A stretch of DNA of 64,000 bases from Silvibacterium acidisoli (GTDB lineage Bacteria; Acidobacteriota; Terriglobia; Terriglobales; Acidobacteriaceae). Positions within the stretch are counted from its first letter, which is position 1. Every line of letters begins with the position of its first letter. The notes beneath the pieces are model-generated. The model saw nothing but the letters and a program-made list of their open reading frames with translations, made no database searches and was not told the origin of the DNA. A program made the position numbers and the translations under genes. This document shows, piece after piece, positions 1 through 64,000 of this stretch. The stretch lies in contig CP085323.1 in NCBI GenBank assembly GCA_022870745.1, positions 4,154,001 to 4,218,000 of the forward strand, read 5' to 3'.

Positions 1-2
1 AT

Positions 3-542
3 CATCCCGGAGTGTGGGTGCTGGGCGAGACACGTGAAGACTATCGCAAGGCGGGCACAGGAATCGTTGTGGAGTATGCCGGGCAAACGGGCGAGGCGCG
101 CTGGCAGGATCCGCCGGAAGCAACCTGGGACTACGGGATATTTGCGAGCGGATTATCGCAACAGAATCATGCCGATACGGTGGTCCCCCTCGTATTCAAG
201 TCGAAGTTTCGCGGGCATGGCGAGTTCGATTACTGGATGATCAACGGAAAGTCTTTTCCGAAGACAGATGTCATTCCGCTGGTCGCTGGAAAGCGGTATC
301 GGCTGGCGATGAAAAACATGAGCACGGACGATCACCCCATCCATCTGCATCGGCATTCGTTCGAAGTGACGAGCATCGATGGGAAGGCCATGAGTGGTTT
401 GCACAAGGATGTGCTGGTGGTGAAGGCGAATGGGACGGCGGAGGTGGACTTCGTTGCTTCGAACCCGGGCGACACGCTCTTCCATTGCCATCAGCAGACA
501 CACATGGATTTCGGGTTCATGATGCTGTTTCGATACCGGTGA
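3..542 (+). CDS. Multicopper oxidase, C-terminal part (cut by window start)
   Basis: The reading frame is open to the left edge, so only the last ~180 residues are present. Two copper-ligand motifs of the third cupredoxin domain are visible: HPIHLHRHSFEV, and near the end HCHQQTHMDFGFM, which supply type 1, 2 and 3 copper ligands. The family oxidises metals or phenolics with reduction of O2 to water, usually in the periplasm. The single His after HCH and the short tail ending in FRYR match periplasmic bacterial oxidases. The next gene (cutC) runs convergently. It differs from the second multicopper oxidase at 7402-8799, so the locus carries two distinct oxidases. The substrate cannot be told from this fragment. 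Confidence 0.88.
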   Translation, partial: HPGVWVLGETREDYRKAGTGIVVEYAGQTGEARWQDPPEATWDYGIFASGLSQQNHADTVVPLVFKSKFRGHGEFDYWMINGKSFPKTDVIPLVAGKRYRLAMKNMSTDDHPIHLHRHSFEVTSIDGKAMSGLHKDVLVVKANGTAEVDFVASNPGDTLFHCHQQTHMDFGFMMLFRYR

Positions 543-550
543 GCGAGCGG

Positions 551-568
551 ACCTCAGCGGGCTGAGGT
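551..568. repeat. Short palindrome after the multicopper oxidase
   Basis: A 7-bp stem with a 4-base loop (ACCTCAG...CTGAGGT) lies 9 bp after the oxidase stop. The arm CCGCTGAGGTT-like sequence resembles the palindromes near 49573-49594, so it may be a degenerate copy of the same intergenic repeat. It has no T-tract, so a role as terminator is uncertain. Confidence 0.35.
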
Positions 569-611
569 TCGCGCCCGCTGGGAATGACAATGCAAATGGT
601 GCGGGTTATTA

Positions 612-1394
612 CTAAGCGCTGTGTTCCGAGCTCTGATCGCTGCCTTTCAGCAACTCCGCGATAGCCTGAACATCTTCGGTTTTGGTTTCGAAGCGCAGGT
701 ATTCACGGCCGGGAACACCGCCCATCGGTATGTTCTCGCGGCGGAAGGTCATGGGGCTGTCGGTCTGCTGAGCGAGATAGACGTGGAACTCGTTGGCCCT
801 GGTTTTGCTGGCAACTTCGAGCAGGTTGTCTCTCTCGATGCCGCAGCCGGGCATGATGACGATACGGTCCCCGGCCTGCTCGACCATCTTTGCGACGACA
901 TCGGTTGCGTCGACGACCGATGGCTTGCCGCCAGAGGTAAGGATGCGGGCGCATCCGGTCTCGATCACAGCTTCGAGCGACTCGAATAGATCCTTTGACA
1001 CGTCTATGGCGCGGTGAAAGGTGACAGGGAGTGGAGCGGCCAGTTCGACCAGTTCGCGGGTACGTGCCACGTCTACGGTGCCATCGGCTTTCAGTAGTCC
1101 AAGCACGATGCCGTCGGCTCCTGCCTCTTTTGCGACCTCGATGTCGCGGCGCATCATCTCGAACTCGGCGCCGGTGTAGAGGAAGTCGCCACCGCGTGGG
1201 CGAATCATGACCATAACGTCGATATCGAGGCGATCGCAGACCGCGTGGATCATTCCTGCGGAGGGTGTCGTTCCGCCTTCGAGCAGGTTGGCGCAGAGTT
1301 CGACCCGCTGCGCGCCGCCTTGCTGGGCGGCGAGACAGTCTTCGAAAGACTCAAGACAGATTTCGAGTAGGGGGAGATTTGTCATCGGTACCAT
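612..1394 (-). CDS. cutC: CutC family copper homeostasis protein
   Basis: A 260-residue TIM-barrel protein of the CutC family. Recognisable segments are LEICLESFEDCLAAQQGGA near the N-terminus, VMIRPRGGDFLYT around residue 60, TFHRAIDVSKD around 125, ILTSGGKPS around 150 and IMPGCGI around 180; all are conserved in CutC. The family is cytosolic and linked to copper tolerance, but its biochemical activity is not settled and other ligands have been proposed. The start is ambiguous between ATG 1394 and ATG 1385, and the second gives the more typical N-terminus. It is the first visible gene of a leftward pair with the secreted protein at 1407-1970 (12-bp gap), in a region with two multicopper oxidases. 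Confidence 0.9.
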   Translation of the reverse strand: MVPMTNLPLLEICLESFEDCLAAQQGGAQRVELCANLLEGGTTPSAGMIHAVCDRLDIDVMVMIRPRGGDFLYTGAEFEMMRRDIEVAKEAGADGIVLGLLKADGTVDVARTRELVELAAPLPVTFHRAIDVSKDLFESLEAVIETGCARILTSGGKPSVVDATDVVAKMVEQAGDRIVIMPGCGIERDNLLEVASKTRANEFHVYLAQQTDSPMTFRRENIPMGGVPGREYLRFETKTEDVQAIAELLKGSDQSSEHSA

Positions 1395-1406
1395 TCTCTA
1401 GACAGC

Positions 1407-1970
1407 TTACTTGGCTCGCGTGAATTCGACGTAATTGCGGCCGAAGTAGAGCCGGTATTGGCCTGCGGTCGAACCGGCGAGAATCTGCAGCGGTGTGGGG
1501 CGATGCAGCTTGAGGTCGTTCACAGCCTGCGCGGAGAAAAGGTCGTGCGCGCCTATATCCATCACCTGGAAGGCGGGTGAGCCGGAGGCCTTGGTGATGC
1601 CGACGCCATAGGTTCCGGGGGGCAGGTTGTGGCCGCCGATGGAAAGCGGGACTTCGGTCAGGAGGTAAGCCTGGTACTTGTCCTGGATCCCGCTCGAGTA
1701 GCCGGAGTTGTCAACGATGATCGACAGGGTGAAGAAGCCATCGGCGTAGCGAACTCCCGTGGCATTGCGTGCCTGCGTGGTGGCGGTCTGTCCGCGGAAG
1801 AAGACCTGGTCGGGAAGAATCTTCGCCGCCTCAGCCGGATGCAGGATGGCTTCGGGCTGTGATGCGGTCGCGGCGGTAGGGGCCTGTGCAAAGAGCCGCG
1901 GGGAAAACGCGGTGAGCGAGGCGGAAAGCAACAGGGCTGCCGCGATCCGGTTGCGGAGAGAGGATTTCAT
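1407..1970 (-). CDS. Secreted protein of unknown function
   Basis: 187 residues with a clear Sec signal peptide: a basic start MKSSLRNR, a hydrophobic stretch rich in Ala/Leu, and a likely cleavage after LFAQ. The mature part has a Gly/Tyr-rich, probably beta-rich composition, with segments such as YADGFFTLSIIVDNSG, LPPGTYGVGI and LYFGRNYVEF. I do not recognise a catalytic motif or named family; similar short secreted proteins are common in acidobacteria. It lies 12 bp upstream of cutC on the same strand, so the two are probably co-transcribed. That hints, weakly, at a role in the periplasmic stress response to metals. The ATG is preceded by a purine-rich GGAGA at about -10. Confidence 0.75.
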   Translation of the reverse strand: MKSSLRNRIAAALLLSASLTAFSPRLFAQAPTAATASQPEAILHPAEAAKILPDQVFFRGQTATTQARNATGVRYADGFFTLSIIVDNSGYSSGIQDKYQAYLLTEVPLSIGGHNLPPGTYGVGITKASGSPAFQVMDIGAHDLFSAQAVNDLKLHRPTPLQILAGSTAGQYRLYFGRNYVEFTRAK

Positions 1971-2062
1971 TCAGTGAATCTCCTTCATGACGATGCGGGG
2001 CAAGTATAAATGCCCGGCCAGGCGAAAAGGTAACGACTGTCGTGCGGTATCTGCGAGAAGAA

Positions 2063-2191
2063 ATGGACGGTAGGGGGAGTCGAGGAGACGCTCGGTACGT
2101 CCTGCCGGGGTTCAGCCAGACGACGATTCCGATACTCAACTTCGACCAGGACAGCGTATCGCCTGTCGATCTTTATCTGGGAGTGCAATGG
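2063..2191 (+). pseudogene. Possible orphan C-terminus of an outer-membrane protein
   Basis: A stop-free stretch of about 200 bp (from 1991) ends at TAG 2189-2191 and reads ...IPILNFDQDSVSPVDLYLGVQW before the stop. The alternating hydrophobic pattern and terminal aromatic residue resemble the last strand of a beta-barrel. No adequate N-terminal part, signal peptide or ribosome site precedes it, so if real it is a leftover 3' end. It may equally be chance. No protein family was recognised. Confidence 0.2.
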
Positions 2192-2217
2192 TAGATGGGT
2201 TCGTCAGGTTTTAGAGA

Positions 2218-2251
2218 CCCACCCATGACGGTAAGACTTGTCATGGATGGG
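2218..2251. repeat. REP-like palindrome, copy 1
   Basis: A 12-bp stem with one mismatch and a 10-base loop, with arms CCCACCCATGAC and GTCATGGATGGG. The same arm sequence occurs at 5949-5980 with a perfect stem. Both lie just past the 3' end of a leftward gene, which is typical of repetitive extragenic palindromes. Confidence 0.6.
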
Positions 2252-2281
2252 GCACCCTCTTTGTTGTGTCGCGAAAAGTTT

Positions 2282-3826
<1,545 letters not shown>

Positions 3827-4972
3827 TTAACGAGAGGGAGCTTCCACTGCGGGCATTTTGCGCTCAACCAGGACGAGCAAAAGAATTGCGACGGCTCCTG
3901 CGACAGGCACGGCAAAGGCTGCCCGCAGGGAATGAAAGCGGGTGGAGACGAAGCCCATAGACCATGGCAGGACGGCACCGCCGCAGCCGCAAAGTGCGAA
4001 GATCCACCCGGCGTGGCGGGACTGGCCGATGCGGGCAAGCAGGCGGCCGACGGTGATTGGGTAGATGGGCGCGCAACCCAGTCCGCAGAGGATGGTCGCC
4101 GGGACATCGTGCACCACGACCTGCGGCGCGAGCAACAGGCCGATGCCCAGAATAAGACTCGAGAAGGCAAGGAAGACCGCGTTCATCTCGGAGATGCGGT
4201 TTAATGCGCGGGGCAGGGCGAGGCGTCCGAGAAGGATCGAGAGCCAGAAGACGGAAACGAGCAAGCTCGATTGGGCGGGGGTGAGCGCGGCGAAGCGATG
4301 CGCGTAGGTGGCGACCCATCCGGCGAGAGAAGTTTCAATGCCGATGTAGAGCGCGACGGTGAGGCTGAAGACGATAAAGATGGCCGGCGTGATGGGGCCG
4401 GAGTGCGCTGGGGTTTCCTTCTGCGCTGCTGGTGCGGCGCGCAGCAGCGGCGCAAGGAGAGCGACGACCAGCAGCAGTGCAAGGCTGAGAGCGGCGGTGA
4501 ACGCACGCGTGCCGTGCAGATGTTCGGCGACGGCGACGAGTTGCGGGCAGGCGATCGCTCCGATGCCCCAGTAGACATTCACCCAGGCGAGAAGCGATGC
4601 GCGCTGCTCCGGATAAGCATTGCCAAAGATGAGGTTGGTGGCGGTGATGGCGCATCCGACGCCGAGGCCAATCAGGGCGAAGCCGGCGAGTACGGCGGCG
4701 TAGCTGCTGAAGGACAGGGCGGCCATGCCGAAAGCGATGGACAGGTAGCCGAGCGGAACTGCGCGACGGCGGAAGTGCGAAGAGAGCGCGGAACCGACGG
4801 TGGCAGCGGCAAACTGCGCAGTGAAGATGGCTCCCGACTGCGCATCGGTGAGCGAGAGTCGCGCGCTGAGCGCGGGCAATAGCGGTCCTGACAGCACGGT
4901 TGCGATGCCGGAGAAGACGAGCCCGGTGTAGTAGCGCGATGCCGGCAGCGATTCGAAGCGAGGCTTGTTCAC
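3827..4972 (-). CDS. MFS transporter (fucose-permease-like)
   Basis: 381 residues with about 12 hydrophobic segments in two halves separated by a cytoplasmic loop near residue 195 (AAPAAQKETPAHSG). The first half carries SLTDAQSGAIFTAQFAA and LGVGCAITATNLIFGN, typical of the FucP/sugar-permease branch of the major facilitator superfamily. The second half carries IGIETSLAGWVATYA and CGLGCAPIYPITVGRL, also conserved there. It should be an inner-membrane proton-linked importer. Its position just upstream of the beta-glucosidase on the same strand suggests a sugar substrate, but nothing in the sequence fixes specificity. Cysteines cluster in the last third (LCGLGC, LCGCGG). Confidence 0.85.
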   Translation of the reverse strand: MNKPRFESLPASRYYTGLVFSGIATVLSGPLLPALSARLSLTDAQSGAIFTAQFAAATVGSALSSHFRRRAVPLGYLSIAFGMAALSFSSYAAVLAGFALIGLGVGCAITATNLIFGNAYPEQRASLLAWVNVYWGIGAIACPQLVAVAEHLHGTRAFTAALSLALLLVVALLAPLLRAAPAAQKETPAHSGPITPAIFIVFSLTVALYIGIETSLAGWVATYAHRFAALTPAQSSLLVSVFWLSILLGRLALPRALNRISEMNAVFLAFSSLILGIGLLLAPQVVVHDVPATILCGLGCAPIYPITVGRLLARIGQSRHAGWIFALCGCGGAVLPWSMGFVSTRFHSLRAAFAVPVAGAVAILLLVLVERKMPAVEAPSR

Positions 4973-5062
4973 GGTAACCGTGAATCAGCATACACGCGCG
5001 GCCCACAGTTTTGCTCGACAGAGGCGGCCCGGCTAGAATGGCGCTTGCGAACAGGAGGGAAT

Positions 5063-5863
5063 GTGCAACGTCGCGAATTTCTAGGAAAATCCTTGGCCGC
5101 ATCGGCGCTGGCGCTCGGTGGGACCGCTGGCATGGCCCAGTCTGCGGATGCAGGCAAACAGCGCGAGTACTACGAGTTGCGGAAGTATCAATTACAGTCC
5201 GGGCCCCAGACGAAGCTGACCGATGCGTATCTTGCAGAGGCTTTGATTCCCGCGCTGAATCGCATGGGCATGTCGCCGGTCGGCGCGTTCAACCTGAGCA
5301 TCGGGCCGAATACGCCGGAGATCTATGTGCTGATCCCTTCGCCTTCGCTTGAACAACTGGTGACAGCGGAGTTGCGGCTTGGGCATGACGAGGAATTTCT
5401 GAAGAAAGCCTCCGCTTTCTGGAGCGCTCCTGCAACCGCCCCCGCATTTCTCCGTTACGAGAGCCAGCTGATGATTGCCTTCGAGGGCTGGCCGAAGATG
5501 AAGCTGCCGGAGTCGTCGACCTCAAAGGCGAAGCGTGTCTTTCAGCTGCGCACCTATGAGAGCCCAAGCAATGCCGATCATGTAACCAAGGTAAAGATGT
5601 TTCACTCCGGCGAGTTCGATATCTTTCAGCGCGCGGGTTTCGGACAGATCTTCTACGGCGACGTGCTGATCGGTCCTCGCCTGCCGAAGCTGACCTACAT
5701 GCTGACGTTCGGCGATCTGAGCGAACTCGACGCGAAGTGGCAGGCCTTCGGGAACGATCCTGACTGGAAGAAGCTTTCGCATTCGCAGGAATACGCCTTC
5801 GAGGAGATCGTGAGCAACATCGATAACCTGATTCTCACGCCTAAGTCGTATTCGCAAATCTGA
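5063..5863 (+). CDS. Tat-exported NIPSNAP-domain protein
   Basis: The most likely start is GTG 5063, preceded by a strong AGGAGGG at 5053-5059, which gives the twin-arginine signal peptide MQRREFLGKSLAASALALGG. Two alpha-beta repeats follow, each starting with a tyrosine/leucine-rich strand: YYELRKYQLQSG near residue 35 and VFQLRTYESPSNADHV near 155. These are the signature of NIPSNAP dimeric alpha-beta-barrel proteins. The family lacks a well-defined activity in bacteria. It is divergent from the MFS gene (about 90 bp apart) and convergent with the tolC-like gene. Length, about 266 residues, fits a tandem two-domain form. Confidence 0.88.
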   Translation: MQRREFLGKSLAASALALGGTAGMAQSADAGKQREYYELRKYQLQSGPQTKLTDAYLAEALIPALNRMGMSPVGAFNLSIGPNTPEIYVLIPSPSLEQLVTAELRLGHDEEFLKKASAFWSAPATAPAFLRYESQLMIAFEGWPKMKLPESSTSKAKRVFQLRTYESPSNADHVTKVKMFHSGEFDIFQRAGFGQIFYGDVLIGPRLPKLTYMLTFGDLSELDAKWQAFGNDPDWKKLSHSQEYAFEEIVSNIDNLILTPKSYSQI

Positions 5864-5948
5864 CAGCTGGTGTTGGTGTCAGTGCTACTGCGGTTGGCTC
5901 GAGTGCTTCAGCATAAGCCCGGCCAGCACGGCCTTGAATCCCGCCTGC

Positions 5949-5980
5949 CCCACCCATGACTGCAATCAGTCATGGGTGGG
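5949..5980. repeat. REP-like palindrome, copy 2, overlapping the tolC-type gene end
   Basis: A perfect 14-bp stem with a CAAT loop; arms begin CCCACCCATGACTG. It shares its arm with the element at 2218-2251. The stop codon and last residues (THP) of the leftward TolC-type gene lie inside it. Confidence 0.7.
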
Positions 5981-7385
5981 TGAGTGCTCCGCTCAGAGTC
6001 TTGTTTTCAAGCGCGATGGCTGCTCCCCAGGCTTCGCGCAGCCTGTCGATGTAGCCGATCTGTAGATCGAAGAGCGTGCGCTGTGAGACGAGCACCTGCG
6101 GGTAGGCCTGTGCCATAGCCTGGTATTTCTCAAGATACAACTGGTGGGCTCGTTCGGCTCGGGGGATGAGCTGCGTCCGGTATCGCTCCGCGGCGAACTT
6201 CGCAGACAGATAGTTTTGCGCCAGTTCGTTGGCCCGGCGCTGCAGCATGAGTGTCTGTCGTGTGACGTCGAGCTGTGCGGATTCCTTCTCAACCTTTGCG
6301 GACTCGATGTTGCCCTGGTTGCGATTCCACAGGGGAAGGTCGATGTTGGCGCTGGCGAAGCTTTGCGCTCCGGTTGCCTTGGGCGGAAAGCTCCCGAGCT
6401 GCTCACCGTTGTACTGTTCTCCTGCGCGGAGGGTAAGGTCGGGCATCGCTTCGCGCTTTGCGTCTCTGAGACGAGCGTCTGCAATAGCAATCTGCTGTTG
6501 TGCGCGTTGGATGGAGGGGCTGTCGCCGGCAACGTTGCCTGCCGTGGCTTCGGCATCGAGTTGCGGCAGCGCTTCGAGGTCGCCTTTGAGCGGCGCGGCA
6601 GGGAGGTCGTTGCGTCCCGCGACGATGGCCAGGGCCTGGAAGGCTGCGAGATAGCCGCGCTGCGCGCTCTCGTAGTCGACCTTTGCCTGTTCGGCTTCTA
6701 CCTCGGTTTGCAGGATATCCGGCGCATCTGCCTGTCCTACGTTCGCGAGTTGATGCACGGTAGCGACGGCTTCGAGCGCAACTCCCATGAGCTGGCGGCG
6801 TGTATCGACTGTTCGCTGCGCGGCAAGGGCGGTGTAAAAGGCTTCTTCAACATCGGCGTGTACGCGGATGCGTTGTTCTTCGACGCCGATCTCACCAGAT
6901 TTCTGCTCGGCCAGCGAGATGTTGCGGCGTAGCCCCAGCTTGCCTCCAAGGATGATCTGCTGCTCGACGTAGCCACCCTGTTCGCCTCCGCCGTAGGAGC
7001 CGCCGCGGATCTGGTCGCCCTGGTATCCGACCGACGGATTTGGATAGAGCGCTGCCTGCTTCGCCTGCGCTTGTGCGCGGCTGACTTCTGCCGCCGCCTG
7101 CTTCAGGGTGGGGTTATTTGTGTCTGCCATGGTGACGAATTCGGCGAGCTGCATGGGAGAGCGTTTGTTGACCTCGGCCAGCAGTTCGGGCACGGGGAGG
7201 TTGCTGCCGGTTTGTTGGCCGGGATTCTCGGGTTCCTGCACCGTGCTGATGGGCTGCGCGGGCGCGGCAGGTTTAGGCGCGGTTACAGTAGCCGGGCAAC
7301 CGGGCATCTGCATGCCGGCCATGCACTGCGTGTAGCCCGGCGTTGAGAAGGCGATGAGTGCGAGGGTGGATGTAAGTATTTTCAT
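5970..7385 (-). CDS. TolC/CusC-family outer-membrane efflux protein
   Basis: 471 residues with a signal peptide (cleavage near GYTQ). A mature start follows that is rich in Cys and Met (CMAGMQMPGCP), suggesting copper contact or a lipid-type N-terminus. The rest is long amphipathic helices with heptad-like Ala/Gln repeats and two structural repeats, as in trimeric outer-membrane channels. Landmarks are ALYPNPSVGYQGDQ near residue 110 and ANIDLPLWNRNQGNIESA near 345, both conserved in the metal-efflux CusC/CzcC branch. It is 16 bp downstream of the multicopper oxidase and surely co-transcribed, pointing to copper export. No RND pump lies next to it here. Its stop codon lies within a repeat element. 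Confidence 0.9.
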   Translation of the reverse strand: MKILTSTLALIAFSTPGYTQCMAGMQMPGCPATVTAPKPAAPAQPISTVQEPENPGQQTGSNLPVPELLAEVNKRSPMQLAEFVTMADTNNPTLKQAAAEVSRAQAQAKQAALYPNPSVGYQGDQIRGGSYGGGEQGGYVEQQIILGGKLGLRRNISLAEQKSGEIGVEEQRIRVHADVEEAFYTALAAQRTVDTRRQLMGVALEAVATVHQLANVGQADAPDILQTEVEAEQAKVDYESAQRGYLAAFQALAIVAGRNDLPAAPLKGDLEALPQLDAEATAGNVAGDSPSIQRAQQQIAIADARLRDAKREAMPDLTLRAGEQYNGEQLGSFPPKATGAQSFASANIDLPLWNRNQGNIESAKVEKESAQLDVTRQTLMLQRRANELAQNYLSAKFAAERYRTQLIPRAERAHQLYLEKYQAMAQAYPQVLVSQRTLFDLQIGYIDRLREAWGAAIALENKTLSGALTHP

Positions 7386-7401
7386 GGTTTCTCCTCGTGC
7401 C

Positions 7402-8799
7402 TCAGGCGTTCTTGTAGATGGGGTGATAGGGGTCGTTGGCGCGGCGTGCCTCTCGCATGCGGCCTACGACTTCGTCGTACTTATCCGGCGGCAGCACGCG
7501 GATGAAGGTCATCATGCCCTGCATGTAGCCGCTCCAGCCGCGTGCTAGGCCGTAGTTCTCGGGCCGTTCGACGGCCTGATCCATTGCCATCATGGGGCTT
7601 TCCATGAAGGCATCCTGCGGGAAATTTGGAACCGTGTTGGCGTTGGGTGCGATGCCCATCTCCGGCATGTTCATCATGCCTGCTGACATCTGTCCGTTCG
7701 TGGTTGCGGTGTCAGGATCGTTGCCGACGCCACCAAGTCCGCGTCCGGGTGCGGGGCCGTAGTCCTCGCCCATCGGCGCGCCCGGTGTTCCCTGCAGCAT
7801 GCCCATGCCGGTCTGCATGTCTCCTGGATTGGAGGTGCGCGTCATCTTTCCCACGTTCGACGACATCTGGTTCATCATGTGGTGGGGCAGATGGCAGTGC
7901 AGCATCCAGTCGCCGGGGTTGTTGGCGACGAACTCAACCGTGCGTGCCTGCGCGACGCCAACGAGGACCGTATTTCCGGGCCACCATCCTGCTTCGGGGA
8001 TGCGTCCACCTTCGGTGCCTGTTACGTGGAAGGTATGGCCATGCATGTGCATGGGGTGATGATCCATGCCGAGATTGATGAAGCGGATGCGCACGCGGTC
8101 GCCAAGCCGCGCGATCAGCGGAGTGGTAGCCGGACCGGCCTTGCCGTTAAGCAGCAGCCAGTTGTACTCCATGCTCATGGTGTTGGGCACGGTGTTCGAT
8201 GGCAGCACGGCGTACTCCTGCAGGTGGATGATAAAGTCTTTGTCGCAGTGCGGCGTGTAGGCGTCTTTGGGATGCATGATGAAGGCGCCAAGCATGCCTG
8301 CCATCTCCTGCATGGCCATGTGCGAGTGGTAGAAGTAGGTGCCCGCCTGGTGCAGGTTGAACTCATAGATGAAGCGGCCGCCGGGCATGACCGGGGGCTG
8401 GCTGATGCCGGGCTGTCCGTCGTTCTGAATGGTGTCTTCGAAGCCGTGCCAGTGGATCGATGTCGGCTCAGGCAGATGATTGTCGAAGATCACGCGGACG
8501 CGGTCTCCCTGATTGACCTGGATGGTTGGACCGGGAGCGGAGCCGTTGAAGCCCCAGAGATCGAGCGTCTTGCCGGGGAGAATCTGCTGGCGCACCACCT
8601 CGGCCGTGATGTGAAAGACCTTCACGGCGCCATCCATCGTGTAGGGCATGTCGCCGACGTCGGTCGTGATGGTGGACACATTCAATGCGTTGGAGTGTCT
8701 CGGCGTGGAGGTCTTCGACTGGGCGAGCAGCCTCGGGCCTGCGGCGAAAGCTGCGCCAAGGCCCAGTGCTCCCTGGAGAAAAGATCTGCGATTGCTCAT
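7402..8799 (-). CDS. Tat-exported multicopper oxidase, Met-rich C-terminus
   Basis: 465 residues starting with the twin-arginine signal MSNRRSFLQGALGLGAAF and a good GAGGAA ribosome site. All four copper-binding motifs are present: SIHWHGFED near residue 115, FYHSHMAMQEMAGM near 155, HHPMHMHGHTFHV near 250 and MLHCHLPHHMMNQM near 297. The protein thus has an intact type 1/2/3 copper set, as in CopA/CueO-like laccases. After the last motif a ~150-residue tail rich in Met, Gly and Pro (MGMLQGTPGAPMGED, MSAGMMNMPEMG) probably binds extra Cu(I). It likely oxidises Cu(I) in the periplasm. It sits between a Cys/Met-rich secreted protein and the TolC-type channel in one leftward unit. Confidence 0.95.
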   Translation of the reverse strand: MSNRRSFLQGALGLGAAFAAGPRLLAQSKTSTPRHSNALNVSTITTDVGDMPYTMDGAVKVFHITAEVVRQQILPGKTLDLWGFNGSAPGPTIQVNQGDRVRVIFDNHLPEPTSIHWHGFEDTIQNDGQPGISQPPVMPGGRFIYEFNLHQAGTYFYHSHMAMQEMAGMLGAFIMHPKDAYTPHCDKDFIIHLQEYAVLPSNTVPNTMSMEYNWLLLNGKAGPATTPLIARLGDRVRIRFINLGMDHHPMHMHGHTFHVTGTEGGRIPEAGWWPGNTVLVGVAQARTVEFVANNPGDWMLHCHLPHHMMNQMSSNVGKMTRTSNPGDMQTGMGMLQGTPGAPMGEDYGPAPGRGLGGVGNDPDTATTNGQMSAGMMNMPEMGIAPNANTVPNFPQDAFMESPMMAMDQAVERPENYGLARGWSGYMQGMMTFIRVLPPDKYDEVVGRMREARRANDPYHPIYKNA

Positions 8800-8878
8800 G
8801 GTTCCTCAAAGTGCTGAACGGAAAGATGACAGATGACACGCCAGGCGGCGCGCAGGTCACAGCAGCGGAGAGTGCTGA

Positions 8879-9304
8879 CTAGATTCGAAGGGATAGAGAA
8901 GAAATGGCGGACGATCGAGGCGGTATTCGCGACGGAAGTAGTTCCAGACGCCCGCTTGCTGGCAGCCGATGTGCATGCCCCGTCGCATCCGGAAACGAAG
9001 CGGCGAGCTGCAGTTCTTCTCCTGGCCGGCTTGCCTTCCACTCCGGCGACGGTGCGGAAGCGCAGTGCATGGAGCAGCTGGATGCCTTCAGGGATTGGCG
9101 CGCATGGGGTGTGTCGGACCGAGCCGACGCTGGCCCGTCATGCATCGACTGCATCGTGCAATGTTCCATGCCGGCGGAGCAGGCCTTTGAAGATGCCTGC
9201 ATGGAGCAGGATGCTCCGCATATCGAAGCCCACGAAGAGATCGTCGACAGGAATGCGACAAGTACGACAGCGAAGATGCGCCGCAGTATGGATTCCCGTG
9301 ACAT
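8879..9304 (-). CDS. Small secreted Cys/Met/His-rich protein, putative metal binder
   Basis: 141 residues with a signal peptide (MSRESILRRIFAVVLVAFLS, cleavage near SWA). The next ~60 residues are rich in Cys, Met and His: ICGASCSMQASSKACSAG, MEHCTMQSMHDG and SCSMHCASAP. This spacing has no fixed zinc-finger form but suits soft-metal binding such as Cu(I). The C-terminal third is ordinary and Ser/Pro/Arg-rich. It is the first gene of the leftward unit with the multicopper oxidase (79-bp gap) and TolC-type channel, so a periplasmic copper scavenger or chaperone is plausible. No named family is recognised. Opposite-strand frames here lack signal peptides and are less convincing. Confidence 0.65.
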   Translation of the reverse strand: MSRESILRRIFAVVLVAFLSTISSWASICGASCSMQASSKACSAGMEHCTMQSMHDGPASARSDTPHARQSLKASSCSMHCASAPSPEWKASRPGEELQLAASFPDATGHAHRLPASGRLELLPSRIPPRSSAISSLSLRI

Positions 9305-9472
9305 GCGGTAATCATAGCCTTTTTGAGCCGGACGAGAAAAGGTGCGGCCTAAACTTCAAAGGAAGCGGGGGCTTTCTGGCTGGACGGATATCGCTGATCG
9401 ATATCGACCCGCAGGATAAGGAATCGCGATCGGCTATGCCGGAAATCCGATTGCAGATCCCTCACTGCGTTC

Positions 9473-10108
9473 CTAATTTCTCTGCGCTCTCCACGGTGCA
9501 TGCTGGCCGTGTACGCCATACATACCAGACATGCCATCGGAGGTGATCTCGCCGCGGAAGGTCAGCACATCGCGCGTGTCCGTGCTGAACTCCACGTGAT
9601 TTCCGCTGATCCACCCCTGGAGGTGGCCTCTCTGATGCGGCCCGCGAAATTTTCCTGACAGGATATTGCCGTCCTGGCTGATTTCTACCTGCTTCAACGA
9701 ACTGCCCGGCTGGCTCACGTTATACGCGTAGATTGTCCATGTGCCACTGATGTTTGCCGGTTGCTGTGGCGGCGCGGGCTGAGAAGGAGGCGCCGATGCT
9801 GACTGCTGTACAGGTGGCGGGGCTGCCTGCGCGCCTTCATTCGCATCAGCCTGATCGGCGGCGAGGCCGATCTCCTGGCTTGCCTGAAAGAGGAGTTCCT
9901 TGGCACGCTGGGCGTGTCCGCCAAGATGCGAATTGTTGTCGCGCTGCGCCTCGCTGATACGCTCGAAGGCCTGCACGAGGTTGTCTTGCGCGGCTGCGAG
10001 GTTGCCGTGCCGTGAGGGGTCAACGGTAACGCTCGGAACCTGTGCGTACGTTTTGGCGCAGCACATGGCGATCCAGCCGAGCAGTGTGAGAGTTTTCAGG
10101 TGTTTCAT
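9473..10108 (-). CDS. Secreted protein, last gene of the Grr-type peptide operon
   Basis: 211 residues with a signal peptide (MKHLKTLTLLGWIAMCC, cleavage near TYAQ). An N-terminal helical part (AAQDNLVQAFERISEAQRD, residues 40-85) is followed by a Pro/Gln/Ala linker near residues 95-118. A C-terminal beta-rich domain of about 90 residues begins ISGTWTIYAYNVSQPG and contains GNILSGKFRGPHQRGHLQG; this pattern recalls small lipocalin-like secreted domains. No enzyme motif is evident. It follows the 238-residue secreted protein by 38 bp and closes a four-gene leftward unit headed by the Gly/Trp-rich precursor. A role in handling, binding or exporting the modified peptide is possible but inferred from position only. 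Confidence 0.75.
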   Translation of the reverse strand: MKHLKTLTLLGWIAMCCAKTYAQVPSVTVDPSRHGNLAAAQDNLVQAFERISEAQRDNNSHLGGHAQRAKELLFQASQEIGLAADQADANEGAQAAPPPVQQSASAPPSQPAPPQQPANISGTWTIYAYNVSQPGSSLKQVEISQDGNILSGKFRGPHQRGHLQGWISGNHVEFSTDTRDVLTFRGEITSDGMSGMYGVHGQHAPWRAQRN

Positions 10109-10146
10109 CTTTTGCCTTTCAACATAGAAAATCGAACGCTCAGTGC

Positions 10147-10863
10147 TTAGTCCCAGATCACCGTAATGATCCTGTCGTTCTCATCGAGGAGGATGGTCAT
10201 ACGGTTGGGGTTGGAGTCGATGCTGTTAATGCCCTCCTGGGCGTGAATGACGCGCAGGTTACGAGGCAGCTCCTCTTCATGGACTGCGTCGGTGGTCGCG
10301 CCGGCCGGCAGGCCTTTGCCTTTCGATAGAAAGAGCTTGCCCTCGCAGGCGGTGCAGTCTTTCGGAGGAGGAGGAGCGGCCTCGTAGCCGGGCAGCGTGT
10401 GGAGTGAAACGCTGTTCGATGCGCCATGCACACGCACTCCCTTGAAGGGATGGCCCGGCTCGATGGTAAAGACGGCCTCGATCTCCGGGTAGGGAGCCGG
10501 TGCGGTGCTGTCTTCCGGCGCCTCAGCGACCATTGCCAGGTCGAGCATTCCATCAGAGGGAACACCATGCGTCAGCGGCACGAGCTCGGCGGCCTGCCAG
10601 CCTTCGGTTGCGGCGAGAGCGCGCACACGCACGACATCCAGCTGTGGAGCATGCGTGCTGCGCATTACTTCGACGCTGGTAATCCAGAGAACGGGAGCGG
10701 TATGTGCCGGCTCGTCTTGCGAAGCGGTTGCCGATGTCTGTGCCGCCGTCTCATGGGCGGGTGGCTGGGAGGTTGTCTGGCTGCTCTGGGCCTGCGCAAT
10801 GACAGCCCCGGCGAGTAACAACTTGAGAGTCAGGAAGGCTGCGATCTTCATTCGGGTGCTCAT
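10147..10863 (-). CDS. Secreted protein, third gene of the Grr-type peptide operon
   Basis: 238 residues starting at ATG 10863, with ribosome site GAGGAAAG closely resembling that of the precursor gene. A signal peptide ends near residue 25 (VIAQAQ), and a Ser/Thr/Gln/Ala-rich linker follows. The folded part has alternating strands and helices (LWITSVEVMRSTHAP, VRVRALAATEGWQAAELVP). A pair of cysteines lies in KDCTACEGKLFLSKGKG near residue 170, and the protein ends in LLDENDRIITVIWD. No family is recognised. It lies 29 bp downstream of the radical SAM gene, so it is co-transcribed with the maturase. The two cysteines could form a disulfide or bind metal outside the cytoplasm. Confidence 0.78.
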   Translation of the reverse strand: MSTRMKIAAFLTLKLLLAGAVIAQAQSSQTTSQPPAHETAAQTSATASQDEPAHTAPVLWITSVEVMRSTHAPQLDVVRVRALAATEGWQAAELVPLTHGVPSDGMLDLAMVAEAPEDSTAPAPYPEIEAVFTIEPGHPFKGVRVHGASNSVSLHTLPGYEAAPPPPKDCTACEGKLFLSKGKGLPAGATTDAVHEEELPRNLRVIHAQEGINSIDSNPNRMTILLDENDRIITVIWD

Positions 10864-10892
10864 GATCTTTCCTCGTTCGTCAGATTTCGGAG

Positions 10893-12083
10893 CTATCGGT
10901 AATGTCCGGCGTATGCCGTCGTCTGGTTGTGTTGAGCGGCAATCACGGCGGTGGGGTCGAGATGTTCAAAGGCCGAGAGAATCAGGTCGGCGGGTGTGAT
11001 CTGCACCAGGTTGCAGAAGGAGGTCTGAGTGCTGGCGAAGGTACCGTTTTCTGAAAGCTTGTTTACGGGCGCTCCACCACCGCAGATGGAGAAGTATCCG
11101 CACTCCTGCCGGCAGGCTTCGACGCCTGCCTGGATGTCGTCGACCATGGCTTTCATCGCGGTGCTGTGCAGCATCTGTTTCAATGAGTGCCTGTGAACGT
11201 TGCCGATGAGGAAGTCGTTATATCGTTCGTTGCGATAGCCAAGCAGCTCCGGAGAAAAGCTTCCGACATTGCCCTTGCAATCGACATTCAGCATCGCGAG
11301 CGGTTCCACCTGGTCGTTGCCGGTGTCTGCTTCGGCAGGGCGGAAGATGCGCGGGATCAGCCCGTCGATCTCGCGTATGAAATTGATTCCCGGCGCCTGG
11401 CGGGAGAGCTTCCAGAAGCGCTGGAGAAAGTGATGAAAGCGCTCCCCTACCTGCGCTCGCTCCTGCTGCATCAGTTCCGAAACATGATCGCCCTCTGACT
11501 CTTCCACGTTGAAGCAGACATCGACGATCCCCGCTTCAAGGTAGAAGGCATGCAGCTCTTCAGGCTTCTCAAGCGATGCATTCGAGAGCACTGAAATTAC
11601 GTGGAATGGAATGTCTTCTGATTGCAGGAGACGTATGCCCCGCATCGCAAGATCGAAGGTGCCTTTGCCGGAGCGTGTGACGCGATTGGCATCGTGGAGC
11701 TGCTGTGGCCCATCCACGCTTACGCCTATGCTGACACCCCATTTGCGGATCAGCTCGCACCACTCTCTTGTCAGCAGTGTTCCATTCGTCTGGAACGAGT
11801 GGCGAATCATCACCTCCGCCGGGCGAAGGCTCTCGATAAGCTCGAAGGCTGCCTCATAGTAAGAGACAGGCAGAACCATCGGCTCGCCCGCGTGCCAGAT
11901 CACCGTGATCTGCTCCCCGGCGTACGGCGACTCGAAGACACGGCGAAAAGTAGCACCGATCGTCTGAAGGCTCATCCTGGAAGTGTCATCACGCGACGGC
12001 AGGTAGCAATACCGGCAACGGATATTGCAGAACGGGGTCGGCTGCAGAACGATGGTGCGAATGTGGGTGCTGGTGCGAAGCAT
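10893..12083 (-). CDS. grrM: Radical SAM/SPASM peptide maturase, GrrM type
   Basis: 396 residues. The radical SAM cluster motif CNIRCRYC is at residues 19-26 (CxxxCxxC), followed by VIWHAGEPMVLP (GGEP-like motif) near residue 62. The C-terminal SPASM domain has cysteines in LNVDCKGN (near 285), ACRQECGYFSICGGG (near 330) and TSFCNL (near 360), which would bind auxiliary 4Fe-4S clusters. The family installs cross-links in peptides with S-adenosylmethionine chemistry. GrrM/OscB-type members form three-residue cyclophanes between an aromatic ring and a nearby beta-carbon. The adjacent Gly/Trp/Asn repeat precursor, 33 bp upstream, supports this assignment strongly. A ribosome site (GAGG) precedes the ATG. 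It acts in the cytosol before export. Confidence 0.9.
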   Translation of the reverse strand: MLRTSTHIRTIVLQPTPFCNIRCRYCYLPSRDDTSRMSLQTIGATFRRVFESPYAGEQITVIWHAGEPMVLPVSYYEAAFELIESLRPAEVMIRHSFQTNGTLLTREWCELIRKWGVSIGVSVDGPQQLHDANRVTRSGKGTFDLAMRGIRLLQSEDIPFHVISVLSNASLEKPEELHAFYLEAGIVDVCFNVEESEGDHVSELMQQERAQVGERFHHFLQRFWKLSRQAPGINFIREIDGLIPRIFRPAEADTGNDQVEPLAMLNVDCKGNVGSFSPELLGYRNERYNDFLIGNVHRHSLKQMLHSTAMKAMVDDIQAGVEACRQECGYFSICGGGAPVNKLSENGTFASTQTSFCNLVQITPADLILSAFEHLDPTAVIAAQHNQTTAYAGHYR

Positions 12084-12116
12084 TTATGTTGTCCTCGTTT
12101 TTTCAGGGCCGGTGGT

Positions 12117-12515
12117 CTACCAGTTGTGCCAGAAGTTATGCCAGCCGTTGCCCCATCCACCGTTGCCCCAACCTCCGTTACCCCAGCCTCCGTTATGCCA
12201 GCCTCCGTTGCCCCATCCACCGTTATGCCAGTTGCGCCAGCCGCCATTTCGCCAGCCCCACCCGCCGCCGAAGTTGAGCCACGAAGCTAGCATCAGCTTG
12301 GGGCCGTCTTTGTCCGTGCCTGGAAGGCCGGGCTGGTCATGAAGACTCGTGGAGACTGCCTGGCGAATTTCACTGAGCCGGTCGGCCACCGGGACAGCGT
12401 TCGTGGTGGTTTCGGAGGCATGCGCCGGGACGGCTGCCAGTGCGGACGATATCCCGATGACTCCCGTCTGAAGAAGGAGTGAAATCGCCTTCGAAGTTCG
12501 CTTTGTTAAGCTCAT
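12117..12515 (-). CDS. grrA: GrrA-type Gly/Trp/Asn-rich RiPP precursor
   Basis: The start is ATG 12515, with ribosome site GAGGGAAAG six bases upstream; the open frame extends further but without such a site. The 132-residue product has a signal-peptide-like leader (SKAISLLLQTGVIGISSALA, ending AHA), a spacer with IRQAVSTSL, and a C-terminal core of about 50 residues. The core is built of short repeats: WRN, WRN, WHN, WGN, WHN, WGN, WGN, WGN, WHN and WHN, ten W-x-N triads separated mostly by GG. In the established GrrA/OscA family such aromatic-x-Asn triads are the sites of cyclophane cross-links. The product is probably modified in the cytosol by the adjacent maturase and then secreted. Its biological role is unknown. 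Confidence 0.9.
   Translation of the reverse strand: MSLTKRTSKAISLLLQTGVIGISSALAAVPAHASETTTNAVPVADRLSEIRQAVSTSLHDQPGLPGTDKDGPKLMLASWLNFGGGWGWRNGGWRNWHNGGWGNGGWHNGGWGNGGWGNGGWGNGWHNFWHNW
12123..12262 (-). repeat. Coding tandem repeats of the grrA core
   Basis: Imperfect 12-15 bp units (complement of CCTCCGTTGCCCCA and CCTCCGTTATGCCA) encode the GGWGN and GGWHN steps. They look like direct repeats on the plus strand but are in frame with the precursor gene and are not a CRISPR array or noncoding satellite. Confidence 0.8.
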
Positions 12516-12804
12516 GATCTTTCCCTCGATGCAGATCATAGGCACAGCGATGGACATCAAAAATCCGTGACTCTACACGGTTGCCAGTGTGGCGCTACAT
12601 GGCGAAGCCGTGTGGTTCCGCATGCGCCATTTGCAGGGCCGGAGCCGTTCCGAGACTGTCAAGAAATTTCTTCGAACTCTCAAGCTTTGGATCGATGGGA
12701 TAGTTTGTGCGGGAGGAAGCTTCCCCAAGATTCTTTTATTTCTGCGGAGCAAAGAAACTGTTACTCTGTTCGCGATTTGCTATCCAGCCCGCGAGCCGCT
12801 GCTT
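12516..12804. promoter_or_regulatory. Divergent intergenic region between grrA and the response regulator
   Basis: 289 bp without a supported gene separate the leftward peptide operon from the rightward response regulator, so it should hold both promoters. An open frame runs through from 12589 in phase with the regulator, but it has no recognisable protein content. I could not identify convincing -35/-10 boxes. A GGAAGCTTCC palindrome at about 12716-12725 is the only small dyad noted. Confidence 0.4.
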
Positions 12805-13488
12805 ATGAACGATCTCATCCGCGTGTTTCTTGCCGACGATCATCCGGTTGTTCGCCGAGGTTTGAAAGCCACGATCGAAGACGATCCCCGTCTGCGGGTG
12901 ATAGCCGAAGCGGTGGATGGCGACGATGCTCTGCGCCAGATCGCTGAACTCAATCCTGCGGTTGCAATCATCGATATAGATATGCCCGGTCTCAATGGAA
13001 TGGGTGTAGCCCGCGAGCTTGTGAAGCAGGGCGTCGAAACGCAGGTTATCTTCATGACCTTCCATGCGGATGAAGACCTGATGCGAGCGGCGATGGAAGT
13101 TGGCGGCAAAGGGTATCTGTTGAAGGGTAGCGAAACCGAAGAAGTCTGCGCGGCCATTCATGCTGTCTGCGCGGGACGAACCTACATCGGGTCGAAGATG
13201 GCTGCTGTGCTGCTGAACCGGAAGAAAGAGTCGTCAGGTCCTGCGCCTCTCGATCTGAAGATCCTGACGCAGACGGAGAAGAAGATCCTGCGGCTGATTG
13301 CCGATGGACTCTCGAGCAAGGAAATCGGCGATGAGCTCAAGATTCACTACCGCACAGTAGAGAATCATCGTACAAATATGTGCCGCAAGCTGGAGATCGA
13401 GGGCGCCAATGCTCTGGCTCGCTTCGCACTGCAGAACCGCGCCGCCCTTCAGGAACGGTTGTATGAGGCGCACCCCGGAACCGTGTAG
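12805..13488 (+). CDS. NarL/FixJ-family response regulator (orphan)
   Basis: Start set at ATG 12805, where the receiver domain begins (MNDLIRVFLADDHPVVRRG). The receiver has the acidic pair D11/D12, the phospho-acceptor in AIIDIDMPG (D57), the Thr/Ser of VIFMTFHADED and the Lys of GYLLKGSE. The C-terminal LuxR-type helix-turn-helix is LTQTEKKILRLIADGLSSKE ... HYRTVENHRTNMCRKL, a DNA-binding output. It is 227 residues, the normal length for this class. No histidine kinase lies next to it. It is divergent from the Grr-type operon across 289 bp and could regulate it; that is only a positional suggestion. Confidence 0.92.
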   Translation: MNDLIRVFLADDHPVVRRGLKATIEDDPRLRVIAEAVDGDDALRQIAELNPAVAIIDIDMPGLNGMGVARELVKQGVETQVIFMTFHADEDLMRAAMEVGGKGYLLKGSETEEVCAAIHAVCAGRTYIGSKMAAVLLNRKKESSGPAPLDLKILTQTEKKILRLIADGLSSKEIGDELKIHYRTVENHRTNMCRKLEIEGANALARFALQNRAALQERLYEAHPGTV

Positions 13489-13614
13489 TACCGCACGCCT
13501 TCTGCGTGTAGAGACACGGATTGGAGCGGGATCGGCTTCAGGCTACCTTCAGACAACGTTGACGCGAACAATTTCGTTCGCTCGCAAAACAAAAAGTTGA
13601 AGGAAAGTTTAGCC

Positions 13615-14160
13615 ATGTTCCGCAATGTTATTTTCTGTGCAAGTATTCTCTGCGTTATTCCGGCATTTGCTGCCCAGGATGTCGTGAGTGGAGTAGCCGG
13701 TTCGGTGAAGTCTGTCGATCGCGCCGGAAAAGTCATGGTCGTCGAAACCAGGGACGGTGCCGTGCACACGTTTCATTACACCGGCAAGATTGCAGTGCAT
13801 GTTGGCGACGACAGCCGCGATGCGGCCAGGGACAGCCTGCGCGGCATCGACAAAGGATCGAAGGTTGCCGTTCACTACACAGTATCCGGAGCCCGCGAAA
13901 CCGCTCATGAGGTAGACCTCGTGGGTGACGGCGGACTGAAATCGGCGAAGGGTGTCGTCAAGGGCGTAGACAAGGGCACCCGCAAAATTGTTGTCGACAC
14001 AGGCGATGGTGCGGCGACCACGTTTCGCCTGAGCGAAAACGCCACCGCCGATGCGGCAAGGGTGACCGCGAAGGAAGCCGACAAGGCCGCCAGGGTGACC
14101 GTGTACTACACCGAAGATGCGGGCGAAAAGACCGTTCATTTCATCGATCGCGCATTCTAA
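13615..14160 (+). CDS. Secreted protein with two internal repeats
   Basis: 181 residues from ATG 13615 (AAGGAAAG upstream), with a signal peptide MFRNVIFCASILCVIPAFA. The mature protein is a tandem duplication. Repeat 1 runs from VAGSVKSVDRAGKVMVVETR to ARETAHEVDLV, and repeat 2 from AKGVVKGVDKGTRKIVVDTG to GEKTVHFIDRAF. Each has strand-helix-strand character, a DGA(V/A)xTF core and an Ala/Asp/Lys-rich helix before a V-Y-T strand. This resembles small OB-like or DUF5666-like periplasmic beta domains, but I do not assign a family. It lies between the response regulator and the DUF4239-like gene, all rightward. Confidence 0.75.
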   Translation: MFRNVIFCASILCVIPAFAAQDVVSGVAGSVKSVDRAGKVMVVETRDGAVHTFHYTGKIAVHVGDDSRDAARDSLRGIDKGSKVAVHYTVSGARETAHEVDLVGDGGLKSAKGVVKGVDKGTRKIVVDTGDGAATTFRLSENATADAARVTAKEADKAARVTVYYTEDAGEKTVHFIDRAF

Positions 14161-14199
14161 AGCCGGTGCGTTTTAACGACGCTCATCCAGACGAACGAC

Positions 14200-14961
14200 A
14201 TGCTGACATATCTCCAAACATCCGGCGTCGCGCTGCTAAGCGTGGTATTTGCCCTCAGCCTCGTACTTGTACTCGACCGCCGGATGGAAAACACCACGCG
14301 GAAGCGAGCCAACGGTGTCAACGGCTGGCAGCTCAGTATCCTCGGCGCAATTTATGCCGTGGTGCTTGGGTTCATGCTTTCCGACGGCTGGATTGCGTAC
14401 CAGAGAGCGATCGAAGACGTAAGGGCCGAGGCTTCCGCGGTTCGCATGATCGATCGTGTGGCGGGCCTTATGCCTGCTTCCTGCGCCGCTTTGCTGCAGC
14501 AGGAGACGCAGAACTATGTCACGAACGTGATCGATTACGAATGGCCGGCCATGGAAGCGCATAGCGCGAAGCTGTTGTTAAAGCCGAAGCTCAGCGGAAT
14601 GTGGGTAGCCCTGGGTAGTTGCGAGGTGCACGACCAGTCTGCCCGGACCAGCGTCATCCAGGCGCTTGCCGATCTGCAGAGCAGGAGAGACGCCCGCGTT
14701 CAGGACTGCGAAGATCATCTTCCCCTCATCACCTGGGCAGTCCTGCTACTCGGCGGAGTCAGCGTCGTCATCTCTTCGTGCCTGCTGAGCAATGAACGGC
14801 GATGGGTTCACTACTTCCACGTTGCCTCTCTGACGATGCTCATCTCGGTTTCTCTGCTTGCGATATCGGATCTCGACCGGCCATTCGAGGGAGCTACCCA
14901 TATCGAGGTGACGCCGTTTCGAATTGTGCAGGCCGAGATACAGGCGCAGAGTCACCCTTGA
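14200..14961 (+). CDS. DUF4239/bestrophin-like membrane protein
   Basis: 253 residues with two N-terminal membrane segments (ALLSVVFALSLVLVLDRR and ILGAIYAVVLGFMLSDGW). An extracytoplasmic or cytosolic helical region with RAEASAVRMIDRVAGLMP follows, then two C-terminal membrane segments (WAVLLLGGVSVVISSCLLS and HVASLTMLISVSLLAISDLDRPFEG). The arrangement and the final motif SLLAISDLDRPFEG are characteristic of DUF4239 proteins, which are distant relatives of bestrophin channels. Ion transport is a family-level suggestion and not shown here. It begins 39 bp after the duplicated secreted protein and may be co-transcribed. The convergent STAND gene ends 25 bp beyond its stop. Confidence 0.8.
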   Translation: MLTYLQTSGVALLSVVFALSLVLVLDRRMENTTRKRANGVNGWQLSILGAIYAVVLGFMLSDGWIAYQRAIEDVRAEASAVRMIDRVAGLMPASCAALLQQETQNYVTNVIDYEWPAMEAHSAKLLLKPKLSGMWVALGSCEVHDQSARTSVIQALADLQSRRDARVQDCEDHLPLITWAVLLLGGVSVVISSCLLSNERRWVHYFHVASLTMLISVSLLAISDLDRPFEGATHIEVTPFRIVQAEIQAQSHP

Positions 14962-14985
14962 GAAGAACCAATCCTTCTCCCGCTT

Positions 14986-17900
14986 CTACTGCGGAATACC
15001 GAGAGCGGTAAGTTCTGCCTGCGCTTTATTCTTGTCTCCTGCTTCCAGAGCGTCGAAAAGGCCTACCCACTCAGTGGAGCTTTGCGCGAACGCAGGACTT
15101 TCGGTGATATAGCGCTTGGTTCCGGCAAAGCTCCAGGTGCTCTTCTCAAGTTCCGCAACGTCCGTGCGGAGACGATGTCCTTCCGCGAGCGCCGCATCCC
15201 GTCTCTGGTCCGCAGACAGACAGGCGAAATCGAGAGCAGTCATCACCAGGCGCATCTGCTTGTCAGCGGTCTTTTCTCTATCAAGCGTGGCGAGCGCGGA
15301 GCAGGCTTCGAACCGGGACGTAGTCAGATGACTCTCGACAAAGTCATCGATGCCGCCGCCGGATTCGACCAGTTGAGCGTTAAGTTCGAATGCCCGGTCG
15401 AACTGAAAGAGCTTGTCATGCAGGATCCCGACTTCGAGCTCCAGAATATTTGGGGCAGAGGGGTCAAGCTTCCGGGCTTCCTCCAGATCCTGGGCCGCCT
15501 CCGCCCATTTCTCTTCTTTGATCAGGGTCTGCGCCACAACCAGCTTGGTTTTGGCGCGTTCATTCGGCTGCGCTTTCTCATCGGTCGCCGCTGTAACAGT
15601 TTTGTCCTTGTCCGTAGCGGCGTTGAATGCGTAGATGGTAAGTTCCCGGAATGAGACTTTATTGTCTTTCGCGATCTTCTGCAATTTGTGAAAGGATTCG
15701 ATCACGGCTGCAGGAAAAGTGCCGCCGCGCGCCTGTTTCAGCCATATCACCTGATCGTCGATGCCCTCATAGGGATACTCCGGTGGCCAGTCGCGGATGT
15801 AAACGTTAAAGGGAGCCTTAACGCCGCTGAAGTCGGCTGGAATGGTGAAGCGTTCGAGGATTTGCTTTTCAGACAAGGAATCGAGTTCCGCGGCTTTTTT
15901 AGCATCCTTACTGACGCCAAACCCATCCTGGTACATCCTGGACAGTAGTTTCGTGCTTGGTATGTCGCCCCAGTATGAAGCTGACTCTATGATCGGAAGC
16001 GCTTCTTTGTACCGGTGTGCTTCAAACAGCGACTGCCCGGAGACCCGATCGCTCTCAAGGATAGATTCTCTGAGGTAGATATCCCACGGATACCTGGCGA
16101 GAACGGGCGAACATACTTTTTTGACCCGGGCGATGTCATGCTGAACCAACTCCACCTTGCCTTCCGCAGCATAGAGCTTCGCTCGTTCCGAATAGTTACT
16201 GCAATACGCCGCATAGTCTTCAGAAAAGCTGGATGTATCGTTCATCACTCCAGCTTTATCGAAGCCAGCGATAGCGGAAGAGAGATAAGCGATGGCTTCT
16301 TTCCGCTGCGCGGGATCGTCCTTGAGCATTCCAGCGATTTTTGCTGAAACCTCTGCAGCGACATAGGCGAAACTGGGCGCCTTGGGGAAGGCGTTGAGCG
16401 TCGGGGCGATTGCCTCTGCGATATCTCTGTAGAATTCAAGCTCGATTGCCTGGTTGGGAAAATCGGATTGCTGCAGGGAGTTGCAGCAGGAATCGTACAG
16501 GTTCCTCAACTCGGTCGTATTGGATTGGAATAGTGTTCGGCCACTCAAGGCCCTGACCATATATTCTTTCGCCGCGATTGCATGGGCGAACTGGATATTG
16601 CTTACCTGAGTCGCCTGTAGTCCGTTGCTTTTCTTGTCGGCTTCCAGTGAATCCGTCTCTGCAAGAAATGTCTCGAAGCGAGCCATGTCCAGCAGCAAAG
16701 CCTGGTTCTTTGGATCCATCTTCAGACCTATCCGGGCGATCTCCTCAGCCTGACCTACTTTTTCTTTTGCCTGGTCATAGTCGCCTTTCACCCGCACATC
16801 CCGAGCCTGATCCATGAGACATTCGATACGTGCTTGTATCGATCGAGAATCCGAAGGCGCAGTCGTGAAGAGCTGATCGGCGAGCCGGCATGCCTGTATC
16901 GCCAGGTATTGTTTTTCAGATCCCTCGGCATCTCGCGAGCGGTTTCTGTAGGTTGTGATTGTGAAGTATCTCGTATCGATGTCTTTATCTGAATCGGACG
17001 CGGCCAATGCACGCTTAGCGAGGTTCACTGCCGTCAGAGAATGTAGCTTCTCAATGTTGGCCTCATTGTGATCCGCAGCGTATCTTGCTTCTGAATTTTC
17101 CCGCCGGCTGTAAGCAATGAGCAGGGGATAGCTGAGAGCTTCGGGATGGTGAATGTCAGCAACCTTTGTCATCTCGCGGAGCACATCCGCGCCCTTACTG
17201 TCTTCGCCGATGTCGAACAGGAACCAGGCGTAGCGAGTGCCGGTATTGATGAAGTTGGTTAGAAGCGGCTCGGGTATCGGATGATGGGAGGCAAGCTCTC
17301 CGGCAATCGCCTTTCGGCCTTCGTCGAATGCCATGCTGTAGCTTGTCAATGCCTCGTTGGCGTCTCCCACTGTTTCAAATGACTGCCCTCTCCGGTAGTC
17401 GTCGCGCGCGATATCGCTGGCCGTAACCGTCTCAGGATGGATGTGGTACATGTCCATCTGGTAGCCGGCCAGCGTTTTCATCAGCGCCGATTCGAGATCA
17501 CTTGCTCCGACCACACCTTTGTAACGCTGGACGGTGTCGCTCACGTCCTTCAGCACCGCGGCGGTGCGGCGTACCTCGCTTTGTGCTGCATCTCTCTGCT
17601 GCTTGGCCTCATCGCGTGCCTTCGAGGCCTCGGCACTCTCGGCGACCAGATTTGCCTTTGTTTCCTTCAGTCTTTGAATCGAGCGGTAGTCCAATATGCC
17701 CAGCAGAACAAATATCGCGAGCGCTATGGCGAGGCCGGCGACAAAGCCGCGCAGGCGATTGCGCTCGGTTATCTCCTGCTGCCGTGCGGTCTCGAGGCGT
17801 TGTGCTTCTGCCTCGCGGCTTGCGGTGAGAAAAGACCGCACCTGCTCAAACTGACCACCCTGGCGCTTTACCCATGCCGGATTCGGCGAGGCAGATTCCC

Positions 17901-19254
17901 ACCATGCGGCAAGGTTCTGGAGCTCCAGGCCGACCAGCAGGTCGCCTTCACGCTTCGCATACCTTTCCTCTGCAGCGGCCAGGCGTCTCCAGGCTGCGAC
18001 AGCGCGTGCCTCGTTCTCCAGCCATGCGCGCAGGGGCGACCATTGGCGGATGAGGCTCTCATGGCTGATGTCGACGATGACCTCATCGGAAAGAACCTGC
18101 TCCGATGTCCTTAGAAAGTTACAGTCCGAAGCGCTGAACGCTTCAACTATGGCGGTAACATCGCTGCGGTCTCCTGTCACCTCGACGAGTTCGAGAAAGC
18201 GGCAGGGCCGGCGAACTGCCGCAGCCACCCCGGTGCCACTTACCAGCGAGCGAAAGACTGTTTCAACATTGCGGATTCGTGCTGCGCCAAGAGTCGAGAG
18301 GATCTCCTCTCCGTGGGCGTCAACCGCTCCTGAAAGGCCGCCCAGACTGTCGTAGTCGGAGAGTCTCAGCACTACGGCGCTCCCGCCGGACTCGCGCGCG
18401 GCGCGCGCCCAGAGCCGGTTGAGCACATGCTGCATGAGGGGAAGCTGGTCTGCCCGGCGAGCGAGCTTCTCGGCCTGGTCGGCCCCGGGATCTTCAATCT
18501 CCCACGAAGCGAAGCTGCCGAGGTCATTCAACAACCTGTTCACGAGAGCCGGTTCGACGGTAAAACCCATCACACCGGCTGGACCTTCAATCGCCTCGCG
18601 GCATTCGTCGCGCGTCATTCTCGGAGTGAGGTAGAGCCCGGCATTGATCTTTTCGGCGAGGCCGGGCATCAGCGCGGAAGCGCCGAGAAACTCAGATCGC
18701 ATCGTCACCACGATGTGAATATCGATGCCTGCCAGCGTCGATGATTCAAGCAACAGCGAGACGAAGGCCTCGGCTTCTTCCTGGCGAGCGTAGTTACCGT
18801 AACGGAACAGCTCTTCAAACTGGTCGACGAGGAGCAGCAGGTTAGTGCCGCGCCCCAACTTGCTTCCGGCAACCCACTCCGCGAGAGAACGCGGACCACG
18901 GCGAAGAAAAGAGGCGAGAAGATCTATTGCCGCAGCTTCCGGAGGGTGTTCTTCAGTCGCAGTCAGCAAAGCGGCTGCGAGATTGCGGAGTGGATGACTG
19001 CCGGGATGAAAGTCTACAACCGTCCAGCGCGAGCCGGCCCACGGATGAAGCCCTAGATCCAACGCATCCAGAAGACCAGTCCGGACCAGCGAAGACTTGC
19101 CGCTGCCGGATGATCCGAGCACGGCAAGAAAACGTGTGGCCGCGAGTTGGTTCACCATGGCGTCGACACAACCATCCCTGCCAAAGAAGACGTCAGATTC
19201 TTCGCGGGTGAAGGCTCGCAGCCCAGGATAGGGAAGTCGTGCTGTCGCAGTCAT
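14986..19254 (-). CDS. STAND NTPase (nSTAND1-like) with membrane segment and TPR-like repeats
   Basis: A 1422-residue signalling ATPase. The N-terminus YPGLRAFTREESDVFFGRD is the hallmark entry of nSTAND1 proteins. Walker A is GSSGSGKSS at 47-55 and Walker B NLLLLVDQFEE near 138-148. A winged-helix-like part with VIVDISHESLIRQW follows near residue 395. A single membrane segment (GFVAGLAIALAIFVLLGIL, about 502-520) leads into a charged coiled coil (KARDEAKQQRDAAQSEVRR). The C-terminal ~850 residues are alpha-helical, with a Sel1-like YQDGFGVSKDAKKAAEL near 1105 and a TPR-like segment near 1240, the probable sensor. Its ATG overlaps the stop of the TIR gene by four bases, so the two are translationally coupled. 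STAND NTPases oligomerise on ligand binding; here it probably activates the TIR partner. Confidence 0.9.
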   Translation of the reverse strand: MTATARLPYPGLRAFTREESDVFFGRDGCVDAMVNQLAATRFLAVLGSSGSGKSSLVRTGLLDALDLGLHPWAGSRWTVVDFHPGSHPLRNLAAALLTATEEHPPEAAAIDLLASFLRRGPRSLAEWVAGSKLGRGTNLLLLVDQFEELFRYGNYARQEEAEAFVSLLLESSTLAGIDIHIVVTMRSEFLGASALMPGLAEKINAGLYLTPRMTRDECREAIEGPAGVMGFTVEPALVNRLLNDLGSFASWEIEDPGADQAEKLARRADQLPLMQHVLNRLWARAARESGGSAVVLRLSDYDSLGGLSGAVDAHGEEILSTLGAARIRNVETVFRSLVSGTGVAAAVRRPCRFLELVEVTGDRSDVTAIVEAFSASDCNFLRTSEQVLSDEVIVDISHESLIRQWSPLRAWLENEARAVAAWRRLAAAEERYAKREGDLLVGLELQNLAAWWESASPNPAWVKRQGGQFEQVRSFLTASREAEAQRLETARQQEITERNRLRGFVAGLAIALAIFVLLGILDYRSIQRLKETKANLVAESAEASKARDEAKQQRDAAQSEVRRTAAVLKDVSDTVQRYKGVVGASDLESALMKTLAGYQMDMYHIHPETVTASDIARDDYRRGQSFETVGDANEALTSYSMAFDEGRKAIAGELASHHPIPEPLLTNFINTGTRYAWFLFDIGEDSKGADVLREMTKVADIHHPEALSYPLLIAYSRRENSEARYAADHNEANIEKLHSLTAVNLAKRALAASDSDKDIDTRYFTITTYRNRSRDAEGSEKQYLAIQACRLADQLFTTAPSDSRSIQARIECLMDQARDVRVKGDYDQAKEKVGQAEEIARIGLKMDPKNQALLLDMARFETFLAETDSLEADKKSNGLQATQVSNIQFAHAIAAKEYMVRALSGRTLFQSNTTELRNLYDSCCNSLQQSDFPNQAIELEFYRDIAEAIAPTLNAFPKAPSFAYVAAEVSAKIAGMLKDDPAQRKEAIAYLSSAIAGFDKAGVMNDTSSFSEDYAAYCSNYSERAKLYAAEGKVELVQHDIARVKKVCSPVLARYPWDIYLRESILESDRVSGQSLFEAHRYKEALPIIESASYWGDIPSTKLLSRMYQDGFGVSKDAKKAAELDSLSEKQILERFTIPADFSGVKAPFNVYIRDWPPEYPYEGIDDQVIWLKQARGGTFPAAVIESFHKLQKIAKDNKVSFRELTIYAFNAATDKDKTVTAATDEKAQPNERAKTKLVVAQTLIKEEKWAEAAQDLEEARKLDPSAPNILELEVGILHDKLFQFDRAFELNAQLVESGGGIDDFVESHLTTSRFEACSALATLDREKTADKQMRLVMTALDFACLSADQRRDAALAEGHRLRTDVAELEKSTWSFAGTKRYITESPAFAQSSTEWVGLFDALEAGDKNKAQAELTALGIPQ

Positions 19255-20699
19255 TCCGCCAACTCCTCGAGCAGTTCACGAATCGCGGTCATGTCCCATC
19301 CCTGGGGGCAATTGATCGTATGCGCGTTGGGAAACGTCATCCTGATATCGGGCTTCGGCGAGGGCGGTCCACTGCAGATCGCAAGCAGTTTAGGATCTGC
19401 GTCGCGGCGAGGCTTCACCTTGCCAAAGAACCGTAACTGGCTTCGGATCCAGTCCTGCGTGGTGTCGCCGTAGATGAAGAGCAGTACATCGCAGTCGGTA
19501 AGATTTTCGGCGAGATCTTTGCGATTGGCTTCGGCTGAAGCTCCAGTGATCGGCAGGAATGTCGGCAGTGCCCGCCGCAGGCATTCCCGTTCGATCTCCC
19601 TGGCTATGGCCAGGTCGCTGTCGTCCGCATTGATGAAGACGGTCGGGGACTGCGATTTGACGGGAATTTTGCCCGGTGCCCGCACCCGCTTGCGAACGCA
19701 GCTAAGTACCTGTCCCTTAAACGCCTCAAGACCGGAGGAGATAACCGTTTCCGCCGTAGCAAGGCTCTTGTAAGCCGGATCCGTGATCTGGTCGAGTGCA
19801 AGCTCGGGGTGACGCCATTGCATGATCTCGACCCCGCAGGACTTTGCGGTGTTGTACTGGAACTGCGTATATCCGGGTGGTAAGTCGGGTGGAATCCGTC
19901 CGATCCGGCGGCCAAGAAGCTGCACGAAGAGATCTGCCTGGGCCAGATCCTGTCGTACGGCGGCCATGAAAGCCTCGCCCCCCTGAGGATAGCCGGTCCT
20001 GGGCCTTATCTCGATCTCGTCACCGTACTGGCTCAGGTAGCGGCGAAGCTGGTCGGCTTCTTCTTCCACGTCGTCCGTGGTCTGAGCGATCAGGACGGTC
20101 TTTTTCTTCCGCGGAGTTTCATCGTTTTCTACTGGCTTCGTTGTAAGTGGTTTAAGATCGCCCGAGTAGCGCATCTGCAGTAACTTCTCTTTGATGTCGC
20201 AGGCAAGGCTGTTTACTAATATTGAAAACTCCTGAGCGTCGAATACGGGCGAGAGCGCCATGGGTTTTCGCATCGCTCCGCCTGTCTTCCAGAAGGCAAG
20301 GCGCACCTGGTCGTCGAGTGGGGCCGGATATCTCTCGTTGGAGCTTAAGGGCAGGTATTCGATTGCGAATAGTCTTGAAAGGTCAGGGGCGCAGTTTGCG
20401 AAAGCTTCCAGTTCCTGAAGTGTCCAGCTGCGAGTGGCATAGCTCGGAGAAGCTACACCCAAAAAGAGCGCGGATTTTTTGACTGCTGAAAGAAACTCGG
20501 GGAGATGGAAGTTTGCTCCCACCGCCTGGCTTGCGAAGAAGACTTTCAGCGTGTCCATGCCGCCGAGGCGCTGACGAAGCGCGGGTTCGAGTAGATGAAC
20601 GAACTGAGTGACCCAGCCAGGTTGACTGTCAGGGGCGCTGTCGTCGATGTGCGCGTAGCTTACAAAAAGATCGTAGTCAAACCCCTGAGCGATTGCCAT
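19251..20699 (-). CDS. Multi-module TIR-domain protein
   Basis: 482 residues in three parts. Residues 1-150 are a TIR domain: the opening strand DYDLFVSYAHIDD, the motif VKKSALFLGVASPSYATRSW, and ELEAF with a candidate catalytic glutamate at E96. TIR domains of this kind cleave NAD+ in bacterial immunity. Residues ~200-340 (KTVLIAQTTDDVEEEADQL, QADLFVQLLGRRIG) look like the DUF4062/TIR-like fold that often precedes such proteins. Residues ~350-482 (PTVFINADDSDLAIAREIE, DCDVLLFIYGDTTQDWIRSQ) form a third TIR-like alpha-beta module. It is the first gene of a two-gene unit with the STAND NTPase (ATGA overlap). The likely role is effector or signal transducer in an abortive-infection type response. 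Confidence 0.87.
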   Translation of the reverse strand: MAIAQGFDYDLFVSYAHIDDSAPDSQPGWVTQFVHLLEPALRQRLGGMDTLKVFFASQAVGANFHLPEFLSAVKKSALFLGVASPSYATRSWTLQELEAFANCAPDLSRLFAIEYLPLSSNERYPAPLDDQVRLAFWKTGGAMRKPMALSPVFDAQEFSILVNSLACDIKEKLLQMRYSGDLKPLTTKPVENDETPRKKKTVLIAQTTDDVEEEADQLRRYLSQYGDEIEIRPRTGYPQGGEAFMAAVRQDLAQADLFVQLLGRRIGRIPPDLPPGYTQFQYNTAKSCGVEIMQWRHPELALDQITDPAYKSLATAETVISSGLEAFKGQVLSCVRKRVRAPGKIPVKSQSPTVFINADDSDLAIAREIERECLRRALPTFLPITGASAEANRKDLAENLTDCDVLLFIYGDTTQDWIRSQLRFFGKVKPRRDADPKLLAICSGPPSPKPDIRMTFPNAHTINCPQGWDMTAIRELLEELAE

Positions 20700-20947
20700 G
20701 ACCGAACCTTATACGTCACTCATAGGCCTTTGCCAACGTCGTTTTTGTAACTATATATAGTCGCTATTTATTAACTTGGAAATCTTCGTGAGCCCCTTAT
20801 AACGCCTTGTGAACTATGGTCGGCGAGAGAATTCAACGGGTTCAATGCATTGTGAGGCAGGTGTGTCGAGGCACAACTTGTTGATGTACGGCTTGCTCTT
20901 GTTGCGACCAGATAAAAGCGGGCGAAAAGACGCATTGTGAACTTACA
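20700..20947. promoter_or_regulatory. Divergent promoter region of the TIR/STAND and patatin genes
   Basis: 248 bp between divergent genes. The stretch 20738-20790 is AT-rich (GTAACTATATATAGTCGCTA) unlike the ~60% GC surroundings. It contains a TATATA dyad and is a likely promoter or operator shared by both units. No coding capacity was found. Confidence 0.45.
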
Positions 20948-21979
20948 ATGTCGCTGCCTATGAACTCCGATCTAAATGACAAGAAGCCATTCCGCATCCT
21001 TGCACTGGACGGAGGCGGCATTAAAGGGACTTTTACTGCGTCGATCCTCGCCACCTGGGAGAAAGTGACAGGGCTCAGGATCGCTGAGCACTTCGACCTT
21101 ATCGCCGGAACCTCAACAGGCGGAATACTTGCACTCGCTCTCGGGCTTGGGCACTCCGCGTCCTCCATTCAACAATTTTATGAAGAGCATGGTCCGGCGA
21201 TTTTTCCGGACTCAAGCTTTCTGCAGCGGCTTGGACTGACGGTCGGGCACCTATGGCGGCCGAAGTACAGTTGCGAACCGCTGCGGTCAGCGCTGGCTCA
21301 GGTCTTTGGAGAGCAGAAGCTCGGGGATTCGCGCTGCCGCCTGATTATCCCCACCTACGATGCGCTTCGCGGCCGGATTTTTCTGATGAAAACCGCGCAT
21401 CATCCCAGGCTGACCTTCGACCACGAGGCTCCTGCTGTGGATGTTGCACTGGCCACTTCGGCAGCTCCGACATTCTTCCAGCCGTCGCAATTCGGAAAGC
21501 ATGCGGGAAATCCCTACATCGATGGGGGCGTATGGGCGAACTCGCCTGGGTTGGCGGCAGTCGTCGAGGCACATCACTTTCTGGATGTGCCGCTTTCTTC
21601 CATCCGCTTGCTGAGCATCGGTACCACCACAGAATCGACCGCCATTCTGGACAAGCTGAACAGGGGGCCAGGAGGGTTGCTGAACTTCGGAGTATTGCGC
21701 TGGGCTCCGCAACTGATCGGTCTCCTGTTTCAGGCTCAGGTACAGTGCGCTGTTTCGGCAACGTCCCTTCTGCTATCCGAAGGCAACTTTGTCAGGGTCG
21801 ATCAGGTCACGCCGGAGGGTGTGTATTCTCTCGACTCGGCGCGGAAGATAGAGGAGCTATGCCAGCTGGGGCGCGGCCGTGCCGTCGAAAAGGAAATACT
21901 GGAGCCAGTGCGCAAACTGTTTTTGAACGGCACCCCTGCCTTGCCGTTTCAACACTTTCGTTCAGGGACTCGCACCTGA
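20948..21979 (+). CDS. Patatin-like phospholipase (CapV-like)
   Basis: 343 residues. The oxyanion motif DGGGIKG is at 21-27, the nucleophile elbow GTSTGG at 54-59 (Ser56), and the catalytic aspartate in YIDGGVWANSP (about D192). All elements of the Ser/Asp dyad are intact. Small patatins with the opening FRILALDGGGIKGTFTA closely resemble the phospholipase effectors of CBASS defence systems, which degrade the inner membrane when activated by a cyclic nucleotide. No CD-NTase gene lies in the window. It is instead divergent from a TIR/STAND pair. An alternative start is ATG 20960. Housekeeping lipid turnover cannot be excluded. Confidence 0.88.
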   Translation: MSLPMNSDLNDKKPFRILALDGGGIKGTFTASILATWEKVTGLRIAEHFDLIAGTSTGGILALALGLGHSASSIQQFYEEHGPAIFPDSSFLQRLGLTVGHLWRPKYSCEPLRSALAQVFGEQKLGDSRCRLIIPTYDALRGRIFLMKTAHHPRLTFDHEAPAVDVALATSAAPTFFQPSQFGKHAGNPYIDGGVWANSPGLAAVVEAHHFLDVPLSSIRLLSIGTTTESTAILDKLNRGPGGLLNFGVLRWAPQLIGLLFQAQVQCAVSATSLLLSEGNFVRVDQVTPEGVYSLDSARKIEELCQLGRGRAVEKEILEPVRKLFLNGTPALPFQHFRSGTRT

Positions 21980-22207
21980 ATGGGAACAGCTGAAGAACCC
22001 AGCCAATGAAGCTGGTCAGCCGCCGGCCGTCAGGCGCGGAATACGTTGGCGGTCATCGCCGGCACCGCCGGGAAGCATCTCTCAAACAGCCAAGCAAATC
22101 GTGACGGCCTGAGCGAATCCTATCAATGGCAGGTTATCCGGTCCGTACTATCATGAGGATAAGCCGACTCGGAATCGTATATGCCGGTTGCTGTTGAGAG
22201 GAGCGCG

Positions 22208-25186
22208 ATGTTCAAGGTCACGATCGATAACGTGGTATACGAGGCCGAAGAAGGCGAGCGGCTGCTCGACGCCATTCACCGTCATGGCGGGGAGGTCCCA
22301 CACGTCTGTTATCACCCGCAACTGGGGCCGATTCAGACCTGTGACACCTGCATGGTGGAAGTGAATGGCCAGCTTGTGCGCTCATGTGCGGCCAGCGTTA
22401 CGCCGGGCATGATCATCCAGACGAAATCGAAGAAAGCCGATGCCGCGCAGCGTGAGGCCTACAATCGCATCCTTAGCAATCACGTTCTTTATTGCACCGT
22501 CTGCGATAACAACAACGGCAATTGCACGGTGCATAACACCGAGAAGATGCTGGGTATCGAACACCAGGAGATTCCGTACCGCCCCAAGCCGTACGAAGAA
22601 GACCATACCAACCCCTTCTATCGCTACGACCCGCAACAGTGCATTCTCTGCGGACGCTGCGTCGAGGCCTGCCAGAGCGTACAGGTAAACGAGACACTGT
22701 CAATCCGCTGGGAAGATGCCCATCCCCGTGTGCTGTGGGATGGCGGCGCGAAGATCGGCGAATCGAGCTGCGTCTCCTGCGGACATTGCGTCACCGTCTG
22801 CCCATGCAACGCGCTGATGGAGAAGTCGATGCTGGGCCATGCGGGCTTCTTTACGGGACTGCCACGTCCGGCGCTCAACGACATGATCGACGTGGTTAAA
22901 GGCATTGAGCCTGAGGTCGGCTACGGAGCGATTCTTCAGCTCTCCGAGGCCGAGTCGGAGATGCGTGAATCGCGCGTCCGGCGCACGAAGACCGTTTGCA
23001 CCTATTGCGGAGTCGGCTGCAGCTTCGAGGTCTGGACCAAAGATCGCCACATACTTAAAGTCGAACCACAGGACGGTCCCACGAACGGTATCTCCACCTG
23101 CGTGAAAGGCAAGTTCGGCTGGGATTATGTGAACAGCGCTGATCGCCTGACGCATCCGCTGATTCGCGAAGGCGACACCTTCCGTGAGGCGACGTGGGAA
23201 GAAGCGCTCGGCCTGGTCGCCCGCCGCTTCGCTGAGATCAAGGAAAAGAACGGGCCGGACGCACTCTCTTTCGTCTCTTCATCGAAGTGTACGAATGAAG
23301 AGAGCTACCTGATGCAGAAGCTTGCTCGCGCTGTTATCGGCACGAACAACATGGACAACTGCTCGCGCTACTGCCAGGCTCCCGCGACGCAGGGGCTCTT
23401 CCGCACGGTGGGTTACGGTGGAGATTCGGGCATCATCAAGGACATCGAAAACGCCGGCCTGGTGCTGATTGTAGGAAGCAACACCGCTGAGAGCCATCCG
23501 GTGCTTGCGACCCGCGTGAAGAGCGCTCACAAGTATCGTGGACAGAAGCTGATGGTCGTAGACCTGCGCGAGCACGAGATGGCACGGCGAGCCGATCTGT
23601 TTGTGCGTCCGGTACCGGGCAGCGACATGATCTGGATGTCGGCCATCACGCGTTATGCACTCGATAACGGCCTCGCCAAGCAGGACTTCCTCGATAAATG
23701 GGTGAACGGGCTCGACGAGTACCGCAAGAGCCTGGAGCCGTTCACGATGGAATTCGCCTCGCAGAAGTGCGGCATTCCCATGGACACGCTGAAGCAGATG
23801 GCGCACATGATTATCGAAGCCAGCGGCGTATGCGTTCTGTGGGCGATGGGCGTCACGCAGCACAGCATGGGTTCGGATACTTCGACGGCCATCTCAAACA
23901 TGCTGCTTGTGACCGGCAATTACATGCGTACCGGCACCGGAGCGTATCCGCTGCGCGGCCACAACAATGTGCAGGGAGCGAGCGATTTCGGCGCGATGCC
24001 GAATAATTTCCCCGGTTACCAGAAGGTCGAAGACGACGAAGTTCGCGCGAAGTTCGAAAAAGGCTGGGGCGTCAAGCTGCCGCCGAAGAATGGCCTCGAC
24101 AATCACCAGATGATCGATGCGATCTACGAAGGCAAGCTCAAGTCGATGTACCTCTTCGGCGAAGAGATGAGCCTCGTCGATTCGAATGCCAACTTCGTCA
24201 GCGGCGGCCTTGAGAAGCTGGAGTTCTTCGTCGTGCAGGATATCTTCTTCAGCCATACCTGCCAGTATGCTGACGTGGTGCTGCCCGCAAGCCCAAGCCT
24301 TGAAAAAGAAGGAACCTTCACCAGCACCGAACGCCGCATGCAGCGCCTCTACGAAGTGCTGCCGCCGCTGCACGGCACCAAGCCTGACTGGGTCATCATT
24401 CAGGAAGTAGCCAACCGTCTCGGAGCCGGTTGGGAGTACGATCACCCGTCGCAGATTCTCGCCGAAGCAGCCGCGCTCACTCCGCTCTTCGAGGGTGTCA
24501 GCTTCGAGCGTCTTGAAGGCTTCAAGTCACTGCACTGGCCCATCAAGGCCGATGGTACTGACACACCGTTGTTGTACACGGACGGTTTCCATTTCCCCGA
24601 CGGCAAGGCAAAGCTCTTCCCCTTAAAGATCACAGAGACCACGGACAAGCCGAACGAGGAGTACGATCTGCACCTGAACAACGGGCGCATGCTCGAACAC
24701 TTCCACGAAGGCAACATGACATACCGTGTGAAGGGCATTCACGCTGAGACGCCGGACACCTTCGTCGAGGTTTCGCCGGAGTTGGCCGGAACCCGCGGTA
24801 TCGAAACCGGCAGCTGGCTCGAACTGGTATCGCGCTATGGCAAGGTGCGTGTACGCGCACTTGTCACCGATCGCGTGAGTGGCAACGAGCTATATATGCC
24901 GATGAACTCGACCGACAATCCAGTGAACCGGTTAACCAGCAGCCATACGGATGCGGCTACGCACACGCCAGCTTATAAAGAAGCTTCGGTACGCATGTCG
25001 GTGCTCGGCACTGTCGGCGACAACCCACTCGGCCGGCAGAACTTCCGGCGTCACAGCAATCCCACTCCTCAGCAAGGCGTGGAAGTGGAGCGCAAATGGA
25101 AGCGCGCCGACTACACCATGCCCGGCACCGGAGAAGGACTTGTACAGATACGTACTACCGGCTCCGGCACAGGTTCGGGTACATAA
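22208..25186 (+). CDS. Molybdopterin formate dehydrogenase catalytic subunit (ForC-like)
   Basis: About 992 residues. ATG 22208 is preferred because AGAGGAG precedes it by 5 bases; an earlier ATG at 22181 lacks a site. The N-terminus is a 2Fe-2S ferredoxin domain (VCYHPQLGPIQTCDTC), then a HxxxC-type cluster region (YCTVCDNNNGNC). Two 4Fe-4S motifs follow (CILCGRCVEAC, CVSCGHCVTVCPC), then the bis-MGD domain with CTYCGVGC. The metal ligand is cysteine in NCSRYCQAPATQGL (about C389), not selenocysteine, and is followed by Gln where classical enzymes have His. That variant and the DUF1641 gene 28 bp downstream match the Bacillus YjgC/YrhE (ForC) group, described as menaquinone-linked formate dehydrogenases. 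Electrons from formate probably go to the quinone pool. Confidence 0.92.
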   Translation: MFKVTIDNVVYEAEEGERLLDAIHRHGGEVPHVCYHPQLGPIQTCDTCMVEVNGQLVRSCAASVTPGMIIQTKSKKADAAQREAYNRILSNHVLYCTVCDNNNGNCTVHNTEKMLGIEHQEIPYRPKPYEEDHTNPFYRYDPQQCILCGRCVEACQSVQVNETLSIRWEDAHPRVLWDGGAKIGESSCVSCGHCVTVCPCNALMEKSMLGHAGFFTGLPRPALNDMIDVVKGIEPEVGYGAILQLSEAESEMRESRVRRTKTVCTYCGVGCSFEVWTKDRHILKVEPQDGPTNGISTCVKGKFGWDYVNSADRLTHPLIREGDTFREATWEEALGLVARRFAEIKEKNGPDALSFVSSSKCTNEESYLMQKLARAVIGTNNMDNCSRYCQAPATQGLFRTVGYGGDSGIIKDIENAGLVLIVGSNTAESHPVLATRVKSAHKYRGQKLMVVDLREHEMARRADLFVRPVPGSDMIWMSAITRYALDNGLAKQDFLDKWVNGLDEYRKSLEPFTMEFASQKCGIPMDTLKQMAHMIIEASGVCVLWAMGVTQHSMGSDTSTAISNMLLVTGNYMRTGTGAYPLRGHNNVQGASDFGAMPNNFPGYQKVEDDEVRAKFEKGWGVKLPPKNGLDNHQMIDAIYEGKLKSMYLFGEEMSLVDSNANFVSGGLEKLEFFVVQDIFFSHTCQYADVVLPASPSLEKEGTFTSTERRMQRLYEVLPPLHGTKPDWVIIQEVANRLGAGWEYDHPSQILAEAAALTPLFEGVSFERLEGFKSLHWPIKADGTDTPLLYTDGFHFPDGKAKLFPLKITETTDKPNEEYDLHLNNGRMLEHFHEGNMTYRVKGIHAETPDTFVEVSPELAGTRGIETGSWLELVSRYGKVRVRALVTDRVSGNELYMPMNSTDNPVNRLTSSHTDAATHTPAYKEASVRMSVLGTVGDNPLGRQNFRRHSNPTPQQGVEVERKWKRADYTMPGTGEGLVQIRTTGSGTGSGT

Positions 25187-25213
25187 ACCGCGAAGCGCGA
25201 AGAGGAGAACAGG

Positions 25214-25672
25214 ATGGCAAAGCCGATTGCATTTGAAGCGCCGAAGCGCGATGTTCGCGATGAGTTGAAGGCACGCCTCGAGGCCGCTCCGCTCGAGCAT
25301 GCCGAGGCGATCCTCGCCGGGCTCGAGGTGTTGCAGGGACTGCAGGACAAGGGCGTCCTCGACGTTCTGCGCGGCGCACTCGGTGCTGGCGAAAACATTC
25401 TCGAGATCATTGTCGCCGCCGCGAAATCTCCAGAAGCGATTCAAGGCTTGCGTACGCTGATGATCCTGGCCAAGTTGATCGGGACGATCGATCCCGATCA
25501 ACTTAAAGCTGCGATCGAAGGCAAGGGCAATGAAGATCCGTCGCTATGGTCGATCACCAAGCAGGCGCGCTCTAAAGATGGACTGCGTGGCATGGCCACG
25601 GCTGTGGGGCTTCTCGGAGTCTTCGGCGCTGGGCTTAACCGGCAAAAGGCGAAGCAGGACGCTGGTCAGTAA
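25214..25672 (+). CDS. DUF1641 protein, ForE-like formate dehydrogenase partner
   Basis: 152 residues, almost entirely helical, with the DUF1641 core EAILAGLEVLQGLQDKGVLD and ILEIIVAAAKSPEAIQGLR followed by LMILAKLIGTIDP. The C-terminal GMATAVGLLGVFGAGL is hydrophobic and may associate with the membrane. In Bacillus the homologues YjgD/YrhD are encoded directly after the formate dehydrogenase and act as ForE, the subunit that couples it to the quinone pool. Here the spacing is 28 bp with a good ribosome site (AGAGGAG), so the pair is an operon. It converges with the ggt gene, and the two coding regions overlap by 7 bp at their 3' ends. Confidence 0.88.
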   Translation: MAKPIAFEAPKRDVRDELKARLEAAPLEHAEAILAGLEVLQGLQDKGVLDVLRGALGAGENILEIIVAAAKSPEAIQGLRTLMILAKLIGTIDPDQLKAAIEGKGNEDPSLWSITKQARSKDGLRGMATAVGLLGVFGAGLNRQKAKQDAGQ

Positions 25673-27498
25673 GCCAGCGCGACACCATCGGCACGCATCT
25701 CTGTCGCGGCGGAGTAAACTCTCTCTGCGCCGCTCATGCGATGCTCGATGCACTCGTAGCGGCCAAAGCCGCCGTCGGTCGCACCTATCTCCCAGCCCAG
25801 CGCGGCCAGTTCTTTGCGTGTTGCCTCGGGTACGCCGAGTTCGAGGCGCAGCAGCCCCTTCGGACCCATGCCGGGCGCATCCTCGCCCATAGATTGCGAC
25901 GAACCTTCGTGATGCCAGCGGGGGCTGTCTCCAGCCGCCTGGATGTCGAGACCGTAATCGACGCGATTGATGATGATCTGCGACTGCCCCTGCGGCTGCA
26001 TGTCGCCGCCCATCACGCCGAAGGACATCCACGGCTTCCCATCGCGCGTAGCGAAGCCGGGAATGATGGTCTGGAATGGGCGCTTGCCCGGCGCGTAAAT
26101 GTTGGGATGGCCATCCTGTAGTGAAAAGAGCTCGCCGCGATCCTGGAACATGAAGCCGAGTCCGTCAGCGACCAGCCCTGAACCCATGCCGCGGAAATTC
26201 GACTGGATCATCGACACCATCATGCCGTCCTTGTCCGCGACGGTGAAGTAGGTCGTATCGCCGTGGCTGGGGGCCTGCCCCGGATGCACTGGTGTCAGGA
26301 TGCTATCCATGCGAATCAGCTTCGCGCGCCCGGCAGCGTAATCCTTGGAGTTCAGCCACTCGATGGGGATCTTCGTAAAGTGCGGATCGGCGTAGTAGCG
26401 CGCGCGGTCTTCGTAAGCTAACCGCTTTGCCTCGGCCTGCACGTGAATTGACGCTGACGATTGAAACCCCATGCTGCGCAGGTCGAAGTTCTCGATAATG
26501 TTCAGCATCTGCAGCGTTGCCAGCCCCTGTGTGTTTGCTGCCATCGCGTAGACATCGACTCCGCGGTACTTCGTCACCAGAGGGTCGCCCCATTCGGCAT
26601 GCTGTGCGCCCAGGTCTTCGTATGAGAGCCATCCTCCGATCCGTTTGAAATAGGCGTCGATGGTGTGAGCGATTGGACCTGCGTAAAACGCGTCGCGACC
26701 GCCCTCGGCAATCATGCGGTACGTGCGGGCGAGATCAGGGTTGCGGAAGACGTCGCCTTCGCCTGGCGCATGGCCGTTCGGTGCATACGTGTGCATGGCG
26801 TTCGCGCTTTCTTCCACGCCTGAGCCGGGGCGCGTAAACGCGGTGAGGTTGCGCTTGATGTAGTAGCCGATGATCTGCGGCTCGGCGATGCCGCTCTCGC
26901 ACAGGTGGATCGCCGGTTCGAACAGCTCGGCCCACTTCAGCTTCCCGTAACGCTGGTGCAGGTTCCACCACGCATCGAGCGCGCCGGGCGTGGAGACGCT
27001 GATGGCGCCAAGCTTCGGAATGACTCCATTCACAGCCCGCTTGCGCACGGTATCGAGCGTCAGCGAACGTGGCGAGCGACCCGAACCGGCAAGACTGACT
27101 ACCTTTGCGAGCTTTGGATCCCACGCCAGAACATAGCAGTCGCCGCCGAGCCCCGAACTGGTTGGCTCAAGAAAGCCCAGGCAGGCATTCGCGGCAATCG
27201 CGGCATCGGCGGCTGATCCGCCGCGCTTGAGAGTCTCGATGGCTGCCAGCGTCGCCAGCGGATGCGCGGTGCCGGCAGCGCCCGACAGGCCCATCGCCGC
27301 CGAACGCGTGGCGAAGCTCGCTCCGGAAGGCCGGTCTCCGGCGTGTACATCGGGACGCAGGAAGCGTTCCGCGCCCTCCGGCTGGAATTTTGGCGGGGCC
27401 GCATCTGTTGGAGCGGCGTGAGCGGCTGGCAGGGCAGGATTGACGGCAAGCGAACCGGCGGCGAGCGGAAGGGAAGCGAGGAACGTGCGACGGCGCAA
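25666..27498 (-). CDS. ggt: Gamma-glutamyltransferase, exported
   Basis: 610 residues with a signal that looks twin-arginine-like (MRRRTFLASLPLAAGSLA). The enzyme hydrolyses or transfers the gamma-glutamyl group of glutathione and related peptides, usually in the periplasm after self-cleavage into two subunits. The large-subunit motif PTSSGLGGDCYVLAWD and the autoprocessing threonine in SHGDTTYFTVAD (about T415) are present, as is a GVMGGDMQPQGQ segment for oxyanion and substrate binding. Many acidobacterial relatives of this clade are annotated as GGT without proof of substrate. It is on the opposite strand to its neighbours, and its 3' end overlaps the DUF1641 gene by 7 bp. Confidence 0.93.
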   Translation of the reverse strand: MRRRTFLASLPLAAGSLAVNPALPAAHAAPTDAAPPKFQPEGAERFLRPDVHAGDRPSGASFATRSAAMGLSGAAGTAHPLATLAAIETLKRGGSAADAAIAANACLGFLEPTSSGLGGDCYVLAWDPKLAKVVSLAGSGRSPRSLTLDTVRKRAVNGVIPKLGAISVSTPGALDAWWNLHQRYGKLKWAELFEPAIHLCESGIAEPQIIGYYIKRNLTAFTRPGSGVEESANAMHTYAPNGHAPGEGDVFRNPDLARTYRMIAEGGRDAFYAGPIAHTIDAYFKRIGGWLSYEDLGAQHAEWGDPLVTKYRGVDVYAMAANTQGLATLQMLNIIENFDLRSMGFQSSASIHVQAEAKRLAYEDRARYYADPHFTKIPIEWLNSKDYAAGRAKLIRMDSILTPVHPGQAPSHGDTTYFTVADKDGMMVSMIQSNFRGMGSGLVADGLGFMFQDRGELFSLQDGHPNIYAPGKRPFQTIIPGFATRDGKPWMSFGVMGGDMQPQGQSQIIINRVDYGLDIQAAGDSPRWHHEGSSQSMGEDAPGMGPKGLLRLELGVPEATRKELAALGWEIGATDGGFGRYECIEHRMSGAERVYSAATEMRADGVALAY

Positions 27499-27613
27499 TC
27501 GAGGTCTCCTTCGGATGCTGAAAGCAGTTCAACACAGGCTAACAGAAGGCCGTTTGCCAATTGTCTTATATGAGAGCCGGTTTGCAATAGGCTAAAATAG
27601 CAGAGGAGATAAC

Positions 27614-27991
27614 ATGATCCAGACACGGAACACGCGACAGAAAGAGGCCATCCGTGCGGCCTTTCTGGCAGCGGACCGGCCACTCTCTCCCGATGAAGCG
27701 CTTGGCCTCGCGCAGAAGCAGGTCAAGGCGCTCAGCATCGCCACCGTCTATCGCAACATCAACATGCTGGTCGAAGAGGCATGGTTGGCGCGGGTAGAGG
27801 TTCCCGGCGACTCCACGCGTTACGAGGTCGCGGGCAAGGAACACCATCATCACTTCCGGTGCAACAGCTGCGGCGCACTGCACGAGCTTGAGGGTTGCGC
27901 CATCACGGCGAAGCCGCGTCTCCCCAAGGGATTCAAATACGCAGGCCACGAGCTGTTTGTCTACGGCCTGTGTGCCGCCTGCACGCGCTGA
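27614..27991 (+). CDS. Fur-family metalloregulator
   Basis: 125 residues. The winged-helix DNA-binding half (RQKEAIRAAFLAADRPLSP, IATVYRNINMLVEE) is followed by the metal and dimer half with HHHHFRCNSCG and the second CxxC in GLCAACTR, a structural zinc site. The ligand pattern fits Zur or Fur and does not decide between them. It represses uptake or efflux genes by binding DNA with its metal. A ribosome site GAGGAG precedes ATG 27614. The next genes rightward are MerC, a Cys/His-rich secreted protein and an Oar-type receptor, and a Fur-like dyad lies before MerC, so this is probably their local regulator. Confidence 0.93.
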   Translation: MIQTRNTRQKEAIRAAFLAADRPLSPDEALGLAQKQVKALSIATVYRNINMLVEEAWLARVEVPGDSTRYEVAGKEHHHHFRCNSCGALHELEGCAITAKPRLPKGFKYAGHELFVYGLCAACTR

Positions 27992-28047
27992 TTCCACGTC
28001 TCGTTAAGACGATCGACAGGCGGGTATTCTTCTCTCTTACATGCTAA

Positions 28048-28063
28048 TGATAAATCGTAATCA
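28048..28063. promoter_or_regulatory. Candidate Fur/Zur-type operator
   Basis: TGATAAATCGTAATCA is a near-palindrome (TGATAAA-TC-GTAATCA) about 24 bp upstream of the merC start. It resembles the TGATAAT-n-ATTATCA core of Fur-family boxes, with a two-base spacer. It lies between the Fur-family gene and the genes it probably controls. Confidence 0.5.
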
Positions 28064-28086
28064 ATAGTGTGTAGAATGGAGAAGAC

Positions 28087-28506
28087 ATGGATTCCAGAAA
28101 CTCTACATTTGAAAATCTGATACAAGCTTCTCCAGCCGACCGGCTGGGCGTCGGCGTCTCACTTTTTTGCGTCGCGCATTGTCTTGCTCTTCCACTGCTG
28201 ACGGCGCTCGCTCCGGGGTTGCTCCGGCATTTACCGGGAGACGACCTGACCCATCGCCTGCTGTTGCTTCCCATCATTCTGTTTGGAGCGCTCGCCTTTC
28301 GTCGTGGGATCAAGCTGCACGGCCGCCGCTGGGTGCCTGGACTCTTCCTGGTGGGCGCGGGCTTCGTCGCTGCTGCGGCGCTTTGCGGAGAGACGCTCTT
28401 AACGGGCGCCGGTGAAGCCATCCTTACGTCGTGCGGAAGCCTGCTCATTATCTCCTCCCATCTGCTCAACCATCGTTTCTGCAGCCGCTGCGAGTGCTGC
28501 AGATAA
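28087..28506 (+). CDS. MerC-domain membrane protein
   Basis: 139 residues with four membrane segments. The MerC signature is SLFCVAHCLALPLLTALAPG, with a Cys pair (FCVAHC) inside the first segment. Later segments include LLLLPIILFGALAFRRG and LFLVGAGFVAAAALCG. The C-terminus ends in a Cys-rich tail FCSRCECC. MerC proteins transport mercuric ion in mer operons, but chromosomal relatives beside Fur/Zur regulators are thought to handle zinc or other divalent metals. No merA or merR is nearby, so mercury resistance is unlikely. The GGAGAAG ribosome site is good, and a Fur-like dyad lies just upstream. Confidence 0.88.
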   Translation: MDSRNSTFENLIQASPADRLGVGVSLFCVAHCLALPLLTALAPGLLRHLPGDDLTHRLLLLPIILFGALAFRRGIKLHGRRWVPGLFLVGAGFVAAAALCGETLLTGAGEAILTSCGSLLIISSHLLNHRFCSRCECCR

Positions 28507-28558
28507 AAAACGAAGGATGTTTGCTGCTGGCTGTCCACTGCGGTTACACTCGTCGTGG

Positions 28559-28939
28559 ATGCGACGTCTCCAGGCCATCATGCTGCTGCTCTTCTTCTGC
28601 GCTTTGCAGAGCATGCCGGTGCTTGGCATTACGAAGGACTCGAATGGAGAACTGCCCGCCTGCTGCCGGCGAGCGGGTAAGCACCACTGCGCTATGCAGA
28701 TGGAGGCGATGACCAAATCAGGTCTTGCCTTCAAGTCCATCACAGAGAAGTGTTCCTGCCCGATGCATCCTTCGGTGTCATCGCAGGGTTTCACTGCATT
28801 CGTTGCAGCGAAAGACGTCTTCTACGCCGGGGTTCTCAGCCACCCGGCATGCCATGCACAGTCTGAGGCGCACTATCGTGTCTCATTCGACCGCTCGCGT
28901 CAAAAACGCGGCCCTCCCTCCAACTCCGTTTCCGCCTAA
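28559..28939 (+). CDS. Secreted Cys/His/Met-rich protein, putative metal binder
   Basis: About 126 residues. ATG 28559 is chosen because it starts a signal peptide (MRRLQAIMLLLFFCALQ, cleavage near VLG). A second start at 28517 with AAGG upstream would add 14 residues. The mature N-terminus carries LPACCRRAGKHHCAMQMEAM and then KCSCPMHPSV, a clustered set of Cys, His and Met that could bind metal or heme-like ligands. The remainder is unremarkable, with a basic C-terminal tail. No family is recognised. It sits 52 bp after merC and upstream of the Oar receptor, so it probably belongs to the same metal-responsive unit. Confidence 0.65.
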   Translation: MRRLQAIMLLLFFCALQSMPVLGITKDSNGELPACCRRAGKHHCAMQMEAMTKSGLAFKSITEKCSCPMHPSVSSQGFTAFVAAKDVFYAGVLSHPACHAQSEAHYRVSFDRSRQKRGPPSNSVSA

Positions 28940-29072
28940 GGTTCGATTCATAGCTGTGCCGTTGCGCAAAGGCTTTGCCATGCGCCGGTAGCCGTGTCTT
29001 CCGGACCTGTTCTCATGCCTGCCGCCATCGCGCGGCGAGCATTGCGATGAACCTTCTACAGGTGGAGGAATG

Positions 29073-31958
29073 ATGGCGTTGTATCGCCGATCTTTATTCT
29101 TGTTTTGTTTGCTGGCCATGTGTTTTGCGTTCGCTCTGCGTGCTCAACAAACAGTGAGCAGTGCGTCCCTTGGGGGCCGTGTGACGGACCCTTCCGGCGC
29201 AGTGATCGCGGGCGCGGCTGTAACGGCGCGCCAGACCGCGACGAATGTCGCAAGCAGCGCGGTGACCGCACAGGATGGCCGTTTTCGATTTCCGTATCTG
29301 CCCGTTGGCTCTTATGAGATCACGGTTGTGCACGATGGCTTCGCACCCGTTACGCAGAGAGTTGTACTGACTCTGGGTGCAGCCTTTGACCTGCCGGTCG
29401 CGCTCTCGATGGGGACGGCCCACTCCTCCGTGATGGTGCACGACCAGCCGCCGGTGCTCGAGACCGACCGCAGCCAGGTAGCCGCAACCATCCTGCAGAA
29501 TGAGGTGACCACGCTGCCGTTCAATGGCCGCAACTTTCTCGATCTCGCGCTGCTCGCTCCGGGCGTTTCGCCGACTAACACCGCTGCAAACCAGCTCTTC
29601 GCGGAGACTTCGGCGGTTGCAGGGCAGGGAATCTCAGTCAGCAGCCAGCGCAATTTTTCGAACAGCTTTGTTGTTGACGGTTTATCGGCCAATGATGACG
29701 CCGCAGGTCTTGTGCAGACGGCATTCGGTCTCGATGTCGTGCATGAGATGCAGGTCGTCACCAGCGGAGGGCAGGCGGAATTCGGTCGTGCTCTTGGTGG
29801 CTATCTCAATTTTGTAACCAACAGCGGCACAAATCAGCTCCACGGCAGTGCATATGGGTTTCTCCGCAACCAGCGTCTTAATGCGGACAATGCGCTTTCG
29901 CAGACCAACCTGCCTCTTACGCAGGCACAGTACGGAGCGAGTCTCGGCGGCCCCATCGTTCACAACCGCACCTTCTACTTCGCCAACTTCGAGCAGCGCC
30001 AGCTTAACCAGGACGGCATTATCACGATTCCCGCAGCCAGCGCGGCTGCGATCAATTCCACGCTGGCGGCGTCAGGATACCAGGGACAGTCGCTCAATAT
30101 CAGTACGGAGACACCCACGACGCTCTACTCGAACCCCGTGCGCAGCAGCAATTTCTTCGCAAAGGCCGATCACCATGTAAACAGCCGCGATACGCTGAGC
30201 GTGCGTTACAGCCTGTACCACGTGAGCAGCAACAATTCTCGCGGGGTGGGCGGCATCAGCTACACCAGCGCAGCTGCGGGGCTCGACGATCTCGATCAGA
30301 CCATCGCCGCGAGTAATATTTTTATGGTGTCGTCCGCGACGGTGAACGAGACGCGAGGCCAGTTTACGAACAGCGACCTTAAGGCTCCCGCGAACGATCC
30401 TGTAGGACCAGCGGTCAGCATCTCAGGCGTAGCAAATTTCGGAACGCTTTCGGCATCGCCTACGGCTCGATACGACCGGCTGTATGAACTTGTCGACAAT
30501 CTTTCTCATGAGTATCGTGCGCATTCGTTTCGTGTGGGTGCGGACTTTCTCTTCAACGATCTGAAGATCACCTTTCCGCAATCCATTCGCGGGAGCTACG
30601 CCTTTTCGTCGCTGGCAAATTTCGAGCACGGAATCTACAGCACCTTCACGCAGTCGTTCGGCAATTACATCGTGCCGCAAACAAATCCGAATATCGGATT
30701 CTATGGGCAGGATCAATGGAAGCTCAGCCCGTCGTTCACCGTCAATGCAGGCCTGCGTTACGACCTTCAGTTTTTGAAGACGATTGAGACGGATAAGAAC
30801 AACATCTCGCCGCGCGTCGGTTTCGCATGGGCCCCCGGCGCCAATCGCACGACCGTCGTCCGTGGCAATTTCGGGTTGTTCTACGATCGCGTGCCGCTGC
30901 GTGCGCTTTCAAACGCGTTGGAGTCGGACGGCAATACTACTGCGCTCGATAACAATACCTTCACCACCATCGCGCTGAATTACGGTCAGGCGAGCGCACC
31001 GGTGTTTCCGAACATCAACACGGGATACACGGCGACGACCATTCCGGCAAATCTGCGCATCAGCCTGACGACGATGGATCCACACATCCAGAATGCGTAT
31101 GCCGAGCAGGTGGGGCTCGAGGTTGATCAGAAGCTGACTGCGACGAGCGATCTCGCCATCAGCTACCAACACCTGCGCGGCATGCATCTGCTGGTTTCCA
31201 TCAATAAGAACACGCCGACGTGCTCCTCGGCCGTCGATCCTGTCAACCTCTGCCGGCCCATCGCTGCGTATGCAAATAACAAGCAATACGATTCGGCGGC
31301 GGATTCCTACTACGACGGTCTCTCTGTGTCTTATGTGCAGCGTCCGGTGCGGTGGGGAAGCTATCGCATCTCCTACACCTGGTCGAAGGCCATTGACGAT
31401 GTGAGCGAGTTTTTCTTCAGTTCGCCGCTAAACAACTACGACATTGCGATGGACCGCAGTCTTTCCGACGATGACGAGCGTCATCGTGTTGTCTTCGATG
31501 CCTCGGCGCACACGTCGCTGGAACCTGCTCATACCTGGGCTGAGCGTCTCACGCATGGATTCATGCTGAGCGGCATCCTGCAATACTATTCGGCACTGCC
31601 GTTCAACATCACGACGGGAGCCAACAGTATTCAGACGACGGCGTTGCGCCCCTGTGTGACGGGTATTACAAACTGCTCTGCAGTGCAGCCGGGCACGGTG
31701 ATCGGCCGCAATGCAGGGCGCGGCTTCGACTTCTTCAACATGAGCGCACGTTTAAGCCGGACGTTCCCTATCAACGACCGCTTCCGGTTGCAGGCGATGG
31801 CTGAGAGCTTCAACGCGCTCAACCATCGCAATGACGAGATCCCGAACACCGTCTTTGGAACGGGAAGCTACCCTGACCATCCGCTGCCGACCTTCGGGCA
31901 GGCTACGGCGGTCGGCGATCCTCGCAATGTGCAGCTGGCGCTTCGGCTGAACTTCTAA
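29073..31958 (+). CDS. Oar-type TonB-dependent receptor-like protein
   Basis: About 961 residues. ATG 29073 has better spacing to GTGGAGG than the adjacent ATG 29070. A signal peptide ends near LRAQQ. Residues ~30-110 are a carboxypeptidase-like regulatory domain (LGGRVTDPSGAVIAGAAVTA, GRFRFPYLPVGSYEITV). A plug domain follows (LPFNGRNFLDLALLAPGVSP, NSFVVDGLSANDD, FGRALGGYLNFVTNSGTNQ), then a ~22-strand outer-membrane barrel ending in VQLALRLNF with a terminal aromatic residue. This architecture is a large expansion in acidobacteria and imports siderophores, glycans or metals with TonB energy. The Fur/MerC neighbours suggest a metal or chelate substrate. Confidence 0.92.
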   Translation: MALYRRSLFLFCLLAMCFAFALRAQQTVSSASLGGRVTDPSGAVIAGAAVTARQTATNVASSAVTAQDGRFRFPYLPVGSYEITVVHDGFAPVTQRVVLTLGAAFDLPVALSMGTAHSSVMVHDQPPVLETDRSQVAATILQNEVTTLPFNGRNFLDLALLAPGVSPTNTAANQLFAETSAVAGQGISVSSQRNFSNSFVVDGLSANDDAAGLVQTAFGLDVVHEMQVVTSGGQAEFGRALGGYLNFVTNSGTNQLHGSAYGFLRNQRLNADNALSQTNLPLTQAQYGASLGGPIVHNRTFYFANFEQRQLNQDGIITIPAASAAAINSTLAASGYQGQSLNISTETPTTLYSNPVRSSNFFAKADHHVNSRDTLSVRYSLYHVSSNNSRGVGGISYTSAAAGLDDLDQTIAASNIFMVSSATVNETRGQFTNSDLKAPANDPVGPAVSISGVANFGTLSASPTARYDRLYELVDNLSHEYRAHSFRVGADFLFNDLKITFPQSIRGSYAFSSLANFEHGIYSTFTQSFGNYIVPQTNPNIGFYGQDQWKLSPSFTVNAGLRYDLQFLKTIETDKNNISPRVGFAWAPGANRTTVVRGNFGLFYDRVPLRALSNALESDGNTTALDNNTFTTIALNYGQASAPVFPNINTGYTATTIPANLRISLTTMDPHIQNAYAEQVGLEVDQKLTATSDLAISYQHLRGMHLLVSINKNTPTCSSAVDPVNLCRPIAAYANNKQYDSAADSYYDGLSVSYVQRPVRWGSYRISYTWSKAIDDVSEFFFSSPLNNYDIAMDRSLSDDDERHRVVFDASAHTSLEPAHTWAERLTHGFMLSGILQYYSALPFNITTGANSIQTTALRPCVTGITNCSAVQPGTVIGRNAGRGFDFFNMSARLSRTFPINDRFRLQAMAESFNALNHRNDEIPNTVFGTGSYPDHPLPTFGQATAVGDPRNVQLALRLNF

Positions 31959-32005
31959 TTGCATCTGTAAAGATGCTGTCATGACAGTTCGGGGAGTTAC
32001 CAAAC

Positions 32006-32039
32006 AAGAAAGGGGAGCGCCGAAGCGCTCCCCTTTCTT
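32006..32039. terminator. Bidirectional intrinsic terminator
   Basis: A 15-bp perfect stem (core AGGGGAGCGC / GCGCTCCCCT) with a CGAA tetraloop, A-rich on the left and T-rich on the right. It serves the Oar gene and the convergent secreted-protein gene. Confidence 0.9.
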
Positions 32040-32053
32040 CAGGCAAAAGAGAA

Positions 32054-33004
32054 TTAATTGCGGGTAGGAGTCAGTTCCATCGGCTCGGACAGGCTGAAGA
32101 TCACCACCGAACCCTGCGGTACGACCGCGGCTTCGGGATGCTGCATCAGCAGGTGAGCCGTGATCACGCCCGCGCCGGCGATTGCGCCGACCAGGGCGCC
32201 CTCGGGGCCGAAGTGCGCGCCGACGATGGCTCCAGTGCCTGCGCCCGCTCCGTACTCAACGGTATCCTTTACCAGGTGCGACTTCGGCTGGATGCCGCCT
32301 TCGCTATCCGTCCGCGTGCCCTTGGCTTCGGAAGCAGCAACCTGGGCGAAGAGGTGGTAAGCGGTGCCGTCGGGCAGAATCACCATGTCCGGGCGCAGGC
32401 GCAAGGTGGCGGCTCCGGTGAAGTGGTGTCCCTGGCGAACGCCGACGACGCGGCCTTTCAACTCTGAACCTGCGGGAATGATCACCCGGCCGTCCTTATA
32501 TACATCCGTGGCGACCTGTCCACGGAAGCTGCTGCCCGCAGTCGTCTCGTTGGTCGAGAGGCGGGTGATCAGCCGTACGCGGATATCGGTTCCTTCGGAC
32601 AATTCATTGGGGTTCGAGGGGACCGAGCTGACGATGCCGTAGTCCGGATTCTGGCGGGATTCCAGAACTGCTTCATGCACATGTGCGGGTTCGGGCGGTT
32701 CCTGGTCCTGGGCGGGAACCGAGCTGACCACGTCGTAATCGGGATTGGTGACCTGGGCCCGGCGAGGCGCCGGTGCCGCGCTTTGCGCGGGCACGTAAGG
32801 CGAAGGCTTGGCTGCGGCGGGGGGCGGAGGAGCGACAGTCTGAACCTCGTCGGGGCTGGCGGAGATGGTCGAATCCGGCGGAGGCTGCGAGACGCCCGCG
32901 TACGGATCGGAGTTCGCTGCCTGCTGGGCAAAGGCTGCTCCGGGCAGCGTGAGCGCAGCGGCCAGGGCCGCGAGCTTCCATCGATTGCTGTTGTAAACCG
33001 TCAT
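32054..33004 (-). CDS. Secreted Pro-rich protein with a glycine-zipper segment
   Basis: 316 residues from ATG 33004 (GAGGTGG upstream), with a signal peptide ending in GAAFAQQ. Residues ~25-130 are a low-complexity Pro/Ala/Ser/Gln linker containing a twice-repeated NPDYDVVSSVP / NPDYGIVSSVP motif. The folded part (GTDIRVRLITRLSTNETTAG, GRVIIPAGSELKGRVVGV) resembles TrbI/VirB10-like or DUF-type beta-barrel domains that carry an 'IPAGS' signature. Near the C-terminus AGAGTGAIVGAHFGPEGALVGAIAG-type Gly/Ala repeats (around residue 265) form a glycine zipper that could insert in a membrane. No other type IV secretion genes are present, so a stand-alone envelope role is more likely. Confidence 0.72.
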   Translation of the reverse strand: MTVYNSNRWKLAALAAALTLPGAAFAQQAANSDPYAGVSQPPPDSTISASPDEVQTVAPPPPAAAKPSPYVPAQSAAPAPRRAQVTNPDYDVVSSVPAQDQEPPEPAHVHEAVLESRQNPDYGIVSSVPSNPNELSEGTDIRVRLITRLSTNETTAGSSFRGQVATDVYKDGRVIIPAGSELKGRVVGVRQGHHFTGAATLRLRPDMVILPDGTAYHLFAQVAASEAKGTRTDSEGGIQPKSHLVKDTVEYGAGAGTGAIVGAHFGPEGALVGAIAGAGVITAHLLMQHPEAAVVPQGSVVIFSLSEPMELTPTRN

Positions 33005-34658
<1,654 letters not shown>

Positions 34659-34666
34659 TCAACCCG

Positions 34667-34698
34667 CGCGCCGCCTGTGTTCTACATGCGGCGCGTTT
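34667..34698 (+). terminator. Hairpin after eno
   Basis: An 8-bp GC stem (CGCGCCGC / GCGGCGCG) with a 13-base loop, followed by only TTT. It is a weak terminator or attenuator, so read-through into the DUF2059 gene is likely. Confidence 0.55.
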
Positions 34699-34722
34699 CA
34701 CATCCTACCTCTGGAGTTCCCC

Positions 34723-35361
34723 ATGCGTAATGCGACTTTGGCACTCTGTTGTTTTCTGATTGCAGGCCCGGTCCTGGCTCAGCAGCCATCTGCACACCCT
34801 TCATCCGCCGCGCCCGCCGCTTCATCGCCATCCGAGCCGCAGACCCCGCCGCCTCCGGCTCACCCGCTGACCGACGTACAGGCGAAGCAGATGCTTGAGA
34901 TGACGGGCGCCAACGACATCAAGAAGCAGCTGACCCAGGGCATGACGAATTACTTCCGTCAGAGCATGCCATTCATCCCCAAAGATGTGATGGATGACCT
35001 CGAGCAGTCACTCGACAAGCTCGACATGCAGACGCCGATTATTGCCGTCTACAAGCAGCACATCTCTCAGGAAGACGCGGATGCCATCATTGCGTTCTAC
35101 AAGACGCCCGCCGGCAAGAACATGATTGAAGTGATGCCCGCAGTCATGCGGCAGTCGCAGCAGCTTGGTATCCAGATGGGCCGCCAGACCGCGCAGGAAG
35201 TCATCAATCGCCATCGTCCCGAGATCGAGGCCGCGGCCAAGCAGTACCAGCAGGAGCACCAGCCGCCGGCGCCCTCTCTGAATACGCCGGGAAGCCAGCA
35301 GGGCACGCCTCCCGCGTCTTCACCCAATAAGCCCGCAACTACTACGCCACCCTCCAAGTAA
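34723..35361 (+). CDS. Secreted DUF2059 protein
   Basis: 212 residues from ATG 34723, with a signal peptide MRNATLALCCFLIAGPVLAQ. After a Pro/Ser/Ala linker (residues 20-48) the DUF2059 helical domain covers residues ~50-175. Typical segments are KQMLEMTGANDIKKQL, DVMDDLEQSLDKLDMQTPI, and ISQEDADAIIAFYKTPAGKNMIEVMPAVM. The C-terminus is another Pro/Ser/Thr-rich low-complexity tail. DUF2059 proteins are periplasmic and of unknown function. The gene lies between eno and gpmI in the same direction, with hairpins on both sides, so partial co-transcription with the glycolytic genes is likely. Confidence 0.87.
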   Translation: MRNATLALCCFLIAGPVLAQQPSAHPSSAAPAASSPSEPQTPPPPAHPLTDVQAKQMLEMTGANDIKKQLTQGMTNYFRQSMPFIPKDVMDDLEQSLDKLDMQTPIIAVYKQHISQEDADAIIAFYKTPAGKNMIEVMPAVMRQSQQLGIQMGRQTAQEVINRHRPEIEAAAKQYQQEHQPPAPSLNTPGSQQGTPPASSPNKPATTTPPSK

Positions 35362-35374
35362 CGAGCTAAATTAC

Positions 35375-35403
35375 CGAATGGCCGCCATCAGAGCGGCCAT
35401 TCG
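35375..35403 (+). terminator. Hairpin between the DUF2059 gene and gpmI
   Basis: An 11-bp stem (CGAATGGCCGC / GCGGCCATTCG) with a 7-base loop and no T-tract. It ends six bases before the gpmI ribosome site, so it could act on mRNA stability or translation rather than termination. Confidence 0.5.
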
Positions 35404-35418
35404 CGAACAGGAGCAAGA

Positions 35419-37029
35419 GTGTCTGTCCATACGCGACCCATCGTTCTCACCATCCTCGACGGATGGGGCTATCGCCCACAGGTCGAAAACAACGCCATCG
35501 CTCTCGCCCGCAAGCCTACATACGACAAGCTGCTTGCCGAGTATCCGAATACGCTGCTGCAGGCGTCCGATCACTTCGTTGGCTTGCCCGATGGGCAGAT
35601 GGGAAACAGCGAAGTCGGCCACCTGAACATCGGCGCGGGCCGCGTGGTTCGCATGGACATTACGCGCATCGACGCAATGATCGCGAGCGGCGATTTCTTC
35701 GTTGATCCAACTATCATTCACGCATTGAGGCTCGCCGCGGAAGGCGGCCGTGCGCTGCACCTCTTTGGGCTCGTCTCCGATGGAGGAGTTCACGCGCAGC
35801 AGCGCCATCTTTACGCTCTTCTGAAGGCCGCGAAACAACATGGGCTTGAACGTGTCTTCGTGCATGCCTTCATGGATGGCCGCGACACGCTGCCTACCTC
35901 CGGCGCAGGCTACCTCGCTGCCCTGCAGCAGGTAATGCGCGATCTGCAGATCGGCAAAATCGCTTCCGTCTCAGGCCGCTACTATGCGATGGATCGCGAT
36001 CGCCGCTGGGAACGCGAGAAGATGGCCTTCGATGCGATGGTCAGCGGTCATGCAGAGGGTGGAGCCTACAGCGATCCGGTCGCGCGGATCAAAGAGTGCT
36101 ACAACAACGGTGTCACGGACGAGTTCATTATCCCCTTCGTCGTTACCGATGACCACGGTCGTCCCAACGGCGTCATCCGCGATGAAGACGTCTGCATCAT
36201 GTTCAACTATCGCGCCGATCGCGCCCGCCAGATTACGCGCGTGCTGGCGCGCAACAGCGGCCTGACCAAGCAGGAAGGACGGGATCTCCCGGGCGCTGAA
36301 GATCTCGATGCGATCATTCCGCGCAACACCGTGCCCAGTAATTTGCACTACGTCACCATGACGCAGTACGACCCCAACTTCAAGCTTCCGATGATTATCC
36401 TGCCGGAGTCGATGGAGAACCTGCTGGCGAACATGCTGGCGCAGGCGCAGCTTCGCAATCTGCGCATTGCTGAAACAGAGAAGTACGCGCACGTGACGTA
36501 CTTCTTCAATGGCGGCATCGAAACGCCGTTTCCCGGCGAAGACCGGCTGCTCATTCCGTCGAAGAAGGTTGCCACGTACGATCTTGCTCCGGAGATGTCT
36601 GCCGAAGGTATTGCCGATGGCGTAATCAAGGCCGTGGAAGACACCGCCTTCGACCTGCTCATCGTGAACTTTGCGAACGCAGACATGGTGGGCCACTCCG
36701 GCCAGCTCGCGCCGACGATCAAGGGTGTGGAAACAGTCGACGCGCAACTCGGACGTATCTACCAGACTATCAAGCAGAAGGGTGGTTCGCTGCTCATCAC
36801 TGCCGATCACGGTAATGCCGAAATGATGGTCGATCCCGTCACGGGCGGTCCGCACACCGCGCATACCACCAACCCGGTGCCTTTCATCATGGTCACGGAT
36901 GACGCGCACAAGTACTCGCTGCGTCCCGGTGGCTCGCTACGCGATATCTCGCCGACGGTCCTGGGTCTGCTGAACCTCGGTCAGCCTACGCAGATGTCGG
37001 GCGGAGACCTTCGCCAGTTGAAGGGTTAG
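35419..37029 (+). CDS. gpmI: Cofactor-independent phosphoglycerate mutase
   Basis: 536 residues. It interconverts 3- and 2-phosphoglycerate using two Mn ions and a phosphoserine intermediate. The start is GTG 35419, with GGAGCAAGA just upstream, leading to [12 protein letters not shown]. The nucleophile lies in [16 protein letters not shown] (Ser64). Other hallmarks are [33 protein letters not shown], and the metal-binding [11 protein letters not shown] and [11 protein letters not shown]. Length is normal for the family. It sits downstream of eno and the DUF2059 gene and ends before a strong bidirectional terminator. Confidence 0.97.
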
Positions 37030-37084
37030 TGACGCAAACGGGTGCTCCATGGTCGTTCATTTGTAACAACAAAGGAAGTGGAAT

Positions 37085-37129
37085 GGCAGAACAAAAAGGA
37101 CGGGCCGAAGCCCGTCCTTTTGTTCTGCC
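37085..37129. terminator. Bidirectional intrinsic terminator
   Basis: A ~20-bp stem with one bulged A (GGCAGAACAAAAAGGACGGGC / GCCCGTCC...TCTGCC) and a CGAA loop. It separates gpmI from the convergent Wzi-like gene. The GC-CGAA-GC apex is the same as in the terminator at 32006-32039. Confidence 0.9.
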
Positions 37130-37140
37130 TCAAGCGGACG

Positions 37141-38940
37141 CTAGAACGCCTTCTCGCTCTTCGGATACCAGGTAATCTGTGCCGCTGCCACTGTATCGCT
37201 CTGCGGTCCCGGCTTGTAGAACGGGGCTACCCAGCGCTCGTACTGCACCCAGCCGTGAACCTCCAGGTCCTTCATGAACCGCTTGGTTACGGAGAAGCTG
37301 TAGTCATTCTGGGTTGTTCCACCCGGAATAAACTTCGTATCACCCTTCAAGTCGCGATAGCTGACCTGAACATTCTCGTTCGGTGACAGATGATAGGTCA
37401 GCCAAGCCTGGCCGCCCTTCGCATCGCGTCCAATATTGTCAGCGAATAGATTGCCTTTGTTTGTCGGTCCCTGCTTCTGAATTCCTTCGTAATAGAGGAA
37501 ATTACCGTTCGCGCTCGCATTACTCACCGGATCGGTTGAGAAACCTTCCACGCGCATATCGAGATGCGTGAGCACGGGGAAGTGCGAGAGGTAGAGACCT
37601 GGGCGAACGCCCGAACGTCGCGGTGCGCTGATCGGGTTTACATCGTCGTGATCGACAGAGTCAGAGTAGAGCGTGAGCCAGTTGCGAACGAAAGGCAGCC
37701 GGTAGTTGAAATCGAAGCTCCCGAAGCGCGCTCCAGGGTCATCCCGCCCGAACTTTTCCGCGGCGGTAACGTTCTGCACGCTGAAAAAGCTCTTCAGGAA
37801 GGTGTGAAGCGTGATCGGTGTATGCCCCTTACCGCCCCAGATCGTCGTGCGCTCGAAGCCCAATTCGAGGTTCTTCGTCGGCTTCAGACTGATCTTTTCG
37901 GTATGCACCCAGGGATCGTTTGGCGCGGTGTGACCCTTCAGGCTTCCGACAAAGAACTCGTACCGGAATGGCCCCGTGAGGCGGGAGAGTCCGGGGACGC
38001 GCAGCGGTTCAACGCGGTTGATGTCGAACGAGTAGATGTTTTCCGCGTTGTTGCTCCACGACATCGCGCCGCCCTGTGCAGGGCTCAGCCAGTGATCCTG
38101 CTTGCCGAAGGAAACCTCATGCCCGAGCAGGTGATAGGAGAGAGTCGCTTCCATCACACGGAAGTCATTTTTGGTGGCAATCGGCCCAAGCGGAATCGTT
38201 GCCTGGTCGGAATTGCCCGCCCACGGGATGTAGTCGATGTTGTAGGAAAGATACTGCGCCATTGCCAGCGGATAGCCGGCTGCGCTGGGGGCGTGCTGGT
38301 ACTCGCCGCGGAAGTACAGGGTGAAACGCCCCGCTTCAGCGCGCGCGCTGAAACCTGTGTAGTTGTTGAAGCCTTCCTGGTACGGTCGTCCGTAGTCGTC
38401 GACAATCGTCTGGCCGAGGTGAAAGCTGTCGTTCAGCGGCGTGCCGCTGATGCCGCGCAGGTTGGTGTAGACGCTCTCAAATTCAGCGTGGGCCACGCGC
38501 TGGCTGTAGGGAATCTGCTCGTCGCTCGACAGTTCTTCACGCAGCTTCAGAAAGATCTCACGTGCCTCGTCGTCACCGGTATTGGCATCGATGCGATCGG
38601 CTGACTCCTCCAGCATGTGCAGGATGCTCTGCCGCGTCCACGGCCGCAGACCGAGGAAGGCCGTATCCAGGTAGCCCAGGCTGTGCAGGCGATCCAGCGC
38701 CGGATACATCCAGCTGTCCATGGGAACGTAGGTGGATCCGAGTGAACTCGTATATACGACCGGTGCAGTGGGACGATAGCTGGGCGATATCGGCTGCTGT
38801 GGCCCTCCTCCTCCGCCGTCAGAGGAGGTAACCTGCTGCGCGCGGCCGTCCTGCTGCGCGATCGCCGGGTTGATTCCCCCAGCTGTTACGCAAATCAGAC
38901 CCAGCGCTGCTAGCAGGCCCTTGGATGAAACGATCTTCAC
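37141..38940 (-). CDS. Wzi-like capsule-assembly outer-membrane protein
   Basis: About 599 residues. The start is GTG 38940, with GAGGTATCA immediately upstream, and it gives a signal peptide KIVSSKGLLAALGLICVTAG. After a Gly/Gln/Ser linker the capsule-assembly Wzi domain begins with STYVPMDSWMYPALDRLHSLGYL, a strongly conserved entry motif. A helical segment follows and then an 18-strand-type barrel (HEVSFGKQDHWLSPAQGGAM, KNLELGFERTTIWGGKGHTP). It ends WYPKSEKAF, with a terminal Phe. Wzi anchors group 1 capsule in enterobacteria; here no polysaccharide genes adjoin, so it may serve another surface glycan. Confidence 0.88.
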   Translation of the reverse strand: MKIVSSKGLLAALGLICVTAGGINPAIAQQDGRAQQVTSSDGGGGGPQQPISPSYRPTAPVVYTSSLGSTYVPMDSWMYPALDRLHSLGYLDTAFLGLRPWTRQSILHMLEESADRIDANTGDDEAREIFLKLREELSSDEQIPYSQRVAHAEFESVYTNLRGISGTPLNDSFHLGQTIVDDYGRPYQEGFNNYTGFSARAEAGRFTLYFRGEYQHAPSAAGYPLAMAQYLSYNIDYIPWAGNSDQATIPLGPIATKNDFRVMEATLSYHLLGHEVSFGKQDHWLSPAQGGAMSWSNNAENIYSFDINRVEPLRVPGLSRLTGPFRYEFFVGSLKGHTAPNDPWVHTEKISLKPTKNLELGFERTTIWGGKGHTPITLHTFLKSFFSVQNVTAAEKFGRDDPGARFGSFDFNYRLPFVRNWLTLYSDSVDHDDVNPISAPRRSGVRPGLYLSHFPVLTHLDMRVEGFSTDPVSNASANGNFLYYEGIQKQGPTNKGNLFADNIGRDAKGGQAWLTYHLSPNENVQVSYRDLKGDTKFIPGGTTQNDYSFSVTKRFMKDLEVHGWVQYERWVAPFYKPGPQSDTVAAAQITWYPKSEKAF

Positions 38941-39037
38941 TGATACCTCGTTGAGAAACAATGGATTGGAGTCTGCCTCACAATCCCACGGACGGATCGT
39001 TCGGAAACTGCATATAAGTCAGGCTAGAGGAACGGAC

Positions 39038-39868
39038 TCAGGAAGACAAGCGCTCCAGTTCCCGCTCGGCGCCGGCAAGCGCCTTGTCTTTTAGCCGCTG
39101 GTTGAACAGCCCTTTGCGGGTCAGATACTGCTCGAACGAGGCCACGGAATCCGCCTTCGCTTTCTCGCCCTCGCAGGGCAGGCAGACGATCATCGCCGGA
39201 CCGGTGCCTTCGCGCACCCGCTGTGTCGATTCCTGTGCCACGCGATAGACCGCGACGACATCGTGAGCATCGACATTGATGACCGGAAAGAGCTCGGAAA
39301 GACCATTCAGCTCATCGGCCTCTTCGGCGCAAACATCAACGACGAAGACAATCGGCAGCTGATATTCCGACGCTATCTCCAATGCTTCCTGGGATGCATG
39401 AACCGCTGCTGCGCCGCCCTCGAGAAAGACCACCGTCAGCTTATGATCCTTCGCCATCTTGTTCGACAGTGCAACGCCTATAGCGAAACCCGTCTGCGTG
39501 GCAGGGCTGACGCCGGCAGTGAAGATCACATTCGAGGAGGCATCCTGGAGTCCGCCGTTGCGGGTCTTTCTGACGCGCGCTAACTCATCAGCAGGCATGC
39601 CTTTGATGAGCGCAGAGGCGATATGGCGGCGCGTCAGCACCACCGTGTCTTCGGGCTGAAGATGCATCAGCACGCCCACGGCTAACGCGGTCAGATCTGC
39701 CGTGATGTTTTTGGCGATGCTGCGATGTGCCTTGGCGTGACGCAGCATCTGGCTGTGAATCTGGCGGAACTTTTCATCGCTGATCAATGAGAAGCCGTGC
39801 TTGCCTGCAACCTCGGCGGCACCGTTCTTTTTCTGTGTTTTATCAACCGGCATTGGGTTTGCTTTCAT
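39038..39868 (-). CDS. E1-alpha-like protein lacking the usual thiamine-diphosphate motif
   Basis: 276 residues resembling the alpha subunit of 2-oxo acid dehydrogenases and related transketolase-fold proteins. Similar segments are ALIKGMPADELARV near residue 87, VSPATQTGFAIGVALSNKM near 120, and SQEALEIASEYQLPIVFVVD near 160. Active members have GDG-x(~26)-NN for Mg and ThDP; here the equivalent is LEGGAAAVHASQEALEIASE..VFVVD, so both the Asp and the Asn pair are replaced. The second half is shorter than usual. It is probably a non-catalytic paralogue or structural partner. No E1-beta or E2 gene adjoins. It is leftward, between the Wzi-like gene and argJ, with an AT-richer gap of 245 bp upstream. 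Confidence 0.75.
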   Translation of the reverse strand: MKANPMPVDKTQKKNGAAEVAGKHGFSLISDEKFRQIHSQMLRHAKAHRSIAKNITADLTALAVGVLMHLQPEDTVVLTRRHIASALIKGMPADELARVRKTRNGGLQDASSNVIFTAGVSPATQTGFAIGVALSNKMAKDHKLTVVFLEGGAAAVHASQEALEIASEYQLPIVFVVDVCAEEADELNGLSELFPVINVDAHDVVAVYRVAQESTQRVREGTGPAMIVCLPCEGEKAKADSVASFEQYLTRKGLFNQRLKDKALAGAERELERLSS

Positions 39869-40113
39869 CCTGGAATGCGAGATAAGAGTGCGACATAGCG
39901 AACAGGTTATGGAGTGTAAGCACCATGTGCGGCGCTTGCGCCAAAGCGCGACAGCGTCTCACGAAATTCCTCATGATGCAAACGTCCACACCCGGTTCTT
40001 TTCAACAGTTTTGTGAATAACTCTGTGTATTTCGGGCTGAAATCGTCTTCAAGTCCGCAACTGACGCGACCTTTAGCAACCTGCACACAATTCGATGCAG
40101 TTGCGTATTCTTT

Positions 40114-41340
40114 TTACGTCGAATAATCGGCGTTAATGCTGACGTATTCGGCGGTGAGATCTGTCGTCCAGAAACGGCATGTTCCATTGCCCAACCCCAG
40201 GTCGATCTTCACGATGAACTCGCGGTTCTTCAGGTACGCATGTGCACGCTGCTCGTCGAATCCGTCCACGCGGCCGCCGTTCACGGCAATCTGCTGATCG
40301 CCCAGCCAGATGGAGATGCGCGCAGGCTGTACGTCCGCGCCTGAATAACCGGTCGCTGCCATCAGCCGTCCCCAGTTTGGGTCGCAGCCAGCCCACGCCG
40401 TCTTTACCAGCGGCGAGTGCGCGATGGCCTTCGCAACCTTGAGAGCGTCGGCATCGTTCGCTGCGCCTTCAATCTGCAGTTCGACTACGTGAGTTACGCC
40501 TTCGCCATCATCGACGATCTGCTTCGCAAGGGAGAGGCAGACTTCACGCAGCGCTTTGCCGAACCCTTCATGCTCCGCATCCACGCTCGCTCCGCTGGCG
40601 CCGGAAGCGAGCAGCAGAACCGTGTCATTGGTCGAGGTATCGCCATCGATCGAGATGCGGTTGAAGCTTGTCTCAACAGAGGAGCGCAGCAGCGTGTCGA
40701 GCACCGCCGAAGGTACTTCGGCATCGGTAAACAGATACACCAGCATCGTGGCGTGCGGCACCAGTTGCGGATGAATCATGCCCGCGCCCTTGCACATGCC
40801 GGCGATGCGAACCGTTTTTCCATTCACCTCGACGGCCGCATATGCGACCTTGGGCTTCGTGTCCGTTGTCATGATGGCTCGCGCGAAGGTCGAGAAGCCT
40901 TCCGCGTTCGCCGCCAGCGATGCCTTGATAGCAGGCAGGGCGGCTACCAGCTTTTCGGCAGGCAGCGGTACACCAATGATTCCCGTCGATGACGGAAAAA
41001 CCTCGTGCCCTTCGCAGTCAAAAGCATCCGCGGCTGCAGCGCAGACCGCCTCCGCGGCCTGGAGCCCGGCCTCGCCTGTGGCGCAATTGGCGTTGCCCGC
41101 ATTCACGGCAACCACTCGCACCTTGCCTCCACTACGCTCCAGGTGGCGGGCGTCAACGAGCAGCGGAGCCGCTTTGACCTTGTTGCCGGTAAACATCGCC
41201 GCGGCACTGGCCGGTTCGACGGCAACGGCAACCGCGAAGTCAAGATTGCCGCTGGCCTTGATGCCCGCCTTGACGGCAGCAAAACGAAATCCAAGCGGAA
41301 CGGCATCGTCCGCAAGCAGGGAGGAAGTAGTTTGAATCAT
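40114..41340 (-). CDS. argJ: Bifunctional ornithine/glutamate N-acetyltransferase
   Basis: 408 residues. It transfers the acetyl group from N-acetylornithine to glutamate, and may also use acetyl-CoA, in the cyclic arginine pathway. The autoprocessing and catalytic threonine lies in GMIHPQLVPHATMLVYLFTD (about Thr198), where the chain splits into two subunits. Other conserved parts are VAVNAGNANCATGEAG near residue 75, FPSSTGIIGVPLP near 115 and ISIDGDTSTNDTVLLLASG near 230. The C-terminus ends EYVSINADYST, as usual. No other arginine genes are in the window. It is divergent from the ABC ATPase across about 50 bp. Confidence 0.96.
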   Translation of the reverse strand: MIQTTSSLLADDAVPLGFRFAAVKAGIKASGNLDFAVAVAVEPASAAAMFTGNKVKAAPLLVDARHLERSGGKVRVVAVNAGNANCATGEAGLQAAEAVCAAAADAFDCEGHEVFPSSTGIIGVPLPAEKLVAALPAIKASLAANAEGFSTFARAIMTTDTKPKVAYAAVEVNGKTVRIAGMCKGAGMIHPQLVPHATMLVYLFTDAEVPSAVLDTLLRSSVETSFNRISIDGDTSTNDTVLLLASGASGASVDAEHEGFGKALREVCLSLAKQIVDDGEGVTHVVELQIEGAANDADALKVAKAIAHSPLVKTAWAGCDPNWGRLMAATGYSGADVQPARISIWLGDQQIAVNGGRVDGFDEQRAHAYLKNREFIVKIDLGLGNGTCRFWTTDLTAEYVSINADYST

Positions 41341-41393
41341 GTTCGGCTTTTACTCTATCAAGAGTAGAGAGGAATCGCTGAGAACAAGTCGAC

Positions 41394-42197
41394 ATGAGTA
41401 CAAACGAAGAAAGCCACTCCCCGAAGGAATTTCTCCGCATGGAGAAGGTGAACGTTGCACGCGGCGAAAACATCGTTCTCCACGACATCAATCTGACCAT
41501 TGCTGCCGGCGAACACCTGGCCATTCTCGGGCCTAACGGCTGCGGGAAATCGACGCTGATCAAGACCATCACCTGCGAGTGCTACCCCATCGCGGAGGAA
41601 GGCATGCACGTGGAGCTCCTGGGGAGGTCACGCTGGGATCTTTCCCAGCTTCGTCAGCATCTCGGGGTGGTCGAGGCCAATCTGCCCGGCGAGCGCACCG
41701 CCGTCACCCGGGGCGTAGACGCCGTGGTAGCCGGATTCTTCTCCGCTTCGAGCCTTTGGCCCAACCTGCATGTGACGCCGGAGATGCGCACCCGCGCCCG
41801 CGAGGCGCTCGAGAAGATGCAGGCCTCGCACCTGTCGGAGAAGCTGGTAGGCCAGATGTCCGCCGGTGAGCAGCGCCGCATCATGATCGCCCGTGCACTG
41901 GTTCACAATCCGCAGATGCTGCTGCTCGATGAGCCGTCGAATGCCCTGGACATTGCCGCCCAGCGCGAGCTGCGCGAGGCCCTGCGGCTGGTCGTGAAAG
42001 AGGGAACTGGCATCATCATGGTTACGCACCACCTCGCCGACATCCTGCCGGAGATGAAGCGGGTCATCATGATCCGGCAGGGACGCATCTTTGCCGACGG
42101 CCCACGTGAAGAGCTGGTGACGGCCGAACGCCTCAAAGCGCTGTTTGGCGTTGACGTTACGCTGGTCGAGCGCGATGGCTACTGGCACCACTGGTAG
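41394..42197 (+). CDS. ABC transporter ATP-binding protein
   Basis: 267 residues with all ABC motifs: Walker A GPNGCGKST near residue 46, Q-loop region VVEANLPGERTAVT near 90, signature MSAGEQRR near 156, Walker B LLLLDEPSNALD near 178 and the H-switch MVTHHLAD near 210. The subtype resembles the iron/metal-uptake or ModF-like ATPases that begin 'NVARGENIVLHDINLTI'. No permease or binding protein adjoins, so it is an orphan ATPase in this window. Its stop is followed by a 9-bp inverted repeat and the tiny cysteine peptide gene. It could be cytosolic or work with a distant permease. Confidence 0.9.
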   Translation: MSTNEESHSPKEFLRMEKVNVARGENIVLHDINLTIAAGEHLAILGPNGCGKSTLIKTITCECYPIAEEGMHVELLGRSRWDLSQLRQHLGVVEANLPGERTAVTRGVDAVVAGFFSASSLWPNLHVTPEMRTRAREALEKMQASHLSEKLVGQMSAGEQRRIMIARALVHNPQMLLLDEPSNALDIAAQRELREALRLVVKEGTGIIMVTHHLADILPEMKRVIMIRQGRIFADGPREELVTAERLKALFGVDVTLVERDGYWHHW

Positions 42198-42217
42198 AGG
42201 TGTAATGTTTTCTGCCC

Positions 42218-42245
42218 GGCTGCGTTAGCAGGAGTGAACGCAGCC
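42218..42245. promoter_or_regulatory. Perfect inverted repeat upstream of the cysteine peptide
   Basis: GGCTGCGTT and AACGCAGCC are exact 9-bp arms with a 10-base loop. They end about 7 bp before the ribosome site of the 26-residue peptide. It could be an operator, an RNA hairpin controlling translation, or a weak terminator of the ABC gene; it has no T-tract. Confidence 0.55.
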
Positions 42246-42263
42246 AGCGTTCAGGAGAGAAAT

Positions 42264-42344
42264 ATGACGACCGTCAAGAAAACCACCACCTGCCCCTGCG
42301 GCGACAACTGCGAATGCCCCATCTGCGTCTGCCGGACGGCCTGA
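42264..42344 (+). CDS. Metallothionein-like 26-residue cysteine peptide
   Basis: A very short frame with a good AGGAGAG ribosome site at 42253-42259. The product starts MTTVKKTTT and then carries six cysteines in 14 residues as three C-x-C pairs: CPC, CEC and CVC (Cys10, 12, 16, 18, 21, 23). This density matches metallothionein-type binding of Zn, Cd or Cu(I). It lacks a signal peptide, so it should be cytosolic. The stop is three bases before the ATG of the ECF sigma factor, which has no ribosome site of its own, so the two are translationally coupled. A role as metal sensor or ligand for that sigma factor is inferred. Confidence 0.7.
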   Translation: MTTVKKTTTCPCGDNCECPICVCRTA

Positions 42345-42347
42345 CGG

Positions 42348-42953
42348 ATGGCTACTGAAACCAAGCGGGCGGCGAAATCCGCCCGCAGTACCCACCGGCT
42401 CGATGTCTTGCTCGAGCTGCGCCAGAAGTTCCTCGGCTTCCTCGAGCGGCGCATTCCGGACCGAGAACTGGCGGAAGACATCCTGCAAGCTGCCTATTTG
42501 CGTGCCCTGCATGCTGAGAATGGCCCGGTAGAGCAGGATTCAGCGGTCACATGGTTCTACCGCATCCTGCGCAACGCCATCATCGACCACTATCGCCGCA
42601 GGAGCACGGAGCAGTCGGCGCTGGATCGCTGGGCGAAGGAGCTCGAAACCCAGCCGCAGACAGAACCCGAACTGGAGGAAGCCGTCTGCGCCTGCCTGGC
42701 GCTGCTGGTCGACCGCATGCCCTCCGGCTACGCCAGCCTGCTGCGTGCGGTCGATCTCGACGATCAGCCGCTCACTGAATACGCGAAGCAGCAGGGGATT
42801 ACCGCAGGGAATGCCGCGGTTCGCGCCCATCGCGCCCGCACCGCTTTACGCAAAAGCCTGATCGAGTGCTGCGGGGCCTGCGCCGACCACCATTGTGTCC
42901 ATTGCACCTGTAAACACCGCCCGTCCTCGATGGTCCACGCTGTTCGATTGTGA
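42348..42953 (+). CDS. ECF sigma factor with cysteine-rich C-terminal tail
   Basis: 201 residues. Sigma region 2 spans about residues 25-100 (RELAEDILQAAYLRALHAEN, TWFYRILRNAIIDHYRRRS), and region 4 about 115-170 (LLVDRMPSGYASLLRAVDLD, AKQQGITAGNAAVRAHRARTAL). It redirects RNA polymerase to stress promoters. After region 4 comes an extension with six cysteines and three His: CCGACADHHCVHCTC (Cys174, 175, 178, 183, 186, 188). A similar tail exists in some proteobacterial ECF factors and suggests metal or redox sensing without a classical anti-sigma factor. None is found here. It is coupled to the upstream cysteine peptide. Confidence 0.88.
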   Translation: MATETKRAAKSARSTHRLDVLLELRQKFLGFLERRIPDRELAEDILQAAYLRALHAENGPVEQDSAVTWFYRILRNAIIDHYRRRSTEQSALDRWAKELETQPQTEPELEEAVCACLALLVDRMPSGYASLLRAVDLDDQPLTEYAKQQGITAGNAAVRAHRARTALRKSLIECCGACADHHCVHCTCKHRPSSMVHAVRL

Positions 42954-43076
42954 ACAAATTTGTTCATTTCCGGACGGTTCCACGCAGGCCGTCGCTGAGA
43001 CACTGTTCTATCTCGTTCTAAGAAAAAGGATTTCTCAAACGGCAATCTGGCCGCACAGTTGCATCATTTACAGGCG

Positions 43077-45599
43077 ATGATCAATGTCCTGATGCAGAAC
43101 CTGCGCTACGCCCTGCGGCAACTACGTAAATCTCCTGGCTTCACTTTTACTGTTGTGCTGACGCTTGCGCTCGGTATCGGAGCCAACGCCGCAGTCTTCT
43201 CGCTCTTCGACCAGGTACTGTTGCGAGTCCTGCCTGTGGACCGCCCGAATGAGCTGGTCCGCTTTGAATGGACAGGCGGCTTCAATGGCTCCATCAGCAG
43301 CTTTGCCGGCACAGGGCAGGATTATTTCTCCTACCCGCTCTACAAGGATCTGCGCGATCAGAACCGCATCTTCCAGGGCGTTATCGGTGCTGAGAAGACG
43401 AATGTCGCGCTCTCCTGGCACAACCAGGCAGAGGACGTGGACTCCGAACTCGTTACCGGCAACTATTTCCAGATGCTCGGTCTCCGGTCAGCCTTCGGGC
43501 GCCTGTTCACCGCGCAGGATGAGACGGCGCCGGGCGCCAACCCGGTTGCGATCCTGAGCTACGACTACTGGAAGAGCCATTTTTCCGCGTCGAAAGACGT
43601 CGTCGGTCAGTCGGTCCTGATCAACGGTCATCCCTTCACGATTGTGGGTGTGGGACCGCCGAACTTTATCAGCGCCATCGGCGGTTACAAACCAGGCGTC
43701 TTCCTGCCCGTCACCATGGTAGACATCGCCGTTCCGTGGGCCTCTTCCCAGAAGAGGCTGAGCGAACGCAAGACGCTTTGGATGGTCATGATGGCGCGTC
43801 TCAAGCCGGGAGTGAGCGTTGCCCAGGCGCAGGCAGCCCTTGAGCCCTGGTGGCATGCGCAGCGCGCCAGTGAATTCACCGCGTACTCGAATGTATCGGC
43901 AAGATTCAGGCAGCGCTTCGTCGAAGACTCGCGGATGAAAGTTCTCGACGACTCCAAGGGTTTCTCGATCACCCGGCAGGGCCTGCAATCGCCGCTCATC
44001 ATCCTGATGTGCATGGCCGGACTGCTGGTGGCCATGTGCGCCATCAACGTGGCAACGCTCCTTCTGTTGCGTGCGGTTGCGCGTGCCCGCGAGATCGCCA
44101 TGCGCTATGCGCTCGGCTCGGGACGGGGAAGAATCGTTGGCCAGCTGCTTACCGAAGGCCTCCTGCTCGGCATTACCGGTGCGATCGCCGGCCTTGCGCT
44201 CGCGCCCATGCTGACCGGCGCGATGACGCGCCTGCTGATCCAGTCCACTCCCGGCTCGGAACCCTATTCTTCTGCCGTGGATATGCGAGTGCTGTTCTTT
44301 ACCTTGCTGATTTCGGTTACGGTCAGTGTCCTGTTCAGTATTGCGCCCATTGCACACTTCCTGCGCCCTGATCTCGCCGTGACGCTGCGCCAGAATTCCG
44401 GCACAGCCTCGATCAGCTCGCAACGCTTCCGCAAGATCGCAGTCGGCGTTCAGATCGCTCTCTGCGTGTTGCTGCTGGGCGGGGCCGGCTTGTTCGTGCG
44501 CACTCTCGATAATCTGCGGCGGGAAAACGTCGGCTTCCAGACCTCGAACCTGGTGACCTTCGAACTTGACCCGACAAGCTCCGGTTACAACTCCGTGCGC
44601 ACGGCGCAGACGATCAAGAACTCGCTGGAGACACTCGAGCGCATTCCGGGAGTGCAGGCCGCGGCAGGTACCACTGATCCCGAACTCTCCGGAGACAGCA
44701 GCACCACCAACTTCACTCCGCAGGGATACACGCCGGGTGACGAGGAAAAGGTTGACTTCGAGGCCCCGTCGATCACGCCGCGATACTTCGAAACGCTGCA
44801 GCAGCCCATGCTCGCCGGCCGCGACTTCAACGAAGCCGATATCGATGGAAAGCAGCGCGTCGCTATCGTGAACCTCAGCTTCGCGAAGAAGTTTTTCGGG
44901 TCGCCGCAGGATGCGCTCGGCCGGCTTCTTTCCGATTCCGGCGCAAAGGCGCAGGCTGACATCCAGATCGTTGGCGTTGTCGGTGATACTCGCCATTCCG
45001 ACATCCGCACGCCCGTGGGCCCCGCGGTCTACAGGCCTTATCTGCAACTGAAACAGGCCGTTGGACTGCAAATGTATGTGCGTACGAGCCAGGCTCCCAA
45101 CCAGATGCTGAACGCCGTACGCGAGAGCATTCACAATCTCGATCCTATGCTCGTGGTCGATGGCCTGCGCACCATGCAGGCGCAGATCGACATCAGCGCC
45201 GGTGACGAGCGAGCGCTTGCCATCCTCGCCATTGGCTTCTCCGCATTGGCGATGGTTCTCGCTGCCGTAGGTCTCTACGGTGTTCTGGCGTATTCGACCG
45301 AACAGCGCACCCGCGAGATCGGCGTGCGCCTTGCGCTCGGCGCACAGCGCAGCGGAGTAGTAGGGCTGGTTATGCGGGAGATGGCAATCATCGCCCTTAT
45401 AGCCATCGTCGTTGCCATCCCTTCGATAGTGCTGCTGGCGCACTTCTTTCGAACCCTGCTCTACGGCGTGAGCTCCGCGGATCCCGCCACCATGATTGGC
45501 GTTCTTGGACTGACTGTGATGATGGTCTGTCTTGCAGCCGTCCTGCCTGCACGTAAGGCCGCGTCGATCAACCCGTCGCGCGCCCTGCGTATCGATTAG
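43077..45599 (+). CDS. ADOP-type ABC permease (MacB/FtsX duplication)
   Basis: About 840 residues. The N-terminus (LRYALRQLRKSPGFTFTVV, LALGIGANAAVFSLFDQVLL) is typical of acidobacterial duplicated orphan permeases. The protein has two MacB-like periplasmic core domains and two FtsX permease domains. The first core follows the first membrane segment (GNYFQMLGLRSAFGRLFT near residue 140), and the second starts near residue 480 (RIPGVQAAAGTTDPELSG). FtsX segments include AREIAMRYALGSGRGRI and REIGVRLALGAQRSGVV. No ATPase gene is adjacent. The start could be TTG 43059, ATG 43077 or ATG 43092. It probably exports or senses envelope compounds; function is unproven for the family. Confidence 0.93.
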   Translation: MINVLMQNLRYALRQLRKSPGFTFTVVLTLALGIGANAAVFSLFDQVLLRVLPVDRPNELVRFEWTGGFNGSISSFAGTGQDYFSYPLYKDLRDQNRIFQGVIGAEKTNVALSWHNQAEDVDSELVTGNYFQMLGLRSAFGRLFTAQDETAPGANPVAILSYDYWKSHFSASKDVVGQSVLINGHPFTIVGVGPPNFISAIGGYKPGVFLPVTMVDIAVPWASSQKRLSERKTLWMVMMARLKPGVSVAQAQAALEPWWHAQRASEFTAYSNVSARFRQRFVEDSRMKVLDDSKGFSITRQGLQSPLIILMCMAGLLVAMCAINVATLLLLRAVARAREIAMRYALGSGRGRIVGQLLTEGLLLGITGAIAGLALAPMLTGAMTRLLIQSTPGSEPYSSAVDMRVLFFTLLISVTVSVLFSIAPIAHFLRPDLAVTLRQNSGTASISSQRFRKIAVGVQIALCVLLLGGAGLFVRTLDNLRRENVGFQTSNLVTFELDPTSSGYNSVRTAQTIKNSLETLERIPGVQAAAGTTDPELSGDSSTTNFTPQGYTPGDEEKVDFEAPSITPRYFETLQQPMLAGRDFNEADIDGKQRVAIVNLSFAKKFFGSPQDALGRLLSDSGAKAQADIQIVGVVGDTRHSDIRTPVGPAVYRPYLQLKQAVGLQMYVRTSQAPNQMLNAVRESIHNLDPMLVVDGLRTMQAQIDISAGDERALAILAIGFSALAMVLAAVGLYGVLAYSTEQRTREIGVRLALGAQRSGVVGLVMREMAIIALIAIVVAIPSIVLLAHFFRTLLYGVSSADPATMIGVLGLTVMMVCLAAVLPARKAASINPSRALRID

Positions 45600-46228
45600 G
45601 TTTCGGAAGCGGCCCTGTTGCGGGCAGAGAATCAGCCCTGCTCGCAATCCCTTCAACAAGATGGGGCTTCAGCGACGACGGCCCCTCTTGACCTCATTCA
45701 CCAGCGGAGTTAGCCTGCAGGTACACGGGAAAGGAGGATGATCCAGTCTATGAAATGTTCCGAAAGCGGTAGTTGCAAGACAACACGTGAGGTGACTGAG
45801 GCTTAGAGCGCCCTTTGCTCTAGTCCTGGCGATTCCGCACCATTCTCGCCGAGGCCCATTTCCAGCAAGGGTGCCTCAGGTCAAAATAAACAGTTCACCG
45901 GTGATCAAGGCCCGCTGCGTCCATCAGGACCGCGGGCCTTTCACATGCCCTCCATAAGTTCGTTTTATTCCGCGCCGCAAACCGGCAAATTTTCCTGTTC
46001 GACTAAGCCATCTGCCCTATGAGGCGGTTGGGAAGCTGTGTTTTGATGTTGGGACTTCAAACGTTTCAACAATCGGCGCGTTGAACGTTATCTCCGCATC
46101 AACAGTTCACAAAAAACGGATAAATTCTTCTGCTCGAATTGCCGTCCTCGCGATTCGACATCGGTGTCACACATGGTTTTTTAGAAATCAAGCCGTCTTC
46201 AAACTTTGCTGTACTGAGAGGAAACACC
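45600..46228 (+). other. Intergenic region before the second Oar gene
   Basis: 629 bp without a convincing gene. It contains the ADOP terminator at 45907-45940. A 24-codon frame at about 45739 is preceded by AAAGGAGG and encodes KCSESGSCK, but its ATG is too close to the site. A dyad TAGAGC/GCTCTA occurs near 45804. The last ~150 bp before the Oar start are AT-richer and likely hold its promoter. No tRNA-like fold was found. Confidence 0.35.
45907..45940 (+). terminator. Hairpin after the ADOP gene
   Basis: A 9-bp outer stem (AAGGCCCGC / GCGGGCCTT) enclosing a second 4-bp stem GTCC/GGAC with an ATCA loop; TTTC follows. It is a likely terminator, though 300 bp from the ADOP stop. Confidence 0.65.
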
Positions 46229-49200
46229 ATGCTTTCTCGCTTCGCGAAGTCTTTGATCGTTTTTGCTTCTATCTGTTTCAGCTGTTCCATTTGGAGCCAG
46301 TCCGTCGATACAGGATTTGCAGGAACCGCCACCGATAGCTCCGGCGCCGTTCTGCCCAATGCCACAATCACCATTTCTTCTGCTGCAAATGGCTTCTCCC
46401 GTACCGTGAGCACGGGCTCACAAGGTGAATACGAACTCCGCTACCTCAAGCCCGGCAGTTACGACATCCGTGTTTCCGCACCTGGTTTCGGTACCCAGGC
46501 AGAGAACGGTGTCGTCCTGCAGATAGGCCAACTCGATAAGCTCGACTTCAAGCTCAGCGCGGCATCCACGCAACAGGTCGTCGAGGTTCAGGCCACGCAG
46601 CCGCTGCTGCAGAGCGAAAACGCAAGCCTTGGCGCGGTCATCGGCCCTGAGCGCACACAGAACCTGCCGCTCAACGGACGCAAGTTCGACGACCTCTCCG
46701 TGCTCACCCCCGGCGTCAGCGTTTACAACCCCGACGTTCACTCGTCCAGCACCGACGGCTCGACCATCAGCTCGAATGGCGGCCGCTCCACCTGGGGACA
46801 GATCAACGTCGACGGCGTGACCATGGTCAACAACCGCCACGCATACGTGAATCTCTATCCGTCGATCGATGCCATCCAGGAGTTCCGCGTACAGACCGGC
46901 AACTACTCGTCGGAGTACGGCGGCAGCGCGGGCGCGAACGTCAACATCCAGCTCAAGTCGGGAACGAACGAGTTTCACGGCAGCGCCTTCGAGTTCATCC
47001 GCAACGACGCGGTAGACGCGCGCAACTACTTCCTGCCGTCTCCGCTGCCTAAGAACGTGCTCAAGCAGAATCAGTTCGGGGGCACGGTCGGCGGCCCCAT
47101 CGTCAAGGACAAGACCTTCTTCTTCTTCAGCTATGAAGGCCTGCGGTCCGTGCAGCAGTTCCCGGGCACCGCAATCGTGCTGACAGAGGCGCAGCGCAAT
47201 GGAGACTTCTCCGCAAGCTCGACGCCGATCATCAATCCCAACACCGGCGCGGCTTACCCAAACAACCAGATCCCCGTCGATCCGGTTGCGAGAAACATCA
47301 TCGACAACTACATGCCGCTGCCCAACATCGCCAGCAGTAACGGCGGATCGAACTATGCAGGCTCAAGTGAAGGCAATCTGAGCGTGAACCAGTACCTGAT
47401 TCGCCTCGATCACAAATTCAGCGACAAGGACCAGCTCTTCGTCCACTATGTCTACGCCAACCGCAACTTCCCGACGACTGACCTGAATCCGAATTTCACC
47501 TTCACCGGAACCTATCCGATTCACAATGCAGCATTGCAGTACCTGCACATCTTTTCGCCGCAGTTGGTCAACGAGCTTCGCCTCGGCACTGATCTCGAAC
47601 ACGTGCAGCAGCTCAGCACCCGCACCGGGACAGGCTTCACCGTGCAATCGCTCGGCATCAACGGCTACAACGTGGGAGGCCCCAATGGCCGTCCGTTGAA
47701 GCCGAATGAAGAAGGCTTCCCGCTGCTCGAAATCTCCGGCTATCTCGGCATGGGCGACGATAAGGCTGCATCGAATCTCGACGACAGCCGCACCTATCAA
47801 CTCGTCGATACCATGACGTGGACGAAGGGCAAGCACACTCTCGTCTTCGGCGCCGACCTTCGCCACCTGCAGGACAACGCAACAACCAACAACACTCCCT
47901 TCGGCGAGATGGACTTCACTTCGGATATCTCGGGCGATCCGGCCGCCGCGTTCATGCTCGGTTATCCGCGTACATCGCTCACGCCGGAAGGTGTGCCGAT
48001 CACCAAGGCCCGTCAGTGGCGCACGGCTGAATTCTTCCAGGACAACTGGCGCGTCACTCCGAAGCTGACCCTCAACCTTGGCGTGCGTTATGATCTCTTC
48101 GCACCGCCGGTCGATATCAACAACGTAAGCCGCACGCTCGACTTCAGCACTCCTGTGCCGACGTTCACGCCTGGTCCCGGCGAGCGCCTCGACCCCATCT
48201 GGAGCATCTCCCACAAGGACTTCGGTCCGCGCCTCGGCTTCGCTTACCAGGCAACGCCGACGATGGTGGTGCGCGGCGGATACAGCCTCTCTTACTACGG
48301 AGGGCAGTTCGACCACATCAACATCCTGCAGCTCAATCCGCCTACCGCGGGAAGCCTTACGATCACCAATCCCAGCACCGATCCCATCGCGACCATCGAG
48401 ACGCCGGTACCGGCTGCGCTCTATCCCGCGAACCCTTACTTCAACGCCGTCACGCTGCCGGCGGACCGCAAGCATCCCGATCTTTACCTGCAGACCTATA
48501 ACCTGACCGTCTCGAAGCAGTTCGGTTCCAACGTGCTCGACATCTCCTACGTCGGCGTGAAGGGAACCAACGAAGACTCGAGCATCAAGAACTTCAACTC
48601 GCCTGCCCCGGGTCCGGGTGACATCCAGGCACGCCGCCCCTACAACACCTTCGCCCGCATCCGCTACCAGGATTTCCAGGGCGCGTCGAACTATAACGGA
48701 TTGCAGACACACTTCGAGCATCGCCTTACGCAGGGCCTCAGCCTGACCGTGGCCTATACGTTTGCCCACGAGCTCGACAACCAGATGTGGGATACGAACG
48801 GCGGCGGCTGCGGCTGCCAGAACCCGCGTGATCCGCATGAATGGGCCAGCGGCGTGACCGATCAGCGGCACAACCTCGCCATCGGCTATGTCTGGGCTTT
48901 GCCCAGCGCCAAGGTTAATCGTGCACTCGGAGGCGTTATCAACGGATGGACGCTCGACGGCCTCATTCAGGTCGCCAGCGGCAATCCGTATGACATCGAA
49001 GAAGCATCGGACACGCAGAACACCGACGGCATGTGGGAGCGCCCGAACGTGGTTCCAGGCCAGAAGCTGACCGTCGATCATCGCAGCATCGACAACTGGT
49101 TCAACACCGCCGCATTCACGCCCAGCATTTATGAATACGGCGATTCGCACCGCAACCCGCTGGTCTCTCCGGCCACCCGCGTGCTCAATCTCTCGATCAT

Positions 49201-49387
49201 GAAGGAACTCAAGATGCCCTTCGATGAGAAGCAGAGCCTGCAGGTACGCTTCGAGGCATTCAACGCCTTCAACACGCCGCAGTGGTCCACACCCGATGCC
49301 AATCTCGGCGACGGCAACTTCGGCAAGGTTACCTCGACCGCAATCGACAACCGCGAACTGCAGCTGGCTTTGAAGTACTTCTTCTAG
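46229..49387 (+). CDS. Oar-type TonB-dependent receptor-like protein
   Basis: About 1052 residues from ATG 46229 (GAGAGGA upstream), with a signal peptide MLSRFAKSLIVFASICFSCS. A carboxypeptidase-like regulatory domain (GTATDSSGAVLPNATITI, ELRYLKPGSYDIRVSAPGFG) is followed by a plug domain (LPLNGRKFDDLSVLTPGVSV, INVDGVTMVNN, YGGSAGANVNIQLKSGTNEF). A long beta-barrel ends in LQLALKYFF. The sequence contains a GGGCGCQNP segment and many Asn/Thr-rich loops. It is a standard acidobacterial Oar family member. It probably imports complex organic ligands across the outer membrane using TonB. No substrate-specific genes adjoin, so the ligand is unknown. Confidence 0.93.
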   Translation: MLSRFAKSLIVFASICFSCSIWSQSVDTGFAGTATDSSGAVLPNATITISSAANGFSRTVSTGSQGEYELRYLKPGSYDIRVSAPGFGTQAENGVVLQIGQLDKLDFKLSAASTQQVVEVQATQPLLQSENASLGAVIGPERTQNLPLNGRKFDDLSVLTPGVSVYNPDVHSSSTDGSTISSNGGRSTWGQINVDGVTMVNNRHAYVNLYPSIDAIQEFRVQTGNYSSEYGGSAGANVNIQLKSGTNEFHGSAFEFIRNDAVDARNYFLPSPLPKNVLKQNQFGGTVGGPIVKDKTFFFFSYEGLRSVQQFPGTAIVLTEAQRNGDFSASSTPIINPNTGAAYPNNQIPVDPVARNIIDNYMPLPNIASSNGGSNYAGSSEGNLSVNQYLIRLDHKFSDKDQLFVHYVYANRNFPTTDLNPNFTFTGTYPIHNAALQYLHIFSPQLVNELRLGTDLEHVQQLSTRTGTGFTVQSLGINGYNVGGPNGRPLKPNEEGFPLLEISGYLGMGDDKAASNLDDSRTYQLVDTMTWTKGKHTLVFGADLRHLQDNATTNNTPFGEMDFTSDISGDPAAAFMLGYPRTSLTPEGVPITKARQWRTAEFFQDNWRVTPKLTLNLGVRYDLFAPPVDINNVSRTLDFSTPVPTFTPGPGERLDPIWSISHKDFGPRLGFAYQATPTMVVRGGYSLSYYGGQFDHINILQLNPPTAGSLTITNPSTDPIATIETPVPAALYPANPYFNAVTLPADRKHPDLYLQTYNLTVSKQFGSNVLDISYVGVKGTNEDSSIKNFNSPAPGPGDIQARRPYNTFARIRYQDFQGASNYNGLQTHFEHRLTQGLSLTVAYTFAHELDNQMWDTNGGGCGCQNPRDPHEWASGVTDQRHNLAIGYVWALPSAKVNRALGGVINGWTLDGLIQVASGNPYDIEEASDTQNTDGMWERPNVVPGQKLTVDHRSIDNWFNTAAFTPSIYEYGDSHRNPLVSPATRVLNLSIMKELKMPFDEKQSLQVRFEAFNAFNTPQWSTPDANLGDGNFGKVTSTAIDNRELQLALKYFF

Positions 49388-49405
49388 CCTGTTGGAACGC
49401 CTCCC

Positions 49406-49440
49406 GGCCATCTTCCTTCGTGGAAGATGGCCTCTTCTTT
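49406..49440 (+). terminator. Intrinsic terminator of the second Oar gene
   Basis: An 11-bp stem (GGCCATCTTCC / GGAAGATGGCC) with a TTCGT loop and a T-rich tail (TCTTCTTTTT). Confidence 0.9.
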
Positions 49441-49458
49441 TTGCCGTCTCAAAATTTG

Positions 49459-49588
49459 TCATTCCGAGCAAGGCGAGGAATCTGCATGACGGTGCCATTC
49501 TGTCGATGCGTCCCGCCGAGGTGCAAACAGGTAGGTCAGGGCTTTAGCCCTGACACAATCATTAAGCAGTGGAGCGGCTTCAGCCGCT
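49459..49588. repeat. Compound intergenic repeat with two palindromes
   Basis: The first part (GTCATTCCGAGCAAGGCGAG) resembles a widespread acidobacterial intergenic repeat. Two stem-loops follow: GGTCAGGGC TTTA GCCCTGAC at 49535-49554 and AGCGGC TTCA GCCGCT at 49573-49588. The paired short palindromes look like a REP/BIME unit. It ends just before the YdeI-like gene. Confidence 0.6.
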
Positions 49589-49607
49589 GAGGTTCCGCGC
49601 ATCTACA

Positions 49608-50312
49608 ATGGCAGCCATGCCGAAGTCCGCCGCCAAGACCTTCAAAGCCACGCTCGTCCCGCACGATTCCGCGCTGGGATGGACCATCGTGCGTATCCCT
49701 CGAACGAGCAGCGATGAATGGAAGACCACCCGGCATTTCCCGATCAAAGGATCCATTCAGAGCGTAAGTCTCCTGGCGAAAGAACCGTTTGCCTTTCGCT
49801 CCTCGGTTTTCCCTGATGGCAAGGGAGGCTTCTTCCTGCTGGTGAGAAAGGACATGCAGAAAGCGGCGAAAGTCACCCTCGGCAGTACCGCCCGTTTCAG
49901 CATCGAGCCGGATGAGGAGAAGCGAGAATACGTGATGCCTCCTGAACTCAGCAAGGCTCTTACTGGCGCGGCATCGTTAAAGAAGTGGTTCGAGAAGCTT
50001 CCGCCCGGCTTTCGCAAATACGTCGTCAGCAATATCACTGCATCGAAGAGCGCCGAGACAAGGCAGCGCCGTGCCGAACGCATGGCCGAGATCCTGTATT
50101 GCATGAAAGAGGCGGAGACCGAACTGCCACCCATCCTCGAGGCTGCCTTTATCAAGACACCAAAAGTCCGCAAGGGATGGGAGCTGATGACACCAATTCA
50201 GCGGCGCGGCCATATCTGGGGCATCTTCAATTACCAGAGCCCGGAGTCGCGCCAGAAGCGCACGGACAAGGCGGTCGAGGAAGCCATTCGAATCGCCGAA
50301 TCCAAATTATGA
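49608..50312 (+). CDS. YdeI/OmpD-associated family protein
   Basis: 234 residues with two parts. Residues ~8-95 form a DUF1905-like beta-barrel domain (FKATLVPHDSALGWTIVRIP, GGFFLLVRKDMQKAAKV). Residues ~110-230 are the YdeI helical domain, with LKKWFEKLPPGFRKYVVSNI, ASKSAETRQRRAERMAEIL and SPESRQKRTDKAVEEAIRI. Family members are linked to polymyxin resistance or bacteriocin protection in enterobacteria, but the molecular role is unknown. The start at ATG 49608 is favoured over 49617 by length only. Its last bases overlap the left arm of the toxin-antitoxin operator at 50305-50340. Confidence 0.82.
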   Translation: MAAMPKSAAKTFKATLVPHDSALGWTIVRIPRTSSDEWKTTRHFPIKGSIQSVSLLAKEPFAFRSSVFPDGKGGFFLLVRKDMQKAAKVTLGSTARFSIEPDEEKREYVMPPELSKALTGAASLKKWFEKLPPGFRKYVVSNITASKSAETRQRRAERMAEILYCMKEAETELPPILEAAFIKTPKVRKGWELMTPIQRRGHIWGIFNYQSPESRQKRTDKAVEEAIRIAESKL

Positions 50313-50340
50313 CCATGGTAAAATGACCATGGTCATAATT
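50305..50340. promoter_or_regulatory. Perfect palindromic operator of the toxin-antitoxin genes
   Basis: Exact 15-bp arms AATTATGACCATGGT and ACCATGGTCATAATT with a 6-base spacer, 13 bp before the antitoxin ATG. Such sites bind the antitoxin and toxin-antitoxin complex for autorepression. The left arm includes the stop codon of the YdeI-like gene. Confidence 0.85.
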
Positions 50341-50353
50341 TCAGGAGCCAACC

Positions 50354-50599
50354 ATGAAGACCATGCCAGCAGGGAAGTTCAAAACGCACTGCCTGTCCGT
50401 GATAGACGAGATCTACAACAAGCACGAGGAGATCGTCATCACGAAACACGGCAAGCCCATGGCGCGGGTTGTGCCGCTGAAGCAGAGCCCACCTGCAAAG
50501 CTGGACGACATCTTTGGTTTCGCGCGAGGCATGGGGAAGATTACGGGAGACATCGTCTCGCCGGTTGACGATCCCGAAAGCTGGAACTCTGAAAAGTGA
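50354..50599 (+). CDS. Phd/YefM-type antitoxin
   Basis: 81 residues. The N-terminal DNA-binding and dimer half has the Phd fold pattern (MPAGKFKTHCLSVIDEI, EEIVITKHGKPMARVVPLK). The C-terminal half (LDDIFGFARGMGKITGDI ... DPESWNSEK) is the flexible part that wraps the toxin. It neutralises the PIN toxin encoded next and probably represses the operon through the palindrome 13 bp upstream. The stop codon overlaps the toxin GTG start by four bases, as is common in these pairs. The system is complete and full length. Confidence 0.93.
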   Translation: MKTMPAGKFKTHCLSVIDEIYNKHEEIVITKHGKPMARVVPLKQSPPAKLDDIFGFARGMGKITGDIVSPVDDPESWNSEK

Positions 50600-50988
50600 T
50601 CGTTCTCGACACCCACGTAATACTTTGGCTGGCTCTTGAGCCCGATGGTTTGTCGCGTCCCGCAACGGCGGCGATACAGCAGGCGCGTCTTTCCTCGCTG
50701 TCAATCCTGATCTCCGGGATTTCTCTCTATGAAATCGCCCGTGCTTCGGAGCGGGGTCGCATCGACCTGCAGAGTTCGACAGAAGCTTTCTTCGAACGGG
50801 TGCTTTCAACGCTTACTGTGCGGCCCGTCAGTCCATCGGTTTCCCTTATTGCAGCGAAACTTCCGGCGGCATTTCCGGGCGATCCGGCGGACCGCATCAT
50901 CGCCGCCACCGCCATCTCCGAAGGCGCTTCCCTGATCACTGCCGACCAGCACATTCGCCGCTCCCGCGCGGTGAAAACCGTTTGGTAA
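50596..50988 (+). CDS. vapC: PIN-domain ribonuclease toxin (VapC-like)
   Basis: 130 residues from GTG 50596. The PIN acidic residues are in place: LDTHVILW (Asp5), ISLYEIARAS (Glu near 46), DPADRIIAATAI (Asp near 97) and LITADQHI (Asp near 115). The enzyme cuts RNA with Mg or Mn when not bound by its antitoxin, slowing growth. The gene overlaps the antitoxin stop, so the two are translationally coupled. Together with the operator it forms an intact type II toxin-antitoxin module with no sign of decay. Confidence 0.94.
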   Translation: MIVLDTHVILWLALEPDGLSRPATAAIQQARLSSLSILISGISLYEIARASERGRIDLQSSTEAFFERVLSTLTVRPVSPSVSLIAAKLPAAFPGDPADRIIAATAISEGASLITADQHIRRSRAVKTVW

Positions 50989-51033
50989 TCGCTGTCACAT
51001 CGCGCGGCCTCAAATCCGCTCTACAATAAATCC

Positions 51034-51804
51034 ATGGAACCCCTCGTAATCGCAGGGCGGGCCTTCCAATCCCGTCTGATTGTTGGAACCGGCAAGTACA
51101 AGGATGGCCCTGAGACCCAGGCTGCCATCGAAGCCTCCGGTGCGGAGATGGTCACTGTTGCTGTGCGCCGCGTGAATCTCGACCGCTCCAAGGAATCTCT
51201 TCTCGACTTCATTGACCCCGAACGCTACTTCCTGCTGCCGAACACCGCCGGCTGCTACACCGCTGAAGAGGCCATCCGCGCCGCTCGGCTGGGCAGGGAA
51301 GTTGGTATCTCCGACTGGGTGAAGATCGAGGTCATAGGCGACCAGGCCACGCTCTACCCCGACGTGCAGGCCACGCTGGAGGCCACCCGCACGCTGGTGA
51401 AGGAAGGCTTTACAGTTCTCCCCTATACCTCTGACGATATTGTGTTTGCGCGTCGCCTGATCGATGTTGGAGCAGCCGCCGTCATGCCCCTCGCCGCGCC
51501 TATCGGCAGCGGCCTCGGCATTCAGAATCGCGCCACGCTCCAGATCCTGCGGGAGAAGATCACCGAAGTTCCGCTGATCGTCGACGCCGGTGTGGGCACC
51601 GCATCTGACGCCGCGTTGGCGCTCGAGATGGGCGCGGACGGAGTACTGATGAATACTGCCATCGCCGCAGCCGCCAATCCGATCCTGATGGCCGAGGCCA
51701 TGCAGCATGCGGTGATCGCGGGCCGCCAGGCCTACGTCGCCGGACGGATGAGCCGCAAGCTCTACGCTACCGCGAGCTCTCCGCTCGAGGGTATCTCGAA
51801 GTAG
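51034..51804 (+). CDS. thiG: Thiazole synthase
   Basis: 256 residues, a TIM-barrel enzyme that builds the thiazole phosphate of thiamine from deoxyxylulose phosphate, a sulfur carrier and dehydroglycine. Hallmarks are [20 protein letters not shown] near residue 14, VRRVNLDR near 45, [19 protein letters not shown] near 68 and the Schiff-base lysine in WVKIEVIGD (near 98). [16 protein letters not shown] and [23 protein letters not shown] complete the phosphate site. The other thiamine genes (thiS, thiH, thiO, thiE) are not adjacent, so here it stands alone. It starts about 45 bp after the toxin gene and could share its transcript. Confidence 0.97.
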
Positions 51805-51828
51805 CCGGGATCGCGATAAAAGCACTCC

Positions 51829-51898
51829 CCGCCAAGCCGCAAAGGACGCAAAGAAAAGCCGCAAAGTTTTCGAGACTTTGCGGCCTTCGTCTTGGCGG
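51829..51898. repeat. Nested inverted repeat with CGCAAAG units
   Basis: Outer arms CCGCCAAG and CTTGGCGG enclose a 10-bp inner stem GCCGCAAAGT / ACTTTGCGGC. The left side carries repeated (C)CGCAAAG units. It lies between convergent thiG and moaA and may be a mobile-repeat remnant that also acts as a terminator. Confidence 0.6.
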
Positions 51899-51934
51899 TG
51901 AACGTATTTGGGTTCTTCGAGCCGTTAAGCCGGC

Positions 51935-52975
51935 CTATCCGCCGATGTGAACCATGCTGCGGGAGGGCTTCAGGAAACCGGCTTCGCCGATGTGGTGGCG
52001 TGCTTCCTTCTTCGCAACCGTCGATAGGATGTAGTCGGTGAGGTCATCATCACTGCCGCCCCGCCGCATCACTCCGTGGAGATCGTGATCGAACTGCGAG
52101 AAGAGGCAGGTCCGGATTTTTCCGTCGGAGGTGAGGCGGATGCGGCTGCACTGTCCGCAGAAGGCCCGCGATACCGGCGCGATGATGCCTATCTCCCCGA
52201 TGCCGTCGTCGAAGGTATAGCGGAGCGCCGTCTCGCTTGCGGTATTCGGTTCAAGGCGGACCAGGGGGCGCACCTGCGCAAGCTTGTCAAGCAGCTCGTC
52301 GACCGGAACTACCGTCTCCGGGCTCCAGATGCGATCTTCTTCGAGGGGCATGAACTCGATGAAGCGCACGATGACGTTCTCTTCGCGGGCGAAATGGGCG
52401 AAGGGAACGATTTGGTCGTCGTTGAAGCCGCGCAGCAGCACGCAGTTCACCTTAATGGGACCGAAACCAGCCTGCTTTGCCGCGCGAATACCTCTCAGGA
52501 CGCGGTCGAAGCTGTCCGGCACCCGCGTGATGCGGGCGAACGTCGCTGGTTCAACCGCATCCATACTGACCGTAACGCGGCGGAGCCCGGCGGTTTTCAG
52601 CTTTACCGCATAGTCTTCGAGCAGATGTCCGTTGGTTGTAATGGCGATGTCGAGCGAGTCACCGGCGGGTGTGCGCAACGTGGCCAGCTCGCGAATCAGA
52701 TCCGTGAGTCCGGTCCGCAGCAGCGGTTCGCCTCCGGTCAGGCGAACTTTATCGATTCCGAGGCCTACGAAGACCCTCACCATCCGCAGGTAATCCGCGA
52801 TGGGCAGCTCTGGGAACTGCGCGCCTTCATTGCCGGTTCGGCAGTAGACGCACTTATAGTTGCATCGGTCGGTAATCGACACACGCAGGTCGGTAATTGC
52901 CCTGCCGTAGCTGTCAGTCAGCACAGCTGTATCTACGGAGGTCTTGGTGAGCGTAGTGGACATCCCTGTTCTCAT
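51935..52975 (-). CDS. moaA: GTP 3',8-cyclase (molybdenum cofactor)
   Basis: Up to 346 residues; ATG 52963 is an alternative start. It catalyses the first step of molybdenum cofactor synthesis from GTP by radical SAM chemistry. The first cluster motif is CNYKCVYC, preceded by DLRVSITDR. KVRLTGGEPLLR near residue 75 binds SAM. The second cluster is in FCGQCSRIRLTSDGKIRTC, and the chain ends VHIGG with the essential Gly-Gly. Length is normal. Its product feeds molybdoenzymes such as the formate dehydrogenase at 22 kb. No other moa genes adjoin. Confidence 0.97.
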   Translation of the reverse strand: MRTGMSTTLTKTSVDTAVLTDSYGRAITDLRVSITDRCNYKCVYCRTGNEGAQFPELPIADYLRMVRVFVGLGIDKVRLTGGEPLLRTGLTDLIRELATLRTPAGDSLDIAITTNGHLLEDYAVKLKTAGLRRVTVSMDAVEPATFARITRVPDSFDRVLRGIRAAKQAGFGPIKVNCVLLRGFNDDQIVPFAHFAREENVIVRFIEFMPLEEDRIWSPETVVPVDELLDKLAQVRPLVRLEPNTASETALRYTFDDGIGEIGIIAPVSRAFCGQCSRIRLTSDGKIRTCLFSQFDHDLHGVMRRGGSDDDLTDYILSTVAKKEARHHIGEAGFLKPSRSMVHIGG

Positions 52976-53005
52976 CGTATTCGATGCGAATGGGAGCGAA
53001 CAGCT

Positions 53006-53191
53006 TCAAACCGTCTTGGCGTGCGAGGTCTGGGCGGGAGCTTTAGAGTCGTAAAAACGCCTGTTACAGATCAGGCAGCGGTAGGGGTAGCGCCGCAGGG
53101 GTATGTATAGAACATCAAGCCAGCGAAAATGTGACTTTCGCAACGCTTTCTGCTCTAAGCACGATGGGCAATGGAGCCTGGCGTTTGCCAT
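53006..53191 (-). CDS. Small zinc-ribbon-like protein
   Basis: 61 residues with two Cys pairs 28 residues apart (LHCPSCLEQ and YRCLICNRRFYDS), which would bind one zinc. Between them is an aromatic, basic stretch (KSHFRWLDVLYIPLRRYPY). No signal peptide is seen. It is the type of small C4 protein common in acidobacterial genomes, with unknown function. It lies 31 bp upstream of moaA on the same strand. A clear ribosome site is not obvious. Confidence 0.6.
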   Translation of the reverse strand: MANARLHCPSCLEQKALRKSHFRWLDVLYIPLRRYPYRCLICNRRFYDSKAPAQTSHAKTV

Positions 53192-53444
53192 GGAAGGAGG
53201 TTTCCCTCTAAAAATTCAAAGTGTCAAAAAAGAACGCTTGATTCACTGTCTCACAGAAACATTTGCAGGTGCAATTGACTCCGGTCAATGAAATCGAGCA
53301 TCCTCGTTTACCTTGGATGCAATGAAAAGCAAAAGGGAAATCCGAGGCGTTCACCCCCGGGGGCCAAAAGGCAAAGGAGCGCGTTCCGAAGGACGTATGT
53401 TCTTATTGTATCTTTCGCTTCCGTTTCAGCGCGATCGCCGGATT

Positions 53445-54050
53445 CTAAGCTGAAGATTCGGGACTGTCCCGCCAGGTCTGGCCGCAGGTATGGCACGACC
53501 ATGTCTGTTTGGGCCAGGGAACCGGAACAGGCAGCAGAATAATCGATGCAAGGCCGACCCTGGTATTGATTCCCTCAAAGGTGATATCGAGCGACTGGCA
53601 GTGCGGGCACGCGGGCTGCTCGTAATCTTCCTCATCAACCTGGAGCGTAGCTGGAATCGGCTGCGCAAGAATCTCCTCAGCAGTCTCCACGTCGCCGGCC
53701 CTCACCTGGAGCCCCACACCGCCTACAACGTTCGACCACTTCCACAACATTCGCACCATATTCTCGTTGCTGAGGGAGGCCTCGATGCCAGCGGATTCGA
53801 GGACGGACTTTGCGAGCAGCGCCTCCGGAATCTCGGTAAACTGGCGAATCGTAACCAGGGGCAGCCAGCCGCTTGACTCACTGTCATCGATCAAGGGCGC
53901 CGGCATGCCTCGCCGTTCGAACTCTGCCCGCAGGGCCTGCTGTGCCGGCACGGTCAACGTATCGTATGTCAACCCTAGTTCGTTGAGTTCCGGCTCGGAA
54001 AGCGCGGCATAGTGCGCTGACAGTCTTTCCAACTCCTGCTCTGGATTCAT
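53445..54050 (-). CDS. DUF2007-like protein with C-terminal zinc ribbon
   Basis: 201 residues. An N-terminal helical part (ERLSAHYAALSEPELNELGL) is followed by a DUF2007-type alpha-beta domain around residues 65-125 (LVTIRQFTEIPEALLAKSVL, GVGLQVRAGDVETAEEILAQ). DUF2007 is described as a putative signal-transducing fold related to PII-like ferredoxin folds. The C-terminus holds paired cysteines in CPHCQSLDI and WSCHTCGQTW, a zinc ribbon interrupted by a hydrophobic segment (GLASIILLPVPVPWP). It is cytosolic with unknown role. It is 22 bp downstream of the S41 protease gene on the same strand and likely in the same transcript. Confidence 0.78.
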   Translation of the reverse strand: MNPEQELERLSAHYAALSEPELNELGLTYDTLTVPAQQALRAEFERRGMPAPLIDDSESSGWLPLVTIRQFTEIPEALLAKSVLESAGIEASLSNENMVRMLWKWSNVVGGVGLQVRAGDVETAEEILAQPIPATLQVDEEDYEQPACPHCQSLDITFEGINTRVGLASIILLPVPVPWPKQTWSCHTCGQTWRDSPESSA

Positions 54051-54072
54051 CGAGTGAACTTTCAGGCTGATC

Positions 54073-55686
54073 TTACAGATGAGTGGGTGGCCCGAATCCC
54101 GGTGCGGATTTCTGCGCCTCTATCTTTTCGACGTTCTGTTCGAGAGAGGCAGCCTGCGGCAGGTAGTCGATGGCCTTGCTGATCAGGGGATCGGCAGCTG
54201 TTTTTATCCGGGCGCCCTCGAGCTGTCCGAATTGCGAGGAGAAAATACCGGCCCGAATGTTGTTCCTCAGCCAATCGGTGTTTTCCGCCAGTTGCTGGTC
54301 GGTCCAGGCGATGCTGCGTCCTGAGAGATAGCTCTTGAATTCGGCCAGTACACCGCTGTCCACCTGGAAGTCCTTCGTGATGGACTGGTTCGCAAGATAG
54401 TGGGCGGCGAAATGCACGAAGATGTCGTGCGCCAGCATGACCTGCTGGAAGCGGTTGAGCCGGGGCGTGGGAAGCTGCACATCCGGGGTGATTCCCCCTC
54501 CGCCGTACTCGGTACGGCCGGAATCCGTCAGCTTGACCTCGCGGTTCCCATCCTCCTTCGGCTTTTCACGATCGAAGTAATAGTCGAGCAGGGAAAGACC
54601 GTCGTAGCTGCGCTGGATCAGCCTACCGCTGGGCGTGTAATAGTGATAGGTCGTCAGCACCAATGCCGTGTTATCCGACATGGGGAACATGCTCTGCACG
54701 AGCCCTTTTCCGAATGTCGTTTCACCGACGATCAGGGCGCGGTCGTGATCCTGCAGCGCTCCGCTTACAATCTCAGCCGCCGACGCGGTGCCGCGATTGA
54801 CGAGAACGACGATGGGATAGTTCCTGCCTCCGTTGCCGTGGGTCGCGCGAAAGATCTCTTCCGGCAGAGCGCGGCCACGTTGTGAGACCACGACCTGACC
54901 CTTCTGCAGAAATTTGTCGCAGGTGGCAACCGCCTGGACAACGATGCCGCCAGGGTTGTTGCGCATGTCGAAAATAAGGCCCTTCAGGCCGGGACCGAAG
55001 CTGTTGAGCGCATCGGACATCTCGCGCCCTGTCGTCTCCTGGAACTGTGACAGGTGGATATATCCGATACCAGGTCGAATCTCTTCCTTCAGGTCAACAC
55101 TGGGCTGGGAGATCTCGGCGCGAATGAGGTCGACGGTAAAAGGCTGGTCTTTGCCTTCCCTGGAAAGCGTAACCCCCACATGGGTTCCGCGCGCTCCCTT
55201 GAGCATCGCCGAGGCATCGTCGACTGTAATGCCTGCCGTCGATTTTCCATCCACGGCAACCAGCTTGTCTCCGGGACGGATTCCCGCGCGGAAGGAGGGC
55301 GTGCCTTCATAAGGCGTGATCACGGTTATAGCGCCGTCTTCCTGGCCGATCATGATGCCGACGCCGTAGTATTCGCCGCGCTGTTCGTCGAGGCGGCGGG
55401 CGTACTCGACCGGATCGAGAAAGGTCGAATGCGGATCAAGCGTCCGCAGCATGCCGGGAATCGCGCCGTCGTAGATGGCCTTGTCGCCGTTCAGCGGTTC
55501 AGCATAATTCTGCTCGACTACGCTATAGACTTCGGCAAACGATCTGAGACTTTTATGTGCCTGGGATTCTTCCTTCTCAGACTGCGCGCCGACGCGATCG
55601 CAGATGAGCACCCCCGCGAGGCCGCAGGCCGTGAGGAAGACAAGAAGAGAAAAGACCGTACGCCGGGCATAGTGTGGCATTGTCAA
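54073..55686 (-). CDS. S41-family C-terminal processing protease
   Basis: 537 residues with an N-terminal signal anchor (ARRTVFSLLVFLTACGLAGVL). An S41 N-terminal region (DGAIPGMLRTLDPHSTFLDP) comes first, then a PDZ domain near residues 105-185 (YYGVGIMIGQEDGAITVI, AGIRPGDKLVAVDGKS). The protease core has the nucleophile in NRGTASAAEIVSGAL (about Ser302) and the general-base lysine in ETTFGKGLVQ (about Lys327). GLIFDMRNNPGG is the usual central motif. It cleaves periplasmic proteins at their C-termini. The C-terminal ~150 residues are longer than in the shortest homologues and helical. The DUF2007-like gene follows. Confidence 0.95.
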   Translation of the reverse strand: MTMPHYARRTVFSLLVFLTACGLAGVLICDRVGAQSEKEESQAHKSLRSFAEVYSVVEQNYAEPLNGDKAIYDGAIPGMLRTLDPHSTFLDPVEYARRLDEQRGEYYGVGIMIGQEDGAITVITPYEGTPSFRAGIRPGDKLVAVDGKSTAGITVDDASAMLKGARGTHVGVTLSREGKDQPFTVDLIRAEISQPSVDLKEEIRPGIGYIHLSQFQETTGREMSDALNSFGPGLKGLIFDMRNNPGGIVVQAVATCDKFLQKGQVVVSQRGRALPEEIFRATHGNGGRNYPIVVLVNRGTASAAEIVSGALQDHDRALIVGETTFGKGLVQSMFPMSDNTALVLTTYHYYTPSGRLIQRSYDGLSLLDYYFDREKPKEDGNREVKLTDSGRTEYGGGGITPDVQLPTPRLNRFQQVMLAHDIFVHFAAHYLANQSITKDFQVDSGVLAEFKSYLSGRSIAWTDQQLAENTDWLRNNIRAGIFSSQFGQLEGARIKTAADPLISKAIDYLPQAASLEQNVEKIEAQKSAPGFGPPTHL

Positions 55687-55743
55687 AGCCTCACCTCGAA
55701 TCTGGCGCTGAGTATAGCAAACGCAGCCGCTGGTCCGCGTTTG

Positions 55744-56025
55744 CTAGCTGTGGTATTCGTCGGACCCGCGCTTGAGGTAGCTGCCGTACAGTCCCAGGAT
55801 GACTGCGGCGGTAAATGCCAGGACGTTGTAATAGAACATTGGGTGCAGCAGGTGCGGAGAGTAAGTCAGATCCTGACCGGACCACAGAAGCAGAAGGACC
55901 GAGAAGAAGCCGAACTGACCGGAGATAACCTGCAGGACTAGTCCCCACTGGCGGCGCTTCATCACGTTTTCTACGTCGTCGGGCGTCATATTCTGCTCGT
56001 CCATCGGGATGCTCAGGTTGGCCAT
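55744..56025 (-). CDS. Small two-span membrane protein
   Basis: 93 residues with a soluble N-terminus (MDEQNMTPDDVENVMKRRQW) and two hydrophobic segments (VISGQFGFFSVLLLLWSG and YYNVLAFTAAVILGLYGSYL). It ends with a short polar tail. No family is recognised. It lies about 57 bp upstream of the S41 protease gene on the same strand and may be co-transcribed with it. The start ATG 56025 is preceded by an AGGAGAGAG-type ribosome site, which supports expression. Confidence 0.7.
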   Translation of the reverse strand: MANLSIPMDEQNMTPDDVENVMKRRQWGLVLQVISGQFGFFSVLLLLWSGQDLTYSPHLLHPMFYYNVLAFTAAVILGLYGSYLKRGSDEYHS

Positions 56026-56156
56026 GTTGCGCGTCTCTCTCCTTGCAGATTACAGAACCGGGATATCGGGGCGAAAATCTATGCCAGCCATTAAATCATG
56101 AAACTTAGATACTTGTGACCGTCTCCCGGTTTTCTTTCGCCTTCCTTCTAACGAAG

Positions 56157-56193
56157 GAAGGGCGTCACGGTCTTGCCGGACGCCCTTCGTTTT
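56157..56193 (+). terminator. Intrinsic-terminator-like hairpin
   Basis: A 10-bp stem (GAAGGGCGTC / GACGCCCTTC) with a 12-base loop, followed by GTTTTTG. No rightward gene ends before it, so it may end an unannotated transcript or serve the leftward 56214-56495 gene. Confidence 0.6.
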
Positions 56194-56213
56194 TGTCTTG
56201 CCTGCCACAGCGG

Positions 56214-56495
56214 CTACGCGGACTGCAGGAATGCTACCGATTGCAGGCCGGTGACCTCGAAACGCTTGCGGCAGCGAATGTTCTTGCAGGCGGCCATATC
56301 GTCTTTGCGGACCATGTAAGACTGCGCTTTTGCAAAACGGGCGCGGTCGCGGTCGTCGGCGTGCCGCGGCAGCGCGTTTTTCTTACGCCGGACCAGCCAG
56401 CCCAATTCATATTCCTCAGCCTTGCCGCAGTGCGGACAGGTAAGGGTGTGCTTCCGCTGTTCGGATCTCTCATCAAAAAAGTCACGCTCTTCCAT
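56214..56495 (-). CDS. Small protein with two Cys pairs
   Basis: 93 residues, mostly charged, with CPHCGKAEEYELGWLVRRKK near residue 20 and CKNIRC near residue 70. The four cysteines probably bind zinc in a discontinuous ribbon. A basic central segment (RHADDRDRARFAKAQ) separates them. There is no signal peptide. The function is unknown. It runs leftward, convergent with nothing and divergent from the basic protein gene at 56585. The terminator-like hairpin at 56157-56193 lies just beyond its stop. Confidence 0.65.
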   Translation of the reverse strand: MEERDFFDERSEQRKHTLTCPHCGKAEEYELGWLVRRKKNALPRHADDRDRARFAKAQSYMVRKDDMAACKNIRCRKRFEVTGLQSVAFLQSA

Positions 56496-56584
56496 GCCGG
56501 GCCAACCTCCATCTTTGTAACACCTTATTCTATGGAGAGAACGACCGTGCGGGAAGTGTTAGGGTTGGTCCAAGCGACAAATCC

Positions 56585-56764
56585 ATGCCCAAGAAACGCC
56601 CTAAAAAGAAGACATTTTCCGCGGTGAAGGCTGTTAAGGCCAACGCCCGGGAGCGAGTCGGCCAGCCCAAAGCCGAGCGCGTGATTGCCGAAGTGCCGCG
56701 CGAGCAGAAGCGGAAGAGCAAGCACAAGGAGACACTTACAGATCTGCTGCGGGCTGAAGAATAG
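56585..56764 (+). CDS. Very basic 59-residue protein
   Basis: A short frame beginning MPKKRPKKKTFSAVKAVKAN and ending HKETLTDLLRAEE. Sixteen or more Lys and Arg residues are concentrated in the first half and near residue 45, with a short acidic C-terminus. Composition suggests nucleic-acid or ribosome association. It precedes the omega-like gene at 56922 by 157 bp in the same direction. The ribosome site is weak. The frame is supported by good codon bias and sharp N- and C-termini; no family was named. Confidence 0.55.
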   Translation: MPKKRPKKKTFSAVKAVKANARERVGQPKAERVIAEVPREQKRKSKHKETLTDLLRAEE

Positions 56765-56921
56765 GAATTTACTTCGGGATTCGCGGTGCAGGGCGTATCC
56801 TCGGATGACGGTTATTCCGTCCGTCCGGGACGCTTCTATCCCTATTCGGCTCCCTCGTTCCTGGTGTTCTTCGGTTTCGAGTCTGCTCCACACCCCCCAC
56901 ACGCTAAAGAAACGAGAAACC

Positions 56922-57152
56922 ATGCGCTCCGAACTGGTTTATTCCGCCGGCACCAGAATCCCGAACCGTTTTTTACTTTCGACGGTCGCGATCATGGCTG
57001 TCCGCAAGCTGCACGTGAACAGCACCCGTATTGAGGAAACAGCAAATCGTGTCTTCACCGACCTGGCAGGTGGTACCTTCACCGATGTCACCATGCCGCA
57101 GCTGAAACCTCAGCCTCTCGTTGATTCCGTCCTGGTTTCCGTCGCCGCATAG
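56922..57152 (+). CDS. RNA polymerase omega-like small protein
   Basis: 76 residues, starting MRSELVYSAGTRIPNRFLLS. The pattern of an N-x-RF-L followed by an Ala-rich helix (TVAIMAVRKLHVNSTRIEET) and EETANRVF resembles the conserved part of the omega subunit (RpoZ), which binds the beta-prime subunit and aids assembly. The C-terminus is short and hydrophobic. Classical omega has a longer acidic tail, so it may be a divergent form. No gmk or spoT gene adjoins as in proteobacteria. The call is from pattern only. Confidence 0.5.
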   Translation: MRSELVYSAGTRIPNRFLLSTVAIMAVRKLHVNSTRIEETANRVFTDLAGGTFTDVTMPQLKPQPLVDSVLVSVAA

Positions 57153-57189
57153 TTGATTCCCGCTTCGTCGGGCGATCTATACTCAGGCG

Positions 57190-57837
57190 ATGAGTCAGCA
57201 CTTCCTGAACATGATCCGTAAAGGGCAAACCGCGGAGATTGCCTCGGCTGTCGAGGAATCTCCCGAGCTTGCCCTCGCCCGCGATCCGCAAGGCGTGTCG
57301 GCATTGATGCTGGCCGTCTATACCGGACAGCCCATGATCCGGGACTTTCTCCTTGCCAAATGCGGCGACCTCGACATCTGGGAGGCAGCGGCCGTTGGCG
57401 ACAGCCATCGCCTGCATACGCTGATCGCTTCAGATGCGATGATGGCCCGCGAAGTCTCCGGCGACGGCTGGCCCCCGCTGCACCTGGCTGCGGCTTTTGC
57501 CGATGCGGACACGGTGACCCTGCTGCTTGAACACGGAGCACACATTCACCAGGTTTCGCACAATCCCTTACGCAACCACGCGCTCCATGCCTGTATCGCG
57601 TTGAACGGATCCATTGACTCGGTGCGTGTTCTGATCGATGCTGGCGCCGATGTCAATGCGACCGCCGCAGGTGGATATTCCCCGTTGCACCAGGCTGCTG
57701 CTTCCGGCAAGAGTGAAGTGGTGCGTCTGTTGCTGCGCCACGGCGCGAAGAAAGATACAACCTGCGACAAGGGCAAGCTGCCGGTCGACTACGCGCGCGA
57801 GAGAAATCATCTCGACGCGGCTGCGCTGCTGGTTTGA
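57190..57837 (+). CDS. Ankyrin-repeat protein
   Basis: 215 residues with about five to six ankyrin repeats. Clear repeats are GVSALMLAVYTGQPMIRDFL near residue 36, GWPPLHLAAAFADADTVTLL near 97, NHALHACIALNGSIDSVRVL near 133 and GYSPLHQAAASGKSEVVRLL near 165, each with the TPLH-type turn. There is no signal peptide, so it is probably a cytosolic protein-protein interaction scaffold. No enzymatic domain is present. It starts 37 bp after the omega-like gene and runs in the same direction. The partner is unknown. Confidence 0.9.
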   Translation: MSQHFLNMIRKGQTAEIASAVEESPELALARDPQGVSALMLAVYTGQPMIRDFLLAKCGDLDIWEAAAVGDSHRLHTLIASDAMMAREVSGDGWPPLHLAAAFADADTVTLLLEHGAHIHQVSHNPLRNHALHACIALNGSIDSVRVLIDAGADVNATAAGGYSPLHQAAASGKSEVVRLLLRHGAKKDTTCDKGKLPVDYARERNHLDAAALLV

Positions 57838-57931
57838 AGGTAGCTGAACCTTGCATGTGATCTAACGCCTGCCTGGGCGCAGCCTCAGCTAACATGGAGG
57901 CGCTTGCCAACGCTTATATCGAGTGCGTCCT

Positions 57932-58450
57932 ATGCGGAAGGTCCAGTACGGGGTGGCCGTCAGCTTGGACGGCTATATTGCGGGTCCAAATGGAGAAACA
58001 GACTGGATCAAGATCGATCCAGAGATTGATTTCTCCGCGATCTGGGCACAGTTCGACACCCTGCTGATGGGTAGAAAAACCTATGAGGCCGCGATGAAAA
58101 GGCTCGGGCGCGCAGCTTTTAGCGGGAAGGTTGTTTTCGTCTTTTCAAAGCATCTGGAGCCGCAAGGACATCCCGGCGTGACAATTGTTTCGGATCTAAC
58201 CAGTTCATGGATACGGTCTCTGAAAAGCCAGCCGGGCAAGGACATTTGGCTGATGGGCGGCGGGACGGTCTTCCGGCATTTGCTCGACCTTGGCGAGGTG
58301 GATTCGATAAGCGTCACAATCCTCCCGATTCTCCTCGGTGAAGGAGTGCCGCTGATGCCGCCTCCTTACAAGCCGGCCACGCTCGCGCTTTCAGCGCATC
58401 GCGTCTACAAATCTGGCACCATTTCGGGCATTTACGAGATCAGTAAATAG
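57932..58450 (+). CDS. Dihydrofolate-reductase-like (RibD C-terminal) protein
   Basis: 172 residues from ATG 57932 (GTG 57923 is an alternative). The start VQYGVAVSLDGYIAGPNGET is the classic opening of the DHFR-like RibD C-terminal family. Other landmarks are DTLLMGRKTYEAAMK near residue 45 (NADPH site), LKSQPGKDIWLMGGGTVF near 100 and SVTILPILLGEGVPLM near 130. These reductases often act on folate-like or pterin substrates, but most small members lack a proven reaction. The gene stands between the ankyrin gene and the convergent glp operon. Confidence 0.9.
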   Translation: MRKVQYGVAVSLDGYIAGPNGETDWIKIDPEIDFSAIWAQFDTLLMGRKTYEAAMKRLGRAAFSGKVVFVFSKHLEPQGHPGVTIVSDLTSSWIRSLKSQPGKDIWLMGGGTVFRHLLDLGEVDSISVTILPILLGEGVPLMPPPYKPATLALSAHRVYKSGTISGIYEISK

Positions 58451-58489
58451 CACTAGCAGGTGCCCGCCAGGGCCGCGAAGCGTCAACGG

Positions 58490-59227
58490 TCAGGCGCCGA
58501 TCCAGCGCAGGATGAGCCCGGCGATAACTCCGCCAATGGCCGGTCCGAAGACGGGAATCGGAGCATAGCGAAAGTCCGACCCGCCTTTGCCTGCAATGGG
58601 CAGTATCGCATGCGCGAGGCGCGGGCCGAAATCGCGCGCGGGATTCATCGCATAGCCGGTTGTGCCTCCCAGCGACAGCCCGATACCCCAGACCACGCAG
58701 CTTACGAGATAGGGTGAAAGCCCTGCGGCAGCTCCGGTTGTCAGCACAAGCTTCGAGCTGATGGCGCCGATGACCACGATCAAGGTAGCAGTGGCGATGA
58801 TCTCGCTCAGCAGATTCGCTGCGTACGAGCGGATCGCCGGGCGGGTACAGAAAACTCCAAGCTTTGCACCTGCGTCGTCGGAGACCTTCCAATGCGGCAG
58901 GTAGTGCAGCCATACCAGAACCGCTCCGGCAAAGCCGCCCGCGAGCTGCGCCAGGGCGTAGGGAAGCACCTTGCCGAAGCCGCCGCCCTTGACCCCCATG
59001 GCGAGGGTAATAGCCGGGTTCAGGTGTGCGTCAGTGCTGCCGAAGAGATTGGCTGTGAATATGCCGCAGAGCACGGCAAAGGCCCAGGCTGTGGTGATGG
59101 CCAGCCATCCGGCGTCTTCGGCCTTCGAGCGTTTGAGCAGCACGCCTGCCACCACGCCGTCGCCCAGCAGGATCATGACCAGGGTGCCGGCAAACTCGCC
59201 CAGCTCGGGCGAACGGGGAACGATCAT
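58490..59227 (-). CDS. glpF: Glycerol uptake facilitator
   Basis: 245 residues of the MIP/aquaporin fold with six membrane segments and both half-helix motifs: HLNPAITLAMG near residue 70 and AMNPARDFGPR near 205. The Asp after the second NPAR, and the Gly-rich neighbourhood, are typical of glycerol channels rather than water channels. It lets glycerol diffuse across the inner membrane. Its ATG overlaps the glpD stop (ATGA). It is the last gene of the glpK-glpD-glpF operon. Confidence 0.95.
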   Translation of the reverse strand: MIVPRSPELGEFAGTLVMILLGDGVVAGVLLKRSKAEDAGWLAITTAWAFAVLCGIFTANLFGSTDAHLNPAITLAMGVKGGGFGKVLPYALAQLAGGFAGAVLVWLHYLPHWKVSDDAGAKLGVFCTRPAIRSYAANLLSEIIATATLIVVIGAISSKLVLTTGAAAGLSPYLVSCVVWGIGLSLGGTTGYAMNPARDFGPRLAHAILPIAGKGGSDFRYAPIPVFGPAIGGVIAGLILRWIGA

Positions 59228-60798
59228 GCCGCACCGCCGGGAAGATAAGCTTCAGCGAGTAGCCGGAAATCGGCCAGCTGGGCTGCGAGCCAGTGCTGAT
59301 CTTCGCTAAGTTCCGAAGTCATGAGCATTGCCACGTCTTCGGCCATGGCAAGCGCAGCCGAGGTGTTAAGGAACAGCGCCCGGGTGCGCCGGGCAAGGAC
59401 GTCTTCGACCGTGCGAGCCATCTCCTCCCGCACCGCCCATACGACCTCGGCGGCGATGTAAGGGAGATCGGGGTGGAGCTGGCGTTCGAGGCTCGGATTC
59501 TCGTCGATCAGGCGATGAATCTTCTCTGCATCCGAACCGTAGACGAGGAAATGATTAAGATGCGTTGTATCAGATGGATACCCATGGATCTTCAATTCGT
59601 GGGTGAGGCATTTGCGTTCTTCGAGACTGCCGAGGTTGATGGCATGATCGACGCAATCCTCGGCCATGTGCCTGTAGGTGGTCCACTTGCCGCCGACGAT
59701 GGTCAGCAGCCCGCTGCTTTCGATGTGGATCGTGTGGTCGCGGGAGAGCGCAGAGGTCTTGGAGCCCATCCCGGCTTTTACCAGTGGCCGGATGCCCGTG
59801 TAGACGCTGAGAATGTCTTCCCGGAGCGGCGGACGGCTCAGATATTGTCCGGCGGTTTCGAGCACGAATTCGATCTCCTGCTCCAGCGGCCGCGGCTCGT
59901 AGGAAGGGCTGTCGATCGCTGTATCTGTCGTACCGACCACGGTGTGTTCGTGCCAGGGGATGGCGAACATCACGCGGCCGTCGCTGGTATGCGGAACCAT
60001 GATGGCCGAATCGCCACGCAGGAACGATCGCTCGAAGACAAGATGGATGCCCTGGCTGGGCGCGACCATCGGCTCGGCTGACGGGTCGGAGAGCCTGCGG
60101 GTTTCGTCGGTGAAGATGCCAGTTGCGTTGATGACGACCCGGGCAGGGATATGAAAGGTGCCGCTGCCGGAGGAGCGGTCGACCACTTCGACTCCTGAAA
60201 CAAAGCCGTCCTCGCCCCGTGGAATCGCCGTGACCTCGGCGTAGTTGAGCAGCGTCGCGCCGTGGTCGGCAGCCGTCATAATCAGGTGGATGAGCAGGCG
60301 CGAGTCGTCGAACTGGCCGTCGTAATACATGACGCCGCCGCGCAATCCATCGGTGCGGATCGTCGGCAGGCGCTCCAGGGTCTCTTCGCGCGAGAGAATG
60401 CGCGACTTGCCGAAGCCGTAGCGTCCGGCGAGCAGGTCGTAGACCTTCATCCCAATGCCGTAAAACGGAGCTTCCCACCATTCATAGTTGGGCACGACGA
60501 AGGCCAGGTCATGAACCAGGTGCGGCGCGTTGCGGCGCAGGATGCCGCGTTCTTTGAGCGCCTCCATAACCAGAGTGATGTTGCCTTGCTCGAGGTAGCG
60601 CACGCCTCCGTGAATGAGCTTGGTGCTGCGGCTGGAAGTCGCCTTGCCGAAGTCTTCGCGCTCGAGCAGCAGGGTTGAGAAGCCGCGCGTGGCCGCGTCC
60701 ACCGCGACACCTGCGCCGGTGGCGCCTCCTCCGATAATGACAATGTCCCACGGCGTGGTGCGAGTGCGCAGGTTCTCGAGCATCTGTTCGCGCTTCAT
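59224..60798 (-). CDS. glpD: Aerobic glycerol-3-phosphate dehydrogenase
   Basis: About 524 residues. ATG 60798 is chosen because it overlaps the glpK stop as ATGA; an earlier start at 60810 is possible. The FAD-binding Rossmann motif [21 protein letters not shown] opens the protein, followed by [19 protein letters not shown], a signature of the family. The later [16 protein letters not shown] and [13 protein letters not shown] segments contribute to the substrate site. It oxidises glycerol 3-phosphate to dihydroxyacetone phosphate and passes electrons to quinone at the membrane. It lies between glpK and glpF with four-base overlaps on both sides. Confidence 0.97.
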
Positions 60799-62285
60799 TC
60801 GGTCTCCCATCGTTTGGCGCGTTCCACTGCGTTCTGCCAGCGCTCGCGGGAGGCCTTGACGCTGGCACGGGCCATCTCGGGCTCGAAGCGTTGTTCGGGC
60901 TCGCGCAGTTTTACGATCTCTGCGGGACTCTCCCAGAAGCCGGTCGCGAGACCGGCCAGATAGGCCGCCCCCAAGGCGGTGGTTTCGATGACGCTCGGGC
61001 GAAGTACAGGGATACCGAGCAGTCCGGCCTGAAAGTGCATAAGAAGGTCATTGGCCGCCGCGCCGCCGTCGACGCGCAATTCGCTGGCTTCGCCCCCGGT
61101 GTCTTCATCCATGGCGGAGAGTGCGTCAGCGACCTGGAAGGCGATGCTTTCAAGGGCGGCCCGGGCGATGTGTCCGGGTTGGGTGCTGCGGCGCAGCCCG
61201 ATAAGCAGTCCGGCGGCATGGGGATCCCAGTGCGGCGCTCCGAGGCCGACAAAGGCGGGTACGAAGACGACGCCGTCGGTATCCGTGACACTGGCGGCCA
61301 GAGACTCCACTTCAGATGACGTGCGGATCAGTCGCAGGTTGTCGCGCAGCCACTGCACCACCGCACCCCCGATGAAGATGCTGCCTTCGAGAGCATACTC
61401 GCGCTTGCGCTCTGTGCTGCAGATAAGGGTGGTGACCAGTCTCTTTTTCGAGAGCAGAAATTTTTCGCCTATGTTCTGCAGCAGGAAGCAGCCGGTGCCG
61501 TAGGTGTTTTTTGCCTGTCCCGGGGTGAGGCAGAGCTGGCCGAAGAGCGCGGCCTGCTGGTCACCCGCGATCCCTGCGATTTCAACCGACCCCAGGCCGA
61601 GCGTGGTGGTGACGCCTCCGAGCTTTTCGCTCGACCAGACGACTTCAGGCATCATGCTCTCCGGGATGTCGAGCAGCCTGAGAAGATCGGTATCCCATCG
61701 GCCTTCCACGATGTTGTAGAGCAGGGTGCGTGAGGCGTTGGTCTGGTCGGTGACATGGCGGCTGCCGCTGGTCAGATTCCAGACCAGCCAACTGTCGACG
61801 GTTCCGAAGGCCAGCTTGCCGGCTTCGGCGCGCTGTCGTGCTCCGGGCACATTGTCGAGGATCCAGGCGATCTTCGTGCCTGAGAAATAAGGATCGATGA
61901 GCAGCCCGGTCTTTTCGCGGATGCTCCGCTCGGCACCCTCCCGATTCAGCCGGTCGCAAAGGGAAGCGGTGCGGCGGTCCTGCCAGACGATGGCGTTATA
62001 AACCGGCTTGCCGGTCTCGCGGTCCCAGACAATGGTCGTTTCACGCTGGTTGGTAATGCCGATGGCTGCGATATCGCGAGGCCGGAGCTGGGCGCGGCCC
62101 AATACCTCGATCGCGCAACCGAGCTGCGAAGTCAGGATGTCGAAGGGGTCGTGCTCCACCCAGCCCGGTTTGGGATAAATCTGCCGGAATTCCTGGCGGG
62201 CTTCCGCATGAACCTTACCGTCATGGGTGAAGAGGATGGCCCGCGAGCTGGTGGTTCCCTGGTCAAGCGCGAGGATGAAGGACAT
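60795..62285 (-). CDS. glpK: Glycerol kinase
   Basis: 496 residues of the FGGY family. It phosphorylates glycerol with ATP. Hallmarks are [17 protein letters not shown] at the start, [20 protein letters not shown] near residue 75 and [20 protein letters not shown] near 240. [15 protein letters not shown] near 260 and [11 protein letters not shown] near 345 belong to the C-terminal ATP-binding half. Length is normal. It is the first gene of the leftward glpK-glpD-glpF operon, which forms a compact glycerol catabolic unit. No regulator gene (glpR) adjoins. Confidence 0.97.
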
Positions 62286-62653
62286 GAGTAGCTGTCTTAC
62301 ATATTTGCAATGGAGATGGCAAGTGGCCCACAGGATTTAGGAGGCAGGCAGATTTCCAGACATCTATATAGCGCGGGTCTCCCATCTAAAACCCGCATGT
62401 TGTCTCGCAGGGTGAGCTACAGTTTTTGGAATGATAACCTTATGGTGTTGTTACGAAACAATCTGAACCGCTCATCCGTCCAACTGCAAAAGGCCATCCG
62501 ACTGGTATAGCTGACGCAGGTTGATGCCAACGCTGAATCCCTGTCCTGAGCCGAGCAGGCACCGCCTGACCGGACAAGATATTTTAAATTTTGTGAATTG
62601 GCGCCGCGAAAGCGCGTCTTTACTAAAGCCTTCTGACGGTGCAAGACGACACA
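62286..62653. promoter_or_regulatory. Divergent promoter region of glp operon and RND adaptor
   Basis: 368 bp without a gene between glpK and the efflux adaptor. A GCGGGT...ACCCGC dyad lies near 62373-62395, and an AT-rich tract (ATATTTTAAATTTTGTGAAT) at about 62579-62598 is a good candidate for the adaptor promoter. I could not assign -35/-10 boxes with certainty. Confidence 0.45.
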
Positions 62654-63913
62654 ATGGAACAGAAACCGCCCGGTACACCCGTCCCCCCCGATCATCAACT
62701 GCCTTCCTCTGTGGAAGCGCCTCCACCACCAAAGAAAAAGAGCCGGCAGTGGCTATGGATTGTTCTCCTGCTGGGTTTCGCTTTGATCCTCGTTCTGGTG
62801 CTGCGTCACCATGGCGACTCGGAGAAACAGGCCGGCGGCAAGCAGGGCGGTGGCGGCAGGGGGCACGGCTTCCAGGGGCCGGTCACGCTGACTACAACGA
62901 CCGCGAAAAAAGGCGATATCGGCGTTTATCTGGATGCCATCGGAACGGTCACGCCTGTCTATACCACCACGCTCTACAACCAGGTGACTGGCGTTATCAC
63001 GAAGGTCTATTACCGTGAAGGTCAGTCGGTGCGGAAGGGCGATCCGCTGGTGGAGATCGATCCCCGGCAGTATGCTGCGCAGGTAGACGTCGCGGCGGGA
63101 ACGCTCGAGCGCGACCAGGGCGTGCTGGCACAGGCGCAGATGGACCTTGAGCGCTACCAGGCTGCGTGGGCGAAGAACGCGATTCCCAAGCAGACGCTTG
63201 ACGACCAGGAAAAGCTCGTTCTGCAGGACCAGGGACTGGTGAAATCCGACCAGGGCACGCTCGAATACGACAAAGTGCAGCTGAGCTATACGCACATTGT
63301 TTCGCCGATCAACGGCAAGGTGGGCCTGCGTCTGGTTGACCCGGGCAACCTGGTGCAGTCGAGCGGTTCGACAGCTCTTGCCGTGGTTACTCAGATGAAT
63401 CCCATCACCGTGGTCTTCACCATCGCGCAGGATCATCTCAGCGACATCATTTCGCACATGCGCGGGACGGCGTTGACCGTCGATGCCTACGACCGGTCGC
63501 AGGAGAAGAAGCTCTCAACGGGCAAGCTGCTGGCTCTCGATAACCAGGTGGATACGACCACGGGCACCATCAAGTTGCGCGCGCAGTTCGACAACAGTAA
63601 AGAAGTCCTTTACCCGAACGAGTTCGTAAACACGCGCCTGCTGGTCGAAACCCAGCACAACATGACGCTGATTCCGTCGAATATCGTGCAGCACAACGGC
63701 GATGTGGCCTTCGTGTACGTGATCAAGGACGGCGTGGCCAAGATGCAGAAGGTCACCGAGGGCACGACGGACGCGGGACAGACAGCCGTGGAAGGCGTCG
63801 AGCCCGGCGATGTATTGGCTTCGAGCAGCTACGAGAAGCTGCAGGATGGCTCGAAGGTAGTCATCTCGAAGAAGCCTGTTCCCAAGAGCACAAGTGAGAG
63901 CGACGCACCGTGA
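62654..63913 (+). CDS. RND efflux periplasmic adaptor (MdtA/AcrA-like)
   Basis: 419 residues from ATG 62654. A Pro-rich cytosolic start is followed by a membrane anchor (QWLWIVLLLGFALILVLVL) and a Gly/Lys-rich linker. A biotinyl-lipoyl-like half (VITKVYYREGQSVRKGDPLV near 115) flanks a coiled-coil hairpin (AGTLERDQGVLAQAQMDLER) and returns at YTHIVSPINGKVGLRLVDPG. A barrel domain (ITVVFTIAQDHLSDI) and a membrane-proximal domain follow. It links an RND pump to an outer-membrane channel for drug or metal export. The stop overlaps the pump gene start by four bases. Confidence 0.95.
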   Translation: MEQKPPGTPVPPDHQLPSSVEAPPPPKKKSRQWLWIVLLLGFALILVLVLRHHGDSEKQAGGKQGGGGRGHGFQGPVTLTTTTAKKGDIGVYLDAIGTVTPVYTTTLYNQVTGVITKVYYREGQSVRKGDPLVEIDPRQYAAQVDVAAGTLERDQGVLAQAQMDLERYQAAWAKNAIPKQTLDDQEKLVLQDQGLVKSDQGTLEYDKVQLSYTHIVSPINGKVGLRLVDPGNLVQSSGSTALAVVTQMNPITVVFTIAQDHLSDIISHMRGTALTVDAYDRSQEKKLSTGKLLALDNQVDTTTGTIKLRAQFDNSKEVLYPNEFVNTRLLVETQHNMTLIPSNIVQHNGDVAFVYVIKDGVAKMQKVTEGTTDAGQTAVEGVEPGDVLASSSYEKLQDGSKVVISKKPVPKSTSESDAP

Positions 63914-64000
63914 GTCCGTCGCGCCCATTTATTCTGCGGCCGGTGGCAACCTCGTTGCTGATGGCCGCGATCCTGCTTGCCGGTCTGGTTGCCTTCACGC
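63910..64000 (+). CDS. RND efflux pump permease (start only)
   Basis: GTG 63910 overlaps the adaptor stop (GTGA) and opens a frame reading MSPSRPFILRPVATSLLMAA before the window ends. The RPVATSLLMAAILLAG segment is the first membrane helix of AcrB/MdtB-type pumps. Only about 30 residues are present, so substrate and integrity cannot be judged. Confidence 0.9.
   Translation, partial: MSPSRPFILRPVATSLLMAAILLAGLVAFT

Follow-up and report, generated by a model that had tools for sequence, protein, structure and literature searches.

The window studied here, a stretch of 64,000 nucleotides from the genome of Silvibacterium acidisoli (contig CP085323.1, positions 4,154,001 to 4,218,000), carries what is, by analogy, a triceptide system of the GrrM/OscB type, a system whose chemistry is known from relatives and whose hosts reach well beyond the cyanobacteria. 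What is new here is a fixed exported partner, P0003, which makes the locus a three-gene, non-cyanobacterial variant. The first-pass annotation of this DNA had described a two-gene pair of precursor and maturase from an acidobacterium. Both open frames are present on the minus strand and the acidobacterial source is supported, but genes for two more exported proteins follow, and one of these, P0003, is fixed in the clade to which the maturase belongs.

The precursor P0001 is encoded at 12117..12515 on the minus strand, with the ATG beginning at 12515 and the stop codon ending at 12117, and has 132 amino acids. By eye it carries the Sec-type signal that had been proposed for it, which covers approximately residues 1–33 with a cleavage site between AHA and SE. 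The leader contains the motif VADRLSEIR and the C-terminus reads NFWHNW. The core, residues 79–132, is encoded together with the stop at 12117..12281 (minus strand) and contains eleven W-x-N triads (W79LN, W88RN, W93RN, W96HN, W101GN, W106HN, W111GN, W116GN, W121GN, W125HN and W129HN) and two further Trp. The earlier reading had counted ten triads, overlooking the WLN at residues 79–81, a site occupied by WLN, WPN or WMN in the nearest relatives; it had also stated that Trp is used at every site, which is true of all eleven. Each of the 11 Asn of the core ends a W-x-N triad and 11 of the 13 core Trp start one, the exceptions being W86 and the last residue, W132. The core contains no Cys. A triceptide is recognised by a core that carries aromatic-x-Asn triads and whose gene adjoins that of a maturase, and P0001 presents 11 W-x-N triads with a gap of 33 bases between its stop and the maturase gene.

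When the 54-residue core was shuffled 100,000 times the number of triads averaged 2.6 with a maximum of 8, and no shuffle contained eleven; 50,000 shuffles of the whole protein averaged 1.2 and reached 6 at most. The Gly codons of the triad repeats are mixed (GGC, GGA, GGT, GGG), and the repeats are therefore unlike a fresh DNA duplication. Against the GrrA/OscA1 model TIGR04260 the precursor scores 29.9 bits, 1.1 bits short of the cut-off of 31 that separates it from GrrA, and we therefore refer to it as GrrA-like rather than as a formal member. Seven sister precursors of the clade were compared with the same model; five pass (57.0, 59.4, 37.5, 41.7 and 59.9 bits), one is a near miss (L021, 30.5 bits) and one gives no match (L028). 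The proposal of a GrrA/GrrM family pair consequently stands for the maturase, which exceeds its family cut-off, but falls short for the precursor.

The maturase P0002 (10893..12083, minus strand; 396 amino acids) belongs to the GrrM/OscB subfamily of radical SAM/SPASM enzymes. As had been predicted, it matches TIGR04261 (GrrM/OscB), scoring 419.4 bits where the cut-off is 310, while the remaining 24 models listed, out of 67 matching P0002, all stay under their own cut-offs. The second-best maturase model is AmcB (NF041718), at 309 bits against a cut-off of 425, and the sulfatase maturase model reaches 172 bits against a cut-off of 349; the grouping with sulfatase-maturing enzymes that the first-pass annotation had named as evidence against its reading was not seen in these scores. 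On the same family scores assignments of P0002 as a sulfatase maturase, as a thioether enzyme or as a member of AmcB were all rejected. The Pfam Radical_SAM model passes with 73.3 bits (threshold 29.5), and the Pfam SPASM model (PF13186) fails with 18.0 against a gathering score of 21.5 (E 0.0036, residues 267–328). The radical SAM motif CxxxCxxC is made up of C19, C23 and C26, and the C-terminal cysteines are C324, C328, C334 and C357. In an alignment of 74 maturases the radical SAM cysteines are kept in every row; of the four C-terminal ones, the first and last are kept in 73 rows and the middle two in all 74. Both sets are common to all five cyanobacterial rows.

The window genome contains a single GrrM/OscB gene above the TIGR04261 cut-off; among 14 control genomes, nine gave a match under the cut-off and none a match above it. 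Ten further maturases that we scanned all pass the GrrM/OscB cut-off and eight of them come from Pseudomonadota, Planctomycetota and Acidobacteriota, so that a GrrM outside the cyanobacteria is not unusual. Five maturases of the window's clade score 401–419 bits, lower than the 561 and 586 bits of two cyanobacterial GrrM. The AmcB cut-off is missed not only by P0002 but by ten others scanned, among them the maturases of the acidobacterial loci L059 and L063. In these two GrrM-like loci and in L058 the W-x-N triads of the core follow one another almost without a break (W-x-N-W-x-N), and at a guess these cores may be AmcA-like; P0003 is absent from all three. The review PMC11002830 describes OscB as linking C7 of Trp to C-beta of either Asn or Asp, and C4 of Phe to C-beta of Asn. 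Because of this published chemistry and the homology between the enzymes, cyclophanes are likely at the triads of the window.

To place the maturase among its relatives we used both the class and a wider set of species genomes. A relative at E ≤ 1e-40 is present in 10 of 299 class genomes, the window's own included, and at this threshold none was found in the same-genus genome G087. The species-genome scan gave 115 maturase relatives, narrowed down to the best 80 loci; the loci found lend no support to a mainly cyanobacterial family, and since the query was non-cyanobacterial and only the best 80 of 115 relatives were taken, the scan is no measure of abundance. In preparing the maturase set, L014, L015 and L018–L020 were treated as duplicates of L022, L023, L087, L059 and L063 because their contigs are equally long, the partial L086 was left out, and the in-frame stops of L044, L080 and L084 were masked as X. 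From eleven Vibrio loci (27–28% identity) only L088 entered the set; it was taken out before the tree of 73 maturases was built and retained in the 74-row cysteine count. In that tree the window falls within a set of 15 members with an SH-aLRT support of 98, composed of Acidobacteriota and Pseudomonadota (Luteibacter, Rhodospirillales and other alphaproteobacterial MAGs). A more careful tree of 20 rows supports the clade at 89/85 and groups its six acidobacterial rows at 84/90. Each of the 15 members has a W-x-N precursor immediately ahead of its maturase.

Precursors were scanned for at 70 loci, and our filter returned a candidate in 40 and none in 30. We tabulated 30 cores, namely 27 of the 40 candidates together with L012, L013 and the window, the other 13 candidates being untabulated; only the second half of each open frame entered the triad count. 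Among the 15 precursors of the clade, 7–12 aromatic-x-Asn triads are retained while linkers and middle residues vary; Trp heads 6–12 of the triads, and Phe heads a single one in only L028 and L031. The acidobacterial members and Luteibacter share NFWHNW as the core end, and in the middle position of their triads Gly tends to take turns with His or Arg. A simple pattern detects a VADRLSEIR-like leader motif in 13 of the 15 rows, and by eye the other two read VAQRLQAIR (L025) and VARRLQAIR (L026). One locus, L030, has two different W-x-N precursors in tandem (6791–7462 and 7559–7972) ahead of a single maturase, and the open frame at 6791–7462 was left out of the count. Like GrrA/GrrM, the window has a signal-bearing precursor with a Gly-rich aromatic-x-Asn core directly upstream of its maturase. 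Unlike the five cyanobacterial loci in which we found a precursor (L044, L046, L051, L054 and L060), which are Phe-rich with 7–9 Phe triads, 1–3 Trp triads and no more than one Tyr triad, the window has a Trp-only core. Trp-only cores also occur beyond its clade, in L037, L039, L058, L059, L063, L071 and L082, and such a core is therefore not special to the window.

The third gene, P0003, lies at 10147..10863 on the minus strand, starts 29 bases past the maturase and encodes an exported protein of 238 amino acids. Of 89 loci examined, 16 have a homologue downstream of the maturase, or 14 once two duplicates are discounted, and these loci together with the window are exactly the 15-member maturase clade. 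The search also covered the rows dropped from the maturase set, and the other 73 loci, a number that therefore includes duplicates and some short-flank loci, gave no homologue at E ≤ 1e-3, and the third gene is among the features that set the window apart from the cyanobacterial GrrA/GrrM loci, in which it was not found. When neighbouring open frames were clustered blind to function, P0003 emerged as the most shared same-strand neighbour after the precursor, in a cluster of 14 loci including the window; L024 was missed through a long start choice. The same clustering gave another shared neighbour, found near other GrrM-like maturases in 11 loci with lengths of 265–610 amino acids, whose member in L016 (4901–5773) has no Pfam match.

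Whole genomes gave the same picture. In the class, P0003 is found in 5 of 299 genomes, which are the five with the closest maturases; in one of these, G250, the gene is split across two contigs. Among 16 chosen whole genomes it is present in all 10 clade genomes and in none of the six others. For a test independent of the maturase, P0003 alone was used as query against one alphaproteobacterial order (43 genomes) and the Luteibacter family (147 genomes), and five new full-length homologues were recovered (G395, G409, G410, G417 and G512). In three cases the adjoining maturase match is unbroken (60, 51 and 50% identity), in G410 it is broken into two pieces, and in G395, at a contig edge with no room beyond, it covers the last 27 residues of the maturase (E 7e-4). 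All but the G395 homologue have both a maturase and an upstream W-x-N precursor. No maturase stands on the 7.6-kb contig that holds a weak partial relative in G393 (91 amino acids, E 6e-10). Distance matrices of the maturase and P0003 from 14 members agree (r 0.92, with none of 5,000 permutations as high), as is expected for genes that travel together, and shared ancestry alone would give the same agreement. Among the members examined, P0003 is a fixed exported partner of this maturase clade.

The predicted model of P0003 (mean pLDDT 76.6) has two domains. Signal and linker occupy residues 1–50, where pLDDT is under 50, followed by a beta domain at approximately 52–158 and a C-terminal domain at approximately 165–238. 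The best Foldseek match in the PDB is the elastase inhibitor AFUEI (probability 0.98, E 0.22), and the next matches are several potato-inhibitor-I proteins, CI2 among them. With VIA-align, 56 of the 68 residues of AFUEI superpose on the C-terminal domain (rmsd 1.8 Å, Z 6.6), where according to the tool a Z below 8 may reflect only a common arrangement; the top row of that search (Z 6.7) falls on the N-terminal rather than the C-terminal domain. The Pfam I78 model (PF11720) matches three of the 14 family members over the same C-terminal stretch, with 18.0, 17.8 and 14.5 bits against a gathering score of 23.6 (E 0.0031, 0.0036 and 0.037), two of them being the close relatives L012 and L013. The window P0003 gave no I78 match, either whole or as its C-terminal 79 residues alone, and a PDB profile search with the P0003 alignment returned no inhibitor, its one match being irrelevant (E 4.6). 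A count of I78 relatives gave none in 80 genomes of the phylum, and is uninformative because the 14 control genomes gave none either. On the predicted structure, the C-terminal domain probably has the I78/potato-inhibitor-I fold. A loop stretch of the domain presumably corresponds to the reactive-bond site of potato-I inhibitors, and this stretch varies across the P0003 family. P0003 differs from AFUEI and CI2 in this variable loop, in staying below the Pfam I78 cut-off, and in placing a domain of putative inhibitory activity behind a beta domain in the same protein. The beta domain, also when folded alone, gave no confident fold match; NigD-like and similar Bacteroidales proteins match it at Z 5.3 to 6.7, matches too weak to count as evidence of kinship. 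The signal region of P0003 shows a weak CopL match (E 0.052).

A second exported protein, P0004 (9473..10108, minus strand; 211 amino acids), occurs at full length only in the acidobacterial relatives. Its two halves are also found apart, and since 27 of 299 class genomes match it, often over a single half, it was rejected as a second fixed partner. Across the nine Pseudomonadota clade loci it is found only in L024, as a 93-residue piece approximately 4 kb away on the other strand. Upstream, P0005, a LuxR-type response regulator (12805..13488, plus strand), diverges from the precursor at a distance of 289 bases. Four acidobacterial relatives have a sensor kinase of approximately 1,000 amino acids between precursor and regulator, which in L013 (7814–10792) shows propeller, Y_Y_Y, HisKA_3 and HATPase domains. 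The kinase is missing from the window at 12516–12804 and the regulator is apparently an orphan; the best relative of the kinase in the window genome is 41% identical and located elsewhere. A promoter scan of 9300–12900 found none, and the three terminator-like sites in the same interval compare with a chance expectation of 3.5. The precursor and P0003 have a nearly identical ribosome-site sequence, CGAGG(G)AAAGATC, directly before the ATG (12516–12528 and 10864–10875, minus strand). Just downstream of the operon, 5970–9304 (minus strand) encodes a multicopper oxidase, an outer-membrane efflux protein and, by eye, a small Cys/Met/His-rich exported protein with no Pfam match. Together the three look like a copper-resistance set. 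A copper link of the operon, to which the oxidase and the weak CopL match might point, was not adopted; in the relative L013 the genes downstream are different ones. At 14986–20699 (minus strand) an nSTAND1 NTPase with DUF2610 and an adjacent TIR_2/DUF4062 protein, with frames overlapping by four bases, are possibly a defence pair.

We think it probable that the locus is a triceptide-type RiPP operon whose product acts with an exported partner. P0001 would be made with its Sec-type signal, and the conserved VADRLSEIR probably docks the maturase. In the cytoplasm P0002 would then join Trp to the C-beta of Asn in the W-x-N triads, up to eleven times, with a loss of 2 H per cross-link if it follows the published OscB chemistry. 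The modified peptide would leave by the Sec route and lose its signal, giving a product of approximately 99 residues unless it is trimmed further. Outside the cytoplasm it may work together with P0003, as their co-occurrence and the predicted fold suggest, and the likeliest task of P0003 would be the inhibition of an envelope protease, by which the peptide would be protected or kept under control, or else binding of the peptide itself. In Acidobacteriaceae the neighbourhood suggests that the opposite LuxR-type response regulator may control the operon.

How many triads are closed bears on the nature of the product. If only a few of the eleven were cross-linked, the rest would form a Gly/Trp/Asn-rich tail and the product would be a partly stapled structural or surface-binding polypeptide. 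The triads do vary in spacing and in their middle residue (L, R, H or G), and the enzymes of this clade may not accept every site; yet the placement of every core Asn in a triad and the retention of 7–12 triads in 15 precursors despite changing linkers favour use of the sites, while falling short of proof, and we regard partial stapling as unlikely. Far less probable, to the point that we give it little weight, is that P0002 makes another link (a thioether, a C–N bond or an epimerisation) or acts on an enzyme, for instance as a sulfatase maturase. Enzymes of these kinds belong to the same radical SAM/SPASM superfamily as P0002, and the solved structures closest to it by sequence are anaerobic sulfatase maturases, but its scores for those families lie far under the cut-offs, the core offers no Cys, and every member of the clade has a W-x-N precursor immediately upstream.

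The role of P0003 is more evenly balanced. It could be a chaperone, an anchor or an immunity-like partner that binds the exported peptide, with the I78-like domain serving only as a scaffold, and the I78 scores below cut-off, the varying loop region and the larger N-terminal beta domain with no confident match all agree with this; set against it, nearly every structure listed as matching the C-terminal domain is an inhibitor, and these inhibitors share a single fold. We place this alternative slightly behind an even chance. The boldest version of the inhibitor reading is a three-gene triceptide lineage, spread over Acidobacteriota and Pseudomonadota, whose secreted polypeptide would be fully Trp-stapled and tied obligately to an exported serine-protease-inhibitor-like partner of its own, a proposal that we put forward tentatively and consider rather doubtful. 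If it were true, a protease inhibitor would be a dedicated component of a RiPP system and would give a first handle on how Grr-type triceptides act outside the cell.

We know of no established role for Grr-type triceptides. Triceptide clusters have been counted in Pseudomonas viridiflava (PMC13387001, excerpts), and excerpts of PMC10885120 mention triceptides and cyclophanes in the reference list only. Among the openly licensed papers listed, titles and abstract beginnings showed no P0003-like partner and no acidobacterial GrrA, which is weak evidence of absence. An exported partner belonging to one branch of the triceptides offers a genetic and biochemical handle for asking whether such a protein binds, protects or processes the stapled peptide. 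The core itself, in which the eleven Trp-x-Asn sites are the only aromatic-x-Asn ones, would provide a clean test of how far the stapling of a single maturase can reach.
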